DNA of 64,000 nucleotides from Sphingobium herbicidovorans (GTDB lineage: Bacteria > Pseudomonadota > Alphaproteobacteria > Sphingomonadales > Sphingomonadaceae): positions 1 to 64,000 of the forward strand of contig NZ_CP020538.1 of assembly GCF_002080435.1 (NCBI RefSeq). The letters run 5' to 3'. The stretch's first letter is position 1. Every line of letters starts with the position of its first letter. Position numbers and translations under genes: made by a program. The notes under the pieces are model-generated. The model worked only from the letters and a program-made list of their open reading frames with translations. It did not search any database and was not told where the DNA came from. Positions 1-64,000 of this stretch are shown in pieces.

Positions 1-73
1 GGGAAGGGTCGGCGGTCCGCCGCTGGCGGATCGTTTTTTCAAGGTCGAACAGGGTTGAGCGCATGGCGTCCAT
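1..73 (-). CDS. hisE: Phosphoribosyl-ATP diphosphatase HisE, N-terminal fragment
   Basis: The reverse strand opens a frame whose first residues (LEKTIRQRRTADPS) match the start of HisE, which hydrolyses phosphoribosyl-ATP to phosphoribosyl-AMP in histidine synthesis. Only about 24 residues are present because the gene runs off the left edge. Two in-frame ATG codons begin at 73 and 64; neither has a strong Shine-Dalgarno sequence, so the start is uncertain by three codons. It lies 40 bases downstream of hisF on the same strand, which is the expected end of the his operon. Confidence 0.8.
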   Translation of the reverse strand, partial: MDAMRSTLFDLEKTIRQRRTADPS

Positions 74-113
74 CAAGCGTTCGCGGCTGGGCGCGTCAAT
101 CAAAACTTGTGCG

Positions 114-893
114 TCAACGCGAACGGACGGGCACGCCCGCAGCCGCGAGCGCCTGATGCGCCTGCGCCACCGTATGCTGGCCAAAGTGGAATATCGACGC
201 GGCGAGGACGGCGCTGGCATGGCCTTCGATCACGCCTTCGACCAGATGTTGCAGCGTGCCGACGCCGCCGCTGGCGATGACCGGGATCGATACGGCATCG
301 GCGATGGTGCGGGTAAGGGCAAGGTCATAGCCCTGTTTCGTGCCGTCGCCATCCATGGAGGTGACCAGCAATTCGCCAGCGCCCCGTTGCGCCAGCCGCA
401 CCGCATGTTCGACGGCGTCGATGCCGGTAGGCTTGCGCCCGCCATGGGTGAAGATTTCCCAGCGCGGCTTCCCATCGGGGCCGTCACCCACGCGGCGCGC
501 ATCGACGGAGCCTACGATGCACTGGCTGCCGAAGCGGTCGGCGATGTCGGCGACCACTTCGGGCCGGGCGACGGCGGCGCTGTTGACGGCGACCTTGTCC
601 GCGCCAGCGAGCAGCAGGGCGCGGGCGTCCTCGGGGCTGCGCACGCCGCCGCCCACGGTCACGGGCATGAAGCAGACTTCGGCCGTGCGGCGCACTACGT
701 CCAATATGGTGCCGCGCGCTTCGTGCGTGGCCGTGATGTCGAGGAAGCAAAGCTCGTCCGCGCCCGCAGCGTCATAAACCCGCGCCTGTTCGACCGGATC
801 GCCCGCATCGCGCAGATTGACGAAGTTGACGCCCTTCACCACGCGCCCATTGGCGACGTCCAGGCAAGGGATGACGCGGGTGCAGACGGTCAT
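114..893 (-). CDS. hisF: Imidazole glycerol phosphate synthase cyclase subunit HisF
   Basis: HisF is the cyclase half of the HisH-HisF enzyme. It uses ammonia from HisH to convert PRFAR into imidazole glycerol phosphate and AICAR. The 259-residue protein has the normal family length and starts with the typical RVIPCLDV strand that carries the catalytic Asp12. The second catalytic Asp is expected in the SVDARR strand near residue 131. The phosphate-binding loops VTVGGGV and IASGGVG of the (beta/alpha)8 barrel are visible. Its start overlaps the hisA stop by four bases, so the two are translationally coupled. Confidence 0.97.
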
Positions 894-1627
894 GCCGCAG
901 CCTGGGCAATCGCCAGCGCGGACTTGAGGTCAAGCCGCCCGTCATAGAGCGCACGGCCCGTGATGACGCCTTCAATCCCTTCGTCGGCATGCAGGCTGAG
1001 GATGCGGATGTCGGCGATCCCGGCAACCCCGCCGCTGGCAATGACCGGGATGTCGGTCGAGCGGGCCAGATCCACGGTCGCCTCAATATTGCAGCCTTTC
1101 AGCAGGCCGTCGCGGCCCACATCGGTAAAGAGCAGGCTGGCGACGCCCGCATCCTCAAACCGGCGGGCAAGGTCGGCGACAGGCATGTCGGACTTTTCCG
1201 CCCAGCCATCGGTGGCGACAAAGCCGTCTCGGGCATCGACGGCGACAACGATGCCGCCGGGGAAGTCGCGCGCGGCGGCCTTTACAAAGATGGGGTCCTT
1301 GAGCGCGGCGGTGCCGATGACGATGCGCGACACGCCAAGATCGAACCAGCGTTCGACCGACTCGCGATTGCGGATGCCGCCGCCCAGCTGAACATGGCCG
1401 GGAAAGGCGTCGACGATCCGCTCGACCGCTTCGGCATTGACGGCGCGGCCGGCAAAGCTGCCGTCCAGATCGACGACATGCAGATGCTTTGCGCCCGCTT
1501 CTGCGAAGATCAGCGCCTGTGCCGCTGGGTCATCGCCATAGACGGTGGTGCGGTTCATGTCGCCTTCGGCCAGGCGGACGACCTGGCCGCCTTTAAGGTC
1601 GATGGCGGGAAAAACGATCAACGACAT
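890..1627 (-). CDS. hisA: ProFAR isomerase HisA
   Basis: HisA is 1-(5-phosphoribosyl)-5-[(5-phosphoribosylamino)methylideneamino] imidazole-4-carboxamide isomerase. It opens the aminoaldose ring of ProFAR to give PRFAR, the substrate of HisH-HisF. The 245-residue barrel starts with FPAIDLKGG, placing the catalytic Asp10 correctly, and carries the phosphate loops QLGGGIR and IASGGVAG. It is a half-barrel paralogue of the adjacent HisF. The gene is 27 bases downstream of hisH and overlaps hisF by four bases, inside the minus-strand his operon. Confidence 0.97.
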
Positions 1628-1654
1628 AAGTTCATCCGTGCGGTTCGAGCAGCG

Positions 1655-2272
1655 TCAGGGACGCCACTCCAGGAAACGGGACAGGAAGGAAAGGCCATAG
1701 GTCTGGCTCTTTTCCGGGTGAAACTGGCAACCGATGATGGTGTCGCGGGCGACAGCAGCGACCAGTGGGCCGCCATGATCGGTGACGGCGGCGACATGGG
1801 CCGGATCGGCGGCTTCAAAATGATAGCTGTGCAGGAAATAGGCTTCGCCCGGTTCCAGCAGGGGCGGCGCGCCGTTCAGCACCACCTTGTTCCAGCCCAT
1901 ATGCGGCACCTTGATCGCCGGGTCCGTTGGCTCGATCAGCCGCACCGTGCCGGGAATCCAGCCAAGACCCTGATGCCGCCCGAACTCCTCGCCCGCGTCA
2001 GCCAGCAATTGCATGCCGACGCACACGCCCAGGAAAGGGGCGCCGCGCTGGCCCACCGCCTCGCTCATGGCGTCGATCATGCCGGGAATGGCGGACAGCG
2101 CGTCCATGCATGCCCGGAAAGCGCCTACGCCGGGCAGCACGATGCGGTCCGCCCTTGCCACCACCTGCGGATCGGCGGTGATGATGGCGTCCTGCGCGCC
2201 CGCTTTCCGCAGGGCGTTATGAACCGAATGAAGGTTGCCTGCGCCGTAGTCGATGAGGGCCAGCGCGGTCAC
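1655..2272 (-). CDS. hisH: Imidazole glycerol phosphate synthase glutaminase subunit HisH
   Basis: HisH is the class I glutamine amidotransferase that supplies ammonia to HisF. I place the start at a GTG at 2272, overlapping the hisB stop in a GTGA junction; this gives a 205-residue protein beginning [12 protein letters not shown], the usual HisH N-terminus. The nucleophile is Cys84 in GVCVGMQLL, and the His-Glu pair lies in CQFHPEKSQ near the C-terminus. A longer open frame continues upstream through hisB, but it has no HisH similarity there and is an artefact. Confidence 0.96.
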
Positions 2273-2856
2273 AACATCCCCTTGGTGGAGGGGATCGCGT
2301 CCGCCTTGCGCGGGTCGATCTCCACCGCCTGCCGCAGCGCGCGGGCCAGCCCCTTGAAGCAGCTTTCGACGATGTGGTGATTGTTGCTGCCATAGAGATT
2401 TTCGACATGCAGCGTGACCCCGGCAGCCTGCGCGAAGCTGTGGAACCAGTGTTCGATCATCTCGGTGTCCCACTCGCCCAGGCGCTGGACCGTGAAGTCC
2501 GCCTTGAACACGATCCACGGACGGCCGGAAATGTCGAGCGACACGCGCGTCAGCGTCTCGTCCATCGGCGCGTAGGCCGTGCCGTAGCGGGAGATGCCGC
2601 GCTTGTCGCCCAGCGCCTTGGCCACGGCCTCGCCGATCGCGATCGCCGTGTCCTCTGTCGTGTGGTGCTGGTCGACATGCAGGTCGCCGACGGTCTTCAC
2701 CGTCATATCGATCAGCGAGTGACGCGACAGCTGCTCGATCATGTGATCGAGGAAGCCGATGCCGGTAGAGACGGTATAGACGCCCGTGCCGTCCAGGTTG
2801 ACGGTCACGTCGATCTGCGTTTCCGCAGTGTTGCGGTGAATTTCGGCCGTGCGCAT
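2269..2856 (-). CDS. hisB: Imidazoleglycerol-phosphate dehydratase HisB
   Basis: HisB removes water from imidazole glycerol phosphate to give imidazole acetol phosphate. The 195-residue protein is the monofunctional type, without the histidinol-phosphatase domain found in enterobacteria. The metal-binding motifs DQHHTTED and NNHHIVES are both present, as is the GIGFLDHM strand. It is the first gene of hisB-hisH-hisA-hisF-hisE. A 98-base gap separates its start from the divergent sspB-like gene, so the operon promoter must lie there. Confidence 0.97.
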
Positions 2857-2954
2857 GGCTGCGCCCTATACCGAAGTGGGGGCGCCATGCAATGTGGCGT
2901 TGCATGTGCGGGGCGCACTTGACCCGCCGCGCTGCGCCGTTAGGACATTGGGGC

Positions 2955-3431
2955 ATGAGCGATGACCTGCCCGACAGCCTGATTCCCTACGATGAAATCG
3001 TGCAGGAGGCCCTGCGCGCCGTGGTCGGCCGCGTGCTGGGCGAAGTCGAGCGTTCCGGCGGCCTGCCGGGCGTGCATCACTTCTACATCACCTTCAAGAC
3101 GCAGGCGCCGGGCGTAAATATCCCCAAGCAGTTGGTGGACCGATTCCCGGACGAAATGACCATCGTCCTCCAGAATAAATTCTGGGACCTGAAGGTCGGC
3201 AGCGATGGCTTCGAAGTCAGCCTGACCTTCAATCAGGTGGCGGCGCACCTTGTCATTCCCTTCGCCGCGATCACGGCCTTTGTCGATCCGGCGGTGAATT
3301 TCGCGCTTCAGTTCCAGGTGCAGTCCGATGGATCGCCCGAACCGCATGAGGAAGCCGAGAATGACGCGCCGCAGGTAAAGAGCGAGGACGGCTCCAATGT
3401 CGTCACCGTGGATTTCGGCAAGAAGAAATAA
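2955..3431 (+). CDS. sspB: SspB-alpha family ClpXP adaptor (stringent starvation protein B)
   Basis: This 158-residue protein matches the alphaproteobacterial SspB family. Those adaptors tether ssrA-tagged or other substrates to ClpXP for degradation. The N-terminal domain (about residues 5-125) contains the [14 protein letters not shown] strand and the [11 protein letters not shown] motif typical of the substrate-binding fold. The acidic, low-complexity tail ends in a hydrophobic-basic segment ([10 protein letters not shown]), as expected for the ClpX-binding tail. I start at the ATG at 2955 because homology begins at MSDDLPD; an upstream extension is low complexity and overlaps the promoter gap. 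Confidence 0.88.
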
Positions 3432-3498
3432 AGGCTGGCGGATAGCCGGTCCGCTTCCCAGATTGGCGGCGTTCCCTGAACCTGAAAAGGGGGTTGCC

Positions 3499-4884
3499 TT
3501 GTCCGATACTCGCACCGAAACCGACAGCATCGGCGCCATAGAGGTACCCGCCAGCGCCTATTGGGGCGCACAGACGCAGCGCAGCATCGAAAATTTCCCC
3601 TTCGGTTCCACTGAGCGGATGCCGACCGGCATCGTCCATGCGCTCGCCATCGTCAAACAGGCGGCGGCGCGGGTCAATCGAACGCAGGGTTTGCGTTCGG
3701 AAATTGCCGACGCGATTGAAGCGGCTGCGGCCAGCGTGGTGGCGGGCGATCATGACGATCAATTCCCGCTCGTCATCTGGCAAACCGGCAGCGGCACGCA
3801 GTCGAACATGAACGTGAATGAAGTGATCGCGGGTATTGCCAATGAAGCGATGACCGGCCAGCGCGGCGGCAAATCGCCGGTCCATCCCAACGATCATGTG
3901 AATATGGGCCAATCCTCCAACGACAGCTTCCCGACGGCGCTCCATATCGCTGCGGCGCGGGCGGCGACGGACCAGCTTTTCCCCGCGCTCGACCGGCTGC
4001 ACACGGCTTTGGACGCCAAGGCGCAGGCATGGGGCGGCATAGTGAAGATCGGCCGCACCCATTTGCAGGACGCCACGCCGCTGACGCTGGGCCAGGAATT
4101 TTCCGGCTATGCGCACCAGCTCTACCGCTGCCGCAAGCGCATCGAGTCTTCGGTCATGCACGGCATGATGGCGTTGGCGCAGGGCGGCACGGCGGTCGGC
4201 ACCGGCCTGAATGCGCCGGAGGGCTTCGACGTCGCGATGGCGGCGGAGATCGCGGCGATCACCGGCCTGCCGTTCCGCACCGCCGACAACAAGTTCGAGG
4301 CGCTGGCATCCAACGACCCGCTCGTCCACCTTTCCTCCACCCTGTCCACGCTGGCGGTGGCGCTGACGAAGATCGCGAACGACATTCGCCTGTTGGGAAG
4401 CGGCCCTCGTTCGGGGCTGGGTGAACTGGACCTGCCTGCCAATGAACCGGGCAGTTCGATCATGCCGGGCAAGGTGAACCCGACCCAGTGCGAGATGCTG
4501 ACCATGGTGGCCGCGCAGGTCATCGGCAATCATCAGGCGGTGACGGTCGGCGGGCTACAGGGGCATCTGGAACTCAATGTCTTCAAGCCGATGATCGGCG
4601 CGGCGGTGCTGCGCTCCATCCACTTGCTGAGCGTGGGCATGGAAAGTTTCGCTGAACGCTGCGTCGAAGGGCTGGAGGCGAATGAGGAGCGGATCGCCGA
4701 ACTGGTGGACCGCTCGCTGATGCTGGTGACGGCGCTTGCCCCGGAAATCGGCTATGACAATGCCGCGAAAATCGCCAAACACGCCCATGCGGAGGGGCTG
4801 ACTCTCAAACAGGCGGGGTTGGCGCTGGGCCTGATCGACGAAGAAAGTTTCGAGCGGCTGGTAAGGCCGGAAAATATGGTGTGA
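3499..4884 (+). CDS. fumC: Class II fumarate hydratase
   Basis: FumC interconverts fumarate and malate in the TCA cycle without an iron-sulfur cluster. The protein carries the superfamily signature [11 protein letters not shown] near residue 315, the NVNEVIA and GRTHLQDA active-site segments, and the characteristic N-terminus [18 protein letters not shown]. The best start is a TTG at 3499, preceded by a purine-rich AAAAGGGGG, giving 461 residues, the normal length. An upstream in-frame ATG would add 34 residues overlapping sspB and lacks homology. It stands alone, 67 bases after the sspB-like gene. Confidence 0.95.
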
Positions 4885-4924
4885 ACTGGCGGAACCGCCT
4901 TTTGTGCGATACATTAAGACGCAT

Positions 4925-5272
4925 ATGAAGAAGATCGCTTCCAAACAGCCGCTTGTGACCGTCCGCCCGCCGCGCAAGGCGGGCCTGCTGCGAAAGACGG
5001 CGCGTCTGGGCGCGGCGATCGTGGCGGCGCGGGTCGCGGCGGCTACGGGCAAGAAGGGCATCGTCGGGCTGGTGGCTGGCATGGGCGCGAAAAGGCTGAT
5101 CATGCGGCACCCCATGGGCGCGCTCTTCGTGACGGGCGCCTATCTGGCTGGGAAGGCTTATGAGGCCAAGCGGGAGGTGGACCGCAAGCGCGGGGTGAAG
5201 GCGCTCCCCGACCTTAGCGGCGAACCCGTCCCGATCACGGAGGCCCGAAAAGCGCGCGGGACGAAGCCCTAA
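4925..5272 (+). CDS. Small basic hypothetical protein
   Basis: I do not recognise this 115-residue protein. It is Lys/Arg- and Ala-rich, with a central Gly/Ala-rich stretch (about residues 25-75: ARLGAAIVAARVAA, GIVGLVAGMGAKR, GALFVTGAYLAG) that could form one or two weak amphipathic or membrane-associated helices. The tail is charged. The ATG at 4925 is preferred over a GTG seven codons upstream. It follows fumC by 40 bases on the same strand and overlaps the convergent UPF0314 gene by four bases. No catalytic motif is visible. Confidence 0.6.
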   Translation: MKKIASKQPLVTVRPPRKAGLLRKTARLGAAIVAARVAAATGKKGIVGLVAGMGAKRLIMRHPMGALFVTGAYLAGKAYEAKREVDRKRGVKALPDLSGEPVPITEARKARGTKP

Positions 5273-5838
5273 AGCGCGGACTGCCAGACCTTCACCGCAT
5301 CTATCGGCCAGGCCAGCATCAAGACGTTCAGCGTCAGATTGTCGCGGATTACGGCTAGCGCGATCAATTCCATTGCGACGCCAACGCAAACCGTCACGAT
5401 AACAGGGGCGCGAGCGGCGAAGAAGAATCCCGCCGCCATCATGCCAATGTCGCTCATCGAATTCAGGATCGTGTCGCCGCTATAGCCCAGGGCAATGGTC
5501 GCCGTCCGGTAGCGGTCGATGATGATCGGCGAATTTTCCAGTATCTCCCATACGCACTCCACCAGCACGGCCATGGCAAGGCGCGGGCCGAGCGGCTGGC
5601 GGCGCATAGCCAGGTGCGCGGCCGCGTAGAACAGGAAGCCGTGGATCACATGGCTCAGGCTGTACCAGTCGGCGATATGCTGGCTGTTGCCGCTGTCGAG
5701 CGCGCCGTGCCATAATTCGACATAGCCGCAGGTGCAGATGGGTGGGCGGGCCATCAGGAACAGCAGCGCGCCGGTCAGCAGTGCGATGGCGGCGGCGGTC
5801 AGAAAACCGCGGCGATTGCGGATGGTCTTGCGTCTCAA
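5269..5838 (-). CDS. UPF0314 / DUF2585 integral membrane protein
   Basis: The sequence matches the DUF2585 (UPF0314) family of small alphaproteobacterial inner-membrane proteins of unknown function. Diagnostic segments are LWHGALDSGNSQHIADWYSL and ECVWEILENSP. About four to five hydrophobic helices are visible, including one at the N-terminus and one at VIVTVCVGVAMELIAL. I choose a TTG at 5838 because GAGGGGGA lies six bases upstream; another TTG ten codons earlier is possible. The gene is divergent from gmk, with a 57-base gap. Confidence 0.8.
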   Translation of the reverse strand: MRRKTIRNRRGFLTAAAIALLTGALLFLMARPPICTCGYVELWHGALDSGNSQHIADWYSLSHVIHGFLFYAAAHLAMRRQPLGPRLAMAVLVECVWEILENSPIIIDRYRTATIALGYSGDTILNSMSDIGMMAAGFFFAARAPVIVTVCVGVAMELIALAVIRDNLTLNVLMLAWPIDAVKVWQSAL

Positions 5839-5895
5839 AGAATCGTCCCCCTCGCGGCCTCTTGCCAAATGCGTTCCACGGCGTCACTAGCGGCC

Positions 5896-6561
5896 ATGGC
5901 CGACAGCATCCCCATCGAGACGCCCGATTTCAAGCGGCGTGGCGTGCTCTTCGTTCTGTCCTCGCCCTCTGGCGCGGGCAAATCCACCATTGCGCGCAAG
6001 CTTTTGGCGGCAGAGCCGGACCTTGCCATGTCTGTGTCCGCCACGACGCGGCCGATGCGGCCGGGGGAGGTTGAGGGCAAGGATTATCATTTCGTCGATC
6101 TGGAAGAATTTCGGCGGATGACGGCGGACCAGGAATTTCTGGAATGGGCCCATGTCTTCGGCCAGCGCTACGGCACGCCCCGCGCGCCGGTGGAAGCGAT
6201 GCTGAAGAGCGGGCGCGACGTCCTGTTCGACATTGATTGGCAGGGCGCGCAGCAACTGCACCAGATTGCGGGCGGCGACGTCGTCCGTGTGTTCATCCTG
6301 CCGCCTTCGATGGAGGAGCTGGAGCGCCGCCTGCGCGGCCGCGCCACCGACAGCGAGGAAGTGATCGAAGGCCGCATGTCCCGCGCCGCCAATGAAATCG
6401 CGCACTGGGACGGCTATGATTATGTGCTGTGCAATGTCGATGCGGACGATTGTTTCCAGCGCGTCCAGACCATCCTGCACGCCGAACGCATGAAGCGCAG
6501 CCGCCAGACCGGCCTGATCGGCTTCATCCGGCGCCTCAGCCGCTATCATCAGGAAGATTGA
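5896..6561 (+). CDS. gmk: Guanylate kinase
   Basis: Gmk phosphorylates GMP to GDP, an essential nucleotide salvage step. The P-loop SPSGAGKST lies at residues 23-31, followed by the GMP-binding SATTRPMRPGE and GKDYHF motifs and the DIDWQGAQQ strand. The 221-residue length is normal. The ATG at 5896 gives the expected short N-terminal lead; an upstream in-frame codon at 5869 would extend it without homology. It converges on the midA-like methyltransferase with only three bases between stops. Confidence 0.96.
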   Translation: MADSIPIETPDFKRRGVLFVLSSPSGAGKSTIARKLLAAEPDLAMSVSATTRPMRPGEVEGKDYHFVDLEEFRRMTADQEFLEWAHVFGQRYGTPRAPVEAMLKSGRDVLFDIDWQGAQQLHQIAGGDVVRVFILPPSMEELERRLRGRATDSEEVIEGRMSRAANEIAHWDGYDYVLCNVDADDCFQRVQTILHAERMKRSRQTGLIGFIRRLSRYHQED

Positions 6562-6564
6562 CGG

Positions 6565-7635
6565 CTAAAGTTCGAACCCGGCGGGTTCCACCCATTCGGG
6601 GTGGACCCACGCCATCGCCTTGAACAGCGTGCCCATCGCATCGTCCGCCGTCAGCCGTAGCCGCGCCGCTTCGACCTCCGCCGCCCGCGCCGGGGCCGTG
6701 TGCGCCAGCTGATCGGCCCGCGCGTCGATGCCCAGCTGGCGCAGGAATGCGCCCTGACCCACCGGACCCAGCACGCGAAGCCCGGCCTGCCGCGCCATGT
6801 TGCCGATCATCGTGAAATCGACATGGGTGGTCAGGTCGCTTTCACCCGGTTCCAGGAAGGGATCGGCATATTGATGGTTGCGCACGGCCTGCAACGTGTC
6901 GCCGACCGCTGGTCCTTCATAGCCATAGTCGATGATGATCGCCGCGCCCCCCTGCCGGGCGATACGCTGCGCCAGTTCCAGCGCGATGGCCGTCCCTGCG
7001 AGCGGCATCTCCAGGATCGCGCGATCGGGCGCATCGGCGGCAATTGCGGGAATGCCCGATTCGACGCGGCGATAGCCGGGCATCGCCTCGAACCTGTCAG
7101 GCTGCCCATCATCGGGGCGCACGACGACACGCTCGCGCCATTCATCGCCGTTGCGAACGATCTGACGAACCGGAAGCGCATCGAAAAATTCATTGGCGAC
7201 GACCAGCAGCGGGCCGTTGTCGGGCAGGCCGCCGACCGCGTCATGATGAAAGACGGTCGGCAGCATGGCCCGCTGCCGCTCGCGCAGGGCGGGGCTGGTT
7301 TCGACGAAATGGGGTGGGGGCGTAAAGCCTATGTTCGCCATGGCGCGCAGCGCGTCGGCGGCGAGCGTGCCGCGTCCGGGGCCAAGTTCGGCATAGAGTG
7401 CATTGGGCCTGCTGCCCGACCGCATCCAGACATCGGCAAGGCACAGGCCGACCAGCTCGCCGAACATCTGGCTGATTTCAGGCGCAGTCGTGAAGTCGCC
7501 GGCAGCGCCCAGCGGATCGCGGGTGCCGTAATAATGTTGGTTCGCCTCGGCCATGTAGTGGGCGACCGAAATGGGGCCGCCTGCACTGATTTGCCGCGCG
7601 AGGCGCTCTGCCAGCGTCAGCTGTTCAGCTGACAC
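6565..7635 (-). CDS. MidA/NDUFAF7-family SAM-dependent methyltransferase
   Basis: This 356-residue protein belongs to COG1565, the family of mitochondrial NDUFAF7, which methylates an arginine of a complex I subunit. The SAM-binding [12 protein letters not shown] loop lies around residues 83-94. The N-terminal [28 protein letters not shown] block is diagnostic in form. The start overlaps the 3' end of lgt by 11 bases, so it is co-translated. A role in complex I assembly is inferred from the eukaryotic homologue, not shown here. Confidence 0.88.
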
Positions 7636-8527
7636 TCGCGCTTCCCGCGATCGGTTCGACGCGGACGCGGCGGCCCTTTGCAGTGACGATTAGGTAGAGG
7701 CCGCCCAGGATCATCGGCACGCACAGCCACTGCCCCATATGCAGCCCGGTGCGCGCGGCGAATTCCATCAACTGCGCGTCCGCCTCACGATAAAATTCGA
7801 TGCCGAAGCGGAACAGCCCGTAGAAAAAGAGGAATAGGCCGACGAGCAGGCCCGGCTTGTACCGCGCGCGCGTCTTCCAGAAGGCGAAGCCAAGGATCGC
7901 AAGCAGCACGAGACCTTCGAAAAAGGCTTCGTAAAGCTGGCTCGGATGGCGGGGGAAGGGGCCGCCGGTCGGGAAGATGATGGCCCAGGGGACATCGCTT
8001 TCCTTGCCCCACAACTCGCCATTCACGAAATTGGCGAGGCGGCCGAAGAACAGGCCGAAGGGAACGCAGCAGGCGACATAGTCATGGATGCGCAGCCAGG
8101 ACAGATTTTCCTTCCGCGCCATGTACAGCACGCCCAGCGACACGCCGACCGCTCCGCCGTGGAACGACATGCCGCCATTCCAGAGCTTCAGGATATCGAG
8201 CGGATTGCGCAGGATTTCCGGCTGGTAGAACAGGACATAGGCCAGCCGCCCGCCGATGATGATGCCCAGCGTCGCGTAGAAGATCATGTCGTCGGCATGA
8301 CGGCGCGCCATGGGCGATCCGGGTTGGGCAACCAGTTTCAGCAGATACCAGTAGCCGACCAATATGCCCGCCAGATAGGCGAGGCTGTACCATTTCAGCG
8401 TGAAGAAGCCGAGGTCCAGCGCAACCGGGCTGAGGCCCAGCTGGTCGAAACGGATGGCGCCAGATGCGGCGGCGGCAAGCTCAAGGATCAAGTTGTCGTT
8501 CCCCTTGGGAAATATGGCCTTCGCCAT
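7625..8527 (-). CDS. lgt: Prolipoprotein diacylglyceryl transferase
   Basis: Lgt transfers diacylglycerol from phosphatidylglycerol to the lipobox cysteine of prolipoproteins at the inner membrane. The 300-residue protein has about seven hydrophobic helices and the family signature [14 protein letters not shown], plus [11 protein letters not shown] and MSFHGGAVG. The [13 protein letters not shown] first helix is typical. It is the upstream gene of the lgt-midA pair and is divergent from the PilZ/XRE regulator. Its products would include the lipobox proteins at 15,383 and 27,196 in this window. Confidence 0.95.
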
Positions 8528-8687
8528 AGAGCAGGATAGGGCGATGAGGGAAGGGGGCTGTCATTTTAGCTTGGCATTTGAATGGGCGGGCCGCAGGATA
8601 AGGAAGAATGACTTTCATGTCCCGGATCGGACCAAAGCTTATGCAGGCATTAACGCGGTGGAAACCCACTGGTGCCACTATGTTGGC

Positions 8688-9398
8688 ATGACCCAGGATC
8701 CATTTATCGAACAATCGTCACTATCCGGCGATCAGCGCGAAACCGCCCGTTGGCCCATTCGGCTGGAGGTGCCCGGCGCGCTCGGCGGCGAGCAGGCCGA
8801 TGTCATGGTTCACGATATATCGACTGCGGGCATGTTGATCGAAACCAAAGCCCGGTTGAAACAGGGCCAGGCCGTGCTGGTAACCCTGCCCGAAGCAGGC
8901 GCGGTCGCGGCCCGTGTGGTGTGGCAGGACGAACCGCTGTTCGGATGCCGATTCGACGACGCGCTGCCCCAGGCCGCCGTAAGTGCGACCCGGTTGCGCG
9001 GCACGATGCGCAGCGATGGCCGGCCGGTCGATCATGTCCCGTCGGACAAGGAACGGGAAATGCTGCCGGAGCGCCTACGTCGCCTGCGCCGGGAACGTGG
9101 CATCAGCCGCACCGAGCTGTCTGAACGGACGGGCTTCAGCAAGCCTTCGCTATGGGCTTGGGAAACGGGCAAGACGATGCCGCGGCGCAAGAACCTGCTC
9201 GTGCTGGCGGAAGTTTTCGGCCTGACCGAGCAGCAGCTTGTGCTGGGCGAGGCGACTGCGACGCCGCGTCAGTCCGATCCGGCCCTGCTTTCCCGGCCCG
9301 CCCGGCAGCTTCACGATGTCATCGACGCGGCAAAGGATCAGATCGCAGCGCATGCTGGCGTCGACAAATCCAGGGTGCATATCCGCATCGACTATTAA
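8688..9398 (+). CDS. PilZ domain fused to an XRE-type helix-turn-helix
   Basis: This is a 236-residue two-domain protein. Residues about 15-105 form a PilZ domain with both c-di-GMP contact motifs intact: R17-x3-R21 (RETAR) and D43-x-S-x2-G48 (DISTAG). Residues about 127-182 form an XRE/HTH_3 domain (LRRLRRERGISRTELSERTG then SLWAWETGK). A short C-terminal tail ends HIRIDY. The architecture suggests a DNA-binding regulator whose activity responds to c-di-GMP; this is inference. The ATG at 8688 is chosen because the upstream in-frame stretch overlaps the lgt start and is not conserved-looking. No target gene is obvious. Confidence 0.85.
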   Translation: MTQDPFIEQSSLSGDQRETARWPIRLEVPGALGGEQADVMVHDISTAGMLIETKARLKQGQAVLVTLPEAGAVAARVVWQDEPLFGCRFDDALPQAAVSATRLRGTMRSDGRPVDHVPSDKEREMLPERLRRLRRERGISRTELSERTGFSKPSLWAWETGKTMPRRKNLLVLAEVFGLTEQQLVLGEATATPRQSDPALLSRPARQLHDVIDAAKDQIAAHAGVDKSRVHIRIDY

Positions 9399-9461
9399 AG
9401 GCGGGCTGAGAGGCGGACCGACGGCCAGCGTCGTCCTCGCCCATTCCAGACCCAAGCCATG

Positions 9462-9496
9462 AAAAAAGCCGCCCGGTGAAGGGCGGCTTTCTTTTT
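9462..9496. terminator. Bidirectional intrinsic terminator
   Basis: A 10-bp perfect stem AAAGCCGCCC / GGGCGGCTTT with a six-base loop is followed by CTTTTT on the plus strand and by a T tract on the minus strand. It sits between the convergent ends of the PilZ/XRE gene and rplI and can stop both transcripts. Confidence 0.9.
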
Positions 9497-9513
9497 CAGT
9501 CCGTTTGGAAAGC

Positions 9514-10113
9514 TCAGGCTTCTTCGGCCGGGGCTTCTTCGGTTTCCGTGGCGGCGATTTCGCCCGGTTCCGCATTCGGATCATAATCTTCGGTGAAGCC
9601 GCTCTCGTCCTTTTCGAACAGGTCAGCCATCACGTCCACGCCCTGCGCCTGCAGATCCGCCTCTTCCGGCGAACGTGCGACGTTCACCTGGATGGTGGTC
9701 AGGACTTCGGGGTGCAGCGCGACCTTGACGTCGAACAGGCCCAGCGTCTTGATCGGGCGTTCCAGCACGATCATCGCCTTGGTGACGTTCGTCACGCCAT
9801 CGGCATGCAGCGCGTCGACCACGTCACGCACGGCGACCGAACCATAAAGGTGGCCGGCGTTGGACGACTGGCGGATCAGGACGATCTGCTTGCCGTTGAC
9901 GCCTTCGGCAGCCTTTTCAGCGTCGCCACGGCGGGCGGCGTTGTCGGCTTCGATCTTTGCGCGGTTGGCTTCGAAAACCTTCCGGTTGGCGGCGTTGGAA
10001 CGCAGCGCCTTCTTGTTGGGCAGCAGGAAGTTACGTGCGTAACCGTCCTTCACGGTGACGACGTCACCGATGGCGCCCAGCTTCTCGATCCGTTCGAGGA
10101 GAATGATTTCCAT
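9514..10113 (-). CDS. rplI: 50S ribosomal protein L9
   Basis: L9 binds 23S rRNA near the L1 stalk base. The 199 residues start MEIILLERIEKLG and contain the N-domain signature GDVVTVKDGYARNFLLPNK at residues about 16-34. The protein is longer than the approximately 150-residue enterobacterial form because of an acidic, Glu/Ala-rich tail after about residue 165. It is the last gene of rpsF-rpsR-rplI, 13 bases after rpsR, and ends at the bidirectional terminator. Confidence 0.97.
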   Translation of the reverse strand: MEIILLERIEKLGAIGDVVTVKDGYARNFLLPNKKALRSNAANRKVFEANRAKIEADNAARRGDAEKAAEGVNGKQIVLIRQSSNAGHLYGSVAVRDVVDALHADGVTNVTKAMIVLERPIKTLGLFDVKVALHPEVLTTIQVNVARSPEEADLQAQGVDVMADLFEKDESGFTEDYDPNAEPGEIAATETEEAPAEEA

Positions 10114-10126
10114 GAGTCTTACTCCC

Positions 10127-10351
10127 TCACTTCACGATGTAGGGCAGCAGGCCCAGGTGACGGGCGCGCTTGATGGCCTGGGCCAGTTCGCGCTGCTTCT
10201 TTGCGGAAACCGCGGTGATGCGGCTGGGGACGATCTTGCCGCGTTCGGACACGAAGCCCTGCAGCAGACGAACATCCTTGTAATCGATCTTCGGCGCATC
10301 CTTGGCGGCGAAGGGGCAGCTCTTGCGGCGGCGGAAAAACGGGCGTGCCAT
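10127..10351 (-). CDS. rpsR: 30S ribosomal protein S18
   Basis: S18 forms a heterodimer with S6 on the platform of the small subunit. The 74-residue protein has the conserved core [19 protein letters not shown] and [19 protein letters not shown], matching family length and order. It lies 13 bases downstream of rpsF and 13 bases upstream of rplI, the usual S6-S18-L9 order. Confidence 0.97.
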
Positions 10352-10364
10352 TGTTCAGATCTCC

Positions 10365-10805
10365 TTATTCGCCAGCCGGGGCGTCTTCGCGGTCGCGGCG
10401 CGGGCCACGGTCGCCACGATCTTCGCGCGGGCCACGATCGCCACGGTCGCCACGGGGGCCGCGATCGCCACGCTCGGAGCGTTCCTGCTTGCGCATCATG
10501 ACCGACGGGCCGGTTTCCAGTTCATCGACCTTGACCGTCATGTAGCGGATGACGTCTTCGTTGATCTGGGTCTGGCGCTCCAGTTCCGCGACGACGCCGG
10601 CGGGGGCGTCGATGTTCAGCATCACATAGTGAGCCTTGCGGTTCTTGGCGATCTTGTAGGCGAGGCTGCGCAGGCCCCAGGTCTCGACCTTGGTAACCTT
10701 GCCGTCATTATCCTCGACGATCTTGGTGGCGGTTTCCGCCAGTGCGTCCACCTGCGCCTGTGCCAGATCCTGGCGCGCAAGGAACACATGCTCGTAAAGA
10801 GCCAT
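10365..10805 (-). CDS. rpsF: 30S ribosomal protein S6 with RGD-rich tail
   Basis: S6 begins [13 protein letters not shown] and carries the conserved [21 protein letters not shown] strand pair. The ATG at 10805 is used because homology starts there; an upstream in-frame codon adds 13 unrelated residues. The globular domain ends near residue 105. The remaining roughly 40 residues are a repetitive Arg/Gly/Asp tail encoded by a 9-bp tandem repeat. Such tails vary between species and are probably disordered and RNA- or protein-contacting. First gene of the S6-S18-L9 operon. Confidence 0.96.
10404..10475 (-). repeat. 9-bp coding tandem repeat in rpsF
   Basis: Eight 9-bp units, seven of them variants of GCCACGRTC on the plus strand, run head to tail for 72 bases. 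They encode the RGDRG-type tail of S6 and stay in frame. The third unit is the most diverged. Confidence 0.85.
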
Positions 10806-10980
10806 GGGTATTGCCTCATCTGTTGGCCGATCGCTGACGCCCACCCCATGTGGAACGCCCCTCCGGCTGTCGTCTCAAACAGTCTATCGCCTGCCGCGAG
10901 TCACCCCCACGGCGTGCGAAGCGGGGCCTATGGCGCAAACATGGCCGAAAGGCAAGCGGATGCTGGCCCGCGATCCGGCG

Positions 10981-11382
10981 TCAGCGGCGATGCATCTCCG
11001 CCGATCCGATGAAATGGGCGCGGGTCGAAGCATTGGCCTGATCAAGCAGGGCGGCGACCTTGTCTTTCAGGCTGTCGGAAGGCCGGGCGGGATCGTCATA
11101 CGCCATGCCCCAACTGCCGAATTCGCGTTCGTCGATGACGGATTCGCGCAGCTTCACCACGCCCCGGTGCCGCTCGTCCCGGCAGATGCGTTCGTAGGCG
11201 CTTTCCACGGCCGGGCGAGGCCCTTCGAGAACCTGGATGAAGCGTTTGCCGTTGAACAGCAACAGTCCCGTGACGTCCGCCATCCGGTTCCGGACGCCCG
11301 CCGCACGCGCGATTGCAGCGCACTGGTCCGCCGAGACGGCCCCCTGCGCGCTGCTGATATACATGATCTGGTACAAGGACAT
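10981..11382 (-). CDS. BLUF-domain blue-light sensor protein
   Basis: This 133-residue protein is a short, stand-alone BLUF (blue light using FAD) domain. The flavin-contact residues are all present: Tyr8 in IMYISSA, Asn32 before the VTG turn, Gln50 in FIQVLEG, and Trp91/Met93 in FGSWGMA. The ERICRDERH helix is also typical. About 35 residues follow the core and form a C-terminal cap rather than a fused output domain, so signalling would be through a partner protein. No such partner is adjacent; the neighbours are rpsF and an RcnB-like gene. Confidence 0.9.
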   Translation of the reverse strand: MSLYQIMYISSAQGAVSADQCAAIARAAGVRNRMADVTGLLLFNGKRFIQVLEGPRPAVESAYERICRDERHRGVVKLRESVIDEREFGSWGMAYDDPARPSDSLKDKVAALLDQANASTRAHFIGSAEMHRR

Positions 11383-11458
11383 ATATTTCCCGAATGAAGA
11401 CGCCCCCGGTTGGCTATGCCATCAAAACGCTTTCAATTTGGTATTTAACCTCGATCAT

Positions 11459-11495
11459 GAAAAAGCGCTCCGGGGGAGAGAGAACCCGGAGCGCT
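11459..11495 (-). terminator. Intrinsic terminator after the RcnB-like gene
   Basis: An 11-bp perfect stem AGCGCTCCGGG / CCCGGAGCGCT with a ten-base loop is followed on the minus strand by a run of T. It lies 25 bases beyond the stop of the minus-strand RcnB-like gene. Confidence 0.85.
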
Positions 11496-11519
11496 CGTCC
11501 GCCTGATGCTGGCGGATGA

Positions 11520-11882
11520 TTAGCGGATGACGTTGCCGATCACTGCGCCGATGATACCGCTGGCGAGGGCGACGAGAACCGCGTCATTGCCCGAACGGAC
11601 CCACTGATACCCACGCGGCGGGGCGTTCAGCTGATAATCGCGATAATTGTTGATCGCGCGATAATTGGCGGCATGGCGGCGGTCGAAACGCTGGCCCTTG
11701 CCCCAGCGGCGATAGTCGTTCTTGCGCACCACCGTCTTGTGCTTGACCACGGTGCGGCCATGAGGGCCCTGCTTCACGACGCGGTGGACCTCACGGTGGG
11801 GCGCGGCTTGCGCCTGCGTGGCGATCAGGGGGCTGACCACCATGGTGGTTGCGGCCAGGCTCATCAGCAGCTTCTTGATCAT
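11520..11882 (-). CDS. RcnB-family periplasmic protein
   Basis: A 120-residue secreted protein with a clear signal peptide (MIKKLLMSLAATTMVV, cleavage after AQA near residue 26). The mature part is His/Arg-rich and ends in DYQLNAPPRGYQWVRSGNDA followed by a glycine-rich hydrophobic tail, the pattern of the RcnB/YohN family. RcnB in E. coli modulates Ni/Co efflux; many alphaproteobacterial members have unknown roles, so I do not assign metal specificity. The ATG at 11882 has AAGGAG eight bases upstream, which fixes the start. Confidence 0.85.
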   Translation of the reverse strand: MIKKLLMSLAATTMVVSPLIATQAQAAPHREVHRVVKQGPHGRTVVKHKTVVRKNDYRRWGKGQRFDRRHAANYRAINNYRDYQLNAPPRGYQWVRSGNDAVLVALASGIIGAVIGNVIR

Positions 11883-12004
11883 GTCACATGCTCCTTGCTT
11901 AAATCTCTTCGCCGAATGTCCGGCGTTGAAGACAGATTTAGGCGGGAGTTGTCGCAGGCTTGTGCCGGGGCGCGCCCTTAAGTGTCGGAAATTGTAACAG
12001 GTCC

Positions 12005-13210
12005 TCATTCATGCCGAAGCGCGTCAATGGGGTTGAGCGCGGCAGCGCGCCTGGCGGGGAAATAGCCGAACACAACGCCGATCGCCGCTGAAAAGAGGAA
12101 CGCGATCAGGTTGACCTTGACGTCGAAGATGAAAGGCACCTGCATCAACGGCGCAATGGCGGCCGATGCGATCAGGGCAAGGAACAGCCCGATCAGCCCG
12201 CCCAGACAGGACAAGACGATTGCTTCGACCAGGAATTGCATCAGCACTTCGCGGGCGACTGCGCCGATGGCCAGGCGGATGCCGATTTCGCGAGTGCGCT
12301 CCGTCACGGACACCAGCATGATGTTCATGATGCCGATGCCGCCGACCAGCAGGGATATGGCCGCCACCGCCGCGACGATCTGGGTCAGGATGGTGGTGGT
12401 GCCGGTCAGCGTGTCGCTGATCTGCTTGGTGTCGAAGACATTGAAATTATCCTCCGCGCCCGGTTTTATGTTGCGTCTTTCGCGGACCAGTTCCTCCAGG
12501 CTCGCCTGCACGGTGGAGGTGTCGTAGGCGTCATCCACAGCGACCAGGATCTGGCTGATGTCGCGGTCGCCGGTGAAGCGGCGCTGGACGAACTTGATCG
12601 GCATGACGACGACATCATCCTGGTCGCCAAAGCCGCCTTGCCCGCGCGTCGCCAGCGCGCCGATCACCTGGCAGGACACGCCCTTGATGCGCAGCCGCTT
12701 GCCGACCGGATCGCTGCCCTGGAACAGGTTGGTGCGCACGGTATTGCCGATGATGCAGACGGGCTTTCCGGCCTCTTCCTCATCCGGCAGGAACAGTCGA
12801 CCCGCATCCACTTTCCAGCTTTGCACCTCGAAATAGGCGGCGGTGGTGCCGTAGACGGTCGTTGACCAGTTGGAACCTTCGTAAATTGCGGTGCCGCTGG
12901 ACTGGACCAGCGGCGCGACGGCGCGCACGCCGGTCAGCTGGTTTTCGATTGCGGTAAGATCCGCCGGTTTGAAGTCTGGCGGACGCGGGCCGCCGCCGCC
13001 GCGGCCGAATCCCTGGCCGGGGCGAAGCTGAAGGACGTTGGCGCCCAGCGAACTGATCTGTTCCCGCACGGCGGCGGTCGCGCCATTGCCCAGCGTGACC
13101 ATGGTGACGACCGCCGCCACGCCGATGATGATGCCCAGCGTCGTCAGGAAACTGCGCAGCTTGTGCCGGTTGATCGCGCGAAAGGCGAGGATGACGGTCG
13201 TGCCTAGCAT
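12005..13210 (-). CDS. MacB-type ABC transporter permease
   Basis: A 401-residue FtsX/MacB permease. It has one N-terminal helix after the HKLRSFLTTLGIIIGVAAV motif, a large periplasmic MacB_PCD domain (about residues 45-250), and three C-terminal helices including LLVGGIGIMNIMLVSVTERTR, a family hallmark. Unlike E. coli MacB, the ATPase is a separate gene. It is the last gene of an operon coding for an outer-membrane factor, adaptor, ATPase and permease. Substrates of such systems include macrolides, lipopeptides and siderophores; none is identifiable here. Confidence 0.92.
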   Translation of the reverse strand: MLGTTVILAFRAINRHKLRSFLTTLGIIIGVAAVVTMVTLGNGATAAVREQISSLGANVLQLRPGQGFGRGGGGPRPPDFKPADLTAIENQLTGVRAVAPLVQSSGTAIYEGSNWSTTVYGTTAAYFEVQSWKVDAGRLFLPDEEEAGKPVCIIGNTVRTNLFQGSDPVGKRLRIKGVSCQVIGALATRGQGGFGDQDDVVVMPIKFVQRRFTGDRDISQILVAVDDAYDTSTVQASLEELVRERRNIKPGAEDNFNVFDTKQISDTLTGTTTILTQIVAAVAAISLLVGGIGIMNIMLVSVTERTREIGIRLAIGAVAREVLMQFLVEAIVLSCLGGLIGLFLALIASAAIAPLMQVPFIFDVKVNLIAFLFSAAIGVVFGYFPARRAAALNPIDALRHE

Positions 13211-13253
13211 GGGTTCGCCTCGCGATGTTCAGGCGCGGGTGAAGGAAGGGGCG

Positions 13254-13955
<702 letters not shown>

Positions 13956-13959
13956 GGTG

Positions 13960-15393
13960 TCAGGCGCCGTTCTGGCGGCCGGTGCCACGCGTTTCCCCGC
14001 CCTGGCCGTTGCGGCCCCGCTGCTGGCCGCCGCCGTTCGCGTTGTCCTCCGCCGGCTGTTCCTGCCCTGCCGCAAGCTGACCGGTGATGACGCGCATGCC
14101 GGGCTTCAGGTCGCCGCTCGTGATGACCGTGCGTGACCCGTCGCTGGCGCCCACCACCACCTGCACCGGTTTGGGATTGCCCTCCGCATCCACGACATAG
14201 ACGGTCTGGCTGCTGCCGACGCCCAGTGTCACCTGCCGCGCACTGCCGCGGCGGAAGCGCCGCCGGCTTGGGACGATCTGGCTCGTGATGCCGCCGCCTT
14301 CGGCTGCGCCGCTGCTCGGCTTGAAACGCAACGCTGCGTTGGGGATCAGCAGCGCGTCATTCAGCTTCTGCGTCACGATATCGGCGGTCGCGGTCATGCC
14401 GGGGCGCAGCGTCTCGTCCTTGTTATCGACCGCCAGGACGGCGGTGTAGGCGACGACTGTGCCCGTCGTGCTGGCGGCAGTGCTGCTGCCGGAAGAGGAA
14501 GATGACGAGGAACTGCTCGACGCGTTGGAACCGACATTGACGCGCGTCACCCGCGCCGGGAAGCTGCGGCCGGGGAAGGCATCGACGGCGAAGGTCGCTT
14601 CCTGTCCGTCCTTCACCTGACCGACATCGGCCTCGTCCACCGAAACCTCAACCTCCATCTGCGTCAGGTCTTCGGCGATCGTGAAGAGGACGGGGGCGTT
14701 GAGCGACGCTGCAACGGTCTGGCCCGGCTCGATGCTGCGGGACAGGACGACGCCGGTTACGGGCGACACGATCTGGGCGATGGACAAGTTTGTTTGCGCC
14801 GTCGAAAGCTGCGCGCGGGCGACATCGACCTGTGCCTGCTGCGCACGCAGATTGCCCAGCGCCGACTGATAGTCCGCACGCGCGGCGTCGAGTTCCGTCT
14901 TGGCGGGCACGCGCCCGCCGGACAGGCGAAAGACATTCAGCTGCCGGTCGAGCGTCGCTTTGGCCAGCGCGACCTGCGCCTGCGCCTGCGCCACGCTGGC
15001 CTGCGAAGCCGACACCTGCGCCCGGTTCTGGTTCACCGTATCGACCAGGCGGCGGGTATCCAGCTCGGCAAGCCGCTGCCCCTTGGTCACCCGGTCATTC
15101 ACATCGACATAGACCTGCGTGATCTTGCCCGACTGTTCGGAACCCACATCGACCTGATTGATGGGCTTCAGGTTGCCCGTCGCCGAAACCGTGACCGTCA
15201 GGTCGCCGCGCCGCACCTCTCGCGTCGCGAAATTCGGCTGCTCACTGCCCGAAAAGCAGCGCGCCAGAAGCAGGATGGCGATCAACAGCGCAACGCCGAT
15301 CGCGCCGCGCACCACCCATTTGCGCCACGGCTTTTCCGGCGGCGTGCCGAGAAACTCGTCCAGATCCTGGTCCTTGCTCACATCATTGCTCAT
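13960..15393 (-). CDS. MacA-like periplasmic adaptor (membrane fusion protein)
   Basis: A 477-residue HlyD/MacA-family adaptor linking the inner-membrane ABC pump to the outer-membrane factor. One N-terminal membrane anchor (about residues 28-45) is followed by a lipoyl half (VDVGSEQSGKITQVYVDVND), a Gln/Ala-rich coiled-coil hairpin (about residues 110-190), a second lipoyl half, and the beta-barrel. The barrel contains an odd run of about ten serines (near residue 300), longer than in MacA. The C-terminus is Gly/Asn/Gln-rich. The start at 15393 overlaps the outer-membrane-factor gene by 11 bases. Confidence 0.92.
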   Translation of the reverse strand: MSNDVSKDQDLDEFLGTPPEKPWRKWVVRGAIGVALLIAILLLARCFSGSEQPNFATREVRRGDLTVTVSATGNLKPINQVDVGSEQSGKITQVYVDVNDRVTKGQRLAELDTRRLVDTVNQNRAQVSASQASVAQAQAQVALAKATLDRQLNVFRLSGGRVPAKTELDAARADYQSALGNLRAQQAQVDVARAQLSTAQTNLSIAQIVSPVTGVVLSRSIEPGQTVAASLNAPVLFTIAEDLTQMEVEVSVDEADVGQVKDGQEATFAVDAFPGRSFPARVTRVNVGSNASSSSSSSSSSGSSTAASTTGTVVAYTAVLAVDNKDETLRPGMTATADIVTQKLNDALLIPNAALRFKPSSGAAEGGGITSQIVPSRRRFRRGSARQVTLGVGSSQTVYVVDAEGNPKPVQVVVGASDGSRTVITSGDLKPGMRVITGQLAAGQEQPAEDNANGGGQQRGRNGQGGETRGTGRQNGA

Positions 15394-16831
15394 TCGGGCG
15401 GGTGTCCATATTCTGCCAGCCGCCGCCCAGCGCATTATAGAGCTGGGCGATGGCCAGGACCTCGTCGGCCTGCGCGGCGGCAAGGCTGTTGCGTGCGTTC
15501 AGCAGGGTGTTTTCGCTGGTGGAAAGCGTCTGAAAATCGATGAGGCCCGCCTGATACTGGCTGCGCGCCAGGATCGCGGCATTGCTTGACGCGTCAAAGG
15601 CAGTGCGGAATTCCGCCGCCCGCAGGCGCGCGCTGTTGAGGGCGGCCATGGCGTTCTCCACATCCTCCAGCGCCAGCAGGACGCTCTGCTTGTACGCCGC
15701 GAAGGCGGCGTCGGTGGCCGCCTTTTGCGACCGGACCTGCGAGGCGAGCCGGCCGCCATCGAAAATCACCTGCGCGACATTGGCGAACACGCTGCCGGTA
15801 ATCAGGTCGAACAGACCTTTGATCGCGGTGGCGTTGGTGCCGATATTTCCGCTGATGCCCAGCGACGGATAAAGCTGCGCCTGCGCGACGCCGATCCGCG
15901 CGGTGGCGGCGGCCAACGCTCTTTCGGCGCTGCGCACATCGGGCCGCTGACGCAGCGTGTCGGCGGGAATGCCGGTGGCGATGTCGCTTGTGGCGATGGG
16001 GATGGGCGCTGCCGTTTCCAGCGCGCGGGTCGCTTCGCCGGGCGCCTGCCCCGTGAGCACGGCGATGCGATTGAGGCTGCCGCGCAGGCTGGCTTCCAGC
16101 TGCGGGATGGTCGCGTTGGTCTGGGCCAGCTGCGCCCGCGCCTGCTGTTCGTCGAGCGAAGACACCAGCCCCGCCTGCAAACGCCAACGGGTGATGTCGA
16201 AATTGTCCCGCTGCACCGCCTGCGTTTCCCGCGCGATGCGAAGCTGCTCCTGCGCCTGCCGCGCCTGCACATAATTGGCGACCAGTTCGGCGATGATTGT
16301 CATCCGCACATTGGCAAGGTCATATCCTGACGCGGCGAGATCGGCCCGCGCGGCCTCGGCGGAGCGGGACAGTTCGCCGAACAGGTCGATCTGCCAGCTT
16401 GCATTGGCTCCCAGGGAATAGCTGCCGCTCCACTTGCCATCGCCCGTAGGGACGACATTGCCATCGACGACCCGCGTGCCGCCGCCGCGACTGTTATAGT
16501 TGCGGCCGCCCGAACCCGATCCGGTCAACTGCGGCAGAAAGGAAGCATCTGCCTGCCGCAGGGATTCGCGCGCCTGCCGCAATCGCGCCTGCGCCTGCGC
16601 TATGTCCAGATTGCTGGCGACTGCCTGATCGATCAGGCCGGTAAGCGCCGGATCGTTGAGGCGCGTCCACCATGTCGCCAGCGCGGCCTGATCGACCGGC
16701 GCATTGCCGCCCTGGCTGTACGCGGCTGGCACGCCGAGCGTCGCAGTCGGCGGCGCCTTGTAGTTCGGGCCGGAGGCGCAGGCGGACAGGGCCAGTGCGG
16801 TCCCGGTGATCCAGGCAATGCGATATCGCAC
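15383..16831 (-). CDS. NodT/TolC-type outer-membrane efflux lipoprotein
   Basis: A 482-residue outer-membrane factor. It has a lipoprotein signal peptide ending in LSACAS (lipid-modified Cys near residue 18), and two OEP repeats rich in Ala/Gln coiled coil (about residues 60-250 and 275-465). The IDLFGELSRSAEAARADL and QVIFDGGRLASQVR segments are typical of the NodT subfamily. It is the first gene of the four-gene efflux operon and is divergent from fabD across 169 bases that must contain both promoters. Confidence 0.94.
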   Translation of the reverse strand: MRYRIAWITGTALALSACASGPNYKAPPTATLGVPAAYSQGGNAPVDQAALATWWTRLNDPALTGLIDQAVASNLDIAQAQARLRQARESLRQADASFLPQLTGSGSGGRNYNSRGGGTRVVDGNVVPTGDGKWSGSYSLGANASWQIDLFGELSRSAEAARADLAASGYDLANVRMTIIAELVANYVQARQAQEQLRIARETQAVQRDNFDITRWRLQAGLVSSLDEQQARAQLAQTNATIPQLEASLRGSLNRIAVLTGQAPGEATRALETAAPIPIATSDIATGIPADTLRQRPDVRSAERALAAATARIGVAQAQLYPSLGISGNIGTNATAIKGLFDLITGSVFANVAQVIFDGGRLASQVRSQKAATDAAFAAYKQSVLLALEDVENAMAALNSARLRAAEFRTAFDASSNAAILARSQYQAGLIDFQTLSTSENTLLNARNSLAAAQADEVLAIAQLYNALGGGWQNMDTRPNEQ

Positions 16832-17000
16832 CTTTTCCTAATACTCCGTCGTCGTTAAAGGGACGCGACCTTGGGGGTGGAGGCGGTCCAATGTGGGGAA
16901 ACTGCCGAAACGTGCCGGATGCCTCAACGGCATTTGTGTCTCAAAGTGTAACGATCTTGAAAAACGGCGCTTTTGCGGGCGTCCTTGCATCAGAGGGTGA

Positions 17001-17939
17001 ATGATGAGGGCATTTCTTTTTCCGGGGCAGGGCAGTCAGTCGGTGGGCATGGGCAAGGCGCTGGCCGAAGCAAGCCCGGCTGCGAGGGAGTTGTTTCAGG
17101 AGGTCGATGACGCCCTGTCGCAGCATTTGTTCCGCATCATGGTGGAAGGCCCGGAAAGCGACCTGACCCTCACCGCAAATGCGCAACCGGCGATCATGGC
17201 CAACGCCCTTGCCACGCTGCGCGTGATGCAGCGGGAGGGCGGCTTTGCGCTGGCGGACAAGGGTGACTTCGTCGCAGGGCACAGCCTGGGCGAATATAGC
17301 GCGCTCTGCGCCGCCGAAGCATTCGACATCGGCACGACGTCGCGTCTTTTGAAGCTGCGCGGGCAGGCGATGCAGGCCGCCGTGCCGGTGGGCGAGGGCG
17401 CGATGGCTGCCTTGCTGGGCGCGGACATCGAAAAGGCGCAGGCGCTGGCCGATGCTGCCGCCGAAGGCGAAGTCTGCACCGTCGCCAATGATAATGATCC
17501 GACGCAGGTCGTCATCTCCGGTCATCGCGGTGCGATCGAGCGAGCCGTGGCGTTGGTGAAGGATCATGGGATCAAGCGCGGCGTCCTGCTCCCCGTGTCC
17601 GCGCCGTTCCATTGCCCGCTGATGCAGCCCGCCGCCGATGCGATGGAACAAGCGCTGGGCAAGGCGACGATCAACGCGCCGCTGCTCCCCGTCTACGCCA
17701 ATGTCCTGGCCGCGCCCATCGCCGATCCCGAAGAGATAAAGGCGCGCCTGGTCGAACAGGTAACCGGCCGCGTCCGCTGGCGCGAATCCGTCGCCGCCAT
17801 GTGGGAAGCAGGCGTCACCGACTTTGTCGAACTGGGCGGCAAGGTGCTCGGCCCCATGGTCAAGCGCATCGCCCCCGACGCGACCGTGCGCAGCGTCGTG
17901 ACTATGGACGATATCGAGGCGGCGCTGGCTTCCTTCTGA
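17001..17939 (+). CDS. fabD: Malonyl-CoA:ACP transacylase
   Basis: FabD moves malonyl from CoA to acyl carrier protein to start each elongation cycle. The 312-residue protein begins FLFPGQGSQ and has the nucleophile Ser95 in GHSLGEY; the catalytic His is in SAPFHCPLM near residue 203, and the Gln in the N-terminal GQGSQ forms the oxyanion hole. Two consecutive ATG codons occur at 17001 and 17004. It heads fabD-fabG-acpP-fabF, but a repeat-bounded cassette begins one base after its stop codon. Confidence 0.97.
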   Translation: MMRAFLFPGQGSQSVGMGKALAEASPAARELFQEVDDALSQHLFRIMVEGPESDLTLTANAQPAIMANALATLRVMQREGGFALADKGDFVAGHSLGEYSALCAAEAFDIGTTSRLLKLRGQAMQAAVPVGEGAMAALLGADIEKAQALADAAAEGEVCTVANDNDPTQVVISGHRGAIERAVALVKDHGIKRGVLLPVSAPFHCPLMQPAADAMEQALGKATINAPLLPVYANVLAAPIADPEEIKARLVEQVTGRVRWRESVAAMWEAGVTDFVELGGKVLGPMVKRIAPDATVRSVVTMDDIEAALASF

Positions 17940-17969
17940 TTCACGCGGAGACGCGGGGGCGCGGAGGGG
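17940..17969 (+). repeat. Left inverted-repeat arm of the GxxExxY cassette
   Basis: The arm reads TTCA followed by CGCGGAGA, CGCGGGGG and CGCGGAGG, then GG. It contains GGAGGGG, which serves as the ribosome-binding site for the TTG start at 17972. Confidence 0.8.
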
Positions 17970-17971
17970 TT

Positions 17972-18397
17972 TTGGTCGATATCGATCGCATTAGTGGAGA
18001 TGTCCTTGACGTTGCGCTGCGGATGCATCGCGAACTGGGGCCTGGCCTGCTCGAAAGCGTTTATGAAATGATCCTGGCGGCCAAATTGACCGCCTTGGGC
18101 CATGCAGTCGAGCGGCAGCGGCCGGTCGATATCGAATATGAGGGATTGAGATTTGATGCAGCCTTCCGGATAGACTTGCTCGTCGCTGGACGCCTGCTGG
18201 TGGAGATTAAATCAACCGAGCGGCTCAGCCCCGCTCATGGCAAGCAACTGCTCACATATTTGCGACTGACCGGGCAGCCCGTCGGGCTGCTGATCAATTT
18301 TGGCGGCGCTACGCTGAAGGAGGGAGTAAAGCGCATAGTCAACGACTATCGACCCTCCGCGGCTCCGCGCCTCCGCGTGAACCAAAAAGGAAACTGA
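17972..18397 (+). CDS. GxxExxY family protein (PD-(D/E)XK-like)
   Basis: A 141-residue protein of the GxxExxY family. The name motif is at Gly25-x2-Glu28-x2-Tyr31 (GLLESVY). A nuclease-like triad follows: Asp68 in FRIDLL, then Glu78 and Lys80 in VEIKS, the spacing of PD-(D/E)XK folds. The family's function is not established. The TTG at 17972 is preceded by GGAGGGG supplied by the left repeat arm. The right repeat arm encodes residues near the C-terminus (SAAPRLRV), and the last five residues come from the fabG leader; the stop is one base before the fabG ATG. It is thus embedded in the fab operon. Confidence 0.85.
   Translation: MVDIDRISGDVLDVALRMHRELGPGLLESVYEMILAAKLTALGHAVERQRPVDIEYEGLRFDAAFRIDLLVAGRLLVEIKSTERLSPAHGKQLLTYLRLTGQPVGLLINFGGATLKEGVKRIVNDYRPSAAPRLRVNQKGN
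18353..18381 (-). repeat. Right inverted-repeat arm of the GxxExxY cassette
   Basis: Read on the minus strand, this arm is TTCA followed by CGCGGAGG, CGCGGAGC and CGCGGAGG, then G. It differs from the left arm at three positions and is translated as part of the GxxExxY C-terminus. Confidence 0.8.
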
Positions 18398-18398
18398 C

Positions 18399-19139
18399 AT
18401 GTTCGATCTGACAGGCATGACCGCGCTGGTGACCGGCGCTTCGGGCGGTATCGGTTCCGCCATTGCCAGGGCGCTCGCAGCGCAGGGGGCGACGCTCGCG
18501 CTTTCGGGCAGCAATGAGGATAAGCTGACAGCCTTCGCGGCGGAACTGGGCGGCGATCACAAGACGCTGGTGTGCAATCTGTCCGATCCCGCTTCCGTCG
18601 ATGCGCTGGTCCCGCAGGCGGTCGAGGCGCTGGGCGGCAAGATCGACATCCTCGTCAACAATGCCGGCATCACCCGCGACAATCTGGTCATGCGGATGAA
18701 GGACGATGAATGGTCCGACGTCATCTCCGTCAATCTGGAAGCAGCGTTCCGCCTTGCCCGCGCCGCCGCCAAGCCGATGATGAAAGCGCGCTTCGGCCGC
18801 ATCATTTCGATCACCTCGATCGTCGGCGTCACCGGCAATCCGGGACAGAGCAACTACGCCGCGTCAAAGGCGGGTATTATCGGCATGTCCAAGTCGCTGG
18901 GCCAGGAACTGGCGAGCCGCGGCATCACCGTCAATTGCGTCGCGCCCGGCTTCATCCGCTCCGCCATGACCGATGCGCTTAACGACGCGCAGAAGGGCGC
19001 AATCCTGCAAAAAATCCCCGCCGGGGATCTTGGCAATGGTGAGGATATCGGCGCTGCCGTCGTCTATCTCGCCAGTCGGGAAGCGGGCTATGTCACCGGC
19101 CAGACGCTGCACGTGAACGGCGGCATGGCGATGATCTGA
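18399..19139 (+). CDS. fabG: 3-oxoacyl-ACP reductase
   Basis: FabG reduces 3-oxoacyl-ACP with NADPH in fatty-acid elongation. The 246-residue SDR has the cofactor motif TGASGGIGSAIA near residues 12-23, the NNAG motif, a Ser-Tyr-Lys triad (SITSIVG, then QSNYAASK) and the C-terminal VTGQTLHVNGGMAM that defines FabG. AAAGGA lies upstream of the ATG. In most relatives it follows fabD directly; here it is 459 bases downstream because of the intervening cassette. Confidence 0.97.
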   Translation: MFDLTGMTALVTGASGGIGSAIARALAAQGATLALSGSNEDKLTAFAAELGGDHKTLVCNLSDPASVDALVPQAVEALGGKIDILVNNAGITRDNLVMRMKDDEWSDVISVNLEAAFRLARAAAKPMMKARFGRIISITSIVGVTGNPGQSNYAASKAGIIGMSKSLGQELASRGITVNCVAPGFIRSAMTDALNDAQKGAILQKIPAGDLGNGEDIGAAVVYLASREAGYVTGQTLHVNGGMAMI

Positions 19140-19336
19140 GGCCGCCGCGATTCGAGCCTGCGTCCGCGCTCGCCTGTTTTCAACCGGACGGCCTTGTGCC
19201 ATCCACGCACATGGAGCAGGCGGGAATCGTGCGTTTTGATCGTTTCTTGCCTCTTGCCTCTGCCGGGGCTTGGCTCTAGGGCATGCCTTAACAAATATTC
19301 ACAACCATCAACGATACCCAGTAAAAAGGACCACTC

Positions 19337-19570
19337 ATGAGTGAGACCGCGGATCGCGTTAAGAAAATCGTCGTCGAACATCTGGGCGTCGAAGCCGAAA
19401 AGGTGACCGAGGATGCAAGCTTCATCGACGATCTGGGCGCAGACAGCCTGGACATCGTTGAGCTGGTGATGGCCTTCGAAGAAGAATTCGGCGTCGAAAT
19501 TCCCGACGATGCGGCTGAGAAGATCGCCACCGTCAAGGACGCGATCGACTATATCGACAGCAAGCAGTAA
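19337..19570 (+). CDS. acpP: Acyl carrier protein
   Basis: AcpP carries growing acyl chains on a 4'-phosphopantetheine arm. The 77-residue acidic protein has the attachment Ser37 in [10 protein letters not shown], and a normal four-helix length. AAAAAGGA precedes the ATG. A 197-base gap from fabG suggests that it also has its own promoter, as is common for this highly expressed gene. Confidence 0.97.
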
Positions 19571-19624
19571 GAATGTTTCGCGGCCCGCCTGCAATGGCAG
19601 GGCCGCATGCGTTTGGAAGGAAAT

Positions 19625-19667
19625 GGCTCCTCCTGTCCGGTAGCACCGGGTCTTGGGGAGCCTTTTC
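19625..19667 (+). terminator. Structured terminator or attenuator between acpP and fabF
   Basis: An outer stem GGCTCC / GGAGCC encloses an inner hairpin CCGGT-AGC-ACCGG and is followed by TTTTC. A second GC-rich hairpin just upstream (19580-19606, GCGGCCC..GGGCCGC) adds structure. It can lower transcription of fabF relative to acpP. Confidence 0.6.
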
Positions 19668-19748
19668 GTATCTGGACCGCCGTTCACAACCGCTGTCGAA
19701 GCGGCTAAGGAGCGGCGCAAGCCTTAAGAAGATTTTCGGAGCAGATAT

Positions 19749-21008
19749 ATGCGTCGCGTCGTTGTAACCGGCCTTGGCATGGTGAGCCCCCTGGGCGGAG
19801 ATGTCGAAACCACGTGGAAGAACATCCTCGCGTCCAAATCCGGCGCGGCCACGATCGCGCGCTTCGACGCCAGCGAATATAAGTGCCGCATCGCCTGCGA
19901 AGTGAAGCCCGCAGACCATGAATATGGCTATGATCCCTCGTTCGACGTCGATCACAAGATCCAGCGGCAGGTCGATCCCTTCATCGTCTATGGTATTTCC
20001 GCCGCCAGCCAGGCGCTGCGCGACGCCGGCCTCGACAATATGAGCGAGGAAGAACGCCTGCGTGCGGGCTGCTCCATCGGTTCGGGCATCGGCGGTCTGC
20101 CGGGCATCGAAAGCGAATCGCTGGTGCTCGCGAACAAGGGGCCGGGCCGCGTTTCGCCGCACTTCGTTCACGGTCGCCTTATCAACCTGATCTCCGGTCA
20201 GGTCTCGATCAAATATGGCCTCATGGGTCCGAACCACGCCGTGGTCACCGCCTGCTCGACCGGCGCGCACTCCATTGGCGACGCGGCGCGCATGATCGCG
20301 ATGGACGACGCCGACGTCATGCTCGCTGGCGGCGCGGAAAGCGCGATCTGCCCGATCGGCATTGCCGGTTTCGCCCAGGCGCGCGCGCTTTCGACCGCCT
20401 TCAACGACACGCCGGAAAAGGCTTCGCGTCCCTATGACGTCAACCGCGACGGCTTCGTCATGGGCGAGGGCGCGGGCGTGGTCGTGCTGGAAGAATATGA
20501 ACATGCCAAAAAGCGCGGCGCGCATATCTATGCCGAGGTGATCGGCTACGGCCTGTCGGGCGACGCCTATCATGTCACCGCCCCGCATCCCGAAGGCAGC
20601 GGCGGCTATCGCTCGATGGAAATGGCGCTGAAAAAGTCGGGCCTCAGCCTCGCCGACATCGACTATGTGAACGCGCATGGTACATCCACCCCGCTCGGCG
20701 ACGAGCTGGAACTGGGCGCGGTCAAGCGGCTGTTCGGCGACAATATCTCGACCATGTCGATGAGCAGCACCAAGTCCGCCATCGGCCACCTGCTGGGCGG
20801 CGCGGGTGCGGTGGAAAGCATTTTCTGCATTCTGGCCATGCGTGACCAGATCGTCCCGCCAACGCTGAACCTGGACGAACCCAGCGAAAGCTGCGTCGGC
20901 GTCGACCTGGTCCCCCATGTGGCGAAGGAGCGCAAGGTGCGCGCGGTGCTCAACAACAGCTTCGGCTTTGGCGGCACCAACGCCTCGCTCATCATGAAGG
21001 CGATCTGA
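19749..21008 (+). CDS. fabF: 3-oxoacyl-ACP synthase II
   Basis: FabF condenses malonyl-ACP with acyl-ACP during elongation. The 419-residue thiolase-fold enzyme has the nucleophile Cys169 in VTACSTGAHS and the two catalytic histidines in NAHGTSTPLGD and AIGHLLGGAG. The start MRRVVVTGLGMVSPLG is canonical, and GGAG lies about eight bases before the ATG. It is followed seven bases later by mltG, a frequent bacterial pairing. Confidence 0.97.
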   Translation: MRRVVVTGLGMVSPLGGDVETTWKNILASKSGAATIARFDASEYKCRIACEVKPADHEYGYDPSFDVDHKIQRQVDPFIVYGISAASQALRDAGLDNMSEEERLRAGCSIGSGIGGLPGIESESLVLANKGPGRVSPHFVHGRLINLISGQVSIKYGLMGPNHAVVTACSTGAHSIGDAARMIAMDDADVMLAGGAESAICPIGIAGFAQARALSTAFNDTPEKASRPYDVNRDGFVMGEGAGVVVLEEYEHAKKRGAHIYAEVIGYGLSGDAYHVTAPHPEGSGGYRSMEMALKKSGLSLADIDYVNAHGTSTPLGDELELGAVKRLFGDNISTMSMSSTKSAIGHLLGGAGAVESIFCILAMRDQIVPPTLNLDEPSESCVGVDLVPHVAKERKVRAVLNNSFGFGGTNASLIMKAI

Positions 21009-21015
21009 TATATCC

Positions 21016-21987
21016 ATGCGGCGGTTCGGGCTTGCCATCCTTGCGATCGGCCTGGCCGTCGCCGCCTTTGTGGCGTTCCGCTTCGTCTATGGCTGGTCGG
21101 AAGCCGGCCCCGCGCCGCGTGATATCACCGTCATCGTGCCCGAAGGCGCCAGCGTCGCCGCCGCCGCCGTCCTGTTGAAGCAGGCGGGCGTCGTGCGATC
21201 CGCCGACGCCTTCCTGACGCGCACCAAGGTTTTCGGGCGCGGCAAGTCGATCAAGGCGGGCGAGTTCCTGATCCCCAAGGGCGCCAGCAATTCGGACATT
21301 TTCTCGATCCTGCAAGGTGGCAAGACGCTCACCCGGCTCGTGACGATCCCGGAAGGCATGCCCTCCATCCTCGTCCACGAACGGTTGATGGCGAACGAGG
21401 AATTGACCGGCGACGTCGCCGTCCCCGCCGAGGGCAGCGTCCTCCCCGACAGCTATGCCTTTGACAAAGGCGAAAGCCGCGCCGCCGTGTTGAAGCGGAT
21501 GCAGGACGCCATGACCCGCACGCTCGCCAAACTATGGGCGCAGCGCGCGCCCAACACCGTCGCCAAATCGCCTAGCGAAGCGATCATCCTCGCCAGCATC
21601 GTGGAAAAGGAAACGGCCGTGCCGTCCGAACGGCCAACAGTCGCGGGCGTCTATGGCAATCGCCTGAAAACCGGCATGATGCTTCAGGCGGACCCGACGA
21701 TCATCTACCCCATCACCAAGGGCAAGCCGCTAGGCCGCCGCATCAAAAAGTCCGAGATCGCGGCGCTCAACGACTATAACACCTATGCGATGACCGGCCT
21801 GCCCAAGGGACCGATCGCCAATCCCGGTCGCCTGTCGATCCTGGCGGTCCTGCATCCCGCCGAGACAAAGGCGCTCTATTTCGTCGCGGACGGGAAGGGC
21901 GGCCATATCTTCGCTGACACGCTGGAAGAGCATAACCAGAATGTCCGCAAATGGTTCGAGATCCGCCGTGCACGCGGAGAGCTTTGA
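21016..21987 (+). CDS. mltG: Endolytic murein transglycosylase MltG (YceG)
   Basis: MltG cleaves nascent glycan strands at the inner membrane and sets their length. The 323-residue protein has one N-terminal membrane helix (about residues 5-27), a LysM-like region, and the catalytic block ASIVEKETAVPSE whose first Glu is the general acid. The QADPTIIYPITKG and NTYAMTGLPKGPIANPG motifs are diagnostic. The gene follows fabF by seven bases and is probably co-transcribed. Confidence 0.95.
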   Translation: MRRFGLAILAIGLAVAAFVAFRFVYGWSEAGPAPRDITVIVPEGASVAAAAVLLKQAGVVRSADAFLTRTKVFGRGKSIKAGEFLIPKGASNSDIFSILQGGKTLTRLVTIPEGMPSILVHERLMANEELTGDVAVPAEGSVLPDSYAFDKGESRAAVLKRMQDAMTRTLAKLWAQRAPNTVAKSPSEAIILASIVEKETAVPSERPTVAGVYGNRLKTGMMLQADPTIIYPITKGKPLGRRIKKSEIAALNDYNTYAMTGLPKGPIANPGRLSILAVLHPAETKALYFVADGKGGHIFADTLEEHNQNVRKWFEIRRARGEL

Positions 21988-22111
21988 GGGCTGGGGCGGA
22001 GGGCCTCTGATCGTCGGTTGACCCGGAATGGCGAGCGTCTGTAAGCGACCAGAGCCGGTCATTTATCCGGCTTTATGTCATCATCTAAACCGGACGCTGA
22101 CGGAAAACACC

Positions 22112-22123
22112 TGATTGTCGGAC
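22112..22123 (+). repeat. Left copy of a 12-bp inverted repeat around the orphan gene
   Basis: TGATTGTCGGAC occurs here, and its exact reverse complement occurs at 23362-23373, enclosing the membrane-protein gene at 22188-23240. See the matching entry. Confidence 0.6.
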
Positions 22124-22187
22124 GCATATCCAGATAGGCATTCAGCCACTTAATTGTTCTGCAATCGAAATCGGCGATCAGGACAAG

Positions 22188-23240
22188 ATGGACGCGATCT
22201 ATTCCCTCTTTTTCGTCTGCTACGCCGCGGGCTTCCTCTTGGTCGCTTTCTTGTGGCGTTGGTATCTCCTTCCAATCGGCGCAGGCCTCTTGTTGCTTCT
22301 ATGGTGGACCATAAGGGGCGTTTTCAATGAGGATTCGCCCGGTGTCATTATCGCAGCGCCCATGGTCGGCCTCGCGTTCCTTGGTGTCCTTGCCGGGCTT
22401 CTCGCTGCGCTGATTGTCTTATCGACGCGAAAATTTGCGCGCCGTTGGGCGTCGCCAATGGTAATTCTGCCAGCCACGTTCTTTACGGTGCCGGTCTTCG
22501 TATTCGGGCTGTTCTTCTGGCAGCAGGCGAACCTAAAGGCGCATAGAGCGCCGCCCTCGGCTTCATGCCTTACCCGTCTGCATCCCGTCGTCTTGGGTGG
22601 CACGGCATTGACGCTGCCGCTCGCCCCGGCATTTTCGGTCGGGCAGGGCCGCGAATATGATCCCAGCTATCCACTCGATGTGAACGAAAAGGCGCGCGAA
22701 TTCTGCGCTAAAACGTCAGCCGGGCCTATCAAAATCACGAATTTGACCGCGCGGCTGACGCCCGATTACACGCGGCATCTCACCGTCCGTAGGTCGGCCT
22801 TTTGCGCCAGCGTGAAACCCTATGGGTGGTGGCATGATCTCTGCCGTCGCGAACATGACGACAATCCCCCTTCCGACTACCCACGCGAAGTCTCATTTTA
22901 TGTGCTGGGCGAATACAACTCGCGCAAGATGCACGCCTTTTCGTCCGACGAACTGGAAAGACTAAAGGTGGATGGACTAACGGCCGAAGAACTGGGCCGA
23001 GGCGTGCGGCGCTTTGGTGATGGACACTACTCGTATTTCACCCGCCGCGATGTGCCCGGCTATCTGGCGCGCTGCTATGCAACCGGACCCATGAAGACCG
23101 ATCTGGCGTGTGTCGCTGGCTATCGGCTAACATCCCGGATCGGGATCATCTATGAGTTCCTCACGCCAGCAGATACCTTCGCCGAAAAATCCGCGTCTTT
23201 CGATCAACGAGCGCGGCAGGTTTTCGACAGTCTCAAATAA
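22188..23240 (+). CDS. Orphan membrane protein of unknown function
   Basis: I do not recognise this 350-residue protein. The N-terminal 115 residues contain about four hydrophobic helices (near residues 5-22, 26-45, 54-80 and 94-112). The remaining 235 residues are soluble and contain six to seven cysteines (SCLTRL, REFCAKT, SAFCASV, HDLCRR, ARCYAT, LACVAG), which could form disulfides if periplasmic. By eye its GC content is lower than that of the flanking genes. It is flanked by a 12-bp inverted repeat. The ATG at 22188 follows CAGGACAAG. Confidence 0.7.
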   Translation: MDAIYSLFFVCYAAGFLLVAFLWRWYLLPIGAGLLLLLWWTIRGVFNEDSPGVIIAAPMVGLAFLGVLAGLLAALIVLSTRKFARRWASPMVILPATFFTVPVFVFGLFFWQQANLKAHRAPPSASCLTRLHPVVLGGTALTLPLAPAFSVGQGREYDPSYPLDVNEKAREFCAKTSAGPIKITNLTARLTPDYTRHLTVRRSAFCASVKPYGWWHDLCRREHDDNPPSDYPREVSFYVLGEYNSRKMHAFSSDELERLKVDGLTAEELGRGVRRFGDGHYSYFTRRDVPGYLARCYATGPMKTDLACVAGYRLTSRIGIIYEFLTPADTFAEKSASFDQRARQVFDSLK

Positions 23241-23546
23241 TAGGCGTAGCTTCGAGATGGCCCACCTGTCGGAAACCACATGATTTCCGTGCAGGGGTAA
23301 CGCACTGCTGCTGAAATTCGGTCGAGTCCGATGTCCCGAACCCTCCACTACCCATCCTACTGTCCGACAATCACTGTCGGATTGTGGAAGCGCCCGACAA
23401 TCTTGCAAGTGGGGTTTTCCGTCACCTTAGAACGACCGCTATAGCGCTATGCTCTCCTGTAAGCAGCCAGTCCGCTCCCCACCCTTTCACGACATAGCAA
23501 CCGTTCGGAGCCTGATGCCAAGTTCCAGAACGCCTCAACCCAAATC
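23241..23546. other. Gene-free spacer with repeated TGTCGGA motifs
   Basis: I find no convincing gene in these 306 bases. They hold a hairpin TCCGACA-ATCAC-TGTCGGA at 23363-23381, another CCGACAATC at 23394-23402 and a TGTCGGA at 23267. The hairpin may terminate the upstream gene, but it has no strong T tract. Confidence 0.6.
23362..23373 (-). repeat. Right copy of the 12-bp inverted repeat
   Basis: GTCCGACAATCA is the exact reverse complement of 22112-22123. It overlaps a local hairpin at 23363-23381. Confidence 0.6.
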
Positions 23547-23966
23547 CTAGTGCAAAACCCCCTTCGCCCGGCACCGCCGCGCGTATAGCCATTGCCCCAC
23601 CGCAACCGCCACGATCACCGCCGGAAACACGGCAGCGCCAGCCCCCTTCACCGCCAGCAAATCCGTGCCCAGAAAGCTGTAGCCAAACTGCACGACCACC
23701 CCGATCACGCACAGCCCGAACAAGGGCGCCGCCACGGCCTTGCGCATCAGCAGCATCGCCGCACCCAGCGTCCCGGAGCAAACCGCCACCGCATAGGCGC
23801 CCCACGCCCATCCCGGCATCCCCGCAAATATCCGCGCCGTATAGGGATCGCTCTTCGCCAACGCCGCAAGATCCGCTGTATATTGCATGATGAACGCCGC
23901 CACGCCGATCAGATTCCACAGCAGCAGAACAAGCGCGATGATCGTGAAGGATCGTGATGTGGACAT
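23547..23966 (-). CDS. Small four-helix membrane protein
   Basis: A 139-residue protein with four predicted membrane helices (near residues 8-30, 45-68, 73-92 and 100-120) and a basic tail RRCRAKG. The pattern, with MQYTADLAALAKSDPYTARIFAGMPGWAWG in the loop and first turns, resembles small sugar-regulated or DoxX-like membrane proteins of unknown role, but I cannot name the family with confidence. I start at the ATG at 23966 because the reading frame upstream is antisense to the peroxiredoxin gene. It is divergent from that gene. Confidence 0.65.
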   Translation of the reverse strand: MSTSRSFTIIALVLLLWNLIGVAAFIMQYTADLAALAKSDPYTARIFAGMPGWAWGAYAVAVCSGTLGAAMLLMRKAVAAPLFGLCVIGVVVQFGYSFLGTDLLAVKGAGAAVFPAVIVAVAVGQWLYARRCRAKGVLH

Positions 23967-24063
23967 GCGTGTTTCCCCTGCATGATGCCCTTTGCGCCTT
24001 TGCGGCGAAGCGAGCATATAGAGGTCGGCGATCGCGCGAAAGCGTGCGCCCTTACAGGGAGAC

Positions 24064-24609
24064 ATGACGATGCTGGGACGTTCCGTGCCTGATGTGACGC
24101 TGAAAACCCGCGTGCGCGACGAAAGCGTCGGAGGGCCCAATCCCTTCCGTTGGGAAGATGTCCAGACCGGCGATCTGTTCAAGGGCAAGCGCGTGGTCGT
24201 ATTCTCGCTGCCGGGGGCTTTCACGCCGACCTGCTCGACCGAACAATGCCCCGCCTTTGAACGCTTCTACGACGATTTCAAGGCGCTGGGCGTCGATGAC
24301 GTCTATTGCGTGTCGGTCAACGATGCTTTCGTCATGTATCAGTGGGGCAAGCATCTGGGCGTCAGGAATGTGAAGCTGCTGCCCGATGGGTCGGGCGATT
24401 TTACCCGCCGCATGGGCATGCTGGTGAAGAAGGATCATCTTGGCTTTGGCGACCGTAGCTGGCGCTATGCGATGGTGGTCGATGACGGCAAGGTCGTCGC
24501 CTGGTTCGAGGAGCCGGGCATCAATGACATTGGCGAGGATGACGACCCCTATGGCGAAACCCGGCCGGAACCGGTGCTGGAGTGGTTGAAGGAGCATGCC
24601 GCTGGCTGA
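24064..24609 (+). CDS. Peroxiredoxin, Prx5 subfamily
   Basis: A 181-residue thiol peroxidase. The peroxidatic Cys57 sits in PGAFTPTCST, the hallmark of the Prx5 (AhpE-distinct, redoxin) group; Cys62 in TEQCPAF and a Cys in VYCVSVND are also present. It would reduce peroxides using glutathione/glutaredoxin or thioredoxin. CAGGGAG precedes the ATG at 24064; another ATG follows two codons later. Its last 14 bases overlap the downstream 2H phosphoesterase gene, implying coupling. Confidence 0.93.
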   Translation: MTMLGRSVPDVTLKTRVRDESVGGPNPFRWEDVQTGDLFKGKRVVVFSLPGAFTPTCSTEQCPAFERFYDDFKALGVDDVYCVSVNDAFVMYQWGKHLGVRNVKLLPDGSGDFTRRMGMLVKKDHLGFGDRSWRYAMVVDDGKVVAWFEEPGINDIGEDDDPYGETRPEPVLEWLKEHAAG

Positions 24610-25141
24610 TCCGTCCGGGGCGGGGGCGCCGATCATCCTGACGGCGCTCATGGGCGCGGAGGATTTCGCCTGGGCGGACGGATTGCGGCGCGCGCATTTC
24701 CCAGCCGGGCGCAATGTCGTGCCTGCACACATCACATTGTTCCACCATCTGCCCCCGTCGCTGCTGCCGGAACTTGCAGCGCGGATGAAGCATATCTGCG
24801 CCGCTCCGCCGCCTCTCGCTATCGTCAATGGCGTTCTGCTGCTCGGCCGCGGCGTCGCCTTTGATGTGCGCAGCGACGGGCTGCTGGAGATATGGCATGA
24901 ACTGGCGGATGCCTTTACCGGCCTGCTGACGCCGCAGGATCAGGCGCACCCGCGTTTCCACATCACCGTGCAGAATAAGGTGGAGCCTTCCGCCGCTCGC
25001 GCGCTGGCCGACAGTCTGAAGGCGGACTTTCGCACCCGCCCGCTCAAGATCGCGGGGCTGGCGGCGTGGCATTATCGGGAAGGCGGCTCCTGGGATCTGG
25101 CGAAGAAGGCCAGCTTCCGCTCAGCGCGCATCCTCATATAG
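24596..25141 (+). CDS. 2'-5' RNA ligase-like 2H phosphoesterase
   Basis: A 181-residue member of the 2H phosphoesterase superfamily. The two H-x-T/S-x motifs that make the active site are HITLF (near residue 46) and HITVQ (near residue 122). Family members act as cyclic phosphodiesterases or RNA ligases on 2',3'- or 2',5'-linked ends; the substrate here is unknown. The ATG overlaps the peroxiredoxin stop, and its 3' end overlaps the convergent VOC gene by 21 bases. Confidence 0.82.
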   Translation: MPLADPSGAGAPIILTALMGAEDFAWADGLRRAHFPAGRNVVPAHITLFHHLPPSLLPELAARMKHICAAPPPLAIVNGVLLLGRGVAFDVRSDGLLEIWHELADAFTGLLTPQDQAHPRFHITVQNKVEPSAARALADSLKADFRTRPLKIAGLAAWHYREGGSWDLAKKASFRSARILI

Positions 25142-25504
25142 CTCCAGCGGTAACCCGTCGGGATCAGCGAAGAAAGTGAAACGCTGCCCCGTATAGGGAT
25201 CGATCCGAACGGCCTCGCAGGGGACTCCCGCTGCCTCCAGCCGGGCGATCTCCCGATCCAGCTCCTCCACGCAAAAGGCCAGGTGCCGCAGGCCGCACGC
25301 CTCGGGACGCGAGGGGCGGGGCGGGGGCGAGGGGAAGGAGAAAAGCTCGATCTGCGCATTGCCCGCGTCCAGATCGCATTTCCACGATTGCCGTTCTTCC
25401 CGCCAAACTTCGCGGATGATGGGCAGGCCCAATATCTCCGCATAGAAATGCCGGGACCGTGGATAATCGGAACAGATGATCGCGATATGGTGGATGCAGC
25501 GCAT
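25121..25504 (-). CDS. VOC-family protein (glyoxalase-like, YaeR type)
   Basis: A 127-residue vicinal-oxygen-chelate fold protein with two beta-alpha-beta-beta-beta modules. The pattern HHIAIICSDYPRSRHFYAEILG, LRHLAFCVEELD, and FTFFADPDGLPLELYE matches the YaeR/GloA2 group. Putative metal ligands are His5 or His6, the Glu of the first module, the His in LRHLAF and the Glu in LELYE. The substrate is unknown. Its start is 75 bases from the divergent hemB. Confidence 0.85.
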   Translation of the reverse strand: MRCIHHIAIICSDYPRSRHFYAEILGLPIIREVWREERQSWKCDLDAGNAQIELFSFPSPPPRPSRPEACGLRHLAFCVEELDREIARLEAAGVPCEAVRIDPYTGQRFTFFADPDGLPLELYEDAR

Positions 25505-25579
25505 GGCCTTCGCTGCCTAGCATGCGTTGCCCGCCGTCGGAACCTTGATCCCCCCGGCTGGCGCGCCTACACCCCGTCC

Positions 25580-26575
25580 ATGAGCTATGCCCCCTATCCC
25601 GCGCTCCGCCTGCGCCGCACCCGCGCAGCGGCCTGGAGCCGCGCCATGCACGCCGAAATCCGCCTTCATCCCAGCGACCTCATCTGGCCGCTCTTCGTCA
25701 CCGAAGGGCAGGGCGTGGAGGAGCCGATCGGCTCGCTTCCCGGTGTGTCGCGCTGGTCGGTGGACGGGATTGCCGCCCGCGCAAGGGAAGCTCGCGATGC
25801 AGGCATTCCCTGCCTGGCGCTGTTTCCCAATACGCAGCCCGACCGGCGCAGCGATGACGGCGCCGAGGCGCTGAACCCCGACAATCTCATGTGCCGCGCC
25901 ATCCGCGCGATCAAGGACGCCGTGCCGGACATCGGCGTTCTGACCGATGTGGCGCTCGACCCCTATACCGCCCATGGTCAGGACGGGCTGCTCGATGAGG
26001 CGGGCTATGTCATCAACGACGCCACCATCGACGTCCTGATCGGCCAGTCGCTCAATCAGGCGGCGGCGGGCGCGGACATCATCGCGCCCAGCGACATGAT
26101 GGACGGTCGCGTCGGCGCGATCCGCGAGGCGCTGGAGGAAGAAGGCCAAGCCAATGTCCAGATCATGGCCTATGCCGCCAAATATGCGAGCGCCTTCTAC
26201 GGCCCGTTCCGCGACGCGGTCGGCTCCAGCGGCCTGCTGAAAGGCGACAAGAAAAGCTATCAGATGGACCCCGCCAACAGCGAGGAAGCGCTACGCGAAG
26301 TCGCGCTCGACCTGGCGGAAGGGGCCGACAGCGTCATGGTGAAGCCGGGCCTGCCCTATCTCGACATCATCGCCAGGGTGAAGGACCGGTTCGAAGTGCC
26401 CGTATTCGCCTATCAGGTGTCGGGCGAATATGCGATGATCGAAGCCGCTGCCGCTGCGGGCGCAGGGGATCGCGATGCTCTGGTGCTGGAAACGCTGCTG
26501 GCGTTCAAGCGCGCCGGATGCTCGGGCGTCCTGACCTACCACGCGCTCCATGCCGCGCGGCTGCTGGGAGCCTGA
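25580..26575 (+). CDS. hemB: Delta-aminolevulinic acid dehydratase (porphobilinogen synthase)
   Basis: HemB condenses two 5-aminolevulinate molecules to porphobilinogen in haem synthesis. The 331-residue barrel has the Schiff-base lysines in YAAKYASAFYG and VMVKPGLPYLD. The metal site reads VALDPYTAHGQDG with Asp in place of the cysteines of the zinc type, so it should be a Mg/K-dependent enzyme. The ATG at 25580 gives the normal N-terminus (YPALRLRRTRAAAWSRAM); a longer upstream frame is antisense to the VOC gene. Confidence 0.96.
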   Translation: MSYAPYPALRLRRTRAAAWSRAMHAEIRLHPSDLIWPLFVTEGQGVEEPIGSLPGVSRWSVDGIAARAREARDAGIPCLALFPNTQPDRRSDDGAEALNPDNLMCRAIRAIKDAVPDIGVLTDVALDPYTAHGQDGLLDEAGYVINDATIDVLIGQSLNQAAAGADIIAPSDMMDGRVGAIREALEEEGQANVQIMAYAAKYASAFYGPFRDAVGSSGLLKGDKKSYQMDPANSEEALREVALDLAEGADSVMVKPGLPYLDIIARVKDRFEVPVFAYQVSGEYAMIEAAAAAGAGDRDALVLETLLAFKRAGCSGVLTYHALHAARLLGA

Positions 26576-26579
26576 CGCC

Positions 26580-27170
26580 ATGCCTGATCACCCGCACGCT
26601 GCCCAGCCAGATCATCCCGGCGCGACCATCCTGACCTTCGCGGGCAAGACTCCGGTCATCCATCCCAGCGCCTTTATCGCGCCGGGCTGCCGCATCATCG
26701 GCAATGTGGAAATCGGGCCGGACGCCAGCATCTGGTATAATTGCGTGGTTCGCGGCGACGTGAACAAAATCCGCATCGGCGCGCGGACGAATATCCAGGA
26801 CGGCAGCGTCATTCATTGCGACGGCCCGGATGCCAGCCGCCCGGAAGGCTGGCCCACCATCATCGGCGATGATGTGCTGATCGGTCACATGGCCATGATT
26901 CACGGTTGCGAATTGAAGGACCGCGCCTTTGTCGGTCTGGGCGCTGTCGTCATGAATGGCTGCGTCATCGAAAGCGACGCAATGCTGGCGGCCGGGGCGT
27001 TGCTGTCGCCTGGAAAGTCCATCCTCCATCGCCAGCTTTGGGCGGGCCGCCCGGCCAAATATATGCGTGACCTGACCGACGAAGCGCTCATCGGCATGCG
27101 CGAGGGCGTGGACCGCTACGTCCATAACGCAAAAGCGCACAAGGGCGCGCTGAAGGGGACAGCGATTTAG
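26580..27170 (+). CDS. Gamma-carbonic anhydrase-like hexapeptide-repeat protein
   Basis: A 196-residue left-handed beta-helix protein of the gamma-CA/YrdA/PaaY family. Hexapeptide repeats run from about residue 30 to 150. The three zinc-binding histidines are visible in VIHCDG, LIGHMAM and MIHGCEL, and the catalytic-type Asn/Gln/Arg residues lie in SIWYNCVVRGDVN and NIQDGSVIH. The activity may be carbonic anhydrase or an unknown thioesterase-like reaction. The start is four bases after the hemB stop, so the two are co-transcribed. Confidence 0.88.
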   Translation: MPDHPHAAQPDHPGATILTFAGKTPVIHPSAFIAPGCRIIGNVEIGPDASIWYNCVVRGDVNKIRIGARTNIQDGSVIHCDGPDASRPEGWPTIIGDDVLIGHMAMIHGCELKDRAFVGLGAVVMNGCVIESDAMLAAGALLSPGKSILHRQLWAGRPAKYMRDLTDEALIGMREGVDRYVHNAKAHKGALKGTAI

Positions 27171-27195
27171 GTCCAGCTTGTGACGTCCCGAAGTG

Positions 27196-27708
27196 TCAGG
27201 GCTGCGCCAGCCGACTCTTGATGGCGTCGAGCCGGTCGTTCTGCGAATCGACGATGGCGAGGGCCGCTTTTCGCGCCGTGTCGATCTGATCGACGGTGCC
27301 TTCGGCCTTGCCCTCGGCCAGCGCGTTGCTGCGCTGGACATATAGCGTGTCGAGGCTGGCCAGCGCCGAAACGCTGTCGTTACGCGCCGCCTCCAATGCG
27401 CTGATCGCTAGTTGCGCGGACACCCACGCTTCGCTCGATACGGCGGAACCGGCGGCTGCCCGCGCGGTCCGGTCCGCCGCAGGCCATGCCTTGTCGAACG
27501 CATCGTTACCGGCCTGCGCCTGACGGGCGAGCCGGTCGACCTGCGCCTGCACGGCGGGGTCGGCCTCCACCGCTACCGACGCGGCGGGAACCTCGCCCAC
27601 CGGCGCATTTTCCACCGCCCGCTTGGCGAGTGACGGATAGCCCGTCAGCGTCCCCGCGCAGCCGGAAAGGAAGAGGGCGAAAGTGGGGAGCAGCCGACGC
27701 AGGATCAT
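27196..27708 (-). CDS. Hypothetical lipoprotein
   Basis: A 170-residue protein with a lipoprotein signal peptide (LLPTFALFLSGCAG; lipid Cys near residue 17). The mature part is Ala/Asp-rich and mostly helical, with heptad-like spacing from residue 50 onward, suggesting a coiled coil or helical bundle. I do not recognise a family. It lies 40 bases upstream of nothing on its own strand: eda, its downstream neighbour in coordinates, is upstream in transcription order. It may be co-transcribed with the eda end of the sugar operon or be separate. Confidence 0.75.
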   Translation of the reverse strand: MILRRLLPTFALFLSGCAGTLTGYPSLAKRAVENAPVGEVPAASVAVEADPAVQAQVDRLARQAQAGNDAFDKAWPAADRTARAAAGSAVSSEAWVSAQLAISALEAARNDSVSALASLDTLYVQRSNALAEGKAEGTVDQIDTARKAALAIVDSQNDRLDAIKSRLAQP

Positions 27709-27748
27709 CGCGTTGATCTAGGGCGGGAAAGGACCGCGCGCAATGGCG

Positions 27749-28366
27749 TCAGCGCGGCAACGCCGCCGCCGTCCGAGCCAGCGCCTCGATCTTCGCAGGG
27801 TCGATTGGCCCTTTGGGCACGACCCAGCTGCCGCCGACGCATTTGACGAAGGGTTCGGCCAGCCATTTCGGCGCGCTTTCCGCCGTGATGCCGCCGGTGG
27901 GGCAAAAGCGCGCCATGTGCAGCGGCGCGGCCAGCGCCTTCAACGCGGGCAGGCCACCGGATGTCTCCGCCGGAAAGAATTTGAAATGGGTAAGGCCAAG
28001 GTCCAGCCCCCGCATGATGTCCGCCGCCGTCGCCGTGCCCGGCAGGAAAGGGATGCGCGCCGCAACCGCTGCCTTGCCCAGTGGTTCGGTCAGGCCGGGA
28101 CTGACGATGAAGCGCGCGCCCGCTTCCATCGCGGCGTCGAGCTGCGAAGGGTTCAGCACCGTGCCCGCGCCCACCACCGCGCCGTCCACCTTCGCCATTT
28201 CACGGATCACGTCGAGCGCGGCGGGGGTGCGCAGCGTGACTTCCAGCGCGGGCAGACCCCCCTTCACCAGAGCCTGTGCGAGGGGCAGGGCGTCCTCGAC
28301 CCTGTCGACCACCAGCACCGGAATGACCGGCGCCAGTTCCATGACCTGTTCAACGCTCAAGGACAT
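27749..28366 (-). CDS. eda: KDPG aldolase
   Basis: Eda splits 2-keto-3-deoxy-6-phosphogluconate to pyruvate and glyceraldehyde-3-phosphate, the last step of the Entner-Doudoroff route. The 205-residue barrel has the Schiff-base Lys in THFKFFPAE (near residue 130) and the catalytic Glu in ALEVTLRT. The ATG at 28366 overlaps the glk stop in a TAATG junction, so translation is coupled. It is the last enzyme gene in the zwf-edd-glk-eda order. Confidence 0.96.
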   Translation of the reverse strand: MSLSVEQVMELAPVIPVLVVDRVEDALPLAQALVKGGLPALEVTLRTPAALDVIREMAKVDGAVVGAGTVLNPSQLDAAMEAGARFIVSPGLTEPLGKAAVAARIPFLPGTATAADIMRGLDLGLTHFKFFPAETSGGLPALKALAAPLHMARFCPTGGITAESAPKWLAEPFVKCVGGSWVVPKGPIDPAKIEALARTAAALPR

Positions 28367-29331
28367 TATTTCTTCTCCCGAAAGGCGGCGGCAGCGCCAT
28401 AAAGCCCGATTTCTTCGTGCACGGCGAGACGGATGGGGACGGTCGCCATCAGGCTTTCGAAGCGGCCCTTGGCTTTGAAACGCCGGTGAAAACCGCTGTT
28501 GGGAAGCAATGCGCGCATCCGCTGCGTCAGCCCCCCGGCCAGCACCACGGCATGCGGCCCTTGCGCGAGCGCGAGGTCGCCGACGACCGAACCATAGCAC
28601 ATGCAAAAGCGATCAAACGCCGCGCGCGCGAACGCGTCCGTCCCGTCGATCGCCGCCTGCCACAGCTCCGGGTCCTCCATCAGCATGACGCGGTCATGGC
28701 CGATGGTCGCCATCGCCTTGTAGATATTGTTGAGGCCCGGTCCCGACACGATCCGCTCGGTCGATACGCGCAGGAACTTGTCGCGCAGATAGGCCAGGAT
28801 CTTTTCCTCCAGCGGGTCGAGCGGCGCGAAGTCCAGATGTCCGCCCTCGGTCGCGATCACATGCGGTTCGCCGTCATCGAAGGCAATCATCGCGACGCCA
28901 AGGCCCGTGCCCGGCCCCACCACCGTGACGCCGCCATCCTCGGGAAAGGGCCGGTCCTCGCCGAACAGCAGCGGCAGGTTATCCTGGGGCAGCCGCGCGA
29001 CGGCATGGGCGACCGCCTCGAAATCATTGACCAGCCGCATCTGTGTGAGGCCCAGATCCTCGTCCAGCGTATCTGGCCGGATCGTCCAGCTGCTGTTGGT
29101 CAGCTTGATGACGTCGCGCCCGATCGCGGTGGCAAAGGCGATCGACGCCGCCTTGGGCAGGTCGTCGCCCTCATCCCGGGCGAACGCCGCCCAGCAGGCT
29201 TGCAGGCTGGGGAAGTCCGCAACCTTGTATTTGCGCACCTTGCCCAGCGTAGGCACGTTGCGCGCGCTCAGCTTCGCGCGGGCGAAGCGTGCGTTGGTGC
29301 CGCCAATGTCGGCGGCGATGATGTCGGTCAT
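28366..29331 (-). CDS. glk: Glucokinase
   Basis: Glk phosphorylates glucose with ATP to glucose-6-phosphate. The 321-residue protein is the Glk (PF02685) type, starting ADIGGTNARFA, the phosphate-1 motif. VGPGTGLGVAMI and ATEGGHLDFAPLD carry the sugar-binding residues. In Sphingomonadales and Zymomonas this gene is part of the Entner-Doudoroff operon, as here. It is coupled to eda, and is separated from edd by a REP-like element. Confidence 0.95.
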   Translation of the reverse strand: MTDIIAADIGGTNARFARAKLSARNVPTLGKVRKYKVADFPSLQACWAAFARDEGDDLPKAASIAFATAIGRDVIKLTNSSWTIRPDTLDEDLGLTQMRLVNDFEAVAHAVARLPQDNLPLLFGEDRPFPEDGGVTVVGPGTGLGVAMIAFDDGEPHVIATEGGHLDFAPLDPLEEKILAYLRDKFLRVSTERIVSGPGLNNIYKAMATIGHDRVMLMEDPELWQAAIDGTDAFARAAFDRFCMCYGSVVGDLALAQGPHAVVLAGGLTQRMRALLPNSGFHRRFKAKGRFESLMATVPIRLAVHEEIGLYGAAAAFREKK

Positions 29332-29349
29332 GGGACCTCTCCATTCATG

Positions 29350-29432
29350 GCGTCATCCCGACGAAAGCCGGGATCTCGTGGTGCCGGGCCGTGCCCTCTC
29401 GCCCAGAGACGCCAGCCTTCGCTGGCATGACG
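29350..29432. repeat. REP-like inverted pair between edd and glk
   Basis: Two diverged inverted copies of a unit of the form GTCATNCCNNCGAANGCNGGNNTCTC enclose about 30 bases. Related units are widespread intergenic repeats in Proteobacteria. The pair can fold into a long hairpin inside the zwf-edd-glk-eda transcript. Confidence 0.8.
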
Positions 29433-29441
29433 GGTGGGGGA

Positions 29442-31268
29442 TTAAAGCTCGCTTTCCATCGCCGCCAGCACCGGCGACGCGCCCTGTTCCGCAAGATCGC
29501 TATGGCGCCGGAACAGCGCAAACAGTTCGCGGCCCGTGTCATAGGGCGAGGGCGGCGGGACCGGCATGTCCCGCGCGTCCCATTCCGCCGCATCGACCAG
29601 AGCCTCGACCAGTCCTTCCTGCGCGCAAACACGCACCATGTCGCCGTCGCGCAGCTTCGCGATGGGACCGCCGCCCAATGCCTCGGGCGAAAGATGAATT
29701 GCCGCTGGCACCTTGCCCGAAGCGCCCGACATGCGCCCGTCCGTCAGCAGCGCGACGCGGAATCCGCGATCCTGCAACACGCCCAGCGCCGGGGTCAGCT
29801 TGTGCAGTTCGGGCATGCCGTTGGCGCGCGGTCCCTGGAACCGCATTACCACGACGACGTCGCGTTCCAGCTCGCCCGCCTTGAATGCGCGCAGCACATC
29901 ATCCTGATCGTGAAAGATCGCGGCGGGCGCTTCGACGGTCCAGCGTTCCTTGTCCACCGCGCTCACCTTCATGACGCAGCGGCCCAGATTGCCCGCCAGC
30001 AACCGCATGCCGCCATCGGGGCTGAAGGGATTGGACACCGGCCGCAGGATCGTCTCGTCGCGCGAGGCGGGGACATCACGCCATTGCAGCGCCTCATCCT
30101 CCAGCACCGGCTCCTTGCCGTAATCGGTCAGCCCTTCCCGCGCGACCGTCAGTATGTCCCTGTGCAGCAGGCCATTGTCCAGCAATTCCCGGATCACGAC
30201 CGACATGCCGCCCGCCGCGTGAAAATGGTTCACGTCGCCCGCGCCATTGGGATAGACCCGCGCCAGCAGCGGCACGACATCGGAAATCTCGGCAAAGTCG
30301 GTCCAGTCCACATGGATGCCCGCCGCCCGCGCAATGGCCGGAACATGGATCGCATGGTTGGTCGATCCGCCCGTCGCCATCAGGCCGATGATCGCGTTGA
30401 CGATCGCCTTTTCGTCAATGCAATGGCCCAGCGGCCTGTAATCGTCGCCGTCCCAGCCGATGGCCGCCAGCCGATGCACCGCCGCCCGCGTCAGTTCGCT
30501 GCGCAGCTTCGTGCCCGGATTGACGAAGGACGCGCAGGGCATGTGCAGGCCCATCACTTCCATCATCATCTGGTTGCTGTTGGCCGTGCCGTAGAATGTG
30601 CAGGTGCCCGCGCCATGATAGCTGGCGCTTTCCGATTCCAGCAGCTCCTCCTTGCCGACCTTCCCCTCGGCATAAAGCTGCCTGATCCGCACCTTTTCCT
30701 TGTTGGGGAGGCCCGACGGCATCGGTCCGGCGGGGATCAGGATGGTGGGCAGATGCCCGAAGCGCAGCGCGCCGATCAACAGGCCCGGCACAATCTTGTC
30801 GCATATGCCCAGCAGCGCCGCGCCCTCGAACATCGCGTGGCTCAGCGCCACGGCGGTCGACAGCGCGATCGTGTCGCGGGAAAATAGCGACAGGTCCATG
30901 CCCGCCTGGCCCTGCGTCACGCCGTCGCACATGGCGGGCACGCCGCCCGCGACCTGCGCCGTCGCGCCCACTTCGCGCGCGGCAATCTTGATCGCTTCGG
31001 GATAGCGGCCATAGGGCTGATGCGCCGACAGCATGTCGTTATAGGCGGTGACGATGCCGATGTTCATCGCGCTGCCGGTGCGGATGGCTGGCTTGTCCTC
31101 GCCGCTCGCGGCAAAGGCGTGGGCCAGGTTCCCGCAACTCAACTGCGTGCGATTTGTGCCCGCATCGCGCCCGCGCTCGATCAGGTCGAGATATTGGCGG
31201 CGGCGCGGGGCGCTACGCTTCACAATGCGCTCGGTGACCTTGGCGATCACCGGATGAAGATCAGTCAT
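29442..31268 (-). CDS. edd: 6-phosphogluconate dehydratase
   Basis: Edd removes water from 6-phosphogluconate to give KDPG, using a [4Fe-4S] cluster. The 608-residue protein has IlvD/Edd signatures [20 protein letters not shown] and [13 protein letters not shown], with the cluster cysteines in CDG, CDK and GTC. The ATG at 31268 overlaps the zwf stop and has GGAG upstream. A TTG eight codons earlier is possible. Second gene of the Entner-Doudoroff operon. Confidence 0.97.
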
Positions 31269-32724
31269 GCCAGCTCGCTCCGTCTCGTTCAATCAAGGCA
31301 ATGGCTGAGGACGGTCCCCAGTTCCCCGCCGCATAGGGTGAAGGCTTTATTCCCGCCTCTTTCCACCCATCGATGATCGAATCGATCCACGTCCACTGCG
31401 CCTCAACCTCGTCGCGGCGCACGAACAGCGTCTGGTCGCCCGCGAGCAGGTCCAGGATCAGCCTTTCATAGGCGATGCGGCGGCGCTGCCCGGCAAATGC
31501 GGCGGTCAGCGACACGTCCAGGGTCACTTCCTCCAGCCGCACGTCGCGTTCCAGCCCCGGCCTCTTGCTCATGATCAGCAGCTGGATGAATTCTTCCGGC
31601 TGCAACCGGATGATGAGGGTGTTGGGCTCCAGCCCCGACCCATGGCCGTCGCGACCGAATATCGAATGCCGCACGGGCTTGAACTGAATCTGGATTTCCG
31701 ACTGGCGCGCGGGCATCCGCTTGCCGGTCCGCAGGTAGAAGGGCACGCCTTGCCAGCGCCAATTGTCGATATGGGCCTTCAGCGCGACGAAGGTTTCCGT
31801 ATCCGAAGGCTTGCCCAGTTCGTCGGCATAGCCGGTGACGATCTCCCCGCCGACCGCGCCCGGCGTATATTGGCCGCGAACGCTGTTGGCCTTGACCGTC
31901 TCGGCCGTCAACGGTCGAAGCGAGCGCAGTGCTTTCACCTTTTCATCGCGCACGGCGGTCGGATCCATGCGGGCGGGCGGTTCCATCGCGATGATCGACA
32001 AGATCTGCAACACATGGTTCTGCACCATGTCGCGCAGCGCGCCCACGCCGTCATAATAGGAAACGCGCCCTTCCAGGCCGACCGTCTCGCCCACGGTGAT
32101 CTGGACATGGTCGATCGCGGTCGCGTTCCAAAGCGGCTCGAACATCACATTGCCGAACCGCAGGGCGAGCAGGTTTTGCACCGTTTCCTTGCCCAGATAG
32201 TGATCGACACGGAATATCTGGCTTTCGTCGAACAGCGCGCCGATGCCGTTGTTCACCTCCTTGGAAGAGGCAAGATCCTTGCCGATCGGCTTTTCCATGG
32301 CGATGCGCGTCGTTGGCGTGATCAACCCCGCCTCGGCCAGACCCTGCGCCGTGGGCGCGAACAGGGAAGGGGGTGTCGACAGATAGACCGACAGGCCTCT
32401 TTCCGCGCGGCCATCCAGCCGCTTGGCCAATTTCCTGAACTGCGCCGCATTGCCCGCTTCCACGGGCTGGTAAAAGATAATCGCCCTCAACCGCGTGGCG
32501 ACGTCCGCGTCATAACGGTCGGCGCCGAGGAACTTCTGCAAAGCCTTGTCGATGTCGGCGCGAAAGGCTTCGTCGTCCATCTCGGTACGGCCCGATGCGA
32601 CGATCATGAAGTCTTCAGGCAGCAGGCCGTCGGCCAGTAGATTGTAGAGCGAGGGGAAAATCATGCGATGCGCCAGATCGCCGGTCGCACCGAATAGCAG
32701 GAATGTGGCAGACGGATCGGTCAA
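31261..32724 (-). CDS. zwf: Glucose-6-phosphate 1-dehydrogenase
   Basis: Zwf oxidises glucose-6-phosphate to 6-phosphogluconolactone, producing NAD(P)H. The 487-residue enzyme has the cofactor motif [11 protein letters not shown] near residues 10-20, the EKPIGKDL segment, and the active-site motif RVDHYLGKE. It is the first gene of zwf-edd-glk-eda. The promoter should lie in the 196 bases between its start and tRNA-Leu, which is transcribed away from it. Confidence 0.97.
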
Positions 32725-32920
32725 AGGATGCCCTTTTCCGTTTTGAGGATAGGTCAGGTCTGCACGAAACGGTCCTATAGCGGGTGAGTTTCGTTACGCA
32801 AGCACGCTATCCGCGCTGGCGGCCCGCCGCAACCGCCTGAAAATAATCTGGGGCGGCCTCGCTGATTTTTGTCTGGACGCTGGCGGCTGATTTTGCCATT
32901 TGGCGCCAGCAACCATGCAC

Positions 32921-33005
32921 GCGGGCGTGGTGAAACTGGTAGACGCGCCGGACTCAAAATCCGGTTCCGAAAGGAGTGTCGGTTCGATTCCGACCGCCCG
33001 CACCA
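32921..33005 (+). tRNA. tRNA-Leu (CAA)
   Basis: The 85-base cloverleaf has acceptor stem GCGGGCG / CGCCCGC, a D-arm TGGTGAAACTGGTAGAC, an anticodon loop CTCAAAA with anticodon CAA, a class II variable arm and a T-arm GTTCGATTC. The 3' CCA is encoded. The long variable arm agrees with leucine. Confidence 0.95.
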
Positions 33006-33032
33006 TATCCCTTTGATCGATTGATGTAAAAA

Positions 33033-33085
33033 TGGCCCGGCAGCATGACGCCACCGGGCCAGGTGAGCTTTTACAAAGTAAAAGC
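33033..33085 (+). terminator. Double hairpin downstream of tRNA-Leu
   Basis: An 8-bp stem TGGCCCGG / CCGGGCCA at 33033-33061 is followed by a perfect second hairpin GCTTTTAC-AAA-GTAAAAGC at 33067-33085. The T run is internal to the second hairpin, so the class of terminator is uncertain. Confidence 0.6.
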
Positions 33086-33148
33086 CTCGGGTCGCGGTAC
33101 GTCTCCTAACGCGCAATCATGACAATTCTAGTTAATGATCGCCCTTTC

Positions 33149-33180
33149 ATCCATTTTGGATCAGATAGTCCGAAATGGAT
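33149..33180. repeat. 12-bp inverted repeat near tRNA-Leu
   Basis: ATCCATTTTGGA and TCCGAAATGGAT form a 12-bp stem (one G-T pair) around an eight-base loop. It lies beyond the 3' end of the minus-strand aminotransferase gene but lacks a T tract on that strand. Confidence 0.5.
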
Positions 33181-33196
33181 GGGTTCGCGCGGGGCG

Positions 33197-34336
33197 CTAT
33201 TTCTTCGCGGGTTGTGCCTTGAACCAGGGGATCAGCCGCCTGATCGCTTCCTCGACGCGGTCTGTCGATACGGCAAAGCTGATGCGGATGTGCCGCCGCC
33301 CATCGACCGGGTCGAAATCGATCCCCGGAGCGGTCGCCACCCCCGTCTCCTCCAGCAGCTTCTGGCAGAAGGACAGGCTGTCATCCGTCAAATGCCCGAC
33401 ATCGGCATAGATGTAGAAGGCCCCGTCGGGCGGCGCGATTTCCTTGAGGCCGAGCGCTGGCAGCGCCGCCAGCAGCAGCTCGCGGTTGCGCCGATAGGTG
33501 GCGACATGCCCGTCCAGCTCATCGACGCAGTCGAACGCCTTTAACCCAGCATGTTGAGCGAGGGACGGGGGCGTCAGGAACAAATTTCCCATCCGCGCCC
33601 GCGCCGCGTCGATCAGCGCCGGGGGAAACAGCACCCATCCCAACCGCCAGCCCGCCATGGAGAAATATTTGGAAAAGCTGTTCACGACCACGGCATCGGG
33701 CGCGAACTCCAGCATGGAATGGGCCGGTTCGCCATAGGACAGGCCATGATAGATCTCGTCCGACACGATCCTTATGCCGCGCCGGGCGCAGACTTGCGCG
33801 ATTCGCGCCAGTTCGTCCGCTGGTATGATCGTTCCTGTAGGATTGGCCGGGCTTGCGATTATGACGCCGTCTGGAGCTGGTTCCATCGCCTCCAGCGCCG
33901 CCGCGCTGATCTGGTAGCGTTCGGCTGGCCCGCAATCGACCTCCACCGGCTCGAGATACAGGGCCTTCAGCGTATTGCGATACGCCACATAGCCCGGCCG
34001 CGCCGTCGCCACCCGCGCGCCCGGCGCGAACAGGCAACTGAGCGCCAGAACCAGCCCTGGCGACGCGCCGCAGGTCAGCAATATCTGTTCGGGCTTCACC
34101 GCCACGCCATGGCGATCGGCATAGAGCCGCGCGATCCGTTCTTTCAGCGCAGGGCTTTCCCAATAGCCCATCGGGTCGCTGTCCAATATCCGATGCGCCT
34201 CGGCGATGGCGGCGCTCGGCGCGCCGGTCGAAGGCTGCCCGAATTCCATGTGCAGGATGGATCGCCCCTGCGCCTCCAGCCGGTGCGCTTCAACGCCGAT
34301 GGCGATGGCGTGGAAAGGATCGATCTGGGCAATCAT
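33197..34336 (-). CDS. PLP-dependent class I/II aminotransferase
   Basis: A 379-residue fold-type I aminotransferase. The PLP-binding Lys lies in NSFSKYFSMAGWRLG near residue 230; the PANPTG motif and SDEIYHGL strand are typical. The C-terminal GRRHIRISFA carries the carboxylate-binding Arg. The aspartate/aromatic-type specificity cannot be resolved from sequence alone. It stands alone, divergent from a small membrane-protein gene. Confidence 0.9.
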   Translation of the reverse strand: MIAQIDPFHAIAIGVEAHRLEAQGRSILHMEFGQPSTGAPSAAIAEAHRILDSDPMGYWESPALKERIARLYADRHGVAVKPEQILLTCGASPGLVLALSCLFAPGARVATARPGYVAYRNTLKALYLEPVEVDCGPAERYQISAAALEAMEPAPDGVIIASPANPTGTIIPADELARIAQVCARRGIRIVSDEIYHGLSYGEPAHSMLEFAPDAVVVNSFSKYFSMAGWRLGWVLFPPALIDAARARMGNLFLTPPSLAQHAGLKAFDCVDELDGHVATYRRNRELLLAALPALGLKEIAPPDGAFYIYADVGHLTDDSLSFCQKLLEETGVATAPGIDFDPVDGRRHIRISFAVSTDRVEEAIRRLIPWFKAQPAKK

Positions 34337-34380
34337 GCCGCGCCTATTACCCGCCCTGCAACCTTGTCACAATCGCGGCG

Positions 34381-34656
34381 TTGAGCATCCCTGTGAACGA
34401 AACCATCCTCGACGCCCTCCAATATTATGGCGCCGGAGCCGCGACGGTCGCCGCTCTCATCGTCTCCCTCAATCTCGGCCGCCGCATCACGGGCTGGGCG
34501 TTCGTCCTGTTCGTCACCTCGTCGCTGGCGCTGATAGGCTGGGGCTTCTTTCAGGAGGACAGCGAAGGCATCGGCTATCAAAATATCGCGCTGCTGTTCA
34601 TCAACATGGTCGGCGTCTGGCGCTACCTCATCTCCAAGCACAAGCCGCGCGACTGA
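34381..34656 (+). CDS. Small three-helix membrane protein
   Basis: A 91-residue protein with three hydrophobic stretches (about residues 17-33, 39-56 and 65-83), ending in a basic SKHKP tail. I do not recognise it. The start is uncertain: a TTG at 34381 or a GTG at 34393, neither with a strong Shine-Dalgarno. It converges on pgl with six bases between the stops. Confidence 0.6.
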   Translation: MSIPVNETILDALQYYGAGAATVAALIVSLNLGRRITGWAFVLFVTSSLALIGWGFFQEDSEGIGYQNIALLFINMVGVWRYLISKHKPRD

Positions 34657-34662
34657 CGCGCC

Positions 34663-35352
34663 TCACTCGGAAATCCACACCTCCACCGACACCTGATGCT
34701 GGCACAGCGCCACACGGATCGGCAGCTCCTTGACCGGCCCGCCAGCCAGCGCGCGATCATACACCGCCTTCTTCGCCGCCCCGCCGATTTGCAGGAAGAT
34801 ATGCCGGCTCTTCAATATCGCATGCGCGCTCAGCGACATGCGCTGGTGCGGCGCGGCGGGCGGCGTCACCGTCAGCGTCAGCGCGCTGGTGGAAAGCCCT
34901 TCCGCCAACTCCTTAGCCTGCGGAAATAGCGACGCGGTATGACCATCTTCCCCCATGCCCAGCAAGACGATGTCGAGCGGCCATGGGAGCGCCGCAAAAC
35001 CCGCCTCACACGCCGCCTGCCCCGCATAAGCATCGGCAGCCCCATTCTTCATCGGCACGAACCGCGCCCTTGCAGCCTCGCCGCGCAGCAACGTCTCGCG
35101 CACCAACCGCTCATTGCTGTCCGCATGATCCGGAGCCACCCAGCGCTCATCGACCAGCGTGACGACCACCTTCTCCCAATCCAGCGCCGCGTCCGACAGC
35201 GCCTCCAGCACGGGCCGGGGCGACCGCCCGCCGGACAGGGCGATGGTCGCCACGCCTCGCGCGGCGATGGCGTCGCCCAGAACCACGGTGATCCGCCGCG
35301 CCATGTCCGCCGCCGCCAGCGCGCCGTCGATGAAAAGATGTTCAGTAGGCAT
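34663..35352 (-). CDS. pgl: 6-phosphogluconolactonase (DevB type)
   Basis: Pgl hydrolyses 6-phosphogluconolactone to 6-phosphogluconate, bridging Zwf and Edd. The 229-residue protein belongs to the DevB/glucosamine-6-phosphate isomerase fold: IALSGGRSPRPVLEAL, TLVDERWVAPDHADSNE and LLGMGEDGHTASLFP are the three signatures. The ATG at 35352 has GAAGAG upstream; a TTG three codons earlier is possible. It is the third gene of galE-ybaK-pgl and lies about 2 kb from the rest of the pathway. Confidence 0.94.
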   Translation of the reverse strand: MPTEHLFIDGALAAADMARRITVVLGDAIAARGVATIALSGGRSPRPVLEALSDAALDWEKVVVTLVDERWVAPDHADSNERLVRETLLRGEAARARFVPMKNGAADAYAGQAACEAGFAALPWPLDIVLLGMGEDGHTASLFPQAKELAEGLSTSALTLTVTPPAAPHQRMSLSAHAILKSRHIFLQIGGAAKKAVYDRALAGGPVKELPIRVALCQHQVSVEVWISE

Positions 35353-35357
35353 GTCGC

Positions 35358-35831
35358 TCAATTCTCTTCAACTAGGGTGCAGATATCGACCCACCGCGCC
35401 CCGGTCAGTTCCGCCAGCCGCGCAGGCGTCATCTCCACCGAAGCCGTCCGCGATCCGGCGGCCGGAAAAACAGTCTCGAAATCCCGCAAGGATATATCGC
35501 AATAGACGGGCAGGGGGGAGGCAAGCCCGAACGGGCATACGCCGCCCACCGGATGGCCGGTCAGACCCTCGACCTCCTCCAGTCCCAGCATGCGCGGCTT
35601 TGCCCCCAGCGCGGCCTTCGCCTTGCCATTATGAAGCCGCGCGTCACCTCGCGCGACGACCAGCGCCGCTTCGTCCCCCACCCGCAGCGACAATGTCTTG
35701 GCGATTCGCGCCGGAACGACGCCCAAGGCCTCCGCCGCTTCGTTGACCGTGGCGGTACTCACTCCCTGGTCGATGATGGCGACATCGGGCGCATGCGTGG
35801 AAAAGAAGGCGCGAACCGACTCCTCGCTCAT
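35358..35831 (-). CDS. YbaK/EbsC-family aminoacyl-tRNA deacylase
   Basis: A 157-residue YbaK-domain protein. Stand-alone members clear mischarged tRNA such as Cys-tRNA-Pro or Ser/Ala species. The conserved Lys in ARIAKTLSL and the GHPVGGVCPFG loop are present. The ATG at 35831 overlaps the galE stop by four bases, and its stop is five bases before the pgl ATG. Which mischarged tRNA it edits is unknown. Confidence 0.88.
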   Translation of the reverse strand: MSEESVRAFFSTHAPDVAIIDQGVSTATVNEAAEALGVVPARIAKTLSLRVGDEAALVVARGDARLHNGKAKAALGAKPRMLGLEEVEGLTGHPVGGVCPFGLASPLPVYCDISLRDFETVFPAAGSRTASVEMTPARLAELTGARWVDICTLVEEN

Positions 35832-36832
35832 TCGGGGCGAATCTCGGTCAGCTTGCGCTCCCACGCCAGGGCATGTGTCACGATCTGGTCGAGATCGGCA
35901 TATTGCGGCTTCCACGGAAATTCGGCCATGATCGCGCGATTGTCGGAAATCAGCGCATCCGGATCGCCCGCGCGCCGCCCCTCCATCCGCCGGTCGATCT
36001 TCAGGTTCGTCACCCGATCCACCGCATCCAGCACCTCCAGCACGGAAAAACCGCGCCCATAGCCGCAGTTGAGCAGATAATTCTGCTCGGGCTTCGCCAT
36101 CAACGCCTCCAGCGCCAGCACATGCGCCGCCGCCAGATCGGTGACATGGATATAGTCGCGTACCCCGGTGCCATCGGGCGTGTCGAAGTCGGTCCCGAAC
36201 ACCGAAACCGCCTCACGCTTGCCCAGCGCCGCTTCTACCGCAACCTTGATCAAATGCGTCGCGCCCGCCGTCGATTGGCCCGTCCGTCCCGCCGGATCGG
36301 CCCCGGCCACGTTGAAATAACGCAGCGCGCAGAAATTCATCGCATGCGCCGCGCTGACGTCGCGCAGCATATATTCGGTCATCAGCTTCGACATGCCATA
36401 GGGATTGATGGGCCGCTGCGGCGTCGTTTCCTTGACCGGGCTTTCCTCCGGGATGCCGTATGTCGCCGCTGTCGAGGAAAAGATGAAATGCGGCACGCCT
36501 TGCCGAACGACGCTTTCGATCAGGTCGCGCGTCTTGGCGCTGTTGTTATGATAATATTTCAGCGGATTTTCGACCGATTCCGGCACCACGACCGATCCGG
36601 CGAAGTGCATCACCGCCTTCACGTCATGGTCACGCAGCGCCTTCTGCACCAGCGGCTGGTCGGAAATATCGCCCTGCACAAAAGCCACATCATCGGGGAT
36701 CGCCCAGCGGAAACCCGTCACCAGATTGTCGATCACCACGACGCCATAACCCGCGTCGCGCAAAGCTAGCACCGCATGGCTGCCAATATAACCGGCGCCG
36801 CCTGTCACCAGAACCGTGGGCTTTTCGCTCAT
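35828..36832 (-). CDS. galE: UDP-glucose 4-epimerase
   Basis: GalE interconverts UDP-glucose and UDP-galactose for galactose use and surface polysaccharide synthesis. The 334-residue extended SDR starts with the NAD motif VTGGAGYIGSHA, has the catalytic Ser in FSSTAATYG and the Tyr-Lys pair in YGMSKLM, and the C-terminal GRRAGDPD motif. It heads galE-ybaK-pgl. A short hairpin CCCGA-AAATG-TCGGG lies just upstream of the start. Confidence 0.96.
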   Translation of the reverse strand: MSEKPTVLVTGGAGYIGSHAVLALRDAGYGVVVIDNLVTGFRWAIPDDVAFVQGDISDQPLVQKALRDHDVKAVMHFAGSVVVPESVENPLKYYHNNSAKTRDLIESVVRQGVPHFIFSSTAATYGIPEESPVKETTPQRPINPYGMSKLMTEYMLRDVSAAHAMNFCALRYFNVAGADPAGRTGQSTAGATHLIKVAVEAALGKREAVSVFGTDFDTPDGTGVRDYIHVTDLAAAHVLALEALMAKPEQNYLLNCGYGRGFSVLEVLDAVDRVTNLKIDRRMEGRRAGDPDALISDNRAIMAEFPWKPQYADLDQIVTHALAWERKLTEIRPE

Positions 36833-37039
36833 AAGAAGTGAAGTCTCCCGAAAATGTCGGGCGAGACCTAACCAACTGTGATCCCGATTGACAGCCCATA
36901 GATGCTGCGGTGCAAGGCAGGGCGGTTCACACGCCCGATATCATGCGAACCAGCACAAAATGTCCGGGATAAACCACGCCCAACCGACCTTTCAAACCTC
37001 CGTTCGTCTCCCCCAAACCGCGGTTCTGGCCCCCAACCA

Positions 37040-37066
37040 CCGTTCGGGCTGAGCCTGTCGAAGGCC
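37040..37066 (+). repeat. Single REP-like unit between fadJ and galE
   Basis: One copy of CCGTTCGGGCTGAGCCTGTCGAAGG lies in the 264-base gap between galE and the fadJ-like gene. The same unit forms an inverted pair at 39294-39360. I see no gene in this gap. Confidence 0.75.
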
Positions 37067-37096
37067 ACTCCCAACCCCCAGCCAGGCAACCCAACC

Positions 37097-39271
37097 TCAA
37101 GCTGCGGCCTTCACCTCTTCACCATAAAAGGTCGTCCCGCTCGCCGCCATGTCCTGCAACTGCACCGTAGGGGCAAAGCGGTCCCCGTGCCGCGCGGCCA
37201 GCCGCTCCAGCACCGCCACCACATGACCGATGCCGACCGTGTCCATGTGGCTGAACGGCCCGCCGGTCCAGGGCGCAAAGCCCCAGCCGAAGATCGCGCC
37301 CAGGTCGCCATCCTCCACCGTCTCCAGCACGCCTTCCTCATAGCAGCGCGCGCATTCCACCAGTTGCCGGTAGAGCAGCCGTTCCTTCACCTCCTCGACA
37401 TCGGGCTGAATGGCCGCGCGCGGAAACATGTCGTTCAATCCCGGCCACAGATGCTTTTTGCCGCCCTCGGGATAGTCGTACCATCCCTTGCCATTCTTGC
37501 GCCCCAGCCGCCCCAGCTCCACCATCCGCGCCATCACCGCGTCGGAAGGCTGCGCGACATAGGCGTCGCCCAGTTCCTTCTGCGCCGCCAGAACGATCTT
37601 GTGTCCCAGTTCGATGGACACCTCGTCGCCCACGGCCAGCGGCCCGACCGGCATGCCCAATTGCCGCCCGGCATTTTCGATGAGCGCCGGGTTGATCCCC
37701 TCGGCGACCATCTCGACGCCTTCCTGCACATAGGTCGCAAAGCAGCGCGACGTATAGAAACCGCGCGAGTCATTGACGACGATGGGCGTCTTTTTGATCT
37801 GGGCGACGAAATCCATCGCCTTGGCGATAGCCGCCGGGCCGGTTTCCTTGCCCAGAATGATCTCGACCAGAGGCATCTTTTCGACCGGGGAAAAGAAATG
37901 AATGCCGATGAAATTCTCCGGCTTGCTCCATGCCTTGGCCAGCTTGGTGATCGGCAGGGTGGATGTATTGGACCCGAAGATCACATCGGGGCCCAGCACT
38001 TCCTCCACCTTTTTCGTCACCTCGGCCTTGATCGCGACATCCTCGAATACCGCCTCGATCACGAAGTCCGCCCCGGCGAGCGCCGCGAAATCCGTGGTCG
38101 GCGTCACCCGCGCCAGCGTCTCCGCCATTTTCTCAGGCGTCATGCCTTTGCCCAGCCGCTTCTTCAGCTGTTCTTCGACATGCGCCTTGCCCTTTTCCGC
38201 ATAGGCCAGGTCACGGTCGAACAGCACGACCTCCATGCCCGCCTGCGCCGCCACGGTGGCGATACCAGCACCCATCATGCCCGCGCCCAACATGGCCAGC
38301 TTCTTCGTCGGAGCCTTGGGCTGATCCTTGGGCCGCCGCGCGCCGCGCTCGGCGGCGTTCTTGTTGACGAACAGGCTGCGGATCATGTTCGCGGCCTGTG
38401 GGTCCGCCGCCACCTTGGCGAAATATTTGCTCTCGACCTGTATGGCCCGGTCGAACGGCAGCATCGCCCCTTCATAGACCGCCGACAGCAGCGCAACCGG
38501 CGCGTTCATGTTCCGCTGCGTCTGCTTCAGCGTCATGGGCATGGCGCCGACCATCGTCTGCACAAAGCCGGGGTTGAACTGACCAGCGCCGCCGGGGATT
38601 TTGAAGCCCTTGACGTCCCATGGCTGGCTGCTGGCGGAAGGATTGGCCTTCACCCATTCCTTCGCCTTCTGAACGGCGGTCCCCTGCGGCGCCACCTCAT
38701 CCACGACCTTCAGCATCGCGGCCTCGGCGGGCCGGAACAGCTTGCCCTGCAACATGTAAAGCAGCGCGGCCTGCACACCCATGATGCGCGGCAGGCGCTG
38801 CGATCCGCCGCCGCCGGGAAACAGGCCGATCAATATCTCGGGCAGGCCCAGTTGCGTCTTGCTGTTGTCGCCCACCACCCGCCGATGACACGCCAGCGCC
38901 AGCTCAAACCCGCCGCCTACGCATGTGCCCTCGATCGCACAGGCCACCGGCTTTCCACATGTCTCCAGCCGCCGAAACAGCTGATTAAGGACGAAAACCT
39001 TGCCGAAAATCTCGGCCGGGGCAGGGCGCTTTCCCGCGCCGCTCACCAGCATCGACCCGAAATATTTGAGGTCCATGCCCGCCATGAAGCCGCTGTCCTT
39101 GCCCGACGCAATGACCGCGCCCTTGATCCCTTCCTCCGCCGAAATCCGCGTGATCGCGGCGTCCAGATCGGTCAGGAATTCCGGCCCGATGACGTTCATC
39201 GACTGGCCCGGCACATCAATGGTCAGCAAGGCGATGCCGTCGCCGTCAATGTCGAAGCTGATGGTCTGCAT
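37097..39271 (-). CDS. fadJ: FadJ/FadB-like bifunctional enoyl-CoA hydratase / 3-hydroxyacyl-CoA dehydrogenase
   Basis: A 724-residue multifunctional beta-oxidation enzyme. Residues about 1-190 form the crotonase domain (oxyanion loops GKDSGFMAGMDLK and EGTCVGGGFELALAC, catalytic Glu in GLPEILIGLFPGGGG). From about residue 320 the 3-hydroxyacyl-CoA dehydrogenase begins with the NAD motif LGAGMMGAGIA; GSNTSTLPI and HFFSPVEKMPLVEI follow, and the C-terminal helical domain ends in GWGFAPWTGGP. It should act with the upstream thiolase. FadJ versus FadB cannot be settled without alignment. Confidence 0.93.
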   Translation of the reverse strand: MQTISFDIDGDGIALLTIDVPGQSMNVIGPEFLTDLDAAITRISAEEGIKGAVIASGKDSGFMAGMDLKYFGSMLVSGAGKRPAPAEIFGKVFVLNQLFRRLETCGKPVACAIEGTCVGGGFELALACHRRVVGDNSKTQLGLPEILIGLFPGGGGSQRLPRIMGVQAALLYMLQGKLFRPAEAAMLKVVDEVAPQGTAVQKAKEWVKANPSASSQPWDVKGFKIPGGAGQFNPGFVQTMVGAMPMTLKQTQRNMNAPVALLSAVYEGAMLPFDRAIQVESKYFAKVAADPQAANMIRSLFVNKNAAERGARRPKDQPKAPTKKLAMLGAGMMGAGIATVAAQAGMEVVLFDRDLAYAEKGKAHVEEQLKKRLGKGMTPEKMAETLARVTPTTDFAALAGADFVIEAVFEDVAIKAEVTKKVEEVLGPDVIFGSNTSTLPITKLAKAWSKPENFIGIHFFSPVEKMPLVEIILGKETGPAAIAKAMDFVAQIKKTPIVVNDSRGFYTSRCFATYVQEGVEMVAEGINPALIENAGRQLGMPVGPLAVGDEVSIELGHKIVLAAQKELGDAYVAQPSDAVMARMVELGRLGRKNGKGWYDYPEGGKKHLWPGLNDMFPRAAIQPDVEEVKERLLYRQLVECARCYEEGVLETVEDGDLGAIFGWGFAPWTGGPFSHMDTVGIGHVVAVLERLAARHGDRFAPTVQLQDMAASGTTFYGEEVKAAA

Positions 39272-39293
39272 AATCCTGTCTCCCGGCTCTTAC

Positions 39294-39360
39294 CTCCGTT
39301 CGCCCTGAGCCTGTCGAAGGGCGTTTGCGCCGGGCTTCGACAAGCCCAGCCCGAACGGAG
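39294..39360. repeat. Inverted REP pair (REPIN-like) between thiolase and fadJ
   Basis: CTCCGTTCGCCCTGAGCCTG with its continuation TCGAAGGGC and an inverted copy ending CCCGAACGGAG form a hairpin of about 67 bases. It lies in the transcribed spacer between the thiolase and fadJ-like genes. The unit is the sphingomonad repeat also seen singly at 37040. Confidence 0.85.
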
Positions 39361-39369
39361 TTTGTTCTC

Positions 39370-40578
39370 TCAGATTCGCTCGATGATGATCCCGGTGCCC
39401 ATGCCCGCGCCCACGCACAGGTTGATGAGCGCCGTGCCCTTGCCGGACCGCTCCAGCTCATCCAGCGCCGTTCCCAGCACCATCGCCCCGGTCGCGCCCA
39501 GCGGATGGCCCATGGCGATCGCGCCGCCATTGACGTTTATCTTGTCGTGGTCGAGGTCCATCGCCTGCATGTAGCGCAGCACGACGCTCGCAAAGGCCTC
39601 GTTCAGCTCCCACAGGTCGATGTCGTGGCTGCTCATGCCGGCCCGGTTGAGCAGCTTGCCCGCGACGAACTCAGGTCCGGTCAGCATGATCAGAGGTTCC
39701 GACCCGATAGACGCCATCGCCTTGATCCGGGCGCGCGGCTTCAGGCCATATTTCTCGCCCATCTCCTTGTTGCCGACCAGCACCGCCGCCGCGCCATCGA
39801 CGATGCCGGAGCTGTTTCCGGCATGATGGACATGGTTGATCCGCTCCAGCTCGGGATATTTCAGCAGCGCGACCGCATCGAAGCCCGGCATGTCCTCGCC
39901 CAGCGCAGCAAAGCTCGGCTTCAGTGCGGCGAGCGACTGCATCGTGGCGTCGGGCCGCATATGTTCGTCATGGTCCAGCGCGACCTGGCCGATCACATCG
40001 CGCACCGGCACGATCGACCTTGCAAAGCGTCCCTCGTCCCAGGCCGCCTTGGCCCGCCGCTGGCTTTCCACGGCATAGGCGTCGGCGTCGTCGCGGCTGA
40101 TCCCGAACTTGGTCGCGATTACATCGGCGCCGATACCCTGTGGCGCGAAATAGGTCTTGTAGGCGACCGCCGGGTCCATTGCGATCGCGCCGCCGTCCGA
40201 TGACATCGGCACCCGGCTCATCGATTCGACCCCGCCGCCGATCGCCAGGCCCGCCTCACCGGAATAGATTTTGGCCGCCGCCATGTTCACCGCTTCCAGT
40301 CCCGACGCGCAGAAACGGTTGATCTGCACGCCCGGCACCGTCTGGGCGTAGTCGGCGTTCAGCACAGCCGCGCGGGCGATGTCGCCGCCCTGTTCGCCGA
40401 TGGGGGTGACGCATCCCAGGATCACATCGTCCACATCCGCCGTGTCGATGTCGCTGCGGTCCCGTACCGCCTCCAGCACCTGCGTCGCCAGCTGTATCGG
40501 CGTGATTTCGTGCAGCGACCCGTCCGGCTTGCCGCGCCCGCGCGGCGTCCTGACGGCATCATAGATAAAGACTTCCAT
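39370..40578 (-). CDS. Acetyl-CoA C-acyltransferase (thiolase)
   Basis: A 402-residue thiolase. The acyl-accepting Cys90 is in [13 protein letters not shown], the catalytic His in [15 protein letters not shown], and the second Cys in [24 protein letters not shown] is also conserved. The ATG at 40578 gives the usual [13 protein letters not shown] start; an in-frame extension crosses an operator. It forms an operon with the fadJ-like gene and would release acetyl-CoA at the end of each beta-oxidation cycle (FadA/FadI role). Confidence 0.93.
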
Positions 40579-40615
40579 CGCTTTCTCATTCCTCTCCGCT
40601 GGCGTCGCAAATGTA

Positions 40616-40631
40616 TTTACGTTTACGTAAA
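40616..40631. promoter_or_regulatory. Palindromic operator upstream of the thiolase-fadJ operon
   Basis: TTTACGT-TT-ACGTAAA is a perfect 7-2-7 inverted repeat 38 bases before the thiolase ATG. The form recalls operators of fatty-acid or branched-chain acyl degradation regulators in Proteobacteria (LiuR/PsrA/FadR-like). Which regulator binds is not shown here. Confidence 0.6.
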
Positions 40632-40753
40632 GTGCAAGCCCTTCCGAAAACGCGTTCAACCCGCCACCTCATTCTTGCATTCGCCCCTTTGCGGACCCAT
40701 CGCGGTTCCAGCGGGTTTGACGCTCGGATCGATTTGGGGTTCATGCATTTTCA

Positions 40754-42415
40754 GTGTCAGAGGCCGATTCTCCTCCAGCGCAGTCGCCTTTCGCCATCCC
40801 CATCTTCCGCGCGGTATGGTTCGCCAGCCTCGCGTCCAATTTCGGCGGCCTGATCCAGTCTGTTGGCGCGGCGTGGATGATGACGTCGCTTTCCGCCTCG
40901 CCGCAACTGGTCGCGCTGGTTCCAGCCTCCACGACCCTCCCGATCATGCTGCTCTCGCTCTGGGCGGGCGCAGTCGCCGATAATATCGACCGGCGGCTGG
41001 TCATGCTCGCCTGCCAGCTCTTCATGCTGGTGGTATCCGCTCTCCTCGCGCTGTTCGCATGGGAAGGACTGCTGACGCCCTGGTCGCTTCTGGCGTTCAC
41101 CTTCCTCGTCGGCTGCGCAACCGCCATCAACCTCCCGGCCTGGCAAGCGTCGGTCGGCGACATGGTGTCGCGATCCCAGTTGCCCAGCGCCGTCGCTCTC
41201 AACAGCATGGGCTTCAACCTGGCGCGCAGCGTCGGCCCGGCGCTGGGCGGCGTCATCGTCGCAGCCGCAGGCGCCGCTGCAGCCTTCCTGACCAACGCCC
41301 TCAGCTATATCGGCCTTTCCATCGTGCTGCTGCGCTGGAGACCGGAGCGCGCGCCGCAACTGTTGCCCCGCGAGCGGCTGGGGGTCGCGATGCGCGCCGG
41401 TCTGCGCTACGTCTCCATGTCGCCCAAGATCCAGCTGGTCCTGCTTCGCGGCGCGGCCTTCGGTATCGGGGCGAGCGCGGTGTCAGCCCTCATGCCGCTG
41501 GTAGCGCGGGACATATTGGGGGGCGATGCGCTCACCTTCGGCCTGCTCAGCGGGGCATTCGGCATCGGCGCGGTGCTTGGCGCGCTTTCGTCGGGCAGGT
41601 TGAGGCAGCGCTACTCGATTGAGACAATCGTGCGTTCCGCCGCGCTCGCCCTTGCGCTTGGCACAGCCATCGCCGCCTCGACGGGGTGGCTGGCCGTGGC
41701 CCTTGCGGGCTTGATGCTGTGCGGGGCGGGATGGGTGATCGCGCTTTCGACATTCAACGTCTCGGTCCAGATGTCGGCCCCGCGCTGGGTGCTCGCCCGT
41801 GCGGTGGCGCTGTACCAGATGATGACGTTCGGCGGCATGGCGCTCGGCGCCTGGCTGTTCGGCTGGCTGGCGGAGCATTACGGCGTCGCAACCTCGCTTC
41901 ATATTGCCGCAGGGACGCAGATCGCGGCGGCTGCAATTGGGCTGCTTCGTCCGCTTTCCGAGACGGGAGACGAAAATCTGGACCTGCTCAATCGCTGGCA
42001 GGAACCGCAAACCGCCGTCCCGATCGAGCCGCGCAGCGGCCCTGTGGTCGTCACGATAGAATATCGCATTCCATCGGGTTCAGTGGTGCCCTTCCTCGCC
42101 GCGATGAGCGAGCGGCGGCGCATCCGGCGGCGCGACGGCGCGCATGGCTGGTCGCTGCTCCGCGACCTGGCCGACCCGGAACTGTGGATCGAGCGTTATC
42201 ATGTTTCGACCTGGCTGGACTATGTCCGGCATAACAGCCGCCGAACGATAGCCGATCTGGCGAATTGGGATGCTCTTGCAGCATTGCATCACGGGTCCGA
42301 TCCGCCGGTGGTGCATCGCATGCTGGAACGGCAGACCGGATCGCTGCCGATCGGGCGGATGCCCGACGTGCGCGAAATGGGCGACCCGATGACTGACCCC
42401 ACCCGGTCCAGCTGA
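40754..42415 (+). CDS. MFS transporter, EntS/MFS_3 family
   Basis: A 553-residue major facilitator with 11-12 hydrophobic helices in residues about 15-405 and a C-terminal soluble extension of about 130 residues. The SVGAAWMMTSLSASPQLVALV opening and NLPAWQASVGDMV loop match the MFS_3/EntS group, which includes enterobactin exporters. The C-terminal domain, rich in Arg/Trp/His (WLDYVRHNSRRT), resembles the alpha-beta barrel tail of that family. The start is a GTG at 40754 with a weak ribosome site. The substrate is unknown. Confidence 0.88.
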   Translation: MSEADSPPAQSPFAIPIFRAVWFASLASNFGGLIQSVGAAWMMTSLSASPQLVALVPASTTLPIMLLSLWAGAVADNIDRRLVMLACQLFMLVVSALLALFAWEGLLTPWSLLAFTFLVGCATAINLPAWQASVGDMVSRSQLPSAVALNSMGFNLARSVGPALGGVIVAAAGAAAAFLTNALSYIGLSIVLLRWRPERAPQLLPRERLGVAMRAGLRYVSMSPKIQLVLLRGAAFGIGASAVSALMPLVARDILGGDALTFGLLSGAFGIGAVLGALSSGRLRQRYSIETIVRSAALALALGTAIAASTGWLAVALAGLMLCGAGWVIALSTFNVSVQMSAPRWVLARAVALYQMMTFGGMALGAWLFGWLAEHYGVATSLHIAAGTQIAAAAIGLLRPLSETGDENLDLLNRWQEPQTAVPIEPRSGPVVVTIEYRIPSGSVVPFLAAMSERRRIRRRDGAHGWSLLRDLADPELWIERYHVSTWLDYVRHNSRRTIADLANWDALAALHHGSDPPVVHRMLERQTGSLPIGRMPDVREMGDPMTDPTRSS

Positions 42416-42421
42416 ACGCCC

Positions 42422-43003
42422 TTAACCGTCGGGCAGATCGTCGGGCGTGTCGATATCCCGCAGGATGCTGCCCATCGCTTCTATCTGCACACCCCGGCTC
42501 AGCAGGGCGCGCGCGCCTTGATCCCCCCGCAGCGTGAGCAGTTCGGGGAAATGCTTGCGCCCGATAAAGGCGGGCGGCGAAGAAGAGAAGCCATCGGTGC
42601 TGGCCACTACCGATCGCACATCCTCCGCCGCCAGGCATATGCGGTTGTAATGCGACTGCGGCACATAAGGCATGTCGCCCAGGCAGATGAGAATGCCCCG
42701 GCAGCGCCTGATCGGCATGACATGTTCGACGGCCAGCAGGATGCTGCTCGCAAGGCCTTCTTCAGGATGATCATTGGTCAGGACGCTATAGCCGCGCCGC
42801 TCCAGCTTCCGGTGAATGGCCGGAGCCTGCGCGATTGGTCGCGCGACAGCGACCAGTTCCGCGAAAGCGAGGGACGCGACGGCCTCAAGCGTATGGGCGA
42901 TCACCGGCTTTCCCCGCAGATCGGCCATCAGCTTGTCCTCATCGCCAAAGCGCGATGATGTGCCCGCGGCCAAGAGAACGGCCGCGATCCTTTCCGTCCG
43001 CAT
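42422..43003 (-). CDS. MocA-like molybdopterin cytidylyl/nucleotidyltransferase
   Basis: A 193-residue NTP transferase. The nucleotide-binding start AAVLLAAGTSSRFGDEDKL and the LICLGDMPYV metal motif match the MocA/MobA/YgfJ group that attaches CMP or GMP to molybdopterin. The specificity signature cannot be decided safely by eye. It is divergent from folE and converges with the MFS gene six bases from its stop. No molybdoenzyme is encoded in this window. Confidence 0.82.
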   Translation of the reverse strand: MRTERIAAVLLAAGTSSRFGDEDKLMADLRGKPVIAHTLEAVASLAFAELVAVARPIAQAPAIHRKLERRGYSVLTNDHPEEGLASSILLAVEHVMPIRRCRGILICLGDMPYVPQSHYNRICLAAEDVRSVVASTDGFSSSPPAFIGRKHFPELLTLRGDQGARALLSRGVQIEAMGSILRDIDTPDDLPDG

Positions 43004-43193
43004 GCGTCAGCCTGTCGGTGAAAGAGGTGGGAGGGGCGGCGGTAGGTGCATGGACAGCAAGTGGGCTTCTTTTGGTTCGCGTTGTTATTCAGCTATTCCG
43101 CAAATCCGAAGAGCGTCGGAACAGGGGGTGGCATTCTGGCTATATAGCCGCCATATGCCCGCTAAACAAAGACAGACAGGAGCAGCACCTTTC

Positions 43194-43802
43194 ATGGACT
43201 ATGATCCCGATGCCGAAGCTGTTGGCGAAGCGGTCAAGGAAGCTGTGCCCGCAGATGTGTCGGAGGCCATCCGGACGCTGATCCGCTGGTCAGGCGACAA
43301 TCCGGAACGCGAAGGTCTGCTGGAAACGCCCGAACGTGTCGCACGCGCCTGGCGCGAATATTGCCGCGGCTATACCGACGATCCGGCCTACCACCTGTCC
43401 CGCATTTTCCATGAAGTGGGCGGCTATGATGATATCGTGCTGCTGAAGGACATTCCGTTCCAGTCCCACTGCGAACATCATATGGCTCCGATCATCGGGC
43501 GCGCGCATATCGCCTATCTGCCCGGAAAATATGTCGTGGGCATATCGAAGCTGGCGCGCGTGCTGCACGCCTTTTCCAATCGGCTGCAGGTGCAGGAAAG
43601 GCTGACCGCCGAAGTCGCCAACTGCATCTGGCAGCATCTTAACCCCCAGGGCGTCGCCGTCGTCATCGAAGCGACCCATGGCTGCATGACGGGGCGCGGC
43701 GTGCGCACGCCCAACGTCCTCATGAAGACCAGTCGTATGCTCGGCGTGTTCCGCGACGATGAAAAAAGTCGCGAGGAAGTGTTGAAGCTCATCGGATCGT
43801 GA
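43194..43802 (+). CDS. folE: GTP cyclohydrolase I
   Basis: FolE converts GTP to dihydroneopterin triphosphate, the first step to folate and other pterins. The zinc ligands are the Cys and His residues in SHCEHHMAP and HGCMTGRG, and the pterin-binding YLPGKYVVGISKLAR strand is intact. AGGAGC lies 10-15 bases before the ATG at 43194, giving 202 residues; an ATG at 43155 would add 13 residues but has no ribosome site. Its stop overlaps the GTG of the downstream SDR gene, so the two are coupled. Confidence 0.95.
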   Translation: MDYDPDAEAVGEAVKEAVPADVSEAIRTLIRWSGDNPEREGLLETPERVARAWREYCRGYTDDPAYHLSRIFHEVGGYDDIVLLKDIPFQSHCEHHMAPIIGRAHIAYLPGKYVVGISKLARVLHAFSNRLQVQERLTAEVANCIWQHLNPQGVAVVIEATHGCMTGRGVRTPNVLMKTSRMLGVFRDDEKSREEVLKLIGS

Positions 43803-44635
43803 ACGGGGAAGAGGCACCCGCTTACCGGCCACTGGGTGGTGCGCGCGGGCGGGCGGAAGGATCACTGCCGCTGGCGAACAAGCGGTTGGCGCTGATTACG
43901 GGCGGTCACAGGCGGCTGGGCGGCGTCATCGCCGCGGGCTTCGCGCGGGCTGGCTATTCGCTGGCGATCCACGGCAGTCACGACACGCGGCTCGATTCCG
44001 CCTTGGCGCTGGCGCTGGACGAAAGCGGCACAGAGTGGGACGGGTTCACCGCAGACTTTTCCGATCCTGAAACCGCCGAAGAGCTGGTGGCCAAGGTCGC
44101 CGAGCGGTTCGGTCGCCCGCCCGACATATTGGTGAACAGCGCGGCGATTTTCGGCCAGGACCGGCTGGACAGCGTCACCGCCGACGATCTGATGCGGCAC
44201 TATGCTGTGAACTGCGCCGCGCCTGCGCTGCTGACCAAGGCTTTCGCGACAATTCCGGCGGGCGTTGTCGATCGTTGCATCATCAATATTCTCGACCAGC
44301 GGATCGACCATCCTCATGCCGACCAGCTGGCCTATACCCTGTCCAAGACAGCGCTGGCGGGCCTGACCCGCCTTTCCGCTGCGAGCCTTGCGCCCCATAT
44401 CCGGGTGAACGCCGTCGCGCCCGGCCTGACGATCGCCACGCCCGATTATGATGAAGAACAGATGGAAAGGCTGCAATCGGCCATGCCGCTGGGCCGCCTG
44501 CCGCTGGCTGAACAGATCGCCGAAGCCGTCCTCTATCTCGCGCAGGCAAGCGCTGTTACGGGGCAGACGCTGTACGTTGATGGCGGCGCGCACCTGCGCA
44601 GCTATGACCGCGACTTCATGCATATGGGGCGATGA
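43799..44635 (+). CDS. SDR oxidoreductase, pteridine-reductase/FolM-like
   Basis: A 278-residue short-chain reductase starting at a GTG that overlaps the folE stop. The cofactor motif reads TGGHRRLGG, with the Arg pair typical of pteridine reductases (PTR1, FolM) rather than the usual TGxxxGxG. The active site has YTLSKTAL (Tyr-x3-Lys), and the C-terminus VTGQTLYVDGGAHL is SDR-typical. Given its coupling to folE, reduction of dihydropterins or dihydromonapterin is likely; this is inference. Another folate-pathway SDR role is possible. Confidence 0.8.
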   Translation: MNGEEAPAYRPLGGARGRAEGSLPLANKRLALITGGHRRLGGVIAAGFARAGYSLAIHGSHDTRLDSALALALDESGTEWDGFTADFSDPETAEELVAKVAERFGRPPDILVNSAAIFGQDRLDSVTADDLMRHYAVNCAAPALLTKAFATIPAGVVDRCIINILDQRIDHPHADQLAYTLSKTALAGLTRLSAASLAPHIRVNAVAPGLTIATPDYDEEQMERLQSAMPLGRLPLAEQIAEAVLYLAQASAVTGQTLYVDGGAHLRSYDRDFMHMGR

Positions 44636-44686
44636 GCGGCAACGCCCGCCTCATCTTCGCCGCCGCAGAAATTGAGGGAGATAATG

Positions 44687-45463
44687 ATGAGCTTTGAAAC
44701 GATCCTGGTCGAACAGCGCGATGCGGTGACGCTTGTCACGCTCAACCGGCCGCAGGCGCTGAACGCGCTCAATACGCAGGTGCTGGCGGACCTCAGCGCT
44801 GCCTTCGCCGCCTATGACGCCGACCCCTCGCAACTCTGCCTGGTGCTGACGGGCAGCGAAAAGGCTTTCGCAGCCGGCGCCGACATCAAGGAAATGGCCA
44901 GCAAGGCCGCAGCCGACTTCTTCCTGGAGGATTTCTTCTCCGGCTGGCAGAAAAATGTGGTCGCAACCCGCAAGCCGTGGATTGCCGCAGTCGCGGGCTT
45001 CGCGCTGGGCGGGGGCTGTGAACTGGCGATGATGGCGGACTTCATCATTGCGGCCGATACCGCGAAATTCGGCCAGCCCGAGATCAAGCTGGGCGTCGCG
45101 CCGGGCATGGGTGGATCGCAACGGCTGACGAAAGCTGTGGGCAAGGCCAAGGCGATGGAAATGTGCCTGACCGGCCGGATGATGGGCGCAGAGGAAGCTG
45201 AGCGTTCAGGCCTCGTCTCGCGTATCGTCCCTGCGGCGGATCTGTTGGAAGACGCGCTCAAGACCGCTGCCGCCATCGCGGCGATGCCCCCCATGGCGAC
45301 GATGGTGAACAAGGAGATGGTCAACCTCGCCTTTGAAACCGGACTTGAGCAAGGCCTGTTGAATGAACGGCGCCTGTTCCAGTTGCTCACGGCGACCGAG
45401 GACCGGGTTGAGGGCATGAAGGCCTTTGTCGAAAAGCGTCCCGGCGTGTGGAAAGGCCGCTGA
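44687..45463 (+). CDS. Enoyl-CoA hydratase
   Basis: A 258-residue crotonase. The oxyanion hole is formed by [11 protein letters not shown] and [13 protein letters not shown]; the catalytic glutamates are in [14 protein letters not shown] and near GGGCEL. This matches short-chain enoyl-CoA hydratase (ECHS1-like). GAGGGAG at 44674-44680 best fits the ATG at 44687, though 44684 is possible. It is 51 bases after the SDR gene. In several alphaproteobacteria a gene of this type lies just upstream of rpsT-dnaA, but those genes are not here. Confidence 0.92.
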
Positions 45464-45503
45464 ACAAGCGGCTTGCACCACCCCGAAACCGGCCTCAAAA
45501 AAA

Positions 45504-45522
45504 TTATCCACAATTATCCACA
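45504..45522 (+). promoter_or_regulatory. Two tandem consensus DnaA boxes
   Basis: TTATCCACA occurs at 45504-45512 and again at 45514-45522, both exact matches to the DnaA-box consensus, in the same orientation and one base apart. A weaker box in the opposite orientation (TGTGGATCG) follows at 45531-45539. They lie 40 bases after the enoyl-CoA hydratase stop. Confidence 0.7.
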
Positions 45523-45912
45523 GCTTTAGATGTGGATCGTCTTGGGAATGTCAGATTCCGCTTTGCGCGACTCGCTTTTGGTGAGACCATCCAGTTATCG
45601 AAACAAACGACGAAACAGAGAAATCTGGATCTTCAAATCATAGAGAAATCAATGATTTGACGGATGTTTCGAACATCAGGTGAATGTTGGAACCGAAAGG
45701 AACGAACAAGAGCCGGATGGTCTTCAAATGATGATGATGTGTACGCGCGAAAGCGAACGTCAATCATCGGGAATTTGAAGGCAGGCTGCGGAATATGGCT
45801 GAAATGCCAGACGACGGAGCCAACACGATGCATAGCCTTTCAGGCGGGCATCGCGCGCCGAGTCCGATGATCGCATCCCGAAACGGAAGCGGATTAAGAG
45901 ACACGACGGAAG

Positions 45913-45944
45913 TGGGGACCGGCAGAAATGTCGGCCCCCATTTT
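45913..45944 (+). terminator. Terminator-like hairpin in the gene-poor region
   Basis: A stem TGGGGACCG / CGGCCCCCA with one mismatch is followed by TTTT and TGCTTTT on the plus strand. No annotated plus-strand gene ends here, so it could end an unannotated short transcript. Confidence 0.45.
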
Positions 45945-46037
45945 GCTTTTGGGGAATGCGTGATGCTGACTCGGTCCGCCCCGATTGCTGCCCAAGGGCG
46001 CACTGTGCCGCCGCTGCGGATATGTGATCAACGGCCA

Positions 46038-46112
46038 TGGTGCCGGCTGAGGGATTTGAACCCCCGACCTTCGGTTTACAAAACCGCTGCACTACCACTG
46101 TGCTAAGCCGGC
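46038..46112 (-). tRNA. tRNA-Thr (TGT)
   Basis: On the minus strand a 75-base cloverleaf begins GCCGGCT and ends AGCCGGC-ACCA with CCA encoded. The anticodon loop TTTGTAA gives anticodon TGT. The D-arm GCACAGTGGTAGTGC and T-arm GGGGGTTCAAATCCCTC are intact. Confidence 0.95.
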
Positions 46113-46143
46113 ATGTCCGCTTCGGACGGTGAGCGCCTTACTA

Positions 46144-47004
46144 TCAGATGACGCCGAACGTCCAGCCCTCCGTTGCAGCAATATGCGGATTGAGGGCCAG
46201 AGGCGTCCAAAGGCTCGGCTGGGGGGCGACATTGCGCAGCCACGCGGCGGCGGCGATGGCGTCCGCGCCATGATCGTCGGGCGGCAGCCCCTCATACGGC
46301 GCAGAGCCGAGCGCGAACAGTGCATCGTTGAGCGCCGCCAGATCGCGCATCTTCGTCCGTCCCTTTGACCGCCCGGCCGCCCTTGCCGCAATGCTGGTGT
46401 AGATTTCCACGACCAGCGACCCTGATCGCGGCGGCGAATCGAAAGGCCAGATGGGTACATGGCGATGGACATGGTGAAGCAACCGCATGCCTGCAAAGCT
46501 CGCCTTCGCCACCTGGGCCGCGCCGATGGCGTCATAGACGGTGGAGGGCTTGCCGCCGCCGCCCGCATTATAATGGGCTTCGCACGCCCGGTTGTGCATG
46601 AAGTCGGCCTTCACGCCATCGGCTTTCCCGAAATAGAAATGGCGGCGATGGGTGACATGCAGCAGGCTGGCGGCGCCCAGGTCGGGATCATCGCATATGG
46701 CATCGACATAGGCCCAGAAATCCGGCCCTGTCACTGGCGCCTCATCGCCAGGCAGATATGCCTGTCGCGCGACGAAGGGCGGGGCGAAGCTGAAGTCGAA
46801 GCCGAACAGGGTCGGCGCTTCCGCCGCTGCCGCCACCAGCCATTCACCGACCGCTGTCCGCGACCACAGGCCGCCTTCGGGCGGTCGGATAAGTTGCGGC
46901 ACGGCGTCTCCACGCTCGCACAGGGCGACCGCGATCCCCTTGTGCCGCAAGCCCTTCGCGCCCGACCAGTCAATCGCGGCATAGCGATCGAAACGCGGAG
47001 TCAT
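46144..47004 (-). CDS. Predicted RNase-H-fold (DUF429-like) protein
   Basis: A 286-residue protein with four acidic motifs in the order and spacing of an RNase-H-like nuclease fold: AIDWSGA near residue 10, FGFDFSF near 68, VVEIYTS near 200, and DDHGADAIAAAAW near 245. DUF429-type proteins share this layout. A nuclease or phosphoryl-transfer activity is plausible, but the function is unknown. It lies 31 bases upstream of tRNA-Thr on the same strand and 19 bases downstream of rarA, so it may be co-transcribed with that DNA-repair gene. Confidence 0.7.
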   Translation of the reverse strand: MTPRFDRYAAIDWSGAKGLRHKGIAVALCERGDAVPQLIRPPEGGLWSRTAVGEWLVAAAAEAPTLFGFDFSFAPPFVARQAYLPGDEAPVTGPDFWAYVDAICDDPDLGAASLLHVTHRRHFYFGKADGVKADFMHNRACEAHYNAGGGGKPSTVYDAIGAAQVAKASFAGMRLLHHVHRHVPIWPFDSPPRSGSLVVEIYTSIAARAAGRSKGRTKMRDLAALNDALFALGSAPYEGLPPDDHGADAIAAAAWLRNVAPQPSLWTPLALNPHIAATEGWTFGVI

Positions 47005-47023
47005 GGCAACCGGCTATCCCTTC

Positions 47024-48340
47024 TCAGGCGTCGCTGCGCTCGGCCCGCAGGCGGTCCCAATAGGCCATGCGCTCGGCGACCCGCGCTTCGAAACCGCGAT
47101 CGGTGGGCGCGTAGAAGGGCTGCGGCTCCATCTCCTCGGGCCAATAATTGTCGCCGGAAAAGCCTTCCGCGCTGTCATGGTCATATTGATAATCCTTCCC
47201 ATAGCCGATCGTCTTCATCAGCCGGGTTGGAGCGTTCAGGATATTCTTGGGCGGCATCAGCGATCCGGTGTCGCGCGCCGATTTCCATGCCGCTTTCATC
47301 GCGGCATAGGCTGCGTTGGATTTGGGCGCGGTCGCGCAATAAAGACAGGCTTGGACGATGGCCAGTTCGCCCTCGGGACTGCCGAGGAAATCGAATGCGT
47401 CCTTGGCCGCCAGGCATTGTACCAGCGCCTGCGGATCGGCGAGGCCGATGTCTTCGCTGGCAAAACGGACCAGACGCCGCAGCACATAGAGCGGTTGCTC
47501 CCCGGCCGTCAGCATCCGCGCCAGATAATAGAGCGCCGCCTGCGGGTCTGAACCACGCAGCGATTTGTGCAGCGCGGAGATCAGGTTGTAATGCCCCTCC
47601 CGATCCTTGTCATAGACCGGCATGCGCCGGTGGAGCAGGGCGGAAAGGCCCGCCGGATCGAGCGGCTCGCCAATGTCGATGGAATAAAGCGTCTCGACCT
47701 GATTGAGCAGAAAGCGCCCGTCACCATCCGCACTGGCGAGCAGGGCGTCCCGTGCCGCCGGGGTGAGCGGCAGGGTCTTTTCGGTCAGCGCTTCCGCCCG
47801 GTCGAGCAGCAGTTCAAGCGCGGCGGCATCCAGCCGATGCAGGATCAGCACCTGTGCGCGCGACAGCAATGCGGCGTTGAGTTCAAAGCTGGGATTCTCG
47901 GTCGTCGCCCCGACCAGCGTGACCGTGCCATCTTCGACAAAGGGCAGGAAACTGTCCTGCTGCGCGCGGTTGAAACGATGGATCTCGTCCACGAACAGCA
48001 GCGTCTTGTCGCCGCGCCGGGCATGCTCCTTGGCTGCGGCGAATACTTTTTTCAGGTCCGCGACGCCGGAAAAGACGGCGGAAATAGGCTCGAAGCGCAT
48101 GTCCACCGCATCGGCCAGCAGGCGGGCTATGGTCGTCTTGCCCGTGCCCGGCGGTCCCCACAGGATGATGGATGAAAGCCGCCCAGCCGCCACCATTCGG
48201 CCAATCGCGCCTTCCGGCCCGGTCAGGTGATCCTGCCCCACCACATCGGCCAGCGTGCGCGGGCGCAGCCTGTCGGCAAGCGGCGCGTTCTCGACGGGTT
48301 CGCCGGGGGTTTCTGCATCGGATGCGAAAAGATCAGCCAT
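47024..48340 (-). CDS. rarA: Replication-associated recombination protein A (MgsA/RarA)
   Basis: RarA is a AAA+ ATPase, related to clamp loaders, that acts at stalled replication forks. The 438-residue protein has Walker A GPPGTGKTT near residue 61, Walker B LLFVDEIHRF, sensor 1 GATTENPSFE and the arginine-finger SRAQV. The C-terminal tetramerisation domain contains RRLVRFASEDIGLADP. Normal length. It is followed on the same strand by the RNase-H-fold gene and lies 47 bases downstream of the glycosyltransferase. Confidence 0.95.
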   Translation of the reverse strand: MADLFASDAETPGEPVENAPLADRLRPRTLADVVGQDHLTGPEGAIGRMVAAGRLSSIILWGPPGTGKTTIARLLADAVDMRFEPISAVFSGVADLKKVFAAAKEHARRGDKTLLFVDEIHRFNRAQQDSFLPFVEDGTVTLVGATTENPSFELNAALLSRAQVLILHRLDAAALELLLDRAEALTEKTLPLTPAARDALLASADGDGRFLLNQVETLYSIDIGEPLDPAGLSALLHRRMPVYDKDREGHYNLISALHKSLRGSDPQAALYYLARMLTAGEQPLYVLRRLVRFASEDIGLADPQALVQCLAAKDAFDFLGSPEGELAIVQACLYCATAPKSNAAYAAMKAAWKSARDTGSLMPPKNILNAPTRLMKTIGYGKDYQYDHDSAEGFSGDNYWPEEMEPQPFYAPTDRGFEARVAERMAYWDRLRAERSDA

Positions 48341-48387
48341 TCATTCCGATATAGGCCATTCATCCCGACATAGGGAAGCCGCCGCCG

Positions 48388-49566
48388 TCAAGGAACCGGG
48401 CTGGAACGCAGCCGCGCGCCCTGGGTTCGCTGGCGAATGACGCGGATATAGGTATCGACCAGCGCCTGATTGACCTGGTCCCAGCCATAGCGCTCTGCTT
48501 CCGCCATGGCTGCGTTCCCCGCATCGGCACGCGCCTGCGGGTTGTCGCAATAGGTCGCGAGCGCGTCGGCGAAGGCGCCGATGGCTCCGGGACGGATCAG
48601 CCGCCCTGTCACCCCTTCGGTCACCAGGCTCTCGCTGCCCGTCGCCCGTGCCGCGACGGTCGGCAGCTTGCAGGCCATCGCCTCCAGCGTCACATTGCCG
48701 AAGGTTTCGGTGATCGACGGATTGAACAGCATATCCATGCTCGCGACCGCGCGGCCCAGGTCAGCGCCCTTCTGAAACCCGGTGAAGATGGCGTTCGGCA
48801 AGCGGTTCTCGAACCAGTCGCGCGCGGGGCCATCGCCGACGATCAGCACCTTGTGCCGCACATGGCGGAGCGCAAGCTGGTCGATCGCGTCTGAAAAGAC
48901 GTCCAGCCCCTTTTCCATGACCAGTCGGCCAATGAAGCCGATGACCGGCTCGTCATCTTCGATGCCCAGTGACTGCCGCCATGCCGGATCGCGGCGGTCG
49001 GGATTGAAGATTTGCCGGTCGATGCCGCGCGTCCAGATGCCGACATCATAGCTCATCCGCTGTTCCCGCAGCAGTTGCGCCATGGATTCGGATGGCGCGA
49101 CGATGGCGTCGCACCGGCGATAGAAACGGCGCAGCACGGATTCGATGACCGGCTCCAGAAAGGCGAGGCCATAATAACGCGGATAGGTTTCAAAACGCGT
49201 ATGGACGGACGCGACTGCAGGCAGCCCCCGACTGCGCGCCCAGGAGACCGCACGATGGCCCAGCGGATCGGGACTGGAAACATGGACCAGATTGGGCTGA
49301 AAACGCTTGAGGTCGCGGCGGACAGCGCCGGACATCCGATAGGGAACGCGATATTCCCGGCGGCCCGGAACCGGAAAGGACGGTGCGCTCACCAGGTCGC
49401 CCGTCGGCTCGAACGCAGGGGTTGCGATGGTCGGTGAATAAACGCGCACGGCCGCGCCCTGGCTCAGCAGATAGCCCACGAAGCGGTTGAGCGCCTGGTT
49501 CGCGCCATCGCGAACATAATTGTAATTGCCGCTGAAGAGCGCGACGCGAAGGCCGGTGACATCCAT
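48388..49566 (-). CDS. Family 4 glycosyltransferase
   Basis: A 392-residue GT-B glycosyltransferase. The N-terminal half begins LRVALFSGNYNYVRDGANQ; the donor-binding half has GFIGRLVMEKGLD, IVGDGPARDW and the EX7E-type motif SITETFGNVTLEAMA. The pattern resembles the MgtA/SqdX-like alpha-glycosyltransferases that add glucose, mannose or sulfoquinovose to diacylglycerol lipids. AAGGGGCGG precedes the ATG at 49566. A much longer upstream frame is antisense to the MOSC gene and is rejected. The acceptor is unknown. Confidence 0.88.
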   Translation of the reverse strand: MDVTGLRVALFSGNYNYVRDGANQALNRFVGYLLSQGAAVRVYSPTIATPAFEPTGDLVSAPSFPVPGRREYRVPYRMSGAVRRDLKRFQPNLVHVSSPDPLGHRAVSWARSRGLPAVASVHTRFETYPRYYGLAFLEPVIESVLRRFYRRCDAIVAPSESMAQLLREQRMSYDVGIWTRGIDRQIFNPDRRDPAWRQSLGIEDDEPVIGFIGRLVMEKGLDVFSDAIDQLALRHVRHKVLIVGDGPARDWFENRLPNAIFTGFQKGADLGRAVASMDMLFNPSITETFGNVTLEAMACKLPTVAARATGSESLVTEGVTGRLIRPGAIGAFADALATYCDNPQARADAGNAAMAEAERYGWDQVNQALVDTYIRVIRQRTQGARLRSSPVP

Positions 49567-49686
49567 CTGCCGCCCCTTAACCCACAGGAACAGAAAACCC
49601 AAGGGAACCGCATGCGGAGCGGGGATTTTTGTCTTGGCGACAGTGGCAAAATGGCCGCGATGCCGATGCGGCGGGTGAGGATGGGA

Positions 49687-49905
49687 ATGACCGACAATTT
49701 CCGCAAAGGGACGCGGGTGAAATGGAACTGGGGCCAGGGCGTGGGCCGTGGCCGGGTTGCCGAAAAGTTCGACCGCCATGTGGAAAGGACGATTGAGGGC
49801 GCGCTGATCCGGCGCAATGGATCGGCGACGAACCCCGCCTATCTCGTCCAGACCGACAATGGCAGCGAAGTGCTCAAGCTCGCCTCGGAACTCAGCCGCG
49901 CGTAG
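49687..49905 (+). CDS. DUF2945 (HVA1-type Tudor-like) small protein
   Basis: A 72-residue protein matching the DUF2945 pattern: FRKGTRVKWNWGQG, then GRVAEKF, TIEGALIRR, and NPAYLVQTDNGSEVLKLASEL. These small beta-barrel proteins are common in bacteria and fungi and have no settled function. GAGGATG precedes the ATG at 49687; an ATG two codons earlier is possible. It is 45 bases upstream of the MOSC gene. Confidence 0.82.
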   Translation: MTDNFRKGTRVKWNWGQGVGRGRVAEKFDRHVERTIEGALIRRNGSATNPAYLVQTDNGSEVLKLASELSRA

Positions 49906-49950
49906 AGCAACCTGCTCGCCAAGCGCCTGCGGTCCTGCCATAGCGCGGGG

Positions 49951-50598
49951 ATGAGCGATCATCTCATTGTCGAAGCGTTGCTGACTGGCACGCCGGTTCC
50001 GTTCCGTGATGGGGATTACAGCGCCATCGCCAAGCGGCCGGTGAACGGGGTGGTCCGCATCGGTTGGCTCGGCCTTGCAGGCGACGGTGTCGCCGACCCT
50101 ATCCATCATGGCGGCTGGGACAAGGCGATCCATCTCTACCCGCAGGATCATTATGGCTGGTGGCGCGAGCGCAAGCCGGATCATCCGCTGCTGGCCGCGC
50201 CCGGCGCCTTCGGGGAAAATATCGCATCCCACGGCATGACCGAGGAGGAAATCTGCCTCGGCGACCGCTTCTCGCTCGGCAGCGCGCTGGTGGAGGTCAG
50301 CCACGGGCGGCAGCCCTGCTGGAAACTCGATCATCGCTTCGGTTCGCGCGATGTGATGGCCACCATCGTCAAGACCGGGCGTTCGGGCCTCTATTTCCGC
50401 GTGCTGCGGGAAGGGGAGGCGGAGGCGAACAGCCGGATGGAATTGCTTGACCGGCCCTTGCCGCAATGGCCGATCGCGCGCATTTTCCGCCTGTTGATCG
50501 GCGGCGGGCACAAGGCGGAACCGGATGCGGTTCGCTCGCTCGCGGAATTGCCCGTGCTGGCCGAGGTATGGCGCGACCGCGCCCGCAAGCTGGCGTAA
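49951..50598 (+). CDS. MOSC-domain protein (YiiM type)
   Basis: A 215-residue MOSC protein. The conserved DPIHHGGWDKAIHLYP block and the GRQPCWKLDHRFG segment with the single conserved Cys (near residue 117) match YiiM-like proteins, which bind molybdenum cofactor and reduce N-hydroxylated compounds. The C-terminal part contains a 3-alpha-like region. Its cofactor supply could involve the MocA-like gene at 42,422, but that link is not shown by context. Confidence 0.9.
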   Translation: MSDHLIVEALLTGTPVPFRDGDYSAIAKRPVNGVVRIGWLGLAGDGVADPIHHGGWDKAIHLYPQDHYGWWRERKPDHPLLAAPGAFGENIASHGMTEEEICLGDRFSLGSALVEVSHGRQPCWKLDHRFGSRDVMATIVKTGRSGLYFRVLREGEAEANSRMELLDRPLPQWPIARIFRLLIGGGHKAEPDAVRSLAELPVLAEVWRDRARKLA

Positions 50599-50678
50599 TA
50601 GCGCCGGAAAACAGCCAGCAGGCAAATCTCGCGTCGTGCCATCTGGTATGGCGGCGGAGCGGTGCCTATAGCTGATCC

Positions 50679-52976
50679 ATGGCATCGACCCCAAAACAGA
50701 AGAAACCCGAAAAAGTCCGTCCCGCGGGCTTCCCGACGCGCGATCAGGTGATGGAGTTCATCACGTCATCCGATCAGCCCGCGGGCAAGCGTGAGATCGC
50801 CAAGGCGTTCGGCCTCAAGGGGCAGGAAAAGATAGCGCTCAAGGCGCTGCTGAAAGACATGGCCGACGAAGGGCTGCTGGACATTGGCCCGGCGCGCGCT
50901 TTCCACAAGATGGGCGGGGTGCCAAAGGTCACGGTGCTGCGCATCGTCGATGTCGATGGCACGACGCTGATCGCCACGCCAGAACGGTGGGAGGCGGAGG
51001 GGCAGCCCGCGCCGCGCCTGCGCGTGATCGAGCGGGGCAAGCGGGGTGCGCTGACCATCGGCGACCGCATCCTCGCGCGGACGGAAGAAGCGGGGCGCGG
51101 CTGGGTCGCGCATCCGATGAAGAAACTCGCCAAGGCCAGCGAGGAACTGCTGGGCGTGGTTGAGGCCGGGGAGGGTGGCAAGCTCTGGCTACGCCCGGTC
51201 GACAAGCGCATTCGCAAGGATACGCCGATCAGTGATGCGGGCAGCGCGACGCCGGGCGACCTCGTGCTGGCCGAGCCGGTCGGACGCCCCCCGCGCATCA
51301 GCGCCCGCGTGACCGACATATTGGGCGATCCCTTCGCCCCGCGCAGCTTCAGCCTGATCGCGATCCACAAGCACGGCATACCGCATGTATTCCCGGAGCG
51401 GACGGAGGAGGAAGCGCTCACGGCATCCGAACTCGCACTCCATGAGGACAAGCGCGAAGATCTGCGCCACCTGCCCATCGTCGCCATCGACCCGGTCGAT
51501 GCGCGGGACCATGACGATGCGGTATGGGCCGCCCCGGACGAGGATGCCGCCAATCCCGGCGGCTATCGCGCGATAGTCGCGATCGCCGACGTCAGCTATT
51601 ATGTCCGCCCCGGCAGCGCACTCGACAAGGAAGCGCGTAAGCGCGGCAACAGCGTCTATTTCCCCGATCTGGTCGTGCCGATGCTGCCGCATCAGCTCTC
51701 GTCAGACATGTGCTCCCTGCGCGCGGGGCAGGACCGTGCGGCGATGGCCTGCCATCTGGTTATCGACGCGTCGGGCAAGATCACCTCCTGGCGCTTTGCC
51801 CGCGCGATCATCCGCGTCGCTGCGGTCCTGGCCTACGAAGACGCGCAGGCGGCAATCGACGGGACGAAGGACAATGCGCTGCTCGAACCGGCGCTGAAAC
51901 CGCTTTGGGCCTGCTGGAAACTCCTGCGCAAGGCGCGCGACAAGCGTGACCCCCTCGCGCTCGACCTGCCCGAACGCCGCGTGGTTCTGGACGATCAGGG
52001 CAGGATCGTCAGCGTCGCCGTGCGGGAACGGCTCGACGCGCACATGCTGATCGAAGATTATATGATCGCGGCCAACGTCGCCGCCGCCAAGGCGCTGGAG
52101 GCAAAGAAAGCGCCGGTCATGTACCGCGTCCACGAACCGCCCAGCCGTGAAAAGCTGGTTGCGCTCAAGGACTATCTGGCGACTTTCGACATTGATTTCG
52201 CGTTGGGGCAGGTGATCAAGCCGTCCACCTTCAACCATCTGATCGCTCGGGTCGGCGAGGCGGAGGAAAAGCCGCAGATCATGGAGCAGATCCTGCGCAG
52301 CCAGACGCAGGCCTATTACAGCCCCCAGAATATGGGGCATTTCGGATTGGCGCTTGGTTCCTACGCCCATTTCACCTCCCCCATCCGCCGTTATGCCGAC
52401 CTTCTCGTCCATCGTGCGCTGGTCGGTGCCCACGGCCTTGAACTACCCGCGCCCAAGGGAGGCGTCCTGCCCGATCGGACGGCGCTCAGCGCCGATGATT
52501 ATGAGAATATGGGCCGTGTGGGCGAAATGATCAGCCAGCATGAACGCCGCGCGATGGAGGCGGAGCGTGACACGATCGACCGCTATGTCGCCGCCTATCT
52601 GGCCGCCCATGTCGGCGAACTGGTCAACGCCCGCATCACCGGCGTCCAGAATTTCGGTTTCTTCGCCACGGTCGAGGGGCTGGGCGGCGACGGCCTTGTC
52701 CCGGTGTCGACCATGGGCGACGAACGCTTCTACTTTGATGAAGCGGGCCGCGCTCTCGAAGGCGTGGAGAGCGGCGACCGCTACACCGTCGGCCAGCATC
52801 TCCAACTACGCCTTGCAGAGGCTGATCCCATCAACGGCAGTCTGCGCTTCGAGCTGCCCGACGCGCCGCCGCAGCGGCCCAGTTTCAAGAAGGACCGGAC
52901 ACGGCCGGGCGCAAAGCGGGGCCGACCCGCCAATATCCGCCACATGGGTTCAAAGCGCGGGAAACACCGGCGATAG
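50679..52976 (+). CDS. rnr: Ribonuclease R
   Basis: RNase R is a 3'-5' processive exoribonuclease able to degrade structured RNA, acting in RNA quality control. The 765-residue protein has an N-terminal winged-helix region (about residues 20-90), cold-shock domains, the RNB catalytic block with PVDARDHDDAVWA near residues 273-285 (the metal-binding Asps), LPHQLSSDMCSLRAG, FTSPIRRYADLLVHR, and an S1 domain followed by a basic tail ending GKHRR. It converges on usp with one base between stops. Confidence 0.96.
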   Translation: MASTPKQKKPEKVRPAGFPTRDQVMEFITSSDQPAGKREIAKAFGLKGQEKIALKALLKDMADEGLLDIGPARAFHKMGGVPKVTVLRIVDVDGTTLIATPERWEAEGQPAPRLRVIERGKRGALTIGDRILARTEEAGRGWVAHPMKKLAKASEELLGVVEAGEGGKLWLRPVDKRIRKDTPISDAGSATPGDLVLAEPVGRPPRISARVTDILGDPFAPRSFSLIAIHKHGIPHVFPERTEEEALTASELALHEDKREDLRHLPIVAIDPVDARDHDDAVWAAPDEDAANPGGYRAIVAIADVSYYVRPGSALDKEARKRGNSVYFPDLVVPMLPHQLSSDMCSLRAGQDRAAMACHLVIDASGKITSWRFARAIIRVAAVLAYEDAQAAIDGTKDNALLEPALKPLWACWKLLRKARDKRDPLALDLPERRVVLDDQGRIVSVAVRERLDAHMLIEDYMIAANVAAAKALEAKKAPVMYRVHEPPSREKLVALKDYLATFDIDFALGQVIKPSTFNHLIARVGEAEEKPQIMEQILRSQTQAYYSPQNMGHFGLALGSYAHFTSPIRRYADLLVHRALVGAHGLELPAPKGGVLPDRTALSADDYENMGRVGEMISQHERRAMEAERDTIDRYVAAYLAAHVGELVNARITGVQNFGFFATVEGLGGDGLVPVSTMGDERFYFDEAGRALEGVESGDRYTVGQHLQLRLAEADPINGSLRFELPDAPPQRPSFKKDRTRPGAKRGRPANIRHMGSKRGKHRR

Positions 52977-52977
52977 G

Positions 52978-53433
52978 TCAGCTCAACTGATCGATCGCCT
53001 CGGCGCTGAGACCGCCGGGAATGACCATGATCGGGCAGGGGAGCTTGCCCGCGTCGGCGCCTGCGAAGTGGGACACCAGCGCGCCGGGGTGGCCGCTGGC
53101 CGCCGCGCCCAGCACCAGCGCCGCGACATCGGGCATTTCGTCCAGCGTTTCGCGAACCAGCGCCACCGGCTCGCCCTGACGCACGGTGATGCTGGGACGG
53201 ATGCCGGATTCCTCGGTCAGCGTGCCCGCTGCGCTGGTCACAAGCGCCTCGGCGCGCTGGCGGGCTTCATCCTCCATCGTTGCCTGAACGCCGCCCCATT
53301 GGACGAACTCCGCCGGCGGGACGAGCGCGAGGATGCGGATCGACCCCGCAGTCTTGGCTGCACGCCGCGCGGCGAAGCGGAGCGCCGTTTCCGCTTCGGG
53401 CGATTCGTCCACTACAACCAGATAAGTGCGCAT
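52978..53433 (-). CDS. Universal stress protein A family
   Basis: A 151-residue UspA-fold protein. It starts TYLVVVDESPEAETAL, the first strand with the nucleotide-contacting Asp, and ends in the GAAASGHPGALVSHFAGAD loop and PIMVIPGG strand that form the ATP-binding G-x2-G-x9-G-S/T-like region; the final Ser/Thr position is weakly conserved. Its role is not defined. It is divergent from pdhC, and a tandem 20-bp repeat lies between them. Confidence 0.85.
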   Translation of the reverse strand: MRTYLVVVDESPEAETALRFAARRAAKTAGSIRILALVPPAEFVQWGGVQATMEDEARQRAEALVTSAAGTLTEESGIRPSITVRQGEPVALVRETLDEMPDVAALVLGAAASGHPGALVSHFAGADAGKLPCPIMVIPGGLSAEAIDQLS

Positions 53434-53489
53434 CCTTGTCGCATCCCCTGTCAGATTGCAGGGCGAACCGGCTCCTGCCCTGCCTTCTT

Positions 53490-53529
53490 GAACCGATTTG
53501 GTAAATCGTGAACCAGTCTGGTGAAATGT
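53490..53529. promoter_or_regulatory. Tandem 20-bp direct repeat, candidate operator of pdhC or usp
   Basis: GAACCGATTTGGTAAATCGT and GAACCAGTCTGGTGAAATGT are adjacent, 14 of 20 positions identical. Each contains an 11-bp palindrome-like core; the second, ACCAG-T-CTGGT, is perfect. The two cores are exactly 20 bases apart, about two helical turns, as for cooperative dimer binding. Confidence 0.5.
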
Positions 53530-53640
53530 GACTGATTATCTTGCCCCGCGCAAGGCGCGGCCTTGACCCCCCGGTCCAAAGGGTGAAAACCGCTTCCAAC
53601 GCTGCCCGTCTGCCGGGAAGAATATGAGAGGCCCTCACGC

Positions 53641-54930
53641 ATGAGCAAGAAGATTCAGATGCCCGCCTTGTCCCCGACCATGGAAGAAGGGACGCTTGCG
53701 AAATGGCTGGTGAAGGAAGGCGACACGGTGTCGTCGGGGGATCTGCTCGCAGAGATTGAAACCGACAAGGCGACGATGGAATTCGAAGCGGTCGATGAGG
53801 GCAAGATCGCGAAGATCCTCGTTTCCGAAGGGTCCGAAGGCGTGAAGGTCGGCACGGTTATCGCCATCATCGCCGAAGAGGGCGAGGATGTTGCCGAAGC
53901 GGCGGCGGGTGACAGCGCGTCTGCGCCCAAGGCGGCGGCAACGCCAAAGGCCGATCCCGTTCCCGCAAAGGCTGAAGCCGCCGCGCCCGCGCCTGCGGCC
54001 AAGGGTGATGCAACGCCCGTTCCGCAATCGGATGACCGCGTGAAGGCCAGCCCGCTCGCGCGCCGCCTCGCCGAAGCCAAGGGCGTCGATCTCGCCAGCC
54101 TGACCGGCTCCGGCCCCAATGGCCGTATCGTCAAGGCGGATCTGGAAGGCGCTGCCGCTGCTGCACCAGCACCGAGCAAGGCGGCCGCCGCACCTGGGGC
54201 TCCTGCACCCGCAGTAGCCCAGGCCGCGCAGGATTTCGGCATCCCACACGAAGTCGTCAAGCTGAGTGGCATGCGCAAGACGATTGCACGCCGCCTGACG
54301 GAATCGAAGCAGCAGGTGCCGCACATCTACCTCACCGTCGATATCCGGCTCGACAAGCTGTTGAAGCTGCGCGGCGAACTCAACGCCGGTCTCGCCAGCC
54401 GCAACGTCAAGCTGTCGGTCAACGACCTGCTTATCAAGGCGCTGGGTGTCGCCCTGATCCAGGTGCCCGAATGCAATGTGCAGTTCGCGGGCGACCAGAT
54501 GCTGCAATTCCAGCGCGCGGACATTTCGGTCGCGGTTTCGATCCCCGGCGGTCTTATCACGCCCATCGTGACGGCAGCCGACAGCAAGGGCGTGGCCGCC
54601 ATCTCTACCGAGATGAAGGACCTGGCCACTCGCGCCAAGGACGGCAAGTTGAAACCTGAGGAGTATCAGGGCGGCACGGCCTCGCTCTCCAACATGGGCA
54701 TGTTCGGCATCAAGCAGTTCGATGCCGTCATCAATCCGCCCCAGGCCATGATCATGGCGATCGGCGCTGGTGACAAGCGCCCCTTTGTCATCGATGACTC
54801 GCTTCAGATCGCGACGGTCATGTCGGCGACCGGCAGCTTTGATCATCGCGCGATCGATGGCGCGGACGGGGCCCGCCTGATGCAGCTGTTCCGCGAGTTG
54901 ATCGAAAACCCGCTTGGCATGCTGGCCTGA
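53641..54930 (+). CDS. pdhC: Pyruvate dehydrogenase E2, dihydrolipoamide acetyltransferase
   Basis: PdhC is the core of the pyruvate dehydrogenase complex and transfers acetyl groups to CoA. The 429-residue protein has one lipoyl domain (residues 1-80, lipoyl Lys43 in ETDKATMEF), an Ala/Pro/Lys-rich linker, a peripheral-subunit-binding domain ([19 protein letters not shown], near residues 137-170) and a catalytic domain ending with the active-site [12 protein letters not shown]. The E1 genes are not in this window. The stop overlaps the thioesterase ATG by one base. Confidence 0.96.
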
Positions 54931-55346
54931 TGCCAGCCGCCGAAGAAACGCCGCCGAACGAAAGTCCGGCGGTGCGCGTCATTGCCATGCCTGCCGACAC
55001 CAATCCCTATGGGGATATTTTCGGCGGCTGGTTGATGAGCCTGATGGATTCCGCCGCCGGTTCCGTCGCCGCCCGCCACAGCAAGGGGCGGGCCGTGACC
55101 ATCGCGGTCGATGGCATGACCTTCCTGAGGCCGGTGGTCGTCGGTGACGAGGTGTCTGTTTTCGCCGCCCTGGAATCGGTGGGCCGCACGTCGATGAACA
55201 TCGCGGTCGAAGCCTGGCGGCGCACCCGCCACGACGACCGCTCCTATCGCGTGACGAAAGCGACATTCACCTTCGTGGCGATCGGCGAGGATCGCCAGCC
55301 CCGTTCCGTGCCGCCGATCGCGGCGCAAGAAGACAAGAGAGATTGA
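54930..55346 (+). CDS. Acyl-CoA thioesterase, hotdog fold (YciA-like)
   Basis: A 138-residue hotdog-fold thioesterase. The NPYGDIFGGWLMSLMDSAAG block includes the HotDog helix and the catalytic Asp; VAVDGMTFLRPV-type and VEAWRRTRHDDRSYRVT strands follow. YciA-like enzymes hydrolyse short and medium acyl-CoAs. It starts inside the pdhC stop and ends three bases before the lpdA ATG, so it is part of the PDH transcript; hydrolysis of acetyl- or branched acyl-CoA is possible. Confidence 0.85.
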   Translation: MPAAEETPPNESPAVRVIAMPADTNPYGDIFGGWLMSLMDSAAGSVAARHSKGRAVTIAVDGMTFLRPVVVGDEVSVFAALESVGRTSMNIAVEAWRRTRHDDRSYRVTKATFTFVAIGEDRQPRSVPPIAAQEDKRD

Positions 55347-55348
55347 CC

Positions 55349-56746
55349 ATGGCTGAGAATTACGATGTCATCGTTCTGGGTTCCGGCCCCGGCGGCTATG
55401 TCGCCGCGATCCGCGCCTCGCAGCTTGGCCTAAAGACCGCCATCGTGGAGCGGGAAAATCTTGGGGGCATCTGCCTCAACTGGGGTTGCATCCCGACCAA
55501 GGCGCTGCTGCGTTCCGCGGAAATCTATCACTATATGCAGCATGCCGCCGAATACGGCTTGGCTGCCGAGAAGATCAGCGCCGACATCGACGCGGTGGTG
55601 AAGCGCTCGCGCGGCGTCGCCAAGCAGCTCAATCAGGGCGTCACCCACCTGATGAAGAAGAACAAGATCGCCGTCCACATGGGCGAGGGCAAGCTGACCG
55701 GCAAAGGCAAGTTGAGCGTCACGAAAGACGGCAAGACCGAAGAACTGACAGCGAAGAACATCATCGTAGCCACGGGCGCCCGCGCCCGCGACCTGCCCTT
55801 TGCCAAGGCGGACGGCAAGCGCGTGTGGACCTATCGCCACGCCATGACCCCGCCCGAAATGCCGACCAGGCTGCTGGTGATCGGATCGGGCGCGATCGGC
55901 ATCGAGTTCGCCAGCTTCTACAATGACATGGGCGCTGACGTCACCGTCGTCGAAATGCTGGACCGCGTCGTGCCGGTCGAGGATGCGGATGTGTCCGCCT
56001 TCCTCGAAAAGGCGCTGAAAAAGCAGGGCATGACCATCATGACCGGCGCGGGCCTGGAAAAGCTGGAAGTGGGCGCGAACGGCGTAAAGGCCGCAATCAA
56101 GGGCAAGGATGGCAAGATCGTCAACGGCGACTACAGCCATGTCATCGTCGCCATCGGCATCGTCCCCAACACCGAGAATATCGGGCTCAAGGAACTGGGC
56201 GTCTCGATGGACGATCGCGGCTTCCTGAAGACCGACGAATTGTGCCGCACCAATGTCGATGGCCTTTGGGCGATCGGCGACATCACCGCGCCGCCATGGC
56301 TTGCGCACAAGGCCAGCCACGAAGGCGTGATCGCGGCCGAAGCAATCGCGGGCAAGCATCCCCATGCCATGGACCCGCGCAACATTCCGGGCTGCACCTA
56401 TTGCCATCCGCAGATCGCCAGCGTCGGCCTGACCGAAGCCAAGGCGAAGGAGGCGGGCTATGAGGTGAAGGTCGGCATGTTCCCCTTCATCGGCAATGGC
56501 AAGGCGATCGCGCTGGGCGAGGCGGAGGGCTTCACCAAGACCGTGTTCGACGCCAAGACCGGCGAACTGCTGGGCGCGCACATGGTCGGAGCTGAAGTGA
56601 CAGAAATGATCCAGGGCTTCACCGTAGGCAAGACGCTGGAAACGACCGAAGCGGAACTGATGCACACGGTATTCCCGCATCCGACGATTTCGGAATCGAT
56701 GCACGAAAGCGTGCTCGCCGCCTATGGGCGCGCGCTCCATATCTGA
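55349..56746 (+). CDS. lpdA: Dihydrolipoyl dehydrogenase (E3)
   Basis: LpdA reoxidises dihydrolipoyl groups of the 2-oxoacid dehydrogenases with NAD. The 465-residue flavoprotein has the FAD motif VLGSGPGGYVAA, the redox disulfide Cys42/Cys47 in GGICLNWGCIPTKA, the NAD motif IGSGAIGIEFA and the C-terminal HPTISE His-Glu pair. AAGAGAGA precedes the ATG at 55349. It overlaps the following PAP2 gene by 23 bases. Confidence 0.97.
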   Translation: MAENYDVIVLGSGPGGYVAAIRASQLGLKTAIVERENLGGICLNWGCIPTKALLRSAEIYHYMQHAAEYGLAAEKISADIDAVVKRSRGVAKQLNQGVTHLMKKNKIAVHMGEGKLTGKGKLSVTKDGKTEELTAKNIIVATGARARDLPFAKADGKRVWTYRHAMTPPEMPTRLLVIGSGAIGIEFASFYNDMGADVTVVEMLDRVVPVEDADVSAFLEKALKKQGMTIMTGAGLEKLEVGANGVKAAIKGKDGKIVNGDYSHVIVAIGIVPNTENIGLKELGVSMDDRGFLKTDELCRTNVDGLWAIGDITAPPWLAHKASHEGVIAAEAIAGKHPHAMDPRNIPGCTYCHPQIASVGLTEAKAKEAGYEVKVGMFPFIGNGKAIALGEAEGFTKTVFDAKTGELLGAHMVGAEVTEMIQGFTVGKTLETTEAELMHTVFPHPTISESMHESVLAAYGRALHI

Positions 56747-57368
56747 TCGCCGATCCTGGTTGGGCGGCGCGGGGGCTTTCCTCCTCGCGCTCGTCGGCGT
56801 TCTCGCCATTGCCTTGCTTCAACGGTCCGGTGTGCTGGACGGATTGAACATCGGCGCGATGACGGTGGCGGGGGAGGCGCGGGCGATAAGCCCCGCCATC
56901 ACCTCGATCATGCTGGCCGCTTCGCGGATTGGCGATACGGTCGGGCGTATAGCCGTCATTATAGCGGCCGTCGCGCTTCTGCTATGGCGGGGCAGGCGGT
57001 CCGGCGCCCAATGGCTCGCACTGGTCATGGCGGGTGGAACTTTGCTCAACCTGGGCCTCAAGCAGCTATTCGCCGCCCCGCGTCCCGACCTGCTGCCCCA
57101 TCTCGACATCGTCCACAGCTATAGTTTCCCCAGCGGTCATGCCGCAGGCAACATGATGCTCTTCGGCGCTCTGGCCATGCTGGCCGGTCGGTGGGGCAGC
57201 TATGTGCTCGCCGGGCTGCTGATCGCGCTGATCGGCATCAGCCGTGTCTGGCTTGGCGTGCACTGGCCAAGCGACGTTCTGGCCGGATGGATGGAAGGCC
57301 TCGGCTGGCTGTGCCTTTGCCGCTACTGGCTACCAGCGCGGGGATGGGAGCAGCAGCGCATCGCTTAA
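56724..57368 (+). CDS. PAP2-family membrane phosphatase
   Basis: A 214-residue membrane protein with about five helices and the three phosphatidic-acid-phosphatase motifs: KQLFAAPRP, PSGHA and SRVWLGVHWPSDVLAG. The catalytic His are in the second and third motifs. Substrates may be lipid phosphates or undecaprenyl pyrophosphate. It starts inside the lpdA 3' end and converges with the DUF2142 gene, overlapping it by 39 bases. Confidence 0.9.
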   Translation: MGARSISDRRSWLGGAGAFLLALVGVLAIALLQRSGVLDGLNIGAMTVAGEARAISPAITSIMLAASRIGDTVGRIAVIIAAVALLLWRGRRSGAQWLALVMAGGTLLNLGLKQLFAAPRPDLLPHLDIVHSYSFPSGHAAGNMMLFGALAMLAGRWGSYVLAGLLIALIGISRVWLGVHWPSDVLAGWMEGLGWLCLCRYWLPARGWEQQRIA

Positions 57369-58763
57369 CCGCTGGTGCGGCGGCATGCCGTCCGCAGTAA
57401 CGAAGCCGTGGACCCAGAAACTGTCATAGGCACTGGCAATCGCCACCAGCAGCAATAGTAGCCCCGCACCTGCAAAGACCGGCCGCGCCATATGGACACC
57501 CCTTTCCGGCATGAACGCCAGCAAGGCGAGCGGCAGGAGTGGCAGGAAATAGCGGCCTTGCGTTCCCTGAATAAAATCAGCGCCCAGCGGCGTTCCGGTC
57601 AGATACATGGCGGTTTCTATCAGCAGCGCGGTGCCTATCGCCACCGCCAGCCACCATAGTCGGCGACCCATGCCGATCCTGATGCCCGCCCCGTTCAGGA
57701 CGGCGGCGCTCATCATCAGCCCGGCCAACGGATAGGCGAGCAGCGGGAGCAATATCGCGTTCCAACCAAAACGGCATACGATCTGGAGGCCATAGACCGG
57801 CGTGCGCTCCACGACGCTGGAGGCCAGCGTCCGCACATAGCCGACCGGATCGGCCAATATGACGGCAAGCTGCGCGCTAAGCGGCGCAGTCATCACCGTC
57901 TCGCCGGTCTTGCGCGACATGATGTGATAAAGCGCCTGGCTTCCCCCCGACATCTTCATCCAGACGATAAAGGCCAGCGCGCCGAACGCCATCGCGCCCA
58001 GCAAGAGCCATGGCCCGGCATCGCGGCGACGGGGCCATTGCAGCCCTGCCGCCATCAGGGGCAGATAGACCCCCTTGGCCAGCGCCAACAGTGGTCCGCA
58101 AATCATTAGCCCTGTCGACCGCGCCGTGTTGTAGCCCATCGCCATCACCCGAAGCGCCAGCGCCAGCGCCAGAAATCCGACCCCATTGATAACGGCGTCG
58201 GGAGAAAGCGAACCGGTCTGGAAATAGAATGTCGGCAGCAGCGCCGTCGCCAGCAAGGCGTTCCGGCCGAACGGCATGAGGCAGAAGGCAAAGGCCAGCA
58301 GGATCAGGCCCGCCAACGCGTTGACGATCCGCCCCGCATAAAAGCTCCCCAATCGCGGCAAGCCAAGTTCATCGCCCAGCAGCAAGCCCGCAGCGCCGGG
58401 CGTATAGAGCGTGGGCGCATAATTGGCGACATTGGGAAAGTCGGCAAAGGCTCTGCCCGGCCGCGCCATATCCGCCTGCCATGCCTGCTCCAGCATCGGC
58501 TTGGCGAATCGGCGCTTTTCCCCCGTCACCTCGGTCGGAAAATCGATGCCATGCAGGTCCAGCGCGGATCGCGGCAATTCAGCGCCGATCCGTTCGCCGC
58601 GCTGCTCCGCCATGACATGGCCTTCGCTTAGCAACAGCGCCTTCATATAGTGCTGGTTTTCGTCTGGGGCCTGAAATGGGGGCGTGATCAGGACGAAGGA
58701 CATCGTCGCGACGCAGACCAGCGCCAGAAGCCATTTCTGCATATGGGTGGCTGCGACGGCCAT
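57330..58763 (-). CDS. DUF2142-family polytopic membrane protein
   Basis: A 477-residue protein with about 11-12 hydrophobic helices. PPFQAPDENQHYMKA in the first periplasmic loop and SLSPDAVINGVGF are the DUF2142 hallmarks; this family resembles lipid-linked glycosyltransferases of the GT-C fold, and the Asp-Glu near the first helix is consistent with that, but no activity is proven. The start is uncertain: ATG at 58763, or at 58742, or a TTG at 58835. It occupies the position, after corC, where lnt is usual. Confidence 0.82.
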   Translation of the reverse strand: MAVAATHMQKWLLALVCVATMSFVLITPPFQAPDENQHYMKALLLSEGHVMAEQRGERIGAELPRSALDLHGIDFPTEVTGEKRRFAKPMLEQAWQADMARPGRAFADFPNVANYAPTLYTPGAAGLLLGDELGLPRLGSFYAGRIVNALAGLILLAFAFCLMPFGRNALLATALLPTFYFQTGSLSPDAVINGVGFLALALALRVMAMGYNTARSTGLMICGPLLALAKGVYLPLMAAGLQWPRRRDAGPWLLLGAMAFGALAFIVWMKMSGGSQALYHIMSRKTGETVMTAPLSAQLAVILADPVGYVRTLASSVVERTPVYGLQIVCRFGWNAILLPLLAYPLAGLMMSAAVLNGAGIRIGMGRRLWWLAVAIGTALLIETAMYLTGTPLGADFIQGTQGRYFLPLLPLALLAFMPERGVHMARPVFAGAGLLLLLVAIASAYDSFWVHGFVTADGMPPHQRLSDALLLPSPRW

Positions 58764-58936
58764 GGGCAGGGAAACGGCCTTGCCGCTGAAGGCCGATGAT
58801 CTTTCCTGTCGCACGTCCGCACCCGTTCCGGCCAATGGCTTGCCCCATGCAATCCATCCTTGGGAACGGTGCAGCAGGCCGATGGAAAGGTTTAGTCGTC
58901 AGCCATTAACATTCCCCTCCGTTCAGGGGCGGGGGA

Positions 58937-59887
58937 TCATTCCTCCTCCTCGTCCCTTTTTCTCTCGGCCGGGGGATGCAGCCGCAACCGCGTCACCCTG
59001 CGCCCGTCGCTGCTGACGATTTCCAGTTTCCAGCCGCTCTGCTCATGCTTCAAAATTTCGCCTGCATCCGGCACACGGCCAGCGATGACGAAGGCCAGGC
59101 CGCCCAGCGTATCGACATCTTCCTCGATATCGGACAGCCGCTCGTCAATCTCCTCGGCGACGTCTTCCAGTTCAGCCCGCGCGTCCGCTTCCCACATTCC
59201 GCCTTCCAGCGGGACCAGCAGCGCTTCGGGGGCATCGTCATGCTCGTCCTCGACATCGCCGACGATTTCCTCGACCAGGTCCTCGAACGTCAGCAACCCT
59301 TCCGTCCCGGAATATTCGTCCAGCACGATGGCGAGATGCGTGCGCTTGGCGCGCATTTCGGCCAGCAGGTCCAGCGCACCCATGCTTTCGGGGACATAAA
59401 GCGGCTGGCGGATCAACGGCGCCAGGCTGTCGGGAACCGGGGATTTGCCGGCTAGGATCGCGAACGCGTCGCGAATGTGGACCATGCCGACAATGGTATC
59501 CAGCGTTTCGCGATAGACCGGAATGCGGCTGTGTCCCGCTTCCGCGAACAATGCCGCCAGTTCAGCGAAGCTCGCTTTTTCCTCGATAGCGATGATGTCC
59601 GCGCGCGGGACGGCGACGTCATCGACCGTGTGCTCGGAAAAATGCAGCAGGTTGCGGACCATCTGGCGTTCGATCGCCGACAGGTCGCCATTGGCAGGGG
59701 AGGGCGCGCTCTCGTCCCGCTCGTCCTCGTCATACCCGTCCAGCGCCTCCTCCAGCTCGCGCCGGAGGCTGGGGCTTTCTTCCTCACCGAAAAGCAGCGA
59801 CTTCAGGCCGCTCCATAAACCGCCCTCGTGACTACTACTGTCCGATTCCTTTGAACCGTTGCCGTCCTTCGGACTGCCTTCAGCCAT
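58937..59887 (-). CDS. corC: CorC/HlyC-family CBS-domain protein
   Basis: A 316-residue soluble CorC-type protein. After an acidic N-terminal region, two CBS domains occupy about residues 95-220 (VPRADIIAIEE, RIPVYRETLDTIVGMVHIRD, HLAIVLDEYSGTEGLLTFEDLVEEIVGDV), followed by the CorC_HlyC C-terminal domain (VDTLGGLAFVIAGRVP). CorC proteins are linked to Mg/Co efflux and to outer-membrane integrity. It follows ybeY by 11 bases in the conserved phoH-ybeY-corC order. Confidence 0.93.
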   Translation of the reverse strand: MAEGSPKDGNGSKESDSSSHEGGLWSGLKSLLFGEEESPSLRRELEEALDGYDEDERDESAPSPANGDLSAIERQMVRNLLHFSEHTVDDVAVPRADIIAIEEKASFAELAALFAEAGHSRIPVYRETLDTIVGMVHIRDAFAILAGKSPVPDSLAPLIRQPLYVPESMGALDLLAEMRAKRTHLAIVLDEYSGTEGLLTFEDLVEEIVGDVEDEHDDAPEALLVPLEGGMWEADARAELEDVAEEIDERLSDIEEDVDTLGGLAFVIAGRVPDAGEILKHEQSGWKLEIVSSDGRRVTRLRLHPPAERKRDEEEE

Positions 59888-59898
59888 TGTTCTTCCTA

Positions 59899-60408
59899 CT
59901 ATCCTGTCTGGCGATCCCCATAGGGATCCGTAACGCCTAGGCTTTGCAGGGACTGGGTCTCCAGCGCCTCCATCGCTTCCGCCTCGGCATCCTCCATATG
60001 ATCATATCCCAGCAAATGAAAAGTCCCATGGATGATCAGATGCGTGGCATGGTCTGCGACAGAGACGCCCTTTTCCGCCGCTTCCCTTGCGCAGACCCCT
60101 TCCGCCAGCACGATGTCGCCCAGCAGAACCTCGCCATCGTCGGTATTCCCCGTGCCTTCCAGCAGGTCGGCCTGCACCATGGGAAAGGACAGGACGTTGG
60201 TGGGCCTGTCCTTGTCCCGATAGTCGCGGTTGAGGCTGTGGACTTCTTCGTCGCTGGTCAGTTTGACGGCGACTTCATACAGGGCCTCGTCCGTGGCGAA
60301 GGCGGCGTAGGGACTGTGTACGATGGCTGCGACCACGGCCCGCTGGGCTAGCAGTTCCCAGTCCTCGCCCGGCCAGCCACTTTCATGAAGAACCGCTACT
60401 TCAATCAC
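59899..60408 (-). CDS. ybeY: Endoribonuclease YbeY
   Basis: YbeY is a metalloprotein needed for 16S rRNA 3'-end maturation and 70S quality control. The 169-residue protein has the zinc site HGTFHLLGYDH with the three His, and the upstream NRDYRDKDRPTNVLSFPM strand. The start is a GTG at 60408. It is 24 bases after phoH, with corC 11 bases later; this order is widely conserved. Confidence 0.95.
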   Translation of the reverse strand: MIEVAVLHESGWPGEDWELLAQRAVVAAIVHSPYAAFATDEALYEVAVKLTSDEEVHSLNRDYRDKDRPTNVLSFPMVQADLLEGTGNTDDGEVLLGDIVLAEGVCAREAAEKGVSVADHATHLIIHGTFHLLGYDHMEDAEAEAMEALETQSLQSLGVTDPYGDRQTG

Positions 60409-60432
60409 TTTGCATGCTCCAATATCCAGCGT

Positions 60433-61437
60433 TCAGGCATCCGGCCCCTCATAAGCCTGAACGATCCGCCCCACGACCGGATGGCGCACGACGTCCGCGA
60501 TATTGAACGGCACGACCGATATTCCGTCCACGCCTTCCAGCCGCGCGACGGCGTCGGCCAGGCCGGACACGCCCGGCTGCGGCAGATCGACCTGCCGTGG
60601 ATCGCCGCAGATCACCATGCGGCTTCCTTCGCCGAAACGGGTCAGGAACATCTTCATCTGCGCCACGGTCGTATTCTGCGCCTCGTCCAGCACGATAAAG
60701 GCATTGGCCAGCGTTCGCCCGCGCATGAAGGCCAGCGGCGCGATCTCTATCTCTCCGCTCGCGATCCGCCGCTCCACCTGTTCGGCGGGCAGCGTGTCAT
60801 AGAGCGCGTCGTAGATCGGCCGGAGATAGGGATCGACCTTCTCCTTCATGTCGCCCGGCAGGAAGCCGAGCCGCTCGCCAGCTTCCACGGCGGGGCGCGA
60901 CAGGATCAGCCGATCGACGCTCCCCGTAATCAGCTGGCTGACGGCCTGCGCGACCGCCAGATAGGTCTTGCCGGTGCCTGCCGGTCCAAGCGCAAAGATG
61001 ATATCGTTGCGGGTCAGCGCCTCCATATAGGTGACCTGCGTTGCGGAGCGCGGCACGATCGTCTTCTTGCGCGTGCGGATCATCACCTTGGGCGGCTCTG
61101 CGACGTCATGGCGGATGATGCCGTCCAGCGTCGGTTCGGCGGACATGGCGATCACCGCCTCGACGGCGCCGCTGTCGATTTCCTGCCCCGCCGCGATCCG
61201 GTTGTAGAGCCCGGTCATGACATCGCGCGCCCGCGCCGCCGCTTCGGCCTCGCCCTCGATCTGTAATTTGTTGCCCCGCGCGGCGATATAGACGCCCAGC
61301 CGGTTCTCGATGGCGACCAGATTCTGGTCATATTGCCCGAACAGCGCGCCCAACAGGTGGGGGCGGTCGAACGTCACTTCCAACCGTGCGCGCTCTACGG
61401 TGTCGCTGCGCTGGTTCTGGTTCGGCTTCTTGGACAT
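60433..61437 (-). CDS. PhoH-like ATPase (PhoL/YbeZ)
   Basis: A 334-residue PhoH-family NTPase that acts near YbeY in RNA metabolism. The Walker A motif LGPAGTGKTYLAVA is near residue 145, the Walker B AFIVLDEAQNTT near 240, and ICGDPRQVDLP is the sensor. The N-terminal region has the KH-like fold of the family (LFGQYDQNLVAIENRLGV). It is the PhoL/YbeZ type, linked to ybeY. miaB is 121 bases upstream on the same strand. Confidence 0.95.
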   Translation of the reverse strand: MSKKPNQNQRSDTVERARLEVTFDRPHLLGALFGQYDQNLVAIENRLGVYIAARGNKLQIEGEAEAAARARDVMTGLYNRIAAGQEIDSGAVEAVIAMSAEPTLDGIIRHDVAEPPKVMIRTRKKTIVPRSATQVTYMEALTRNDIIFALGPAGTGKTYLAVAQAVSQLITGSVDRLILSRPAVEAGERLGFLPGDMKEKVDPYLRPIYDALYDTLPAEQVERRIASGEIEIAPLAFMRGRTLANAFIVLDEAQNTTVAQMKMFLTRFGEGSRMVICGDPRQVDLPQPGVSGLADAVARLEGVDGISVVPFNIADVVRHPVVGRIVQAYEGPDA

Positions 61438-61557
61438 TTCAGCAGCTCCCCTTTCCGTCAGTCATATCCGCTAGGGCGAATATCCATCTCCTGTCGCTCG
61501 AGCCTGGTGGACAGGTCGGGAGATGGGTTCCCTGCGCGGGAACGACTGAGAGTAGGT
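61438..61557. other. Structured spacer between miaB and phoH
   Basis: The 120 bases between the miaB stop and the phoH start contain an 8-bp inverted repeat CCATCTCC (61484-61491) / GGAGATGG (61519-61526) and a small hairpin GTTCCC-TGCGC-GGGAAC (61527-61543). I see no T tract, so read-through to phoH is likely. Confidence 0.5.
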
Positions 61558-62907
61558 TCAAGCGGCTTTCCTCCTGCTAGGTTCGCCGGCCAGGCTGTTC
61601 GGACCGGCGCTGATGATATCGACTTCCACCATATCGCCAATGAAAAGTTCGGGCGCGGTGACGTGAACGGACTGGAGCCAAGGCGTCTTGCCGATCAGCT
61701 GTCCGGCATGACGGCCCTTGCGCTCCAGCAGGATTTCGGTGCGGCGGCCCACGGTCGCGGCGTTGAAGTCCACCTGATGCCGGTTGATCAGCGCCTGCAG
61801 CCGCGCAAGCCGTTCGTCCATCACTTGCGCAGGGATCTGACCGTCCATGTCCGCGGCAGGGGTGCCCGGACGCGGGCTGTATTTGAACGAATAGCATTGC
61901 GCATAGCGCACCTGATCCACGATCTTCAGCGTATCTTCGAACTCCGCGTCAGTTTCACCGGGGAAACCGACGATGAAGTCGCCCGACAGCGCAATGTCCG
62001 GCCGCGCCTCTCGCACCCGCTCGATGATCCGCAGATAGCTGTTGACGCCATGGCTGCGGTTCATCGCCTTCAATATGCGGTCGTTGCCCGACTGCACCGG
62101 CAGGTGAAGGAACGGCATCAGCTTCGGCTCGTCGCCATGCGCCGCGATCAGGCCGTCGCTCATGTCATTGGGATGGCTGGTGGTGTAACGGATGCGCTTG
62201 AGATCAGCGATCTTGCCCAGTTCGCGGACCAGGCCATCCATGCCCTGCATGCGCCCCCTGTCATCCTCACCGGTCCAGGCGTTCACATTCTGCCCCAGCA
62301 GCGTGATCTCGCGCACGCCGCCATCGACCAGCGCCTTGGCTTCGTCCAGGATCGCGCTCCAGCTACGGCTGATCTCCGCCCCACGCGTATAGGGCACCAC
62401 GCAATAGGTGCAGAATTTGTCGCACCCTTCCATGATGGTCAGGAAGGCGGTTGGCCGGGCTTGCTTGGTGCGACCGGGCAGGGCGGCGAATTTCGACGCC
62501 AGCGGCATGTCGGTATCGACCGCCTCTTCGCCACGCCCGGCCTTGGCGATCAGGTCAGGCAGCCGGTGATAGGCTTGCGGCCCCACGACGATATCGACGG
62601 TTTTCGCTCGGCGGCTGATCTCGCTCCCTTCCGCCTGCGCGACGCAACCGGCGACGGCGATCATCGGGCGCGTGCCATCCTCGCGGTTGAGGCGACCGAT
62701 GTCGGAATAGACCTTGTCCACGGCCTTTTCGCGGATGTGGCAGGTGTTCAGGATGACCAGATCCGCCTGCGAACCATCGGCCGCTGCGGTCATGCCGCGT
62801 TCGCCCAGCATCTCCGCCATGCGCTCGCCATCATAGACGTTCATCTGGCAGCCGAAGGATTTGACGTGGAATGTCGCTGGAGTCTTTTGGGCGTCGTTAC
62901 GATTCAT
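61558..62907 (-). CDS. miaB: tRNA-2-methylthio-N6-dimethylallyladenosine synthase
   Basis: MiaB adds a methylthio group to i6A37 in tRNA. The 449-residue radical-SAM enzyme has the N-terminal UPF0004 domain (SFGCQMNVYDGERM, NTCHIREKA; three cluster cysteines), the radical-SAM CxxxCxxC in EGCDKFCTYCVV and a C-terminal TRAM domain (GRRTEILLERKGRHAGQLIGKT). It starts nine bases after plsC and is followed by phoH. Confidence 0.96.
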   Translation of the reverse strand: MNRNDAQKTPATFHVKSFGCQMNVYDGERMAEMLGERGMTAAADGSQADLVILNTCHIREKAVDKVYSDIGRLNREDGTRPMIAVAGCVAQAEGSEISRRAKTVDIVVGPQAYHRLPDLIAKAGRGEEAVDTDMPLASKFAALPGRTKQARPTAFLTIMEGCDKFCTYCVVPYTRGAEISRSWSAILDEAKALVDGGVREITLLGQNVNAWTGEDDRGRMQGMDGLVRELGKIADLKRIRYTTSHPNDMSDGLIAAHGDEPKLMPFLHLPVQSGNDRILKAMNRSHGVNSYLRIIERVREARPDIALSGDFIVGFPGETDAEFEDTLKIVDQVRYAQCYSFKYSPRPGTPAADMDGQIPAQVMDERLARLQALINRHQVDFNAATVGRRTEILLERKGRHAGQLIGKTPWLQSVHVTAPELFIGDMVEVDIISAGPNSLAGEPSRRKAA

Positions 62908-62916
62908 GCCGTCCAG

Positions 62917-63675
62917 CTATACAGGGGCAGCAGCCGGAACGAAAGGCGGCAGGTGCATCGCAATGCTTGCCGCGATCTTGTCTCTTGTAACCGCCGCCAA
63001 TTGCTTGCGATCGGGGTAGAGCGCCGGATCGAACGGCTCCAGAAAGCGCAGCGTGACGTCGATTCTGCCGGGTCGCTCCAGCAGCCGTTTCACATTCCGA
63101 CCCGCCGGTTCATCGCTGTGCCATGCGATCTCGGCGGTGGCCGCGCCATAATCCACATGCACCGGCTGGATCATCACCGCTCTTGGAGGCGGTAGCAGCA
63201 CGGCCAGCAGAGAGGGCTTGAAAGGCAGCAAGCCCAATCCGTCGCTTGTCGTCCCCTCGGGGAACAGGGCGACCGGCTGATGCCCGGCCAGCGCCGCACG
63301 CAGCGCCTCGATCTGGCTGGACAGCGCACCGCGCCGATTGCGCGCAACGAACAGCGTGTTGTTCTGCGCCGCCAGCCACCCGATCAACGGCCAGCCCGCT
63401 ATGCCGTCATGCGCGACGAAGGCGGCCCCGGTCGCGCCGCCCATCGCCAGAATGTCGATCCAGCTAACATGATTGGCGATGATGAAACTGTCGCCATGAA
63501 ACGGATGGCCTTCGATCCGCACGCGCGCGCCCACTGCTCGCGCCGCCAGTCCCAGGAAGCGGCGGGGCCAGGGGGATCGCCTGCCCGCCGCCCGCCAAAG
63601 CAGGTGCGGGATCAGGCAAAGGATAAGGCAGCCCGCAAGGGCGCCCAACCGGCAGAAATAGCGAAGCCGCCGCAA
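62917..63675 (-). CDS. plsC: 1-acyl-sn-glycerol-3-phosphate acyltransferase
   Basis: A 252-residue PlsC-type acyltransferase that forms phosphatidic acid. An N-terminal membrane helix (LGALAGCLILCLIPHLL) precedes the active-site H-x4-D in NHVSWID and the acceptor-binding FPEGTTS. The best start is a TTG at 63675, four bases after the fur stop; a longer frame upstream is antisense to fur's own frame and is rejected. Other annotations may name it a lysophospholipid acyltransferase. Confidence 0.9.
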   Translation of the reverse strand: MRRLRYFCRLGALAGCLILCLIPHLLWRAAGRRSPWPRRFLGLAARAVGARVRIEGHPFHGDSFIIANHVSWIDILAMGGATGAAFVAHDGIAGWPLIGWLAAQNNTLFVARNRRGALSSQIEALRAALAGHQPVALFPEGTTSDGLGLLPFKPSLLAVLLPPPRAVMIQPVHVDYGAATAEIAWHSDEPAGRNVKRLLERPGRIDVTLRFLEPFDPALYPDRKQLAAVTRDKIAASIAMHLPPFVPAAAPV

Positions 63676-63679
63676 GCGT

Positions 63680-64000
63680 TCAGTTCTTGCGGTCGAGCGA
63701 TACGCCGTACAATTCCATGCGGTGATCGACCAGGCGGAAGCCGAGCTTTTCGGCGATCTGCTTCTGCAACTGCTCCAGTTCGGGATCGACGAACTCGATG
63801 ACGTTGCCGGTTTCAACGTCGATCAGATGGTCATGATGCGCTTCGGGAGCCGCTTCATATCGTGCCCGGCCATCGCCGAAATCATGGCGCTCCAATATGC
63901 CCGCTTCTTCAAACAGGCGGACGGTGCGATAGACGGTCGCGATGGAGATGCCCGGATCGATCGTGGAGGAACGCTTGTGCAATTCCTCCACATCGGGATG
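63680..64000 (-). CDS. fur: Fur-family transcription regulator, C-terminal part
   Basis: The gene enters the window from the right; 106 codons plus stop are visible and roughly 35 N-terminal residues are missing. The winged helix HPDVEELHKRSS, ISIATVYRTVRLFEEAGI and the metal-site AHHDHLIDVETGNVIEF are Fur signatures; the C-terminal HRMELYGV closes the dimer domain. Fur represses iron-uptake genes when Fe is sufficient. Irr or Zur type cannot be excluded, but the HHDH and EFVDPELE spacing fits Fur. It heads fur-plsC-miaB-phoH-ybeY-corC. Confidence 0.88.
   Translation of the reverse strand, partial: HPDVEELHKRSSTIDPGISIATVYRTVRLFEEAGILERHDFGDGRARYEAAPEAHHDHLIDVETGNVIEFVDPELEQLQKQIAEKLGFRLVDHRMELYGVSLDRKN

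Follow-up and report, generated by a model that had tools for sequence, protein, structure and literature searches.

Inverted octamer arrays that frame GxxExxY genes and recur without them hint at an overlooked system of miniature mobile elements with one resident nuclease

The window, as we call the whole 64-kb stretch of DNA analysed here, carries a small gene between two neighbours that we take, from the earlier note and their sequences, to be fabD and fabG. This gene is enclosed by two inverted arrays of a short repeat, hereafter called arms, and the locus raises the question of whether the arms are the ends of a mobile element and, if they are, what part the enclosed GxxExxY protein plays in it.

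The framed gene and its product

The features of the locus are collected in table 1. The left arm is TTCACGCGGAGACGCGGGGGCGCGGAGGG and the right arm, read inverted, is TTCACGCGGAGGCGCGGAGCCGCGGAGGG; they agree at 26 of 29 positions and each contains TTCA followed by three octamers, just as the earlier note on this DNA had described, with the proviso that one of the six octamers (CGCGGGGG, in the left arm) deviates from the CGCGGAGN that occupies the other five positions. A repeat finder lengthens the arms to 17934-17968 and 18353-18387 (35 nt, 86%). Octamer doublets with at most one mismatch are confined in the 64-kb window to the two arms (4 matches vs. 0.26 expected), and none of 100 shuffles contained four or more of them, while the inverted repeat of this locus (L033) scores 22.5, against 15 for the best of 20 dinucleotide-shuffled flanks. 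One could argue that such repeats arise spontaneously in GC-rich DNA, since short inverted repeats are frequent locally (18 pairs are listed in 1 kb). This explanation is contradicted by the shuffles, the control ORFs and the reversed-pattern controls (0 in the genus) alike; chance and GC bias are thereby ruled out, and we assign them a negligible probability.

Table 1. Features of the fabD-fabG locus, in positions of the window
Feature	Positions	Strand	Remarks
fabD, upstream neighbour, intact	17001..17939	+	Conserved beside the GxxExxY gene in other genera
Whole unit with extended inverted repeat	17934..18387	.	Repeat finder; other genomes have the site empty, as a relic or as a scar
Left arm	17940..17968	+	TTCA + three octamers + GG; from arm alignment, repeat finder and shuffles
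GxxExxY gene (TIGR04256 / PF13366 PDDEXK_3)	17972..18397	+	141 codons + stop; TTG as the presumed start
Right arm	18353..18381	-	Inverted copy of the left arm, 26/29 identical; translated within the C-terminus
fabG, downstream neighbour, intact	18399..19139	+	Conserved beside the GxxExxY gene in other genera

The left arm begins immediately after the TGA stop of fabD (17937-17939) and ends with GGAGG (17963-17967), four bases 5' of TTG 17972. Judging from the sequence, this GGAGG is the likely ribosome-binding site of the GxxExxY gene, a role already given to the arm before, and the TTG its likely start. The right arm was correctly said to code for part of the C-terminus, with which it is in frame, the stop of the gene lying at 18395-18397. 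No transposase gene is present in the fabD-fabG unit.

The earlier assignment of the gene to the GxxExxY family of PD-(D/E)XK-like proteins is borne out by profile searches, in which the product scores 123.1 bits with TIGR04256 (curated cut-off 35) and 122.2 bits with PF13366 (curated cut-off 22) and matches, at E 0.001, PD-(D/E)XK families only. It is a clear member of the family defined by these two models, to which no function is attached and in the definition of which, as shown, repeat arms have no part. The residues of catalytic type are E28, D68, E78, K80, Q92 and Y96, of which D68, E78 and K80 are each conserved in 90% or more of the 29 relatives compared. The predicted structure (pLDDT 92) matches PD-(D/E)XK structures and, in model and alignment, places the active-site D and ExK on the right fold. 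On this modelling the protein is a putative small PD-(D/E)XK nuclease, perhaps closest in looks to RecB/Cas4-type enzymes. It is under purifying selection, with a median dN/dS of 0.12 (83 usable of 153 pairs).

Arms around GxxExxY genes in other genomes

Eighteen of 94 genomes in the genus contain a GxxExxY gene, always in single copy. We then used a framing test that is blind to the octamers and takes a gene as framed when a long inverted repeat around it scores at least 15, a limit picked after the scores were seen. By this measure all 18 genes of the genus are framed, compared with 0/60 control ORFs. The two contrary pictures that the earlier note had envisaged, namely relatives' genes devoid of arms or all relatives carrying the gene here with unrelated flanks, were not found. 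The octamer finder detects both arms at 17 of the 18 genes, the exception being L020; both arms are present in L042 at the same place. Across the phylum sample, where 44 of 397 genomes have a GxxExxY match (43 above the cut-off), 43/56 loci are framed at the same limit (control ORFs, 1/143), and among public genomes 62/80 (control ORFs, 2/294), these 80 being the best of at least 582 confirmed candidates. The three samples together, with the same selection of public loci (best 80 of at least 582), give 123/154 framed loci vs. 3/497 control ORFs, and raising the limit to 17 leaves 18/18, 41/56 and 57/80 (again the best 80 of at least 582) vs. 0/497. By record title, the framed public loci include some from Verrucomicrobia, Chloroflexi, Planctomycetes, Acidobacteria, Bacteroidetes, Lentisphaerae, KSB1 and Geobacter. 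The majority of arms consist of tandem units of 8-10 bases, for example CGCGGAGN, CGCAGAGN, CGCAAAGG, CACGAAGN, CACAGAGN, CGCCAAGN, CGCAACGN, CGCAGATGAA and CACGAATGAA.

The idea that arms always flank the family thus holds in the genus but fails over the three samples, in which 31/154 loci score below 15 (public loci being the best 80 of at least 582), including the cyanobacterial, WOR-3 and both Neomarinimicrobiota loci. Some low scorers have weak octamers (L068, L097 and L098) or are interrupted by contig ends or N (L190 and L195); at L109, L113-L115, L180 and L201 no octamers are visible. Two of these, L114 and L115 (G481 and G418), encode GxxExxY relatives without the catalytic aspartate, which are likewise without inverted arms. 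Where a genome has more than one GxxExxY gene, the genes belong to distinct lineages (16 pairs in 10 genomes, with 33-67% identity). One such genome, G226, has two genes ~50 kb apart that are 67% identical, L108 with a very long near-perfect inverted repeat (score 40) and L109 with none (8.5).

Phage or plasmid cargo was rejected as an explanation, for tblastn searches (1e-5) with the protein retrieved none of 50,697 phage records and 8 of 72,556 plasmid records. Arm elements on plasmids appear as short partial matches in 7 records.

Arms were compared at 38 loci beside fabG in several genera, 37 of which also include fabD (L125 starts too late). Within a locus, the two arms are more similar than arms taken from different loci (likeness 24.8 vs. 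16.3; 0/10000 permutations). At 13 loci no other right arm among the 38 matches the left arm better than its own does; the left arm of the window's locus finds better-matching right arms at seven other loci. In 36 of these loci (L125 and L136 left out) arm likeness tracks the distance between proteins (0.65) but not that between fabD/fabG (0.03), with a partial value of 0.68; the partial value is 0.65 when only the 20 loci of type A are used and 0.54 for the remaining 16 (0/2000 permutations each); when the slight overlap of arm and protein is kept, the value is 0.69. This co-variation reflects partly inheritance as one cassette, and we infer contact between protein and arm as its cause. Protein distance tracks host genes only moderately (0.32), and therefore cassettes may have been exchanged at fabD-fabG.

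Dispersed arms and the history of their sites

The genome that contains the window (4.24 Mb) has exactly one PF13366 gene, and the pattern TTCACGCGGAG..CGCGGAG has 17 matches in it at 11 places, the window included (reversed-pattern control, 0 matches). At six of the ten other places a second octamer array faces the first, inverted and at short distance; L004, L005 and L006 have a single array and L010 has a worn second end. In L007 an element is nested within one that belongs to a second arm type. The single arm at L004:1499-1530 lies inside an apparent coding region, which by its sequence is probably truB, and a similar arm sits at the same place in G042 (L251). Loci chosen among the pattern matches in other genomes of the genus (L297-L302) comprise five near-perfect palindromes of 68 bp and one of 53 bp, all at different places; one 68-bp palindrome is predicted to fold as single-stranded DNA with -46.2 kcal/mol, compared with a shuffle mean of -17.3. 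The proposal of the earlier note that the arms are the ends of a small non-autonomous element can accordingly be divided. The arms do behave like element ends, considering that they frame all GxxExxY genes found in the genus and most of those sampled beyond it, recur in the genome without a gene and vary with the protein. The gene copy itself is better seen as an enzyme source, and it is the gene-less pairs at other places that qualify as candidate non-autonomous elements.

Genomes that carry the gene are enriched in dispersed arms. With the matches at the GxxExxY gene itself discounted, arms of type A or type B are present in 14/18 gene-positive vs. 19/76 gene-negative genomes of the genus (Fisher 5e-5, in tests that treat genomes without regard to kinship); in G090, whose arm places are unlisted, 3 matches exceed the two arms of its own gene. 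In the phylum sample at least three CGCAGAGNNCGCAGAG are present in 16/44 gene-positive vs. 0/353 gene-negative genomes (13/22 vs. 0/17 in family f41 alone) and at least three CACGAAGNNCACGAAG in 16/44 vs. 9/353 (12/22 vs. 3/17 in f41), counts that include the genes' own arms and for which the reversed-pattern control reaches up to 2 per genome. Strict matching between the type of the gene's arm and that of dispersed arms was also considered and rejected, for it is only weak (6/9 vs. 10/33, p 0.06; 8/13 vs. 7/29, p 0.04) in the 42 of 44 genomes with a usable locus, G094 (match below cut-off) and G249 (fragment) having none. One genome without the gene, G023, has 37 arm matches, a number inflated because copies sit inside a larger repeat (10 of the 27 loci examined). 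These ten (L263, L264, L266, L276-L278, L282, L283, L286 and L289) show one octamer element of 136-152 bp with outer flanks in common, and it is therefore borne inside the larger repeat.

Arms in genomes without the gene (19 of the 76 in the genus) could suggest that a different cellular enzyme moves the arm elements, with GxxExxY merely residing inside one of them, the more so as cutting by GxxExxY is an activity that we infer. We consider this very unlikely, in view of the framing of the same protein family by arms in several phyla, of arms that track the protein rather than the host genes, and of the concentration of dispersed arms in gene-positive genomes. A regulatory role is a further alternative, in which the arms would be operators or RNA hairpins and GxxExxY would control its own and other genes, for instance as a transcript nuclease, their spread having some other cause. 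Consistent with this are the likely ribosome-binding site in the left arm, the many unrelated genes that arms adjoin and the role as regulator sites proposed for comparable paired octamers in the part consulted of a Geobacter study (PMC2700814). Yet the number and place of arms vary between close genomes, many related genomes are without arms and the 68-bp palindromes at unrelated sites resemble insertions, so that we regard regulation as quite improbable.

All 18 GxxExxY genes of the genus lie between fabD and fabG, where further copies are found in other genera of the family. This residence gives no support to a recent insertion at a site selected as benign, the selection having been suggested in the earlier note; the site is common to genera and is therefore either one of old residence with losses or one of repeated replacement. 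The empty sites that the earlier note had proposed to look for do exist: among 30 fabD-fabG loci (best matches), 18 are filled (459-482 bp, apart from two of 1298 bp) and four are empty (18-20 bp). G033 keeps a gutted relic of 113 bp in which remnants of the arms are left, G023 a scar of 51 bp, and the remaining six loci contain other DNA (two of 60-61 bp and four with an unrelated insert of ~800 bp). The empty sites may be losses; in the comparison of filled, relic, scar and empty states between species no gain at a defined empty site was caught. The two gaps of 60-61 bp (L058 and L062, in G015 and G009) hold a different small inverted repeat, GTCATCC..GGATGAC. The unrelated insert of ~800 bp, which presumably begins like an enoyl-CoA hydratase gene, is seen in L045, L046, L061 and L064-L066, in the first two alongside the GxxExxY unit. 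G045 and G047 have ~830 bp extra between fabD and the GxxExxY gene.

A second gap, between genes that we take from their sequences to be ruvC and yebC, contains an element in the genome of the window and an octamer element also in G089, is 27-32 bp long in four of 30 loci and has unrelated palindromes in others. These palindromic repeats (L203-L232) are of several kinds that differ by species, for example the CCTCTCCC..GGGAGAGG and CGTTCG..CGAACG types, as though small repeats used this gap as a landing site. Sites s7, s12 and s14 are filled in some genomes and empty or scarred in others. One orthologous site, s14, is of type A in two genomes and of type B in another, and at a different one, s10, the number of octamers per array varies. 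Flank pairs were usable except at s5, s13 and s17, and the picture at s4 is unclear. No exact target-site duplication of 3-10 bp was found in 29 pairs, not all of them independent (0.49 expected), and IS-like movement with target duplication was rejected on this count. Just outside TTCA, 71 non-redundant ends show weak conservation, T-rich and then G.

Some of these data would suit a drive by break and repair, in which the nuclease cuts octamer arrays that are then mended from another array, so that gene conversion spreads and evens the arrays and the arms are selfish units, whole elements not being transposed. The likeness of the arms of one locus despite the old site, the presence of both types at s14, the differing octamer number at s10 and the missing target-site duplication all agree with it. 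However, gene-less arms are mostly outward-facing inverted pairs at short distance (6/10 places), which fits movement of pairs better than conversion of single arrays, and so do the 68-bp palindromes at unrelated places. We deem this reading unlikely.

A possible role for GxxExxY and its known parallels

The explanation that we favour, and to which we give about an even chance, is that, within a family of miniature elements, the unit between fabD and fabG is the member that stays resident and bears the gene, and that GxxExxY, a putative PD-(D/E)XK nuclease, serves the gene-less arm pairs in trans. The ends of the elements would be inverted arrays of an 8-10-base repeat, which the GxxExxY protein may recognise, perhaps as a single-stranded DNA hairpin predicted to form from both arms, and would cut at the outer TTCA boundary or close to it. 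Host repair could then copy or move the gene-less arm pairs, leaving no target-site duplication, in keeping with the pairs analysed, whereas the gene copy would stay in place for long times and serve dispersed elements in trans, in the manner of REPIN-RAYT systems. Arm binding could also repress GxxExxY, because the left arm holds its likely ribosome-binding site.

More broadly, and with confidence somewhat short of even, GxxExxY proteins may be the enzymes of bacteria-wide miniature mobile elements with tandem-octamer ends, one PD-(D/E)XK nuclease mobilising hairpin-forming DNA in trans while having neither a transposase nor an integrase of its own. For a common protein family of no known function, the DNA arrays that frame its gene and recur in the genome offer a concrete and testable partner, and orphan intergenic repeats in several phyla gain a candidate enzyme. 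If the broader proposal is true, the GxxExxY family obtains its function and many such orphan repeats are tied to one enzyme.

In the literature searched, the scope of which excluded subscription journals and preprints, we found no report linking arrays of this kind with GxxExxY genes. The GxxExxY papers found are, in the parts consulted, unrelated to arms, and a search with six arm sequences matched only an unrelated paper. The nearest description of the arrays concerns Geobacter metallireducens, for which tandem octanucleotides paired on opposite strands at variable distance, in classes 1 and 2, were presented in 2009 as putative binding sites of regulators (IHF/HU), as stated in the portion of the article consulted (PMC2700814). 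The class 2 consensus given there, TCTCCGTS, reads SACGGAGA on the opposite strand, a sequence similar to the CACGGAGN arms found here; that same portion mentions no GxxExxY gene (PMC2700814).

For the protein, RecB/Cas4-type PD-(D/E)XK nucleases (SSO0001, MGME1, EXO5 and lambda exonuclease) may be counted among the closest known systems. For the elements, a likeness to MITEs lies in short non-coding elements with inverted ends, although they differ from the MITEs of insertion sequences in having neither target-site duplication (0/29 pairs) nor a transposase gene in the unit. By analogy, the best reading is a REPIN/RAYT-like system in which a PD-(D/E)XK nuclease would replace the tyrosine transposase. 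As described in the part of the REPIN-RAYT study consulted (PMC3116915), a distinctive single-copy enzyme gene is flanked by repeats, and its product is held to act in trans on inverted doublets. Comparable here are the arms at all 18 genes of the genus, the dispersed inverted doublets of a short repeat (ten other arm places, six of them pairs) and the finding that several enzymes in one genome belong to different lineages, all three being features of REPIN-RAYT in the same part of that source (PMC3116915). The differences are that GxxExxY is a PD-(D/E)XK protein and not an HUH/Y1 tyrosine transposase, and that the ends are tandem 8-10-mers whereas REP sequences are single palindromes. If our explanation is true, GxxExxY would have arrived by a second, independent path at the mode of life of REPIN-RAYT systems, in which a resident enzyme sustains miniature elements.
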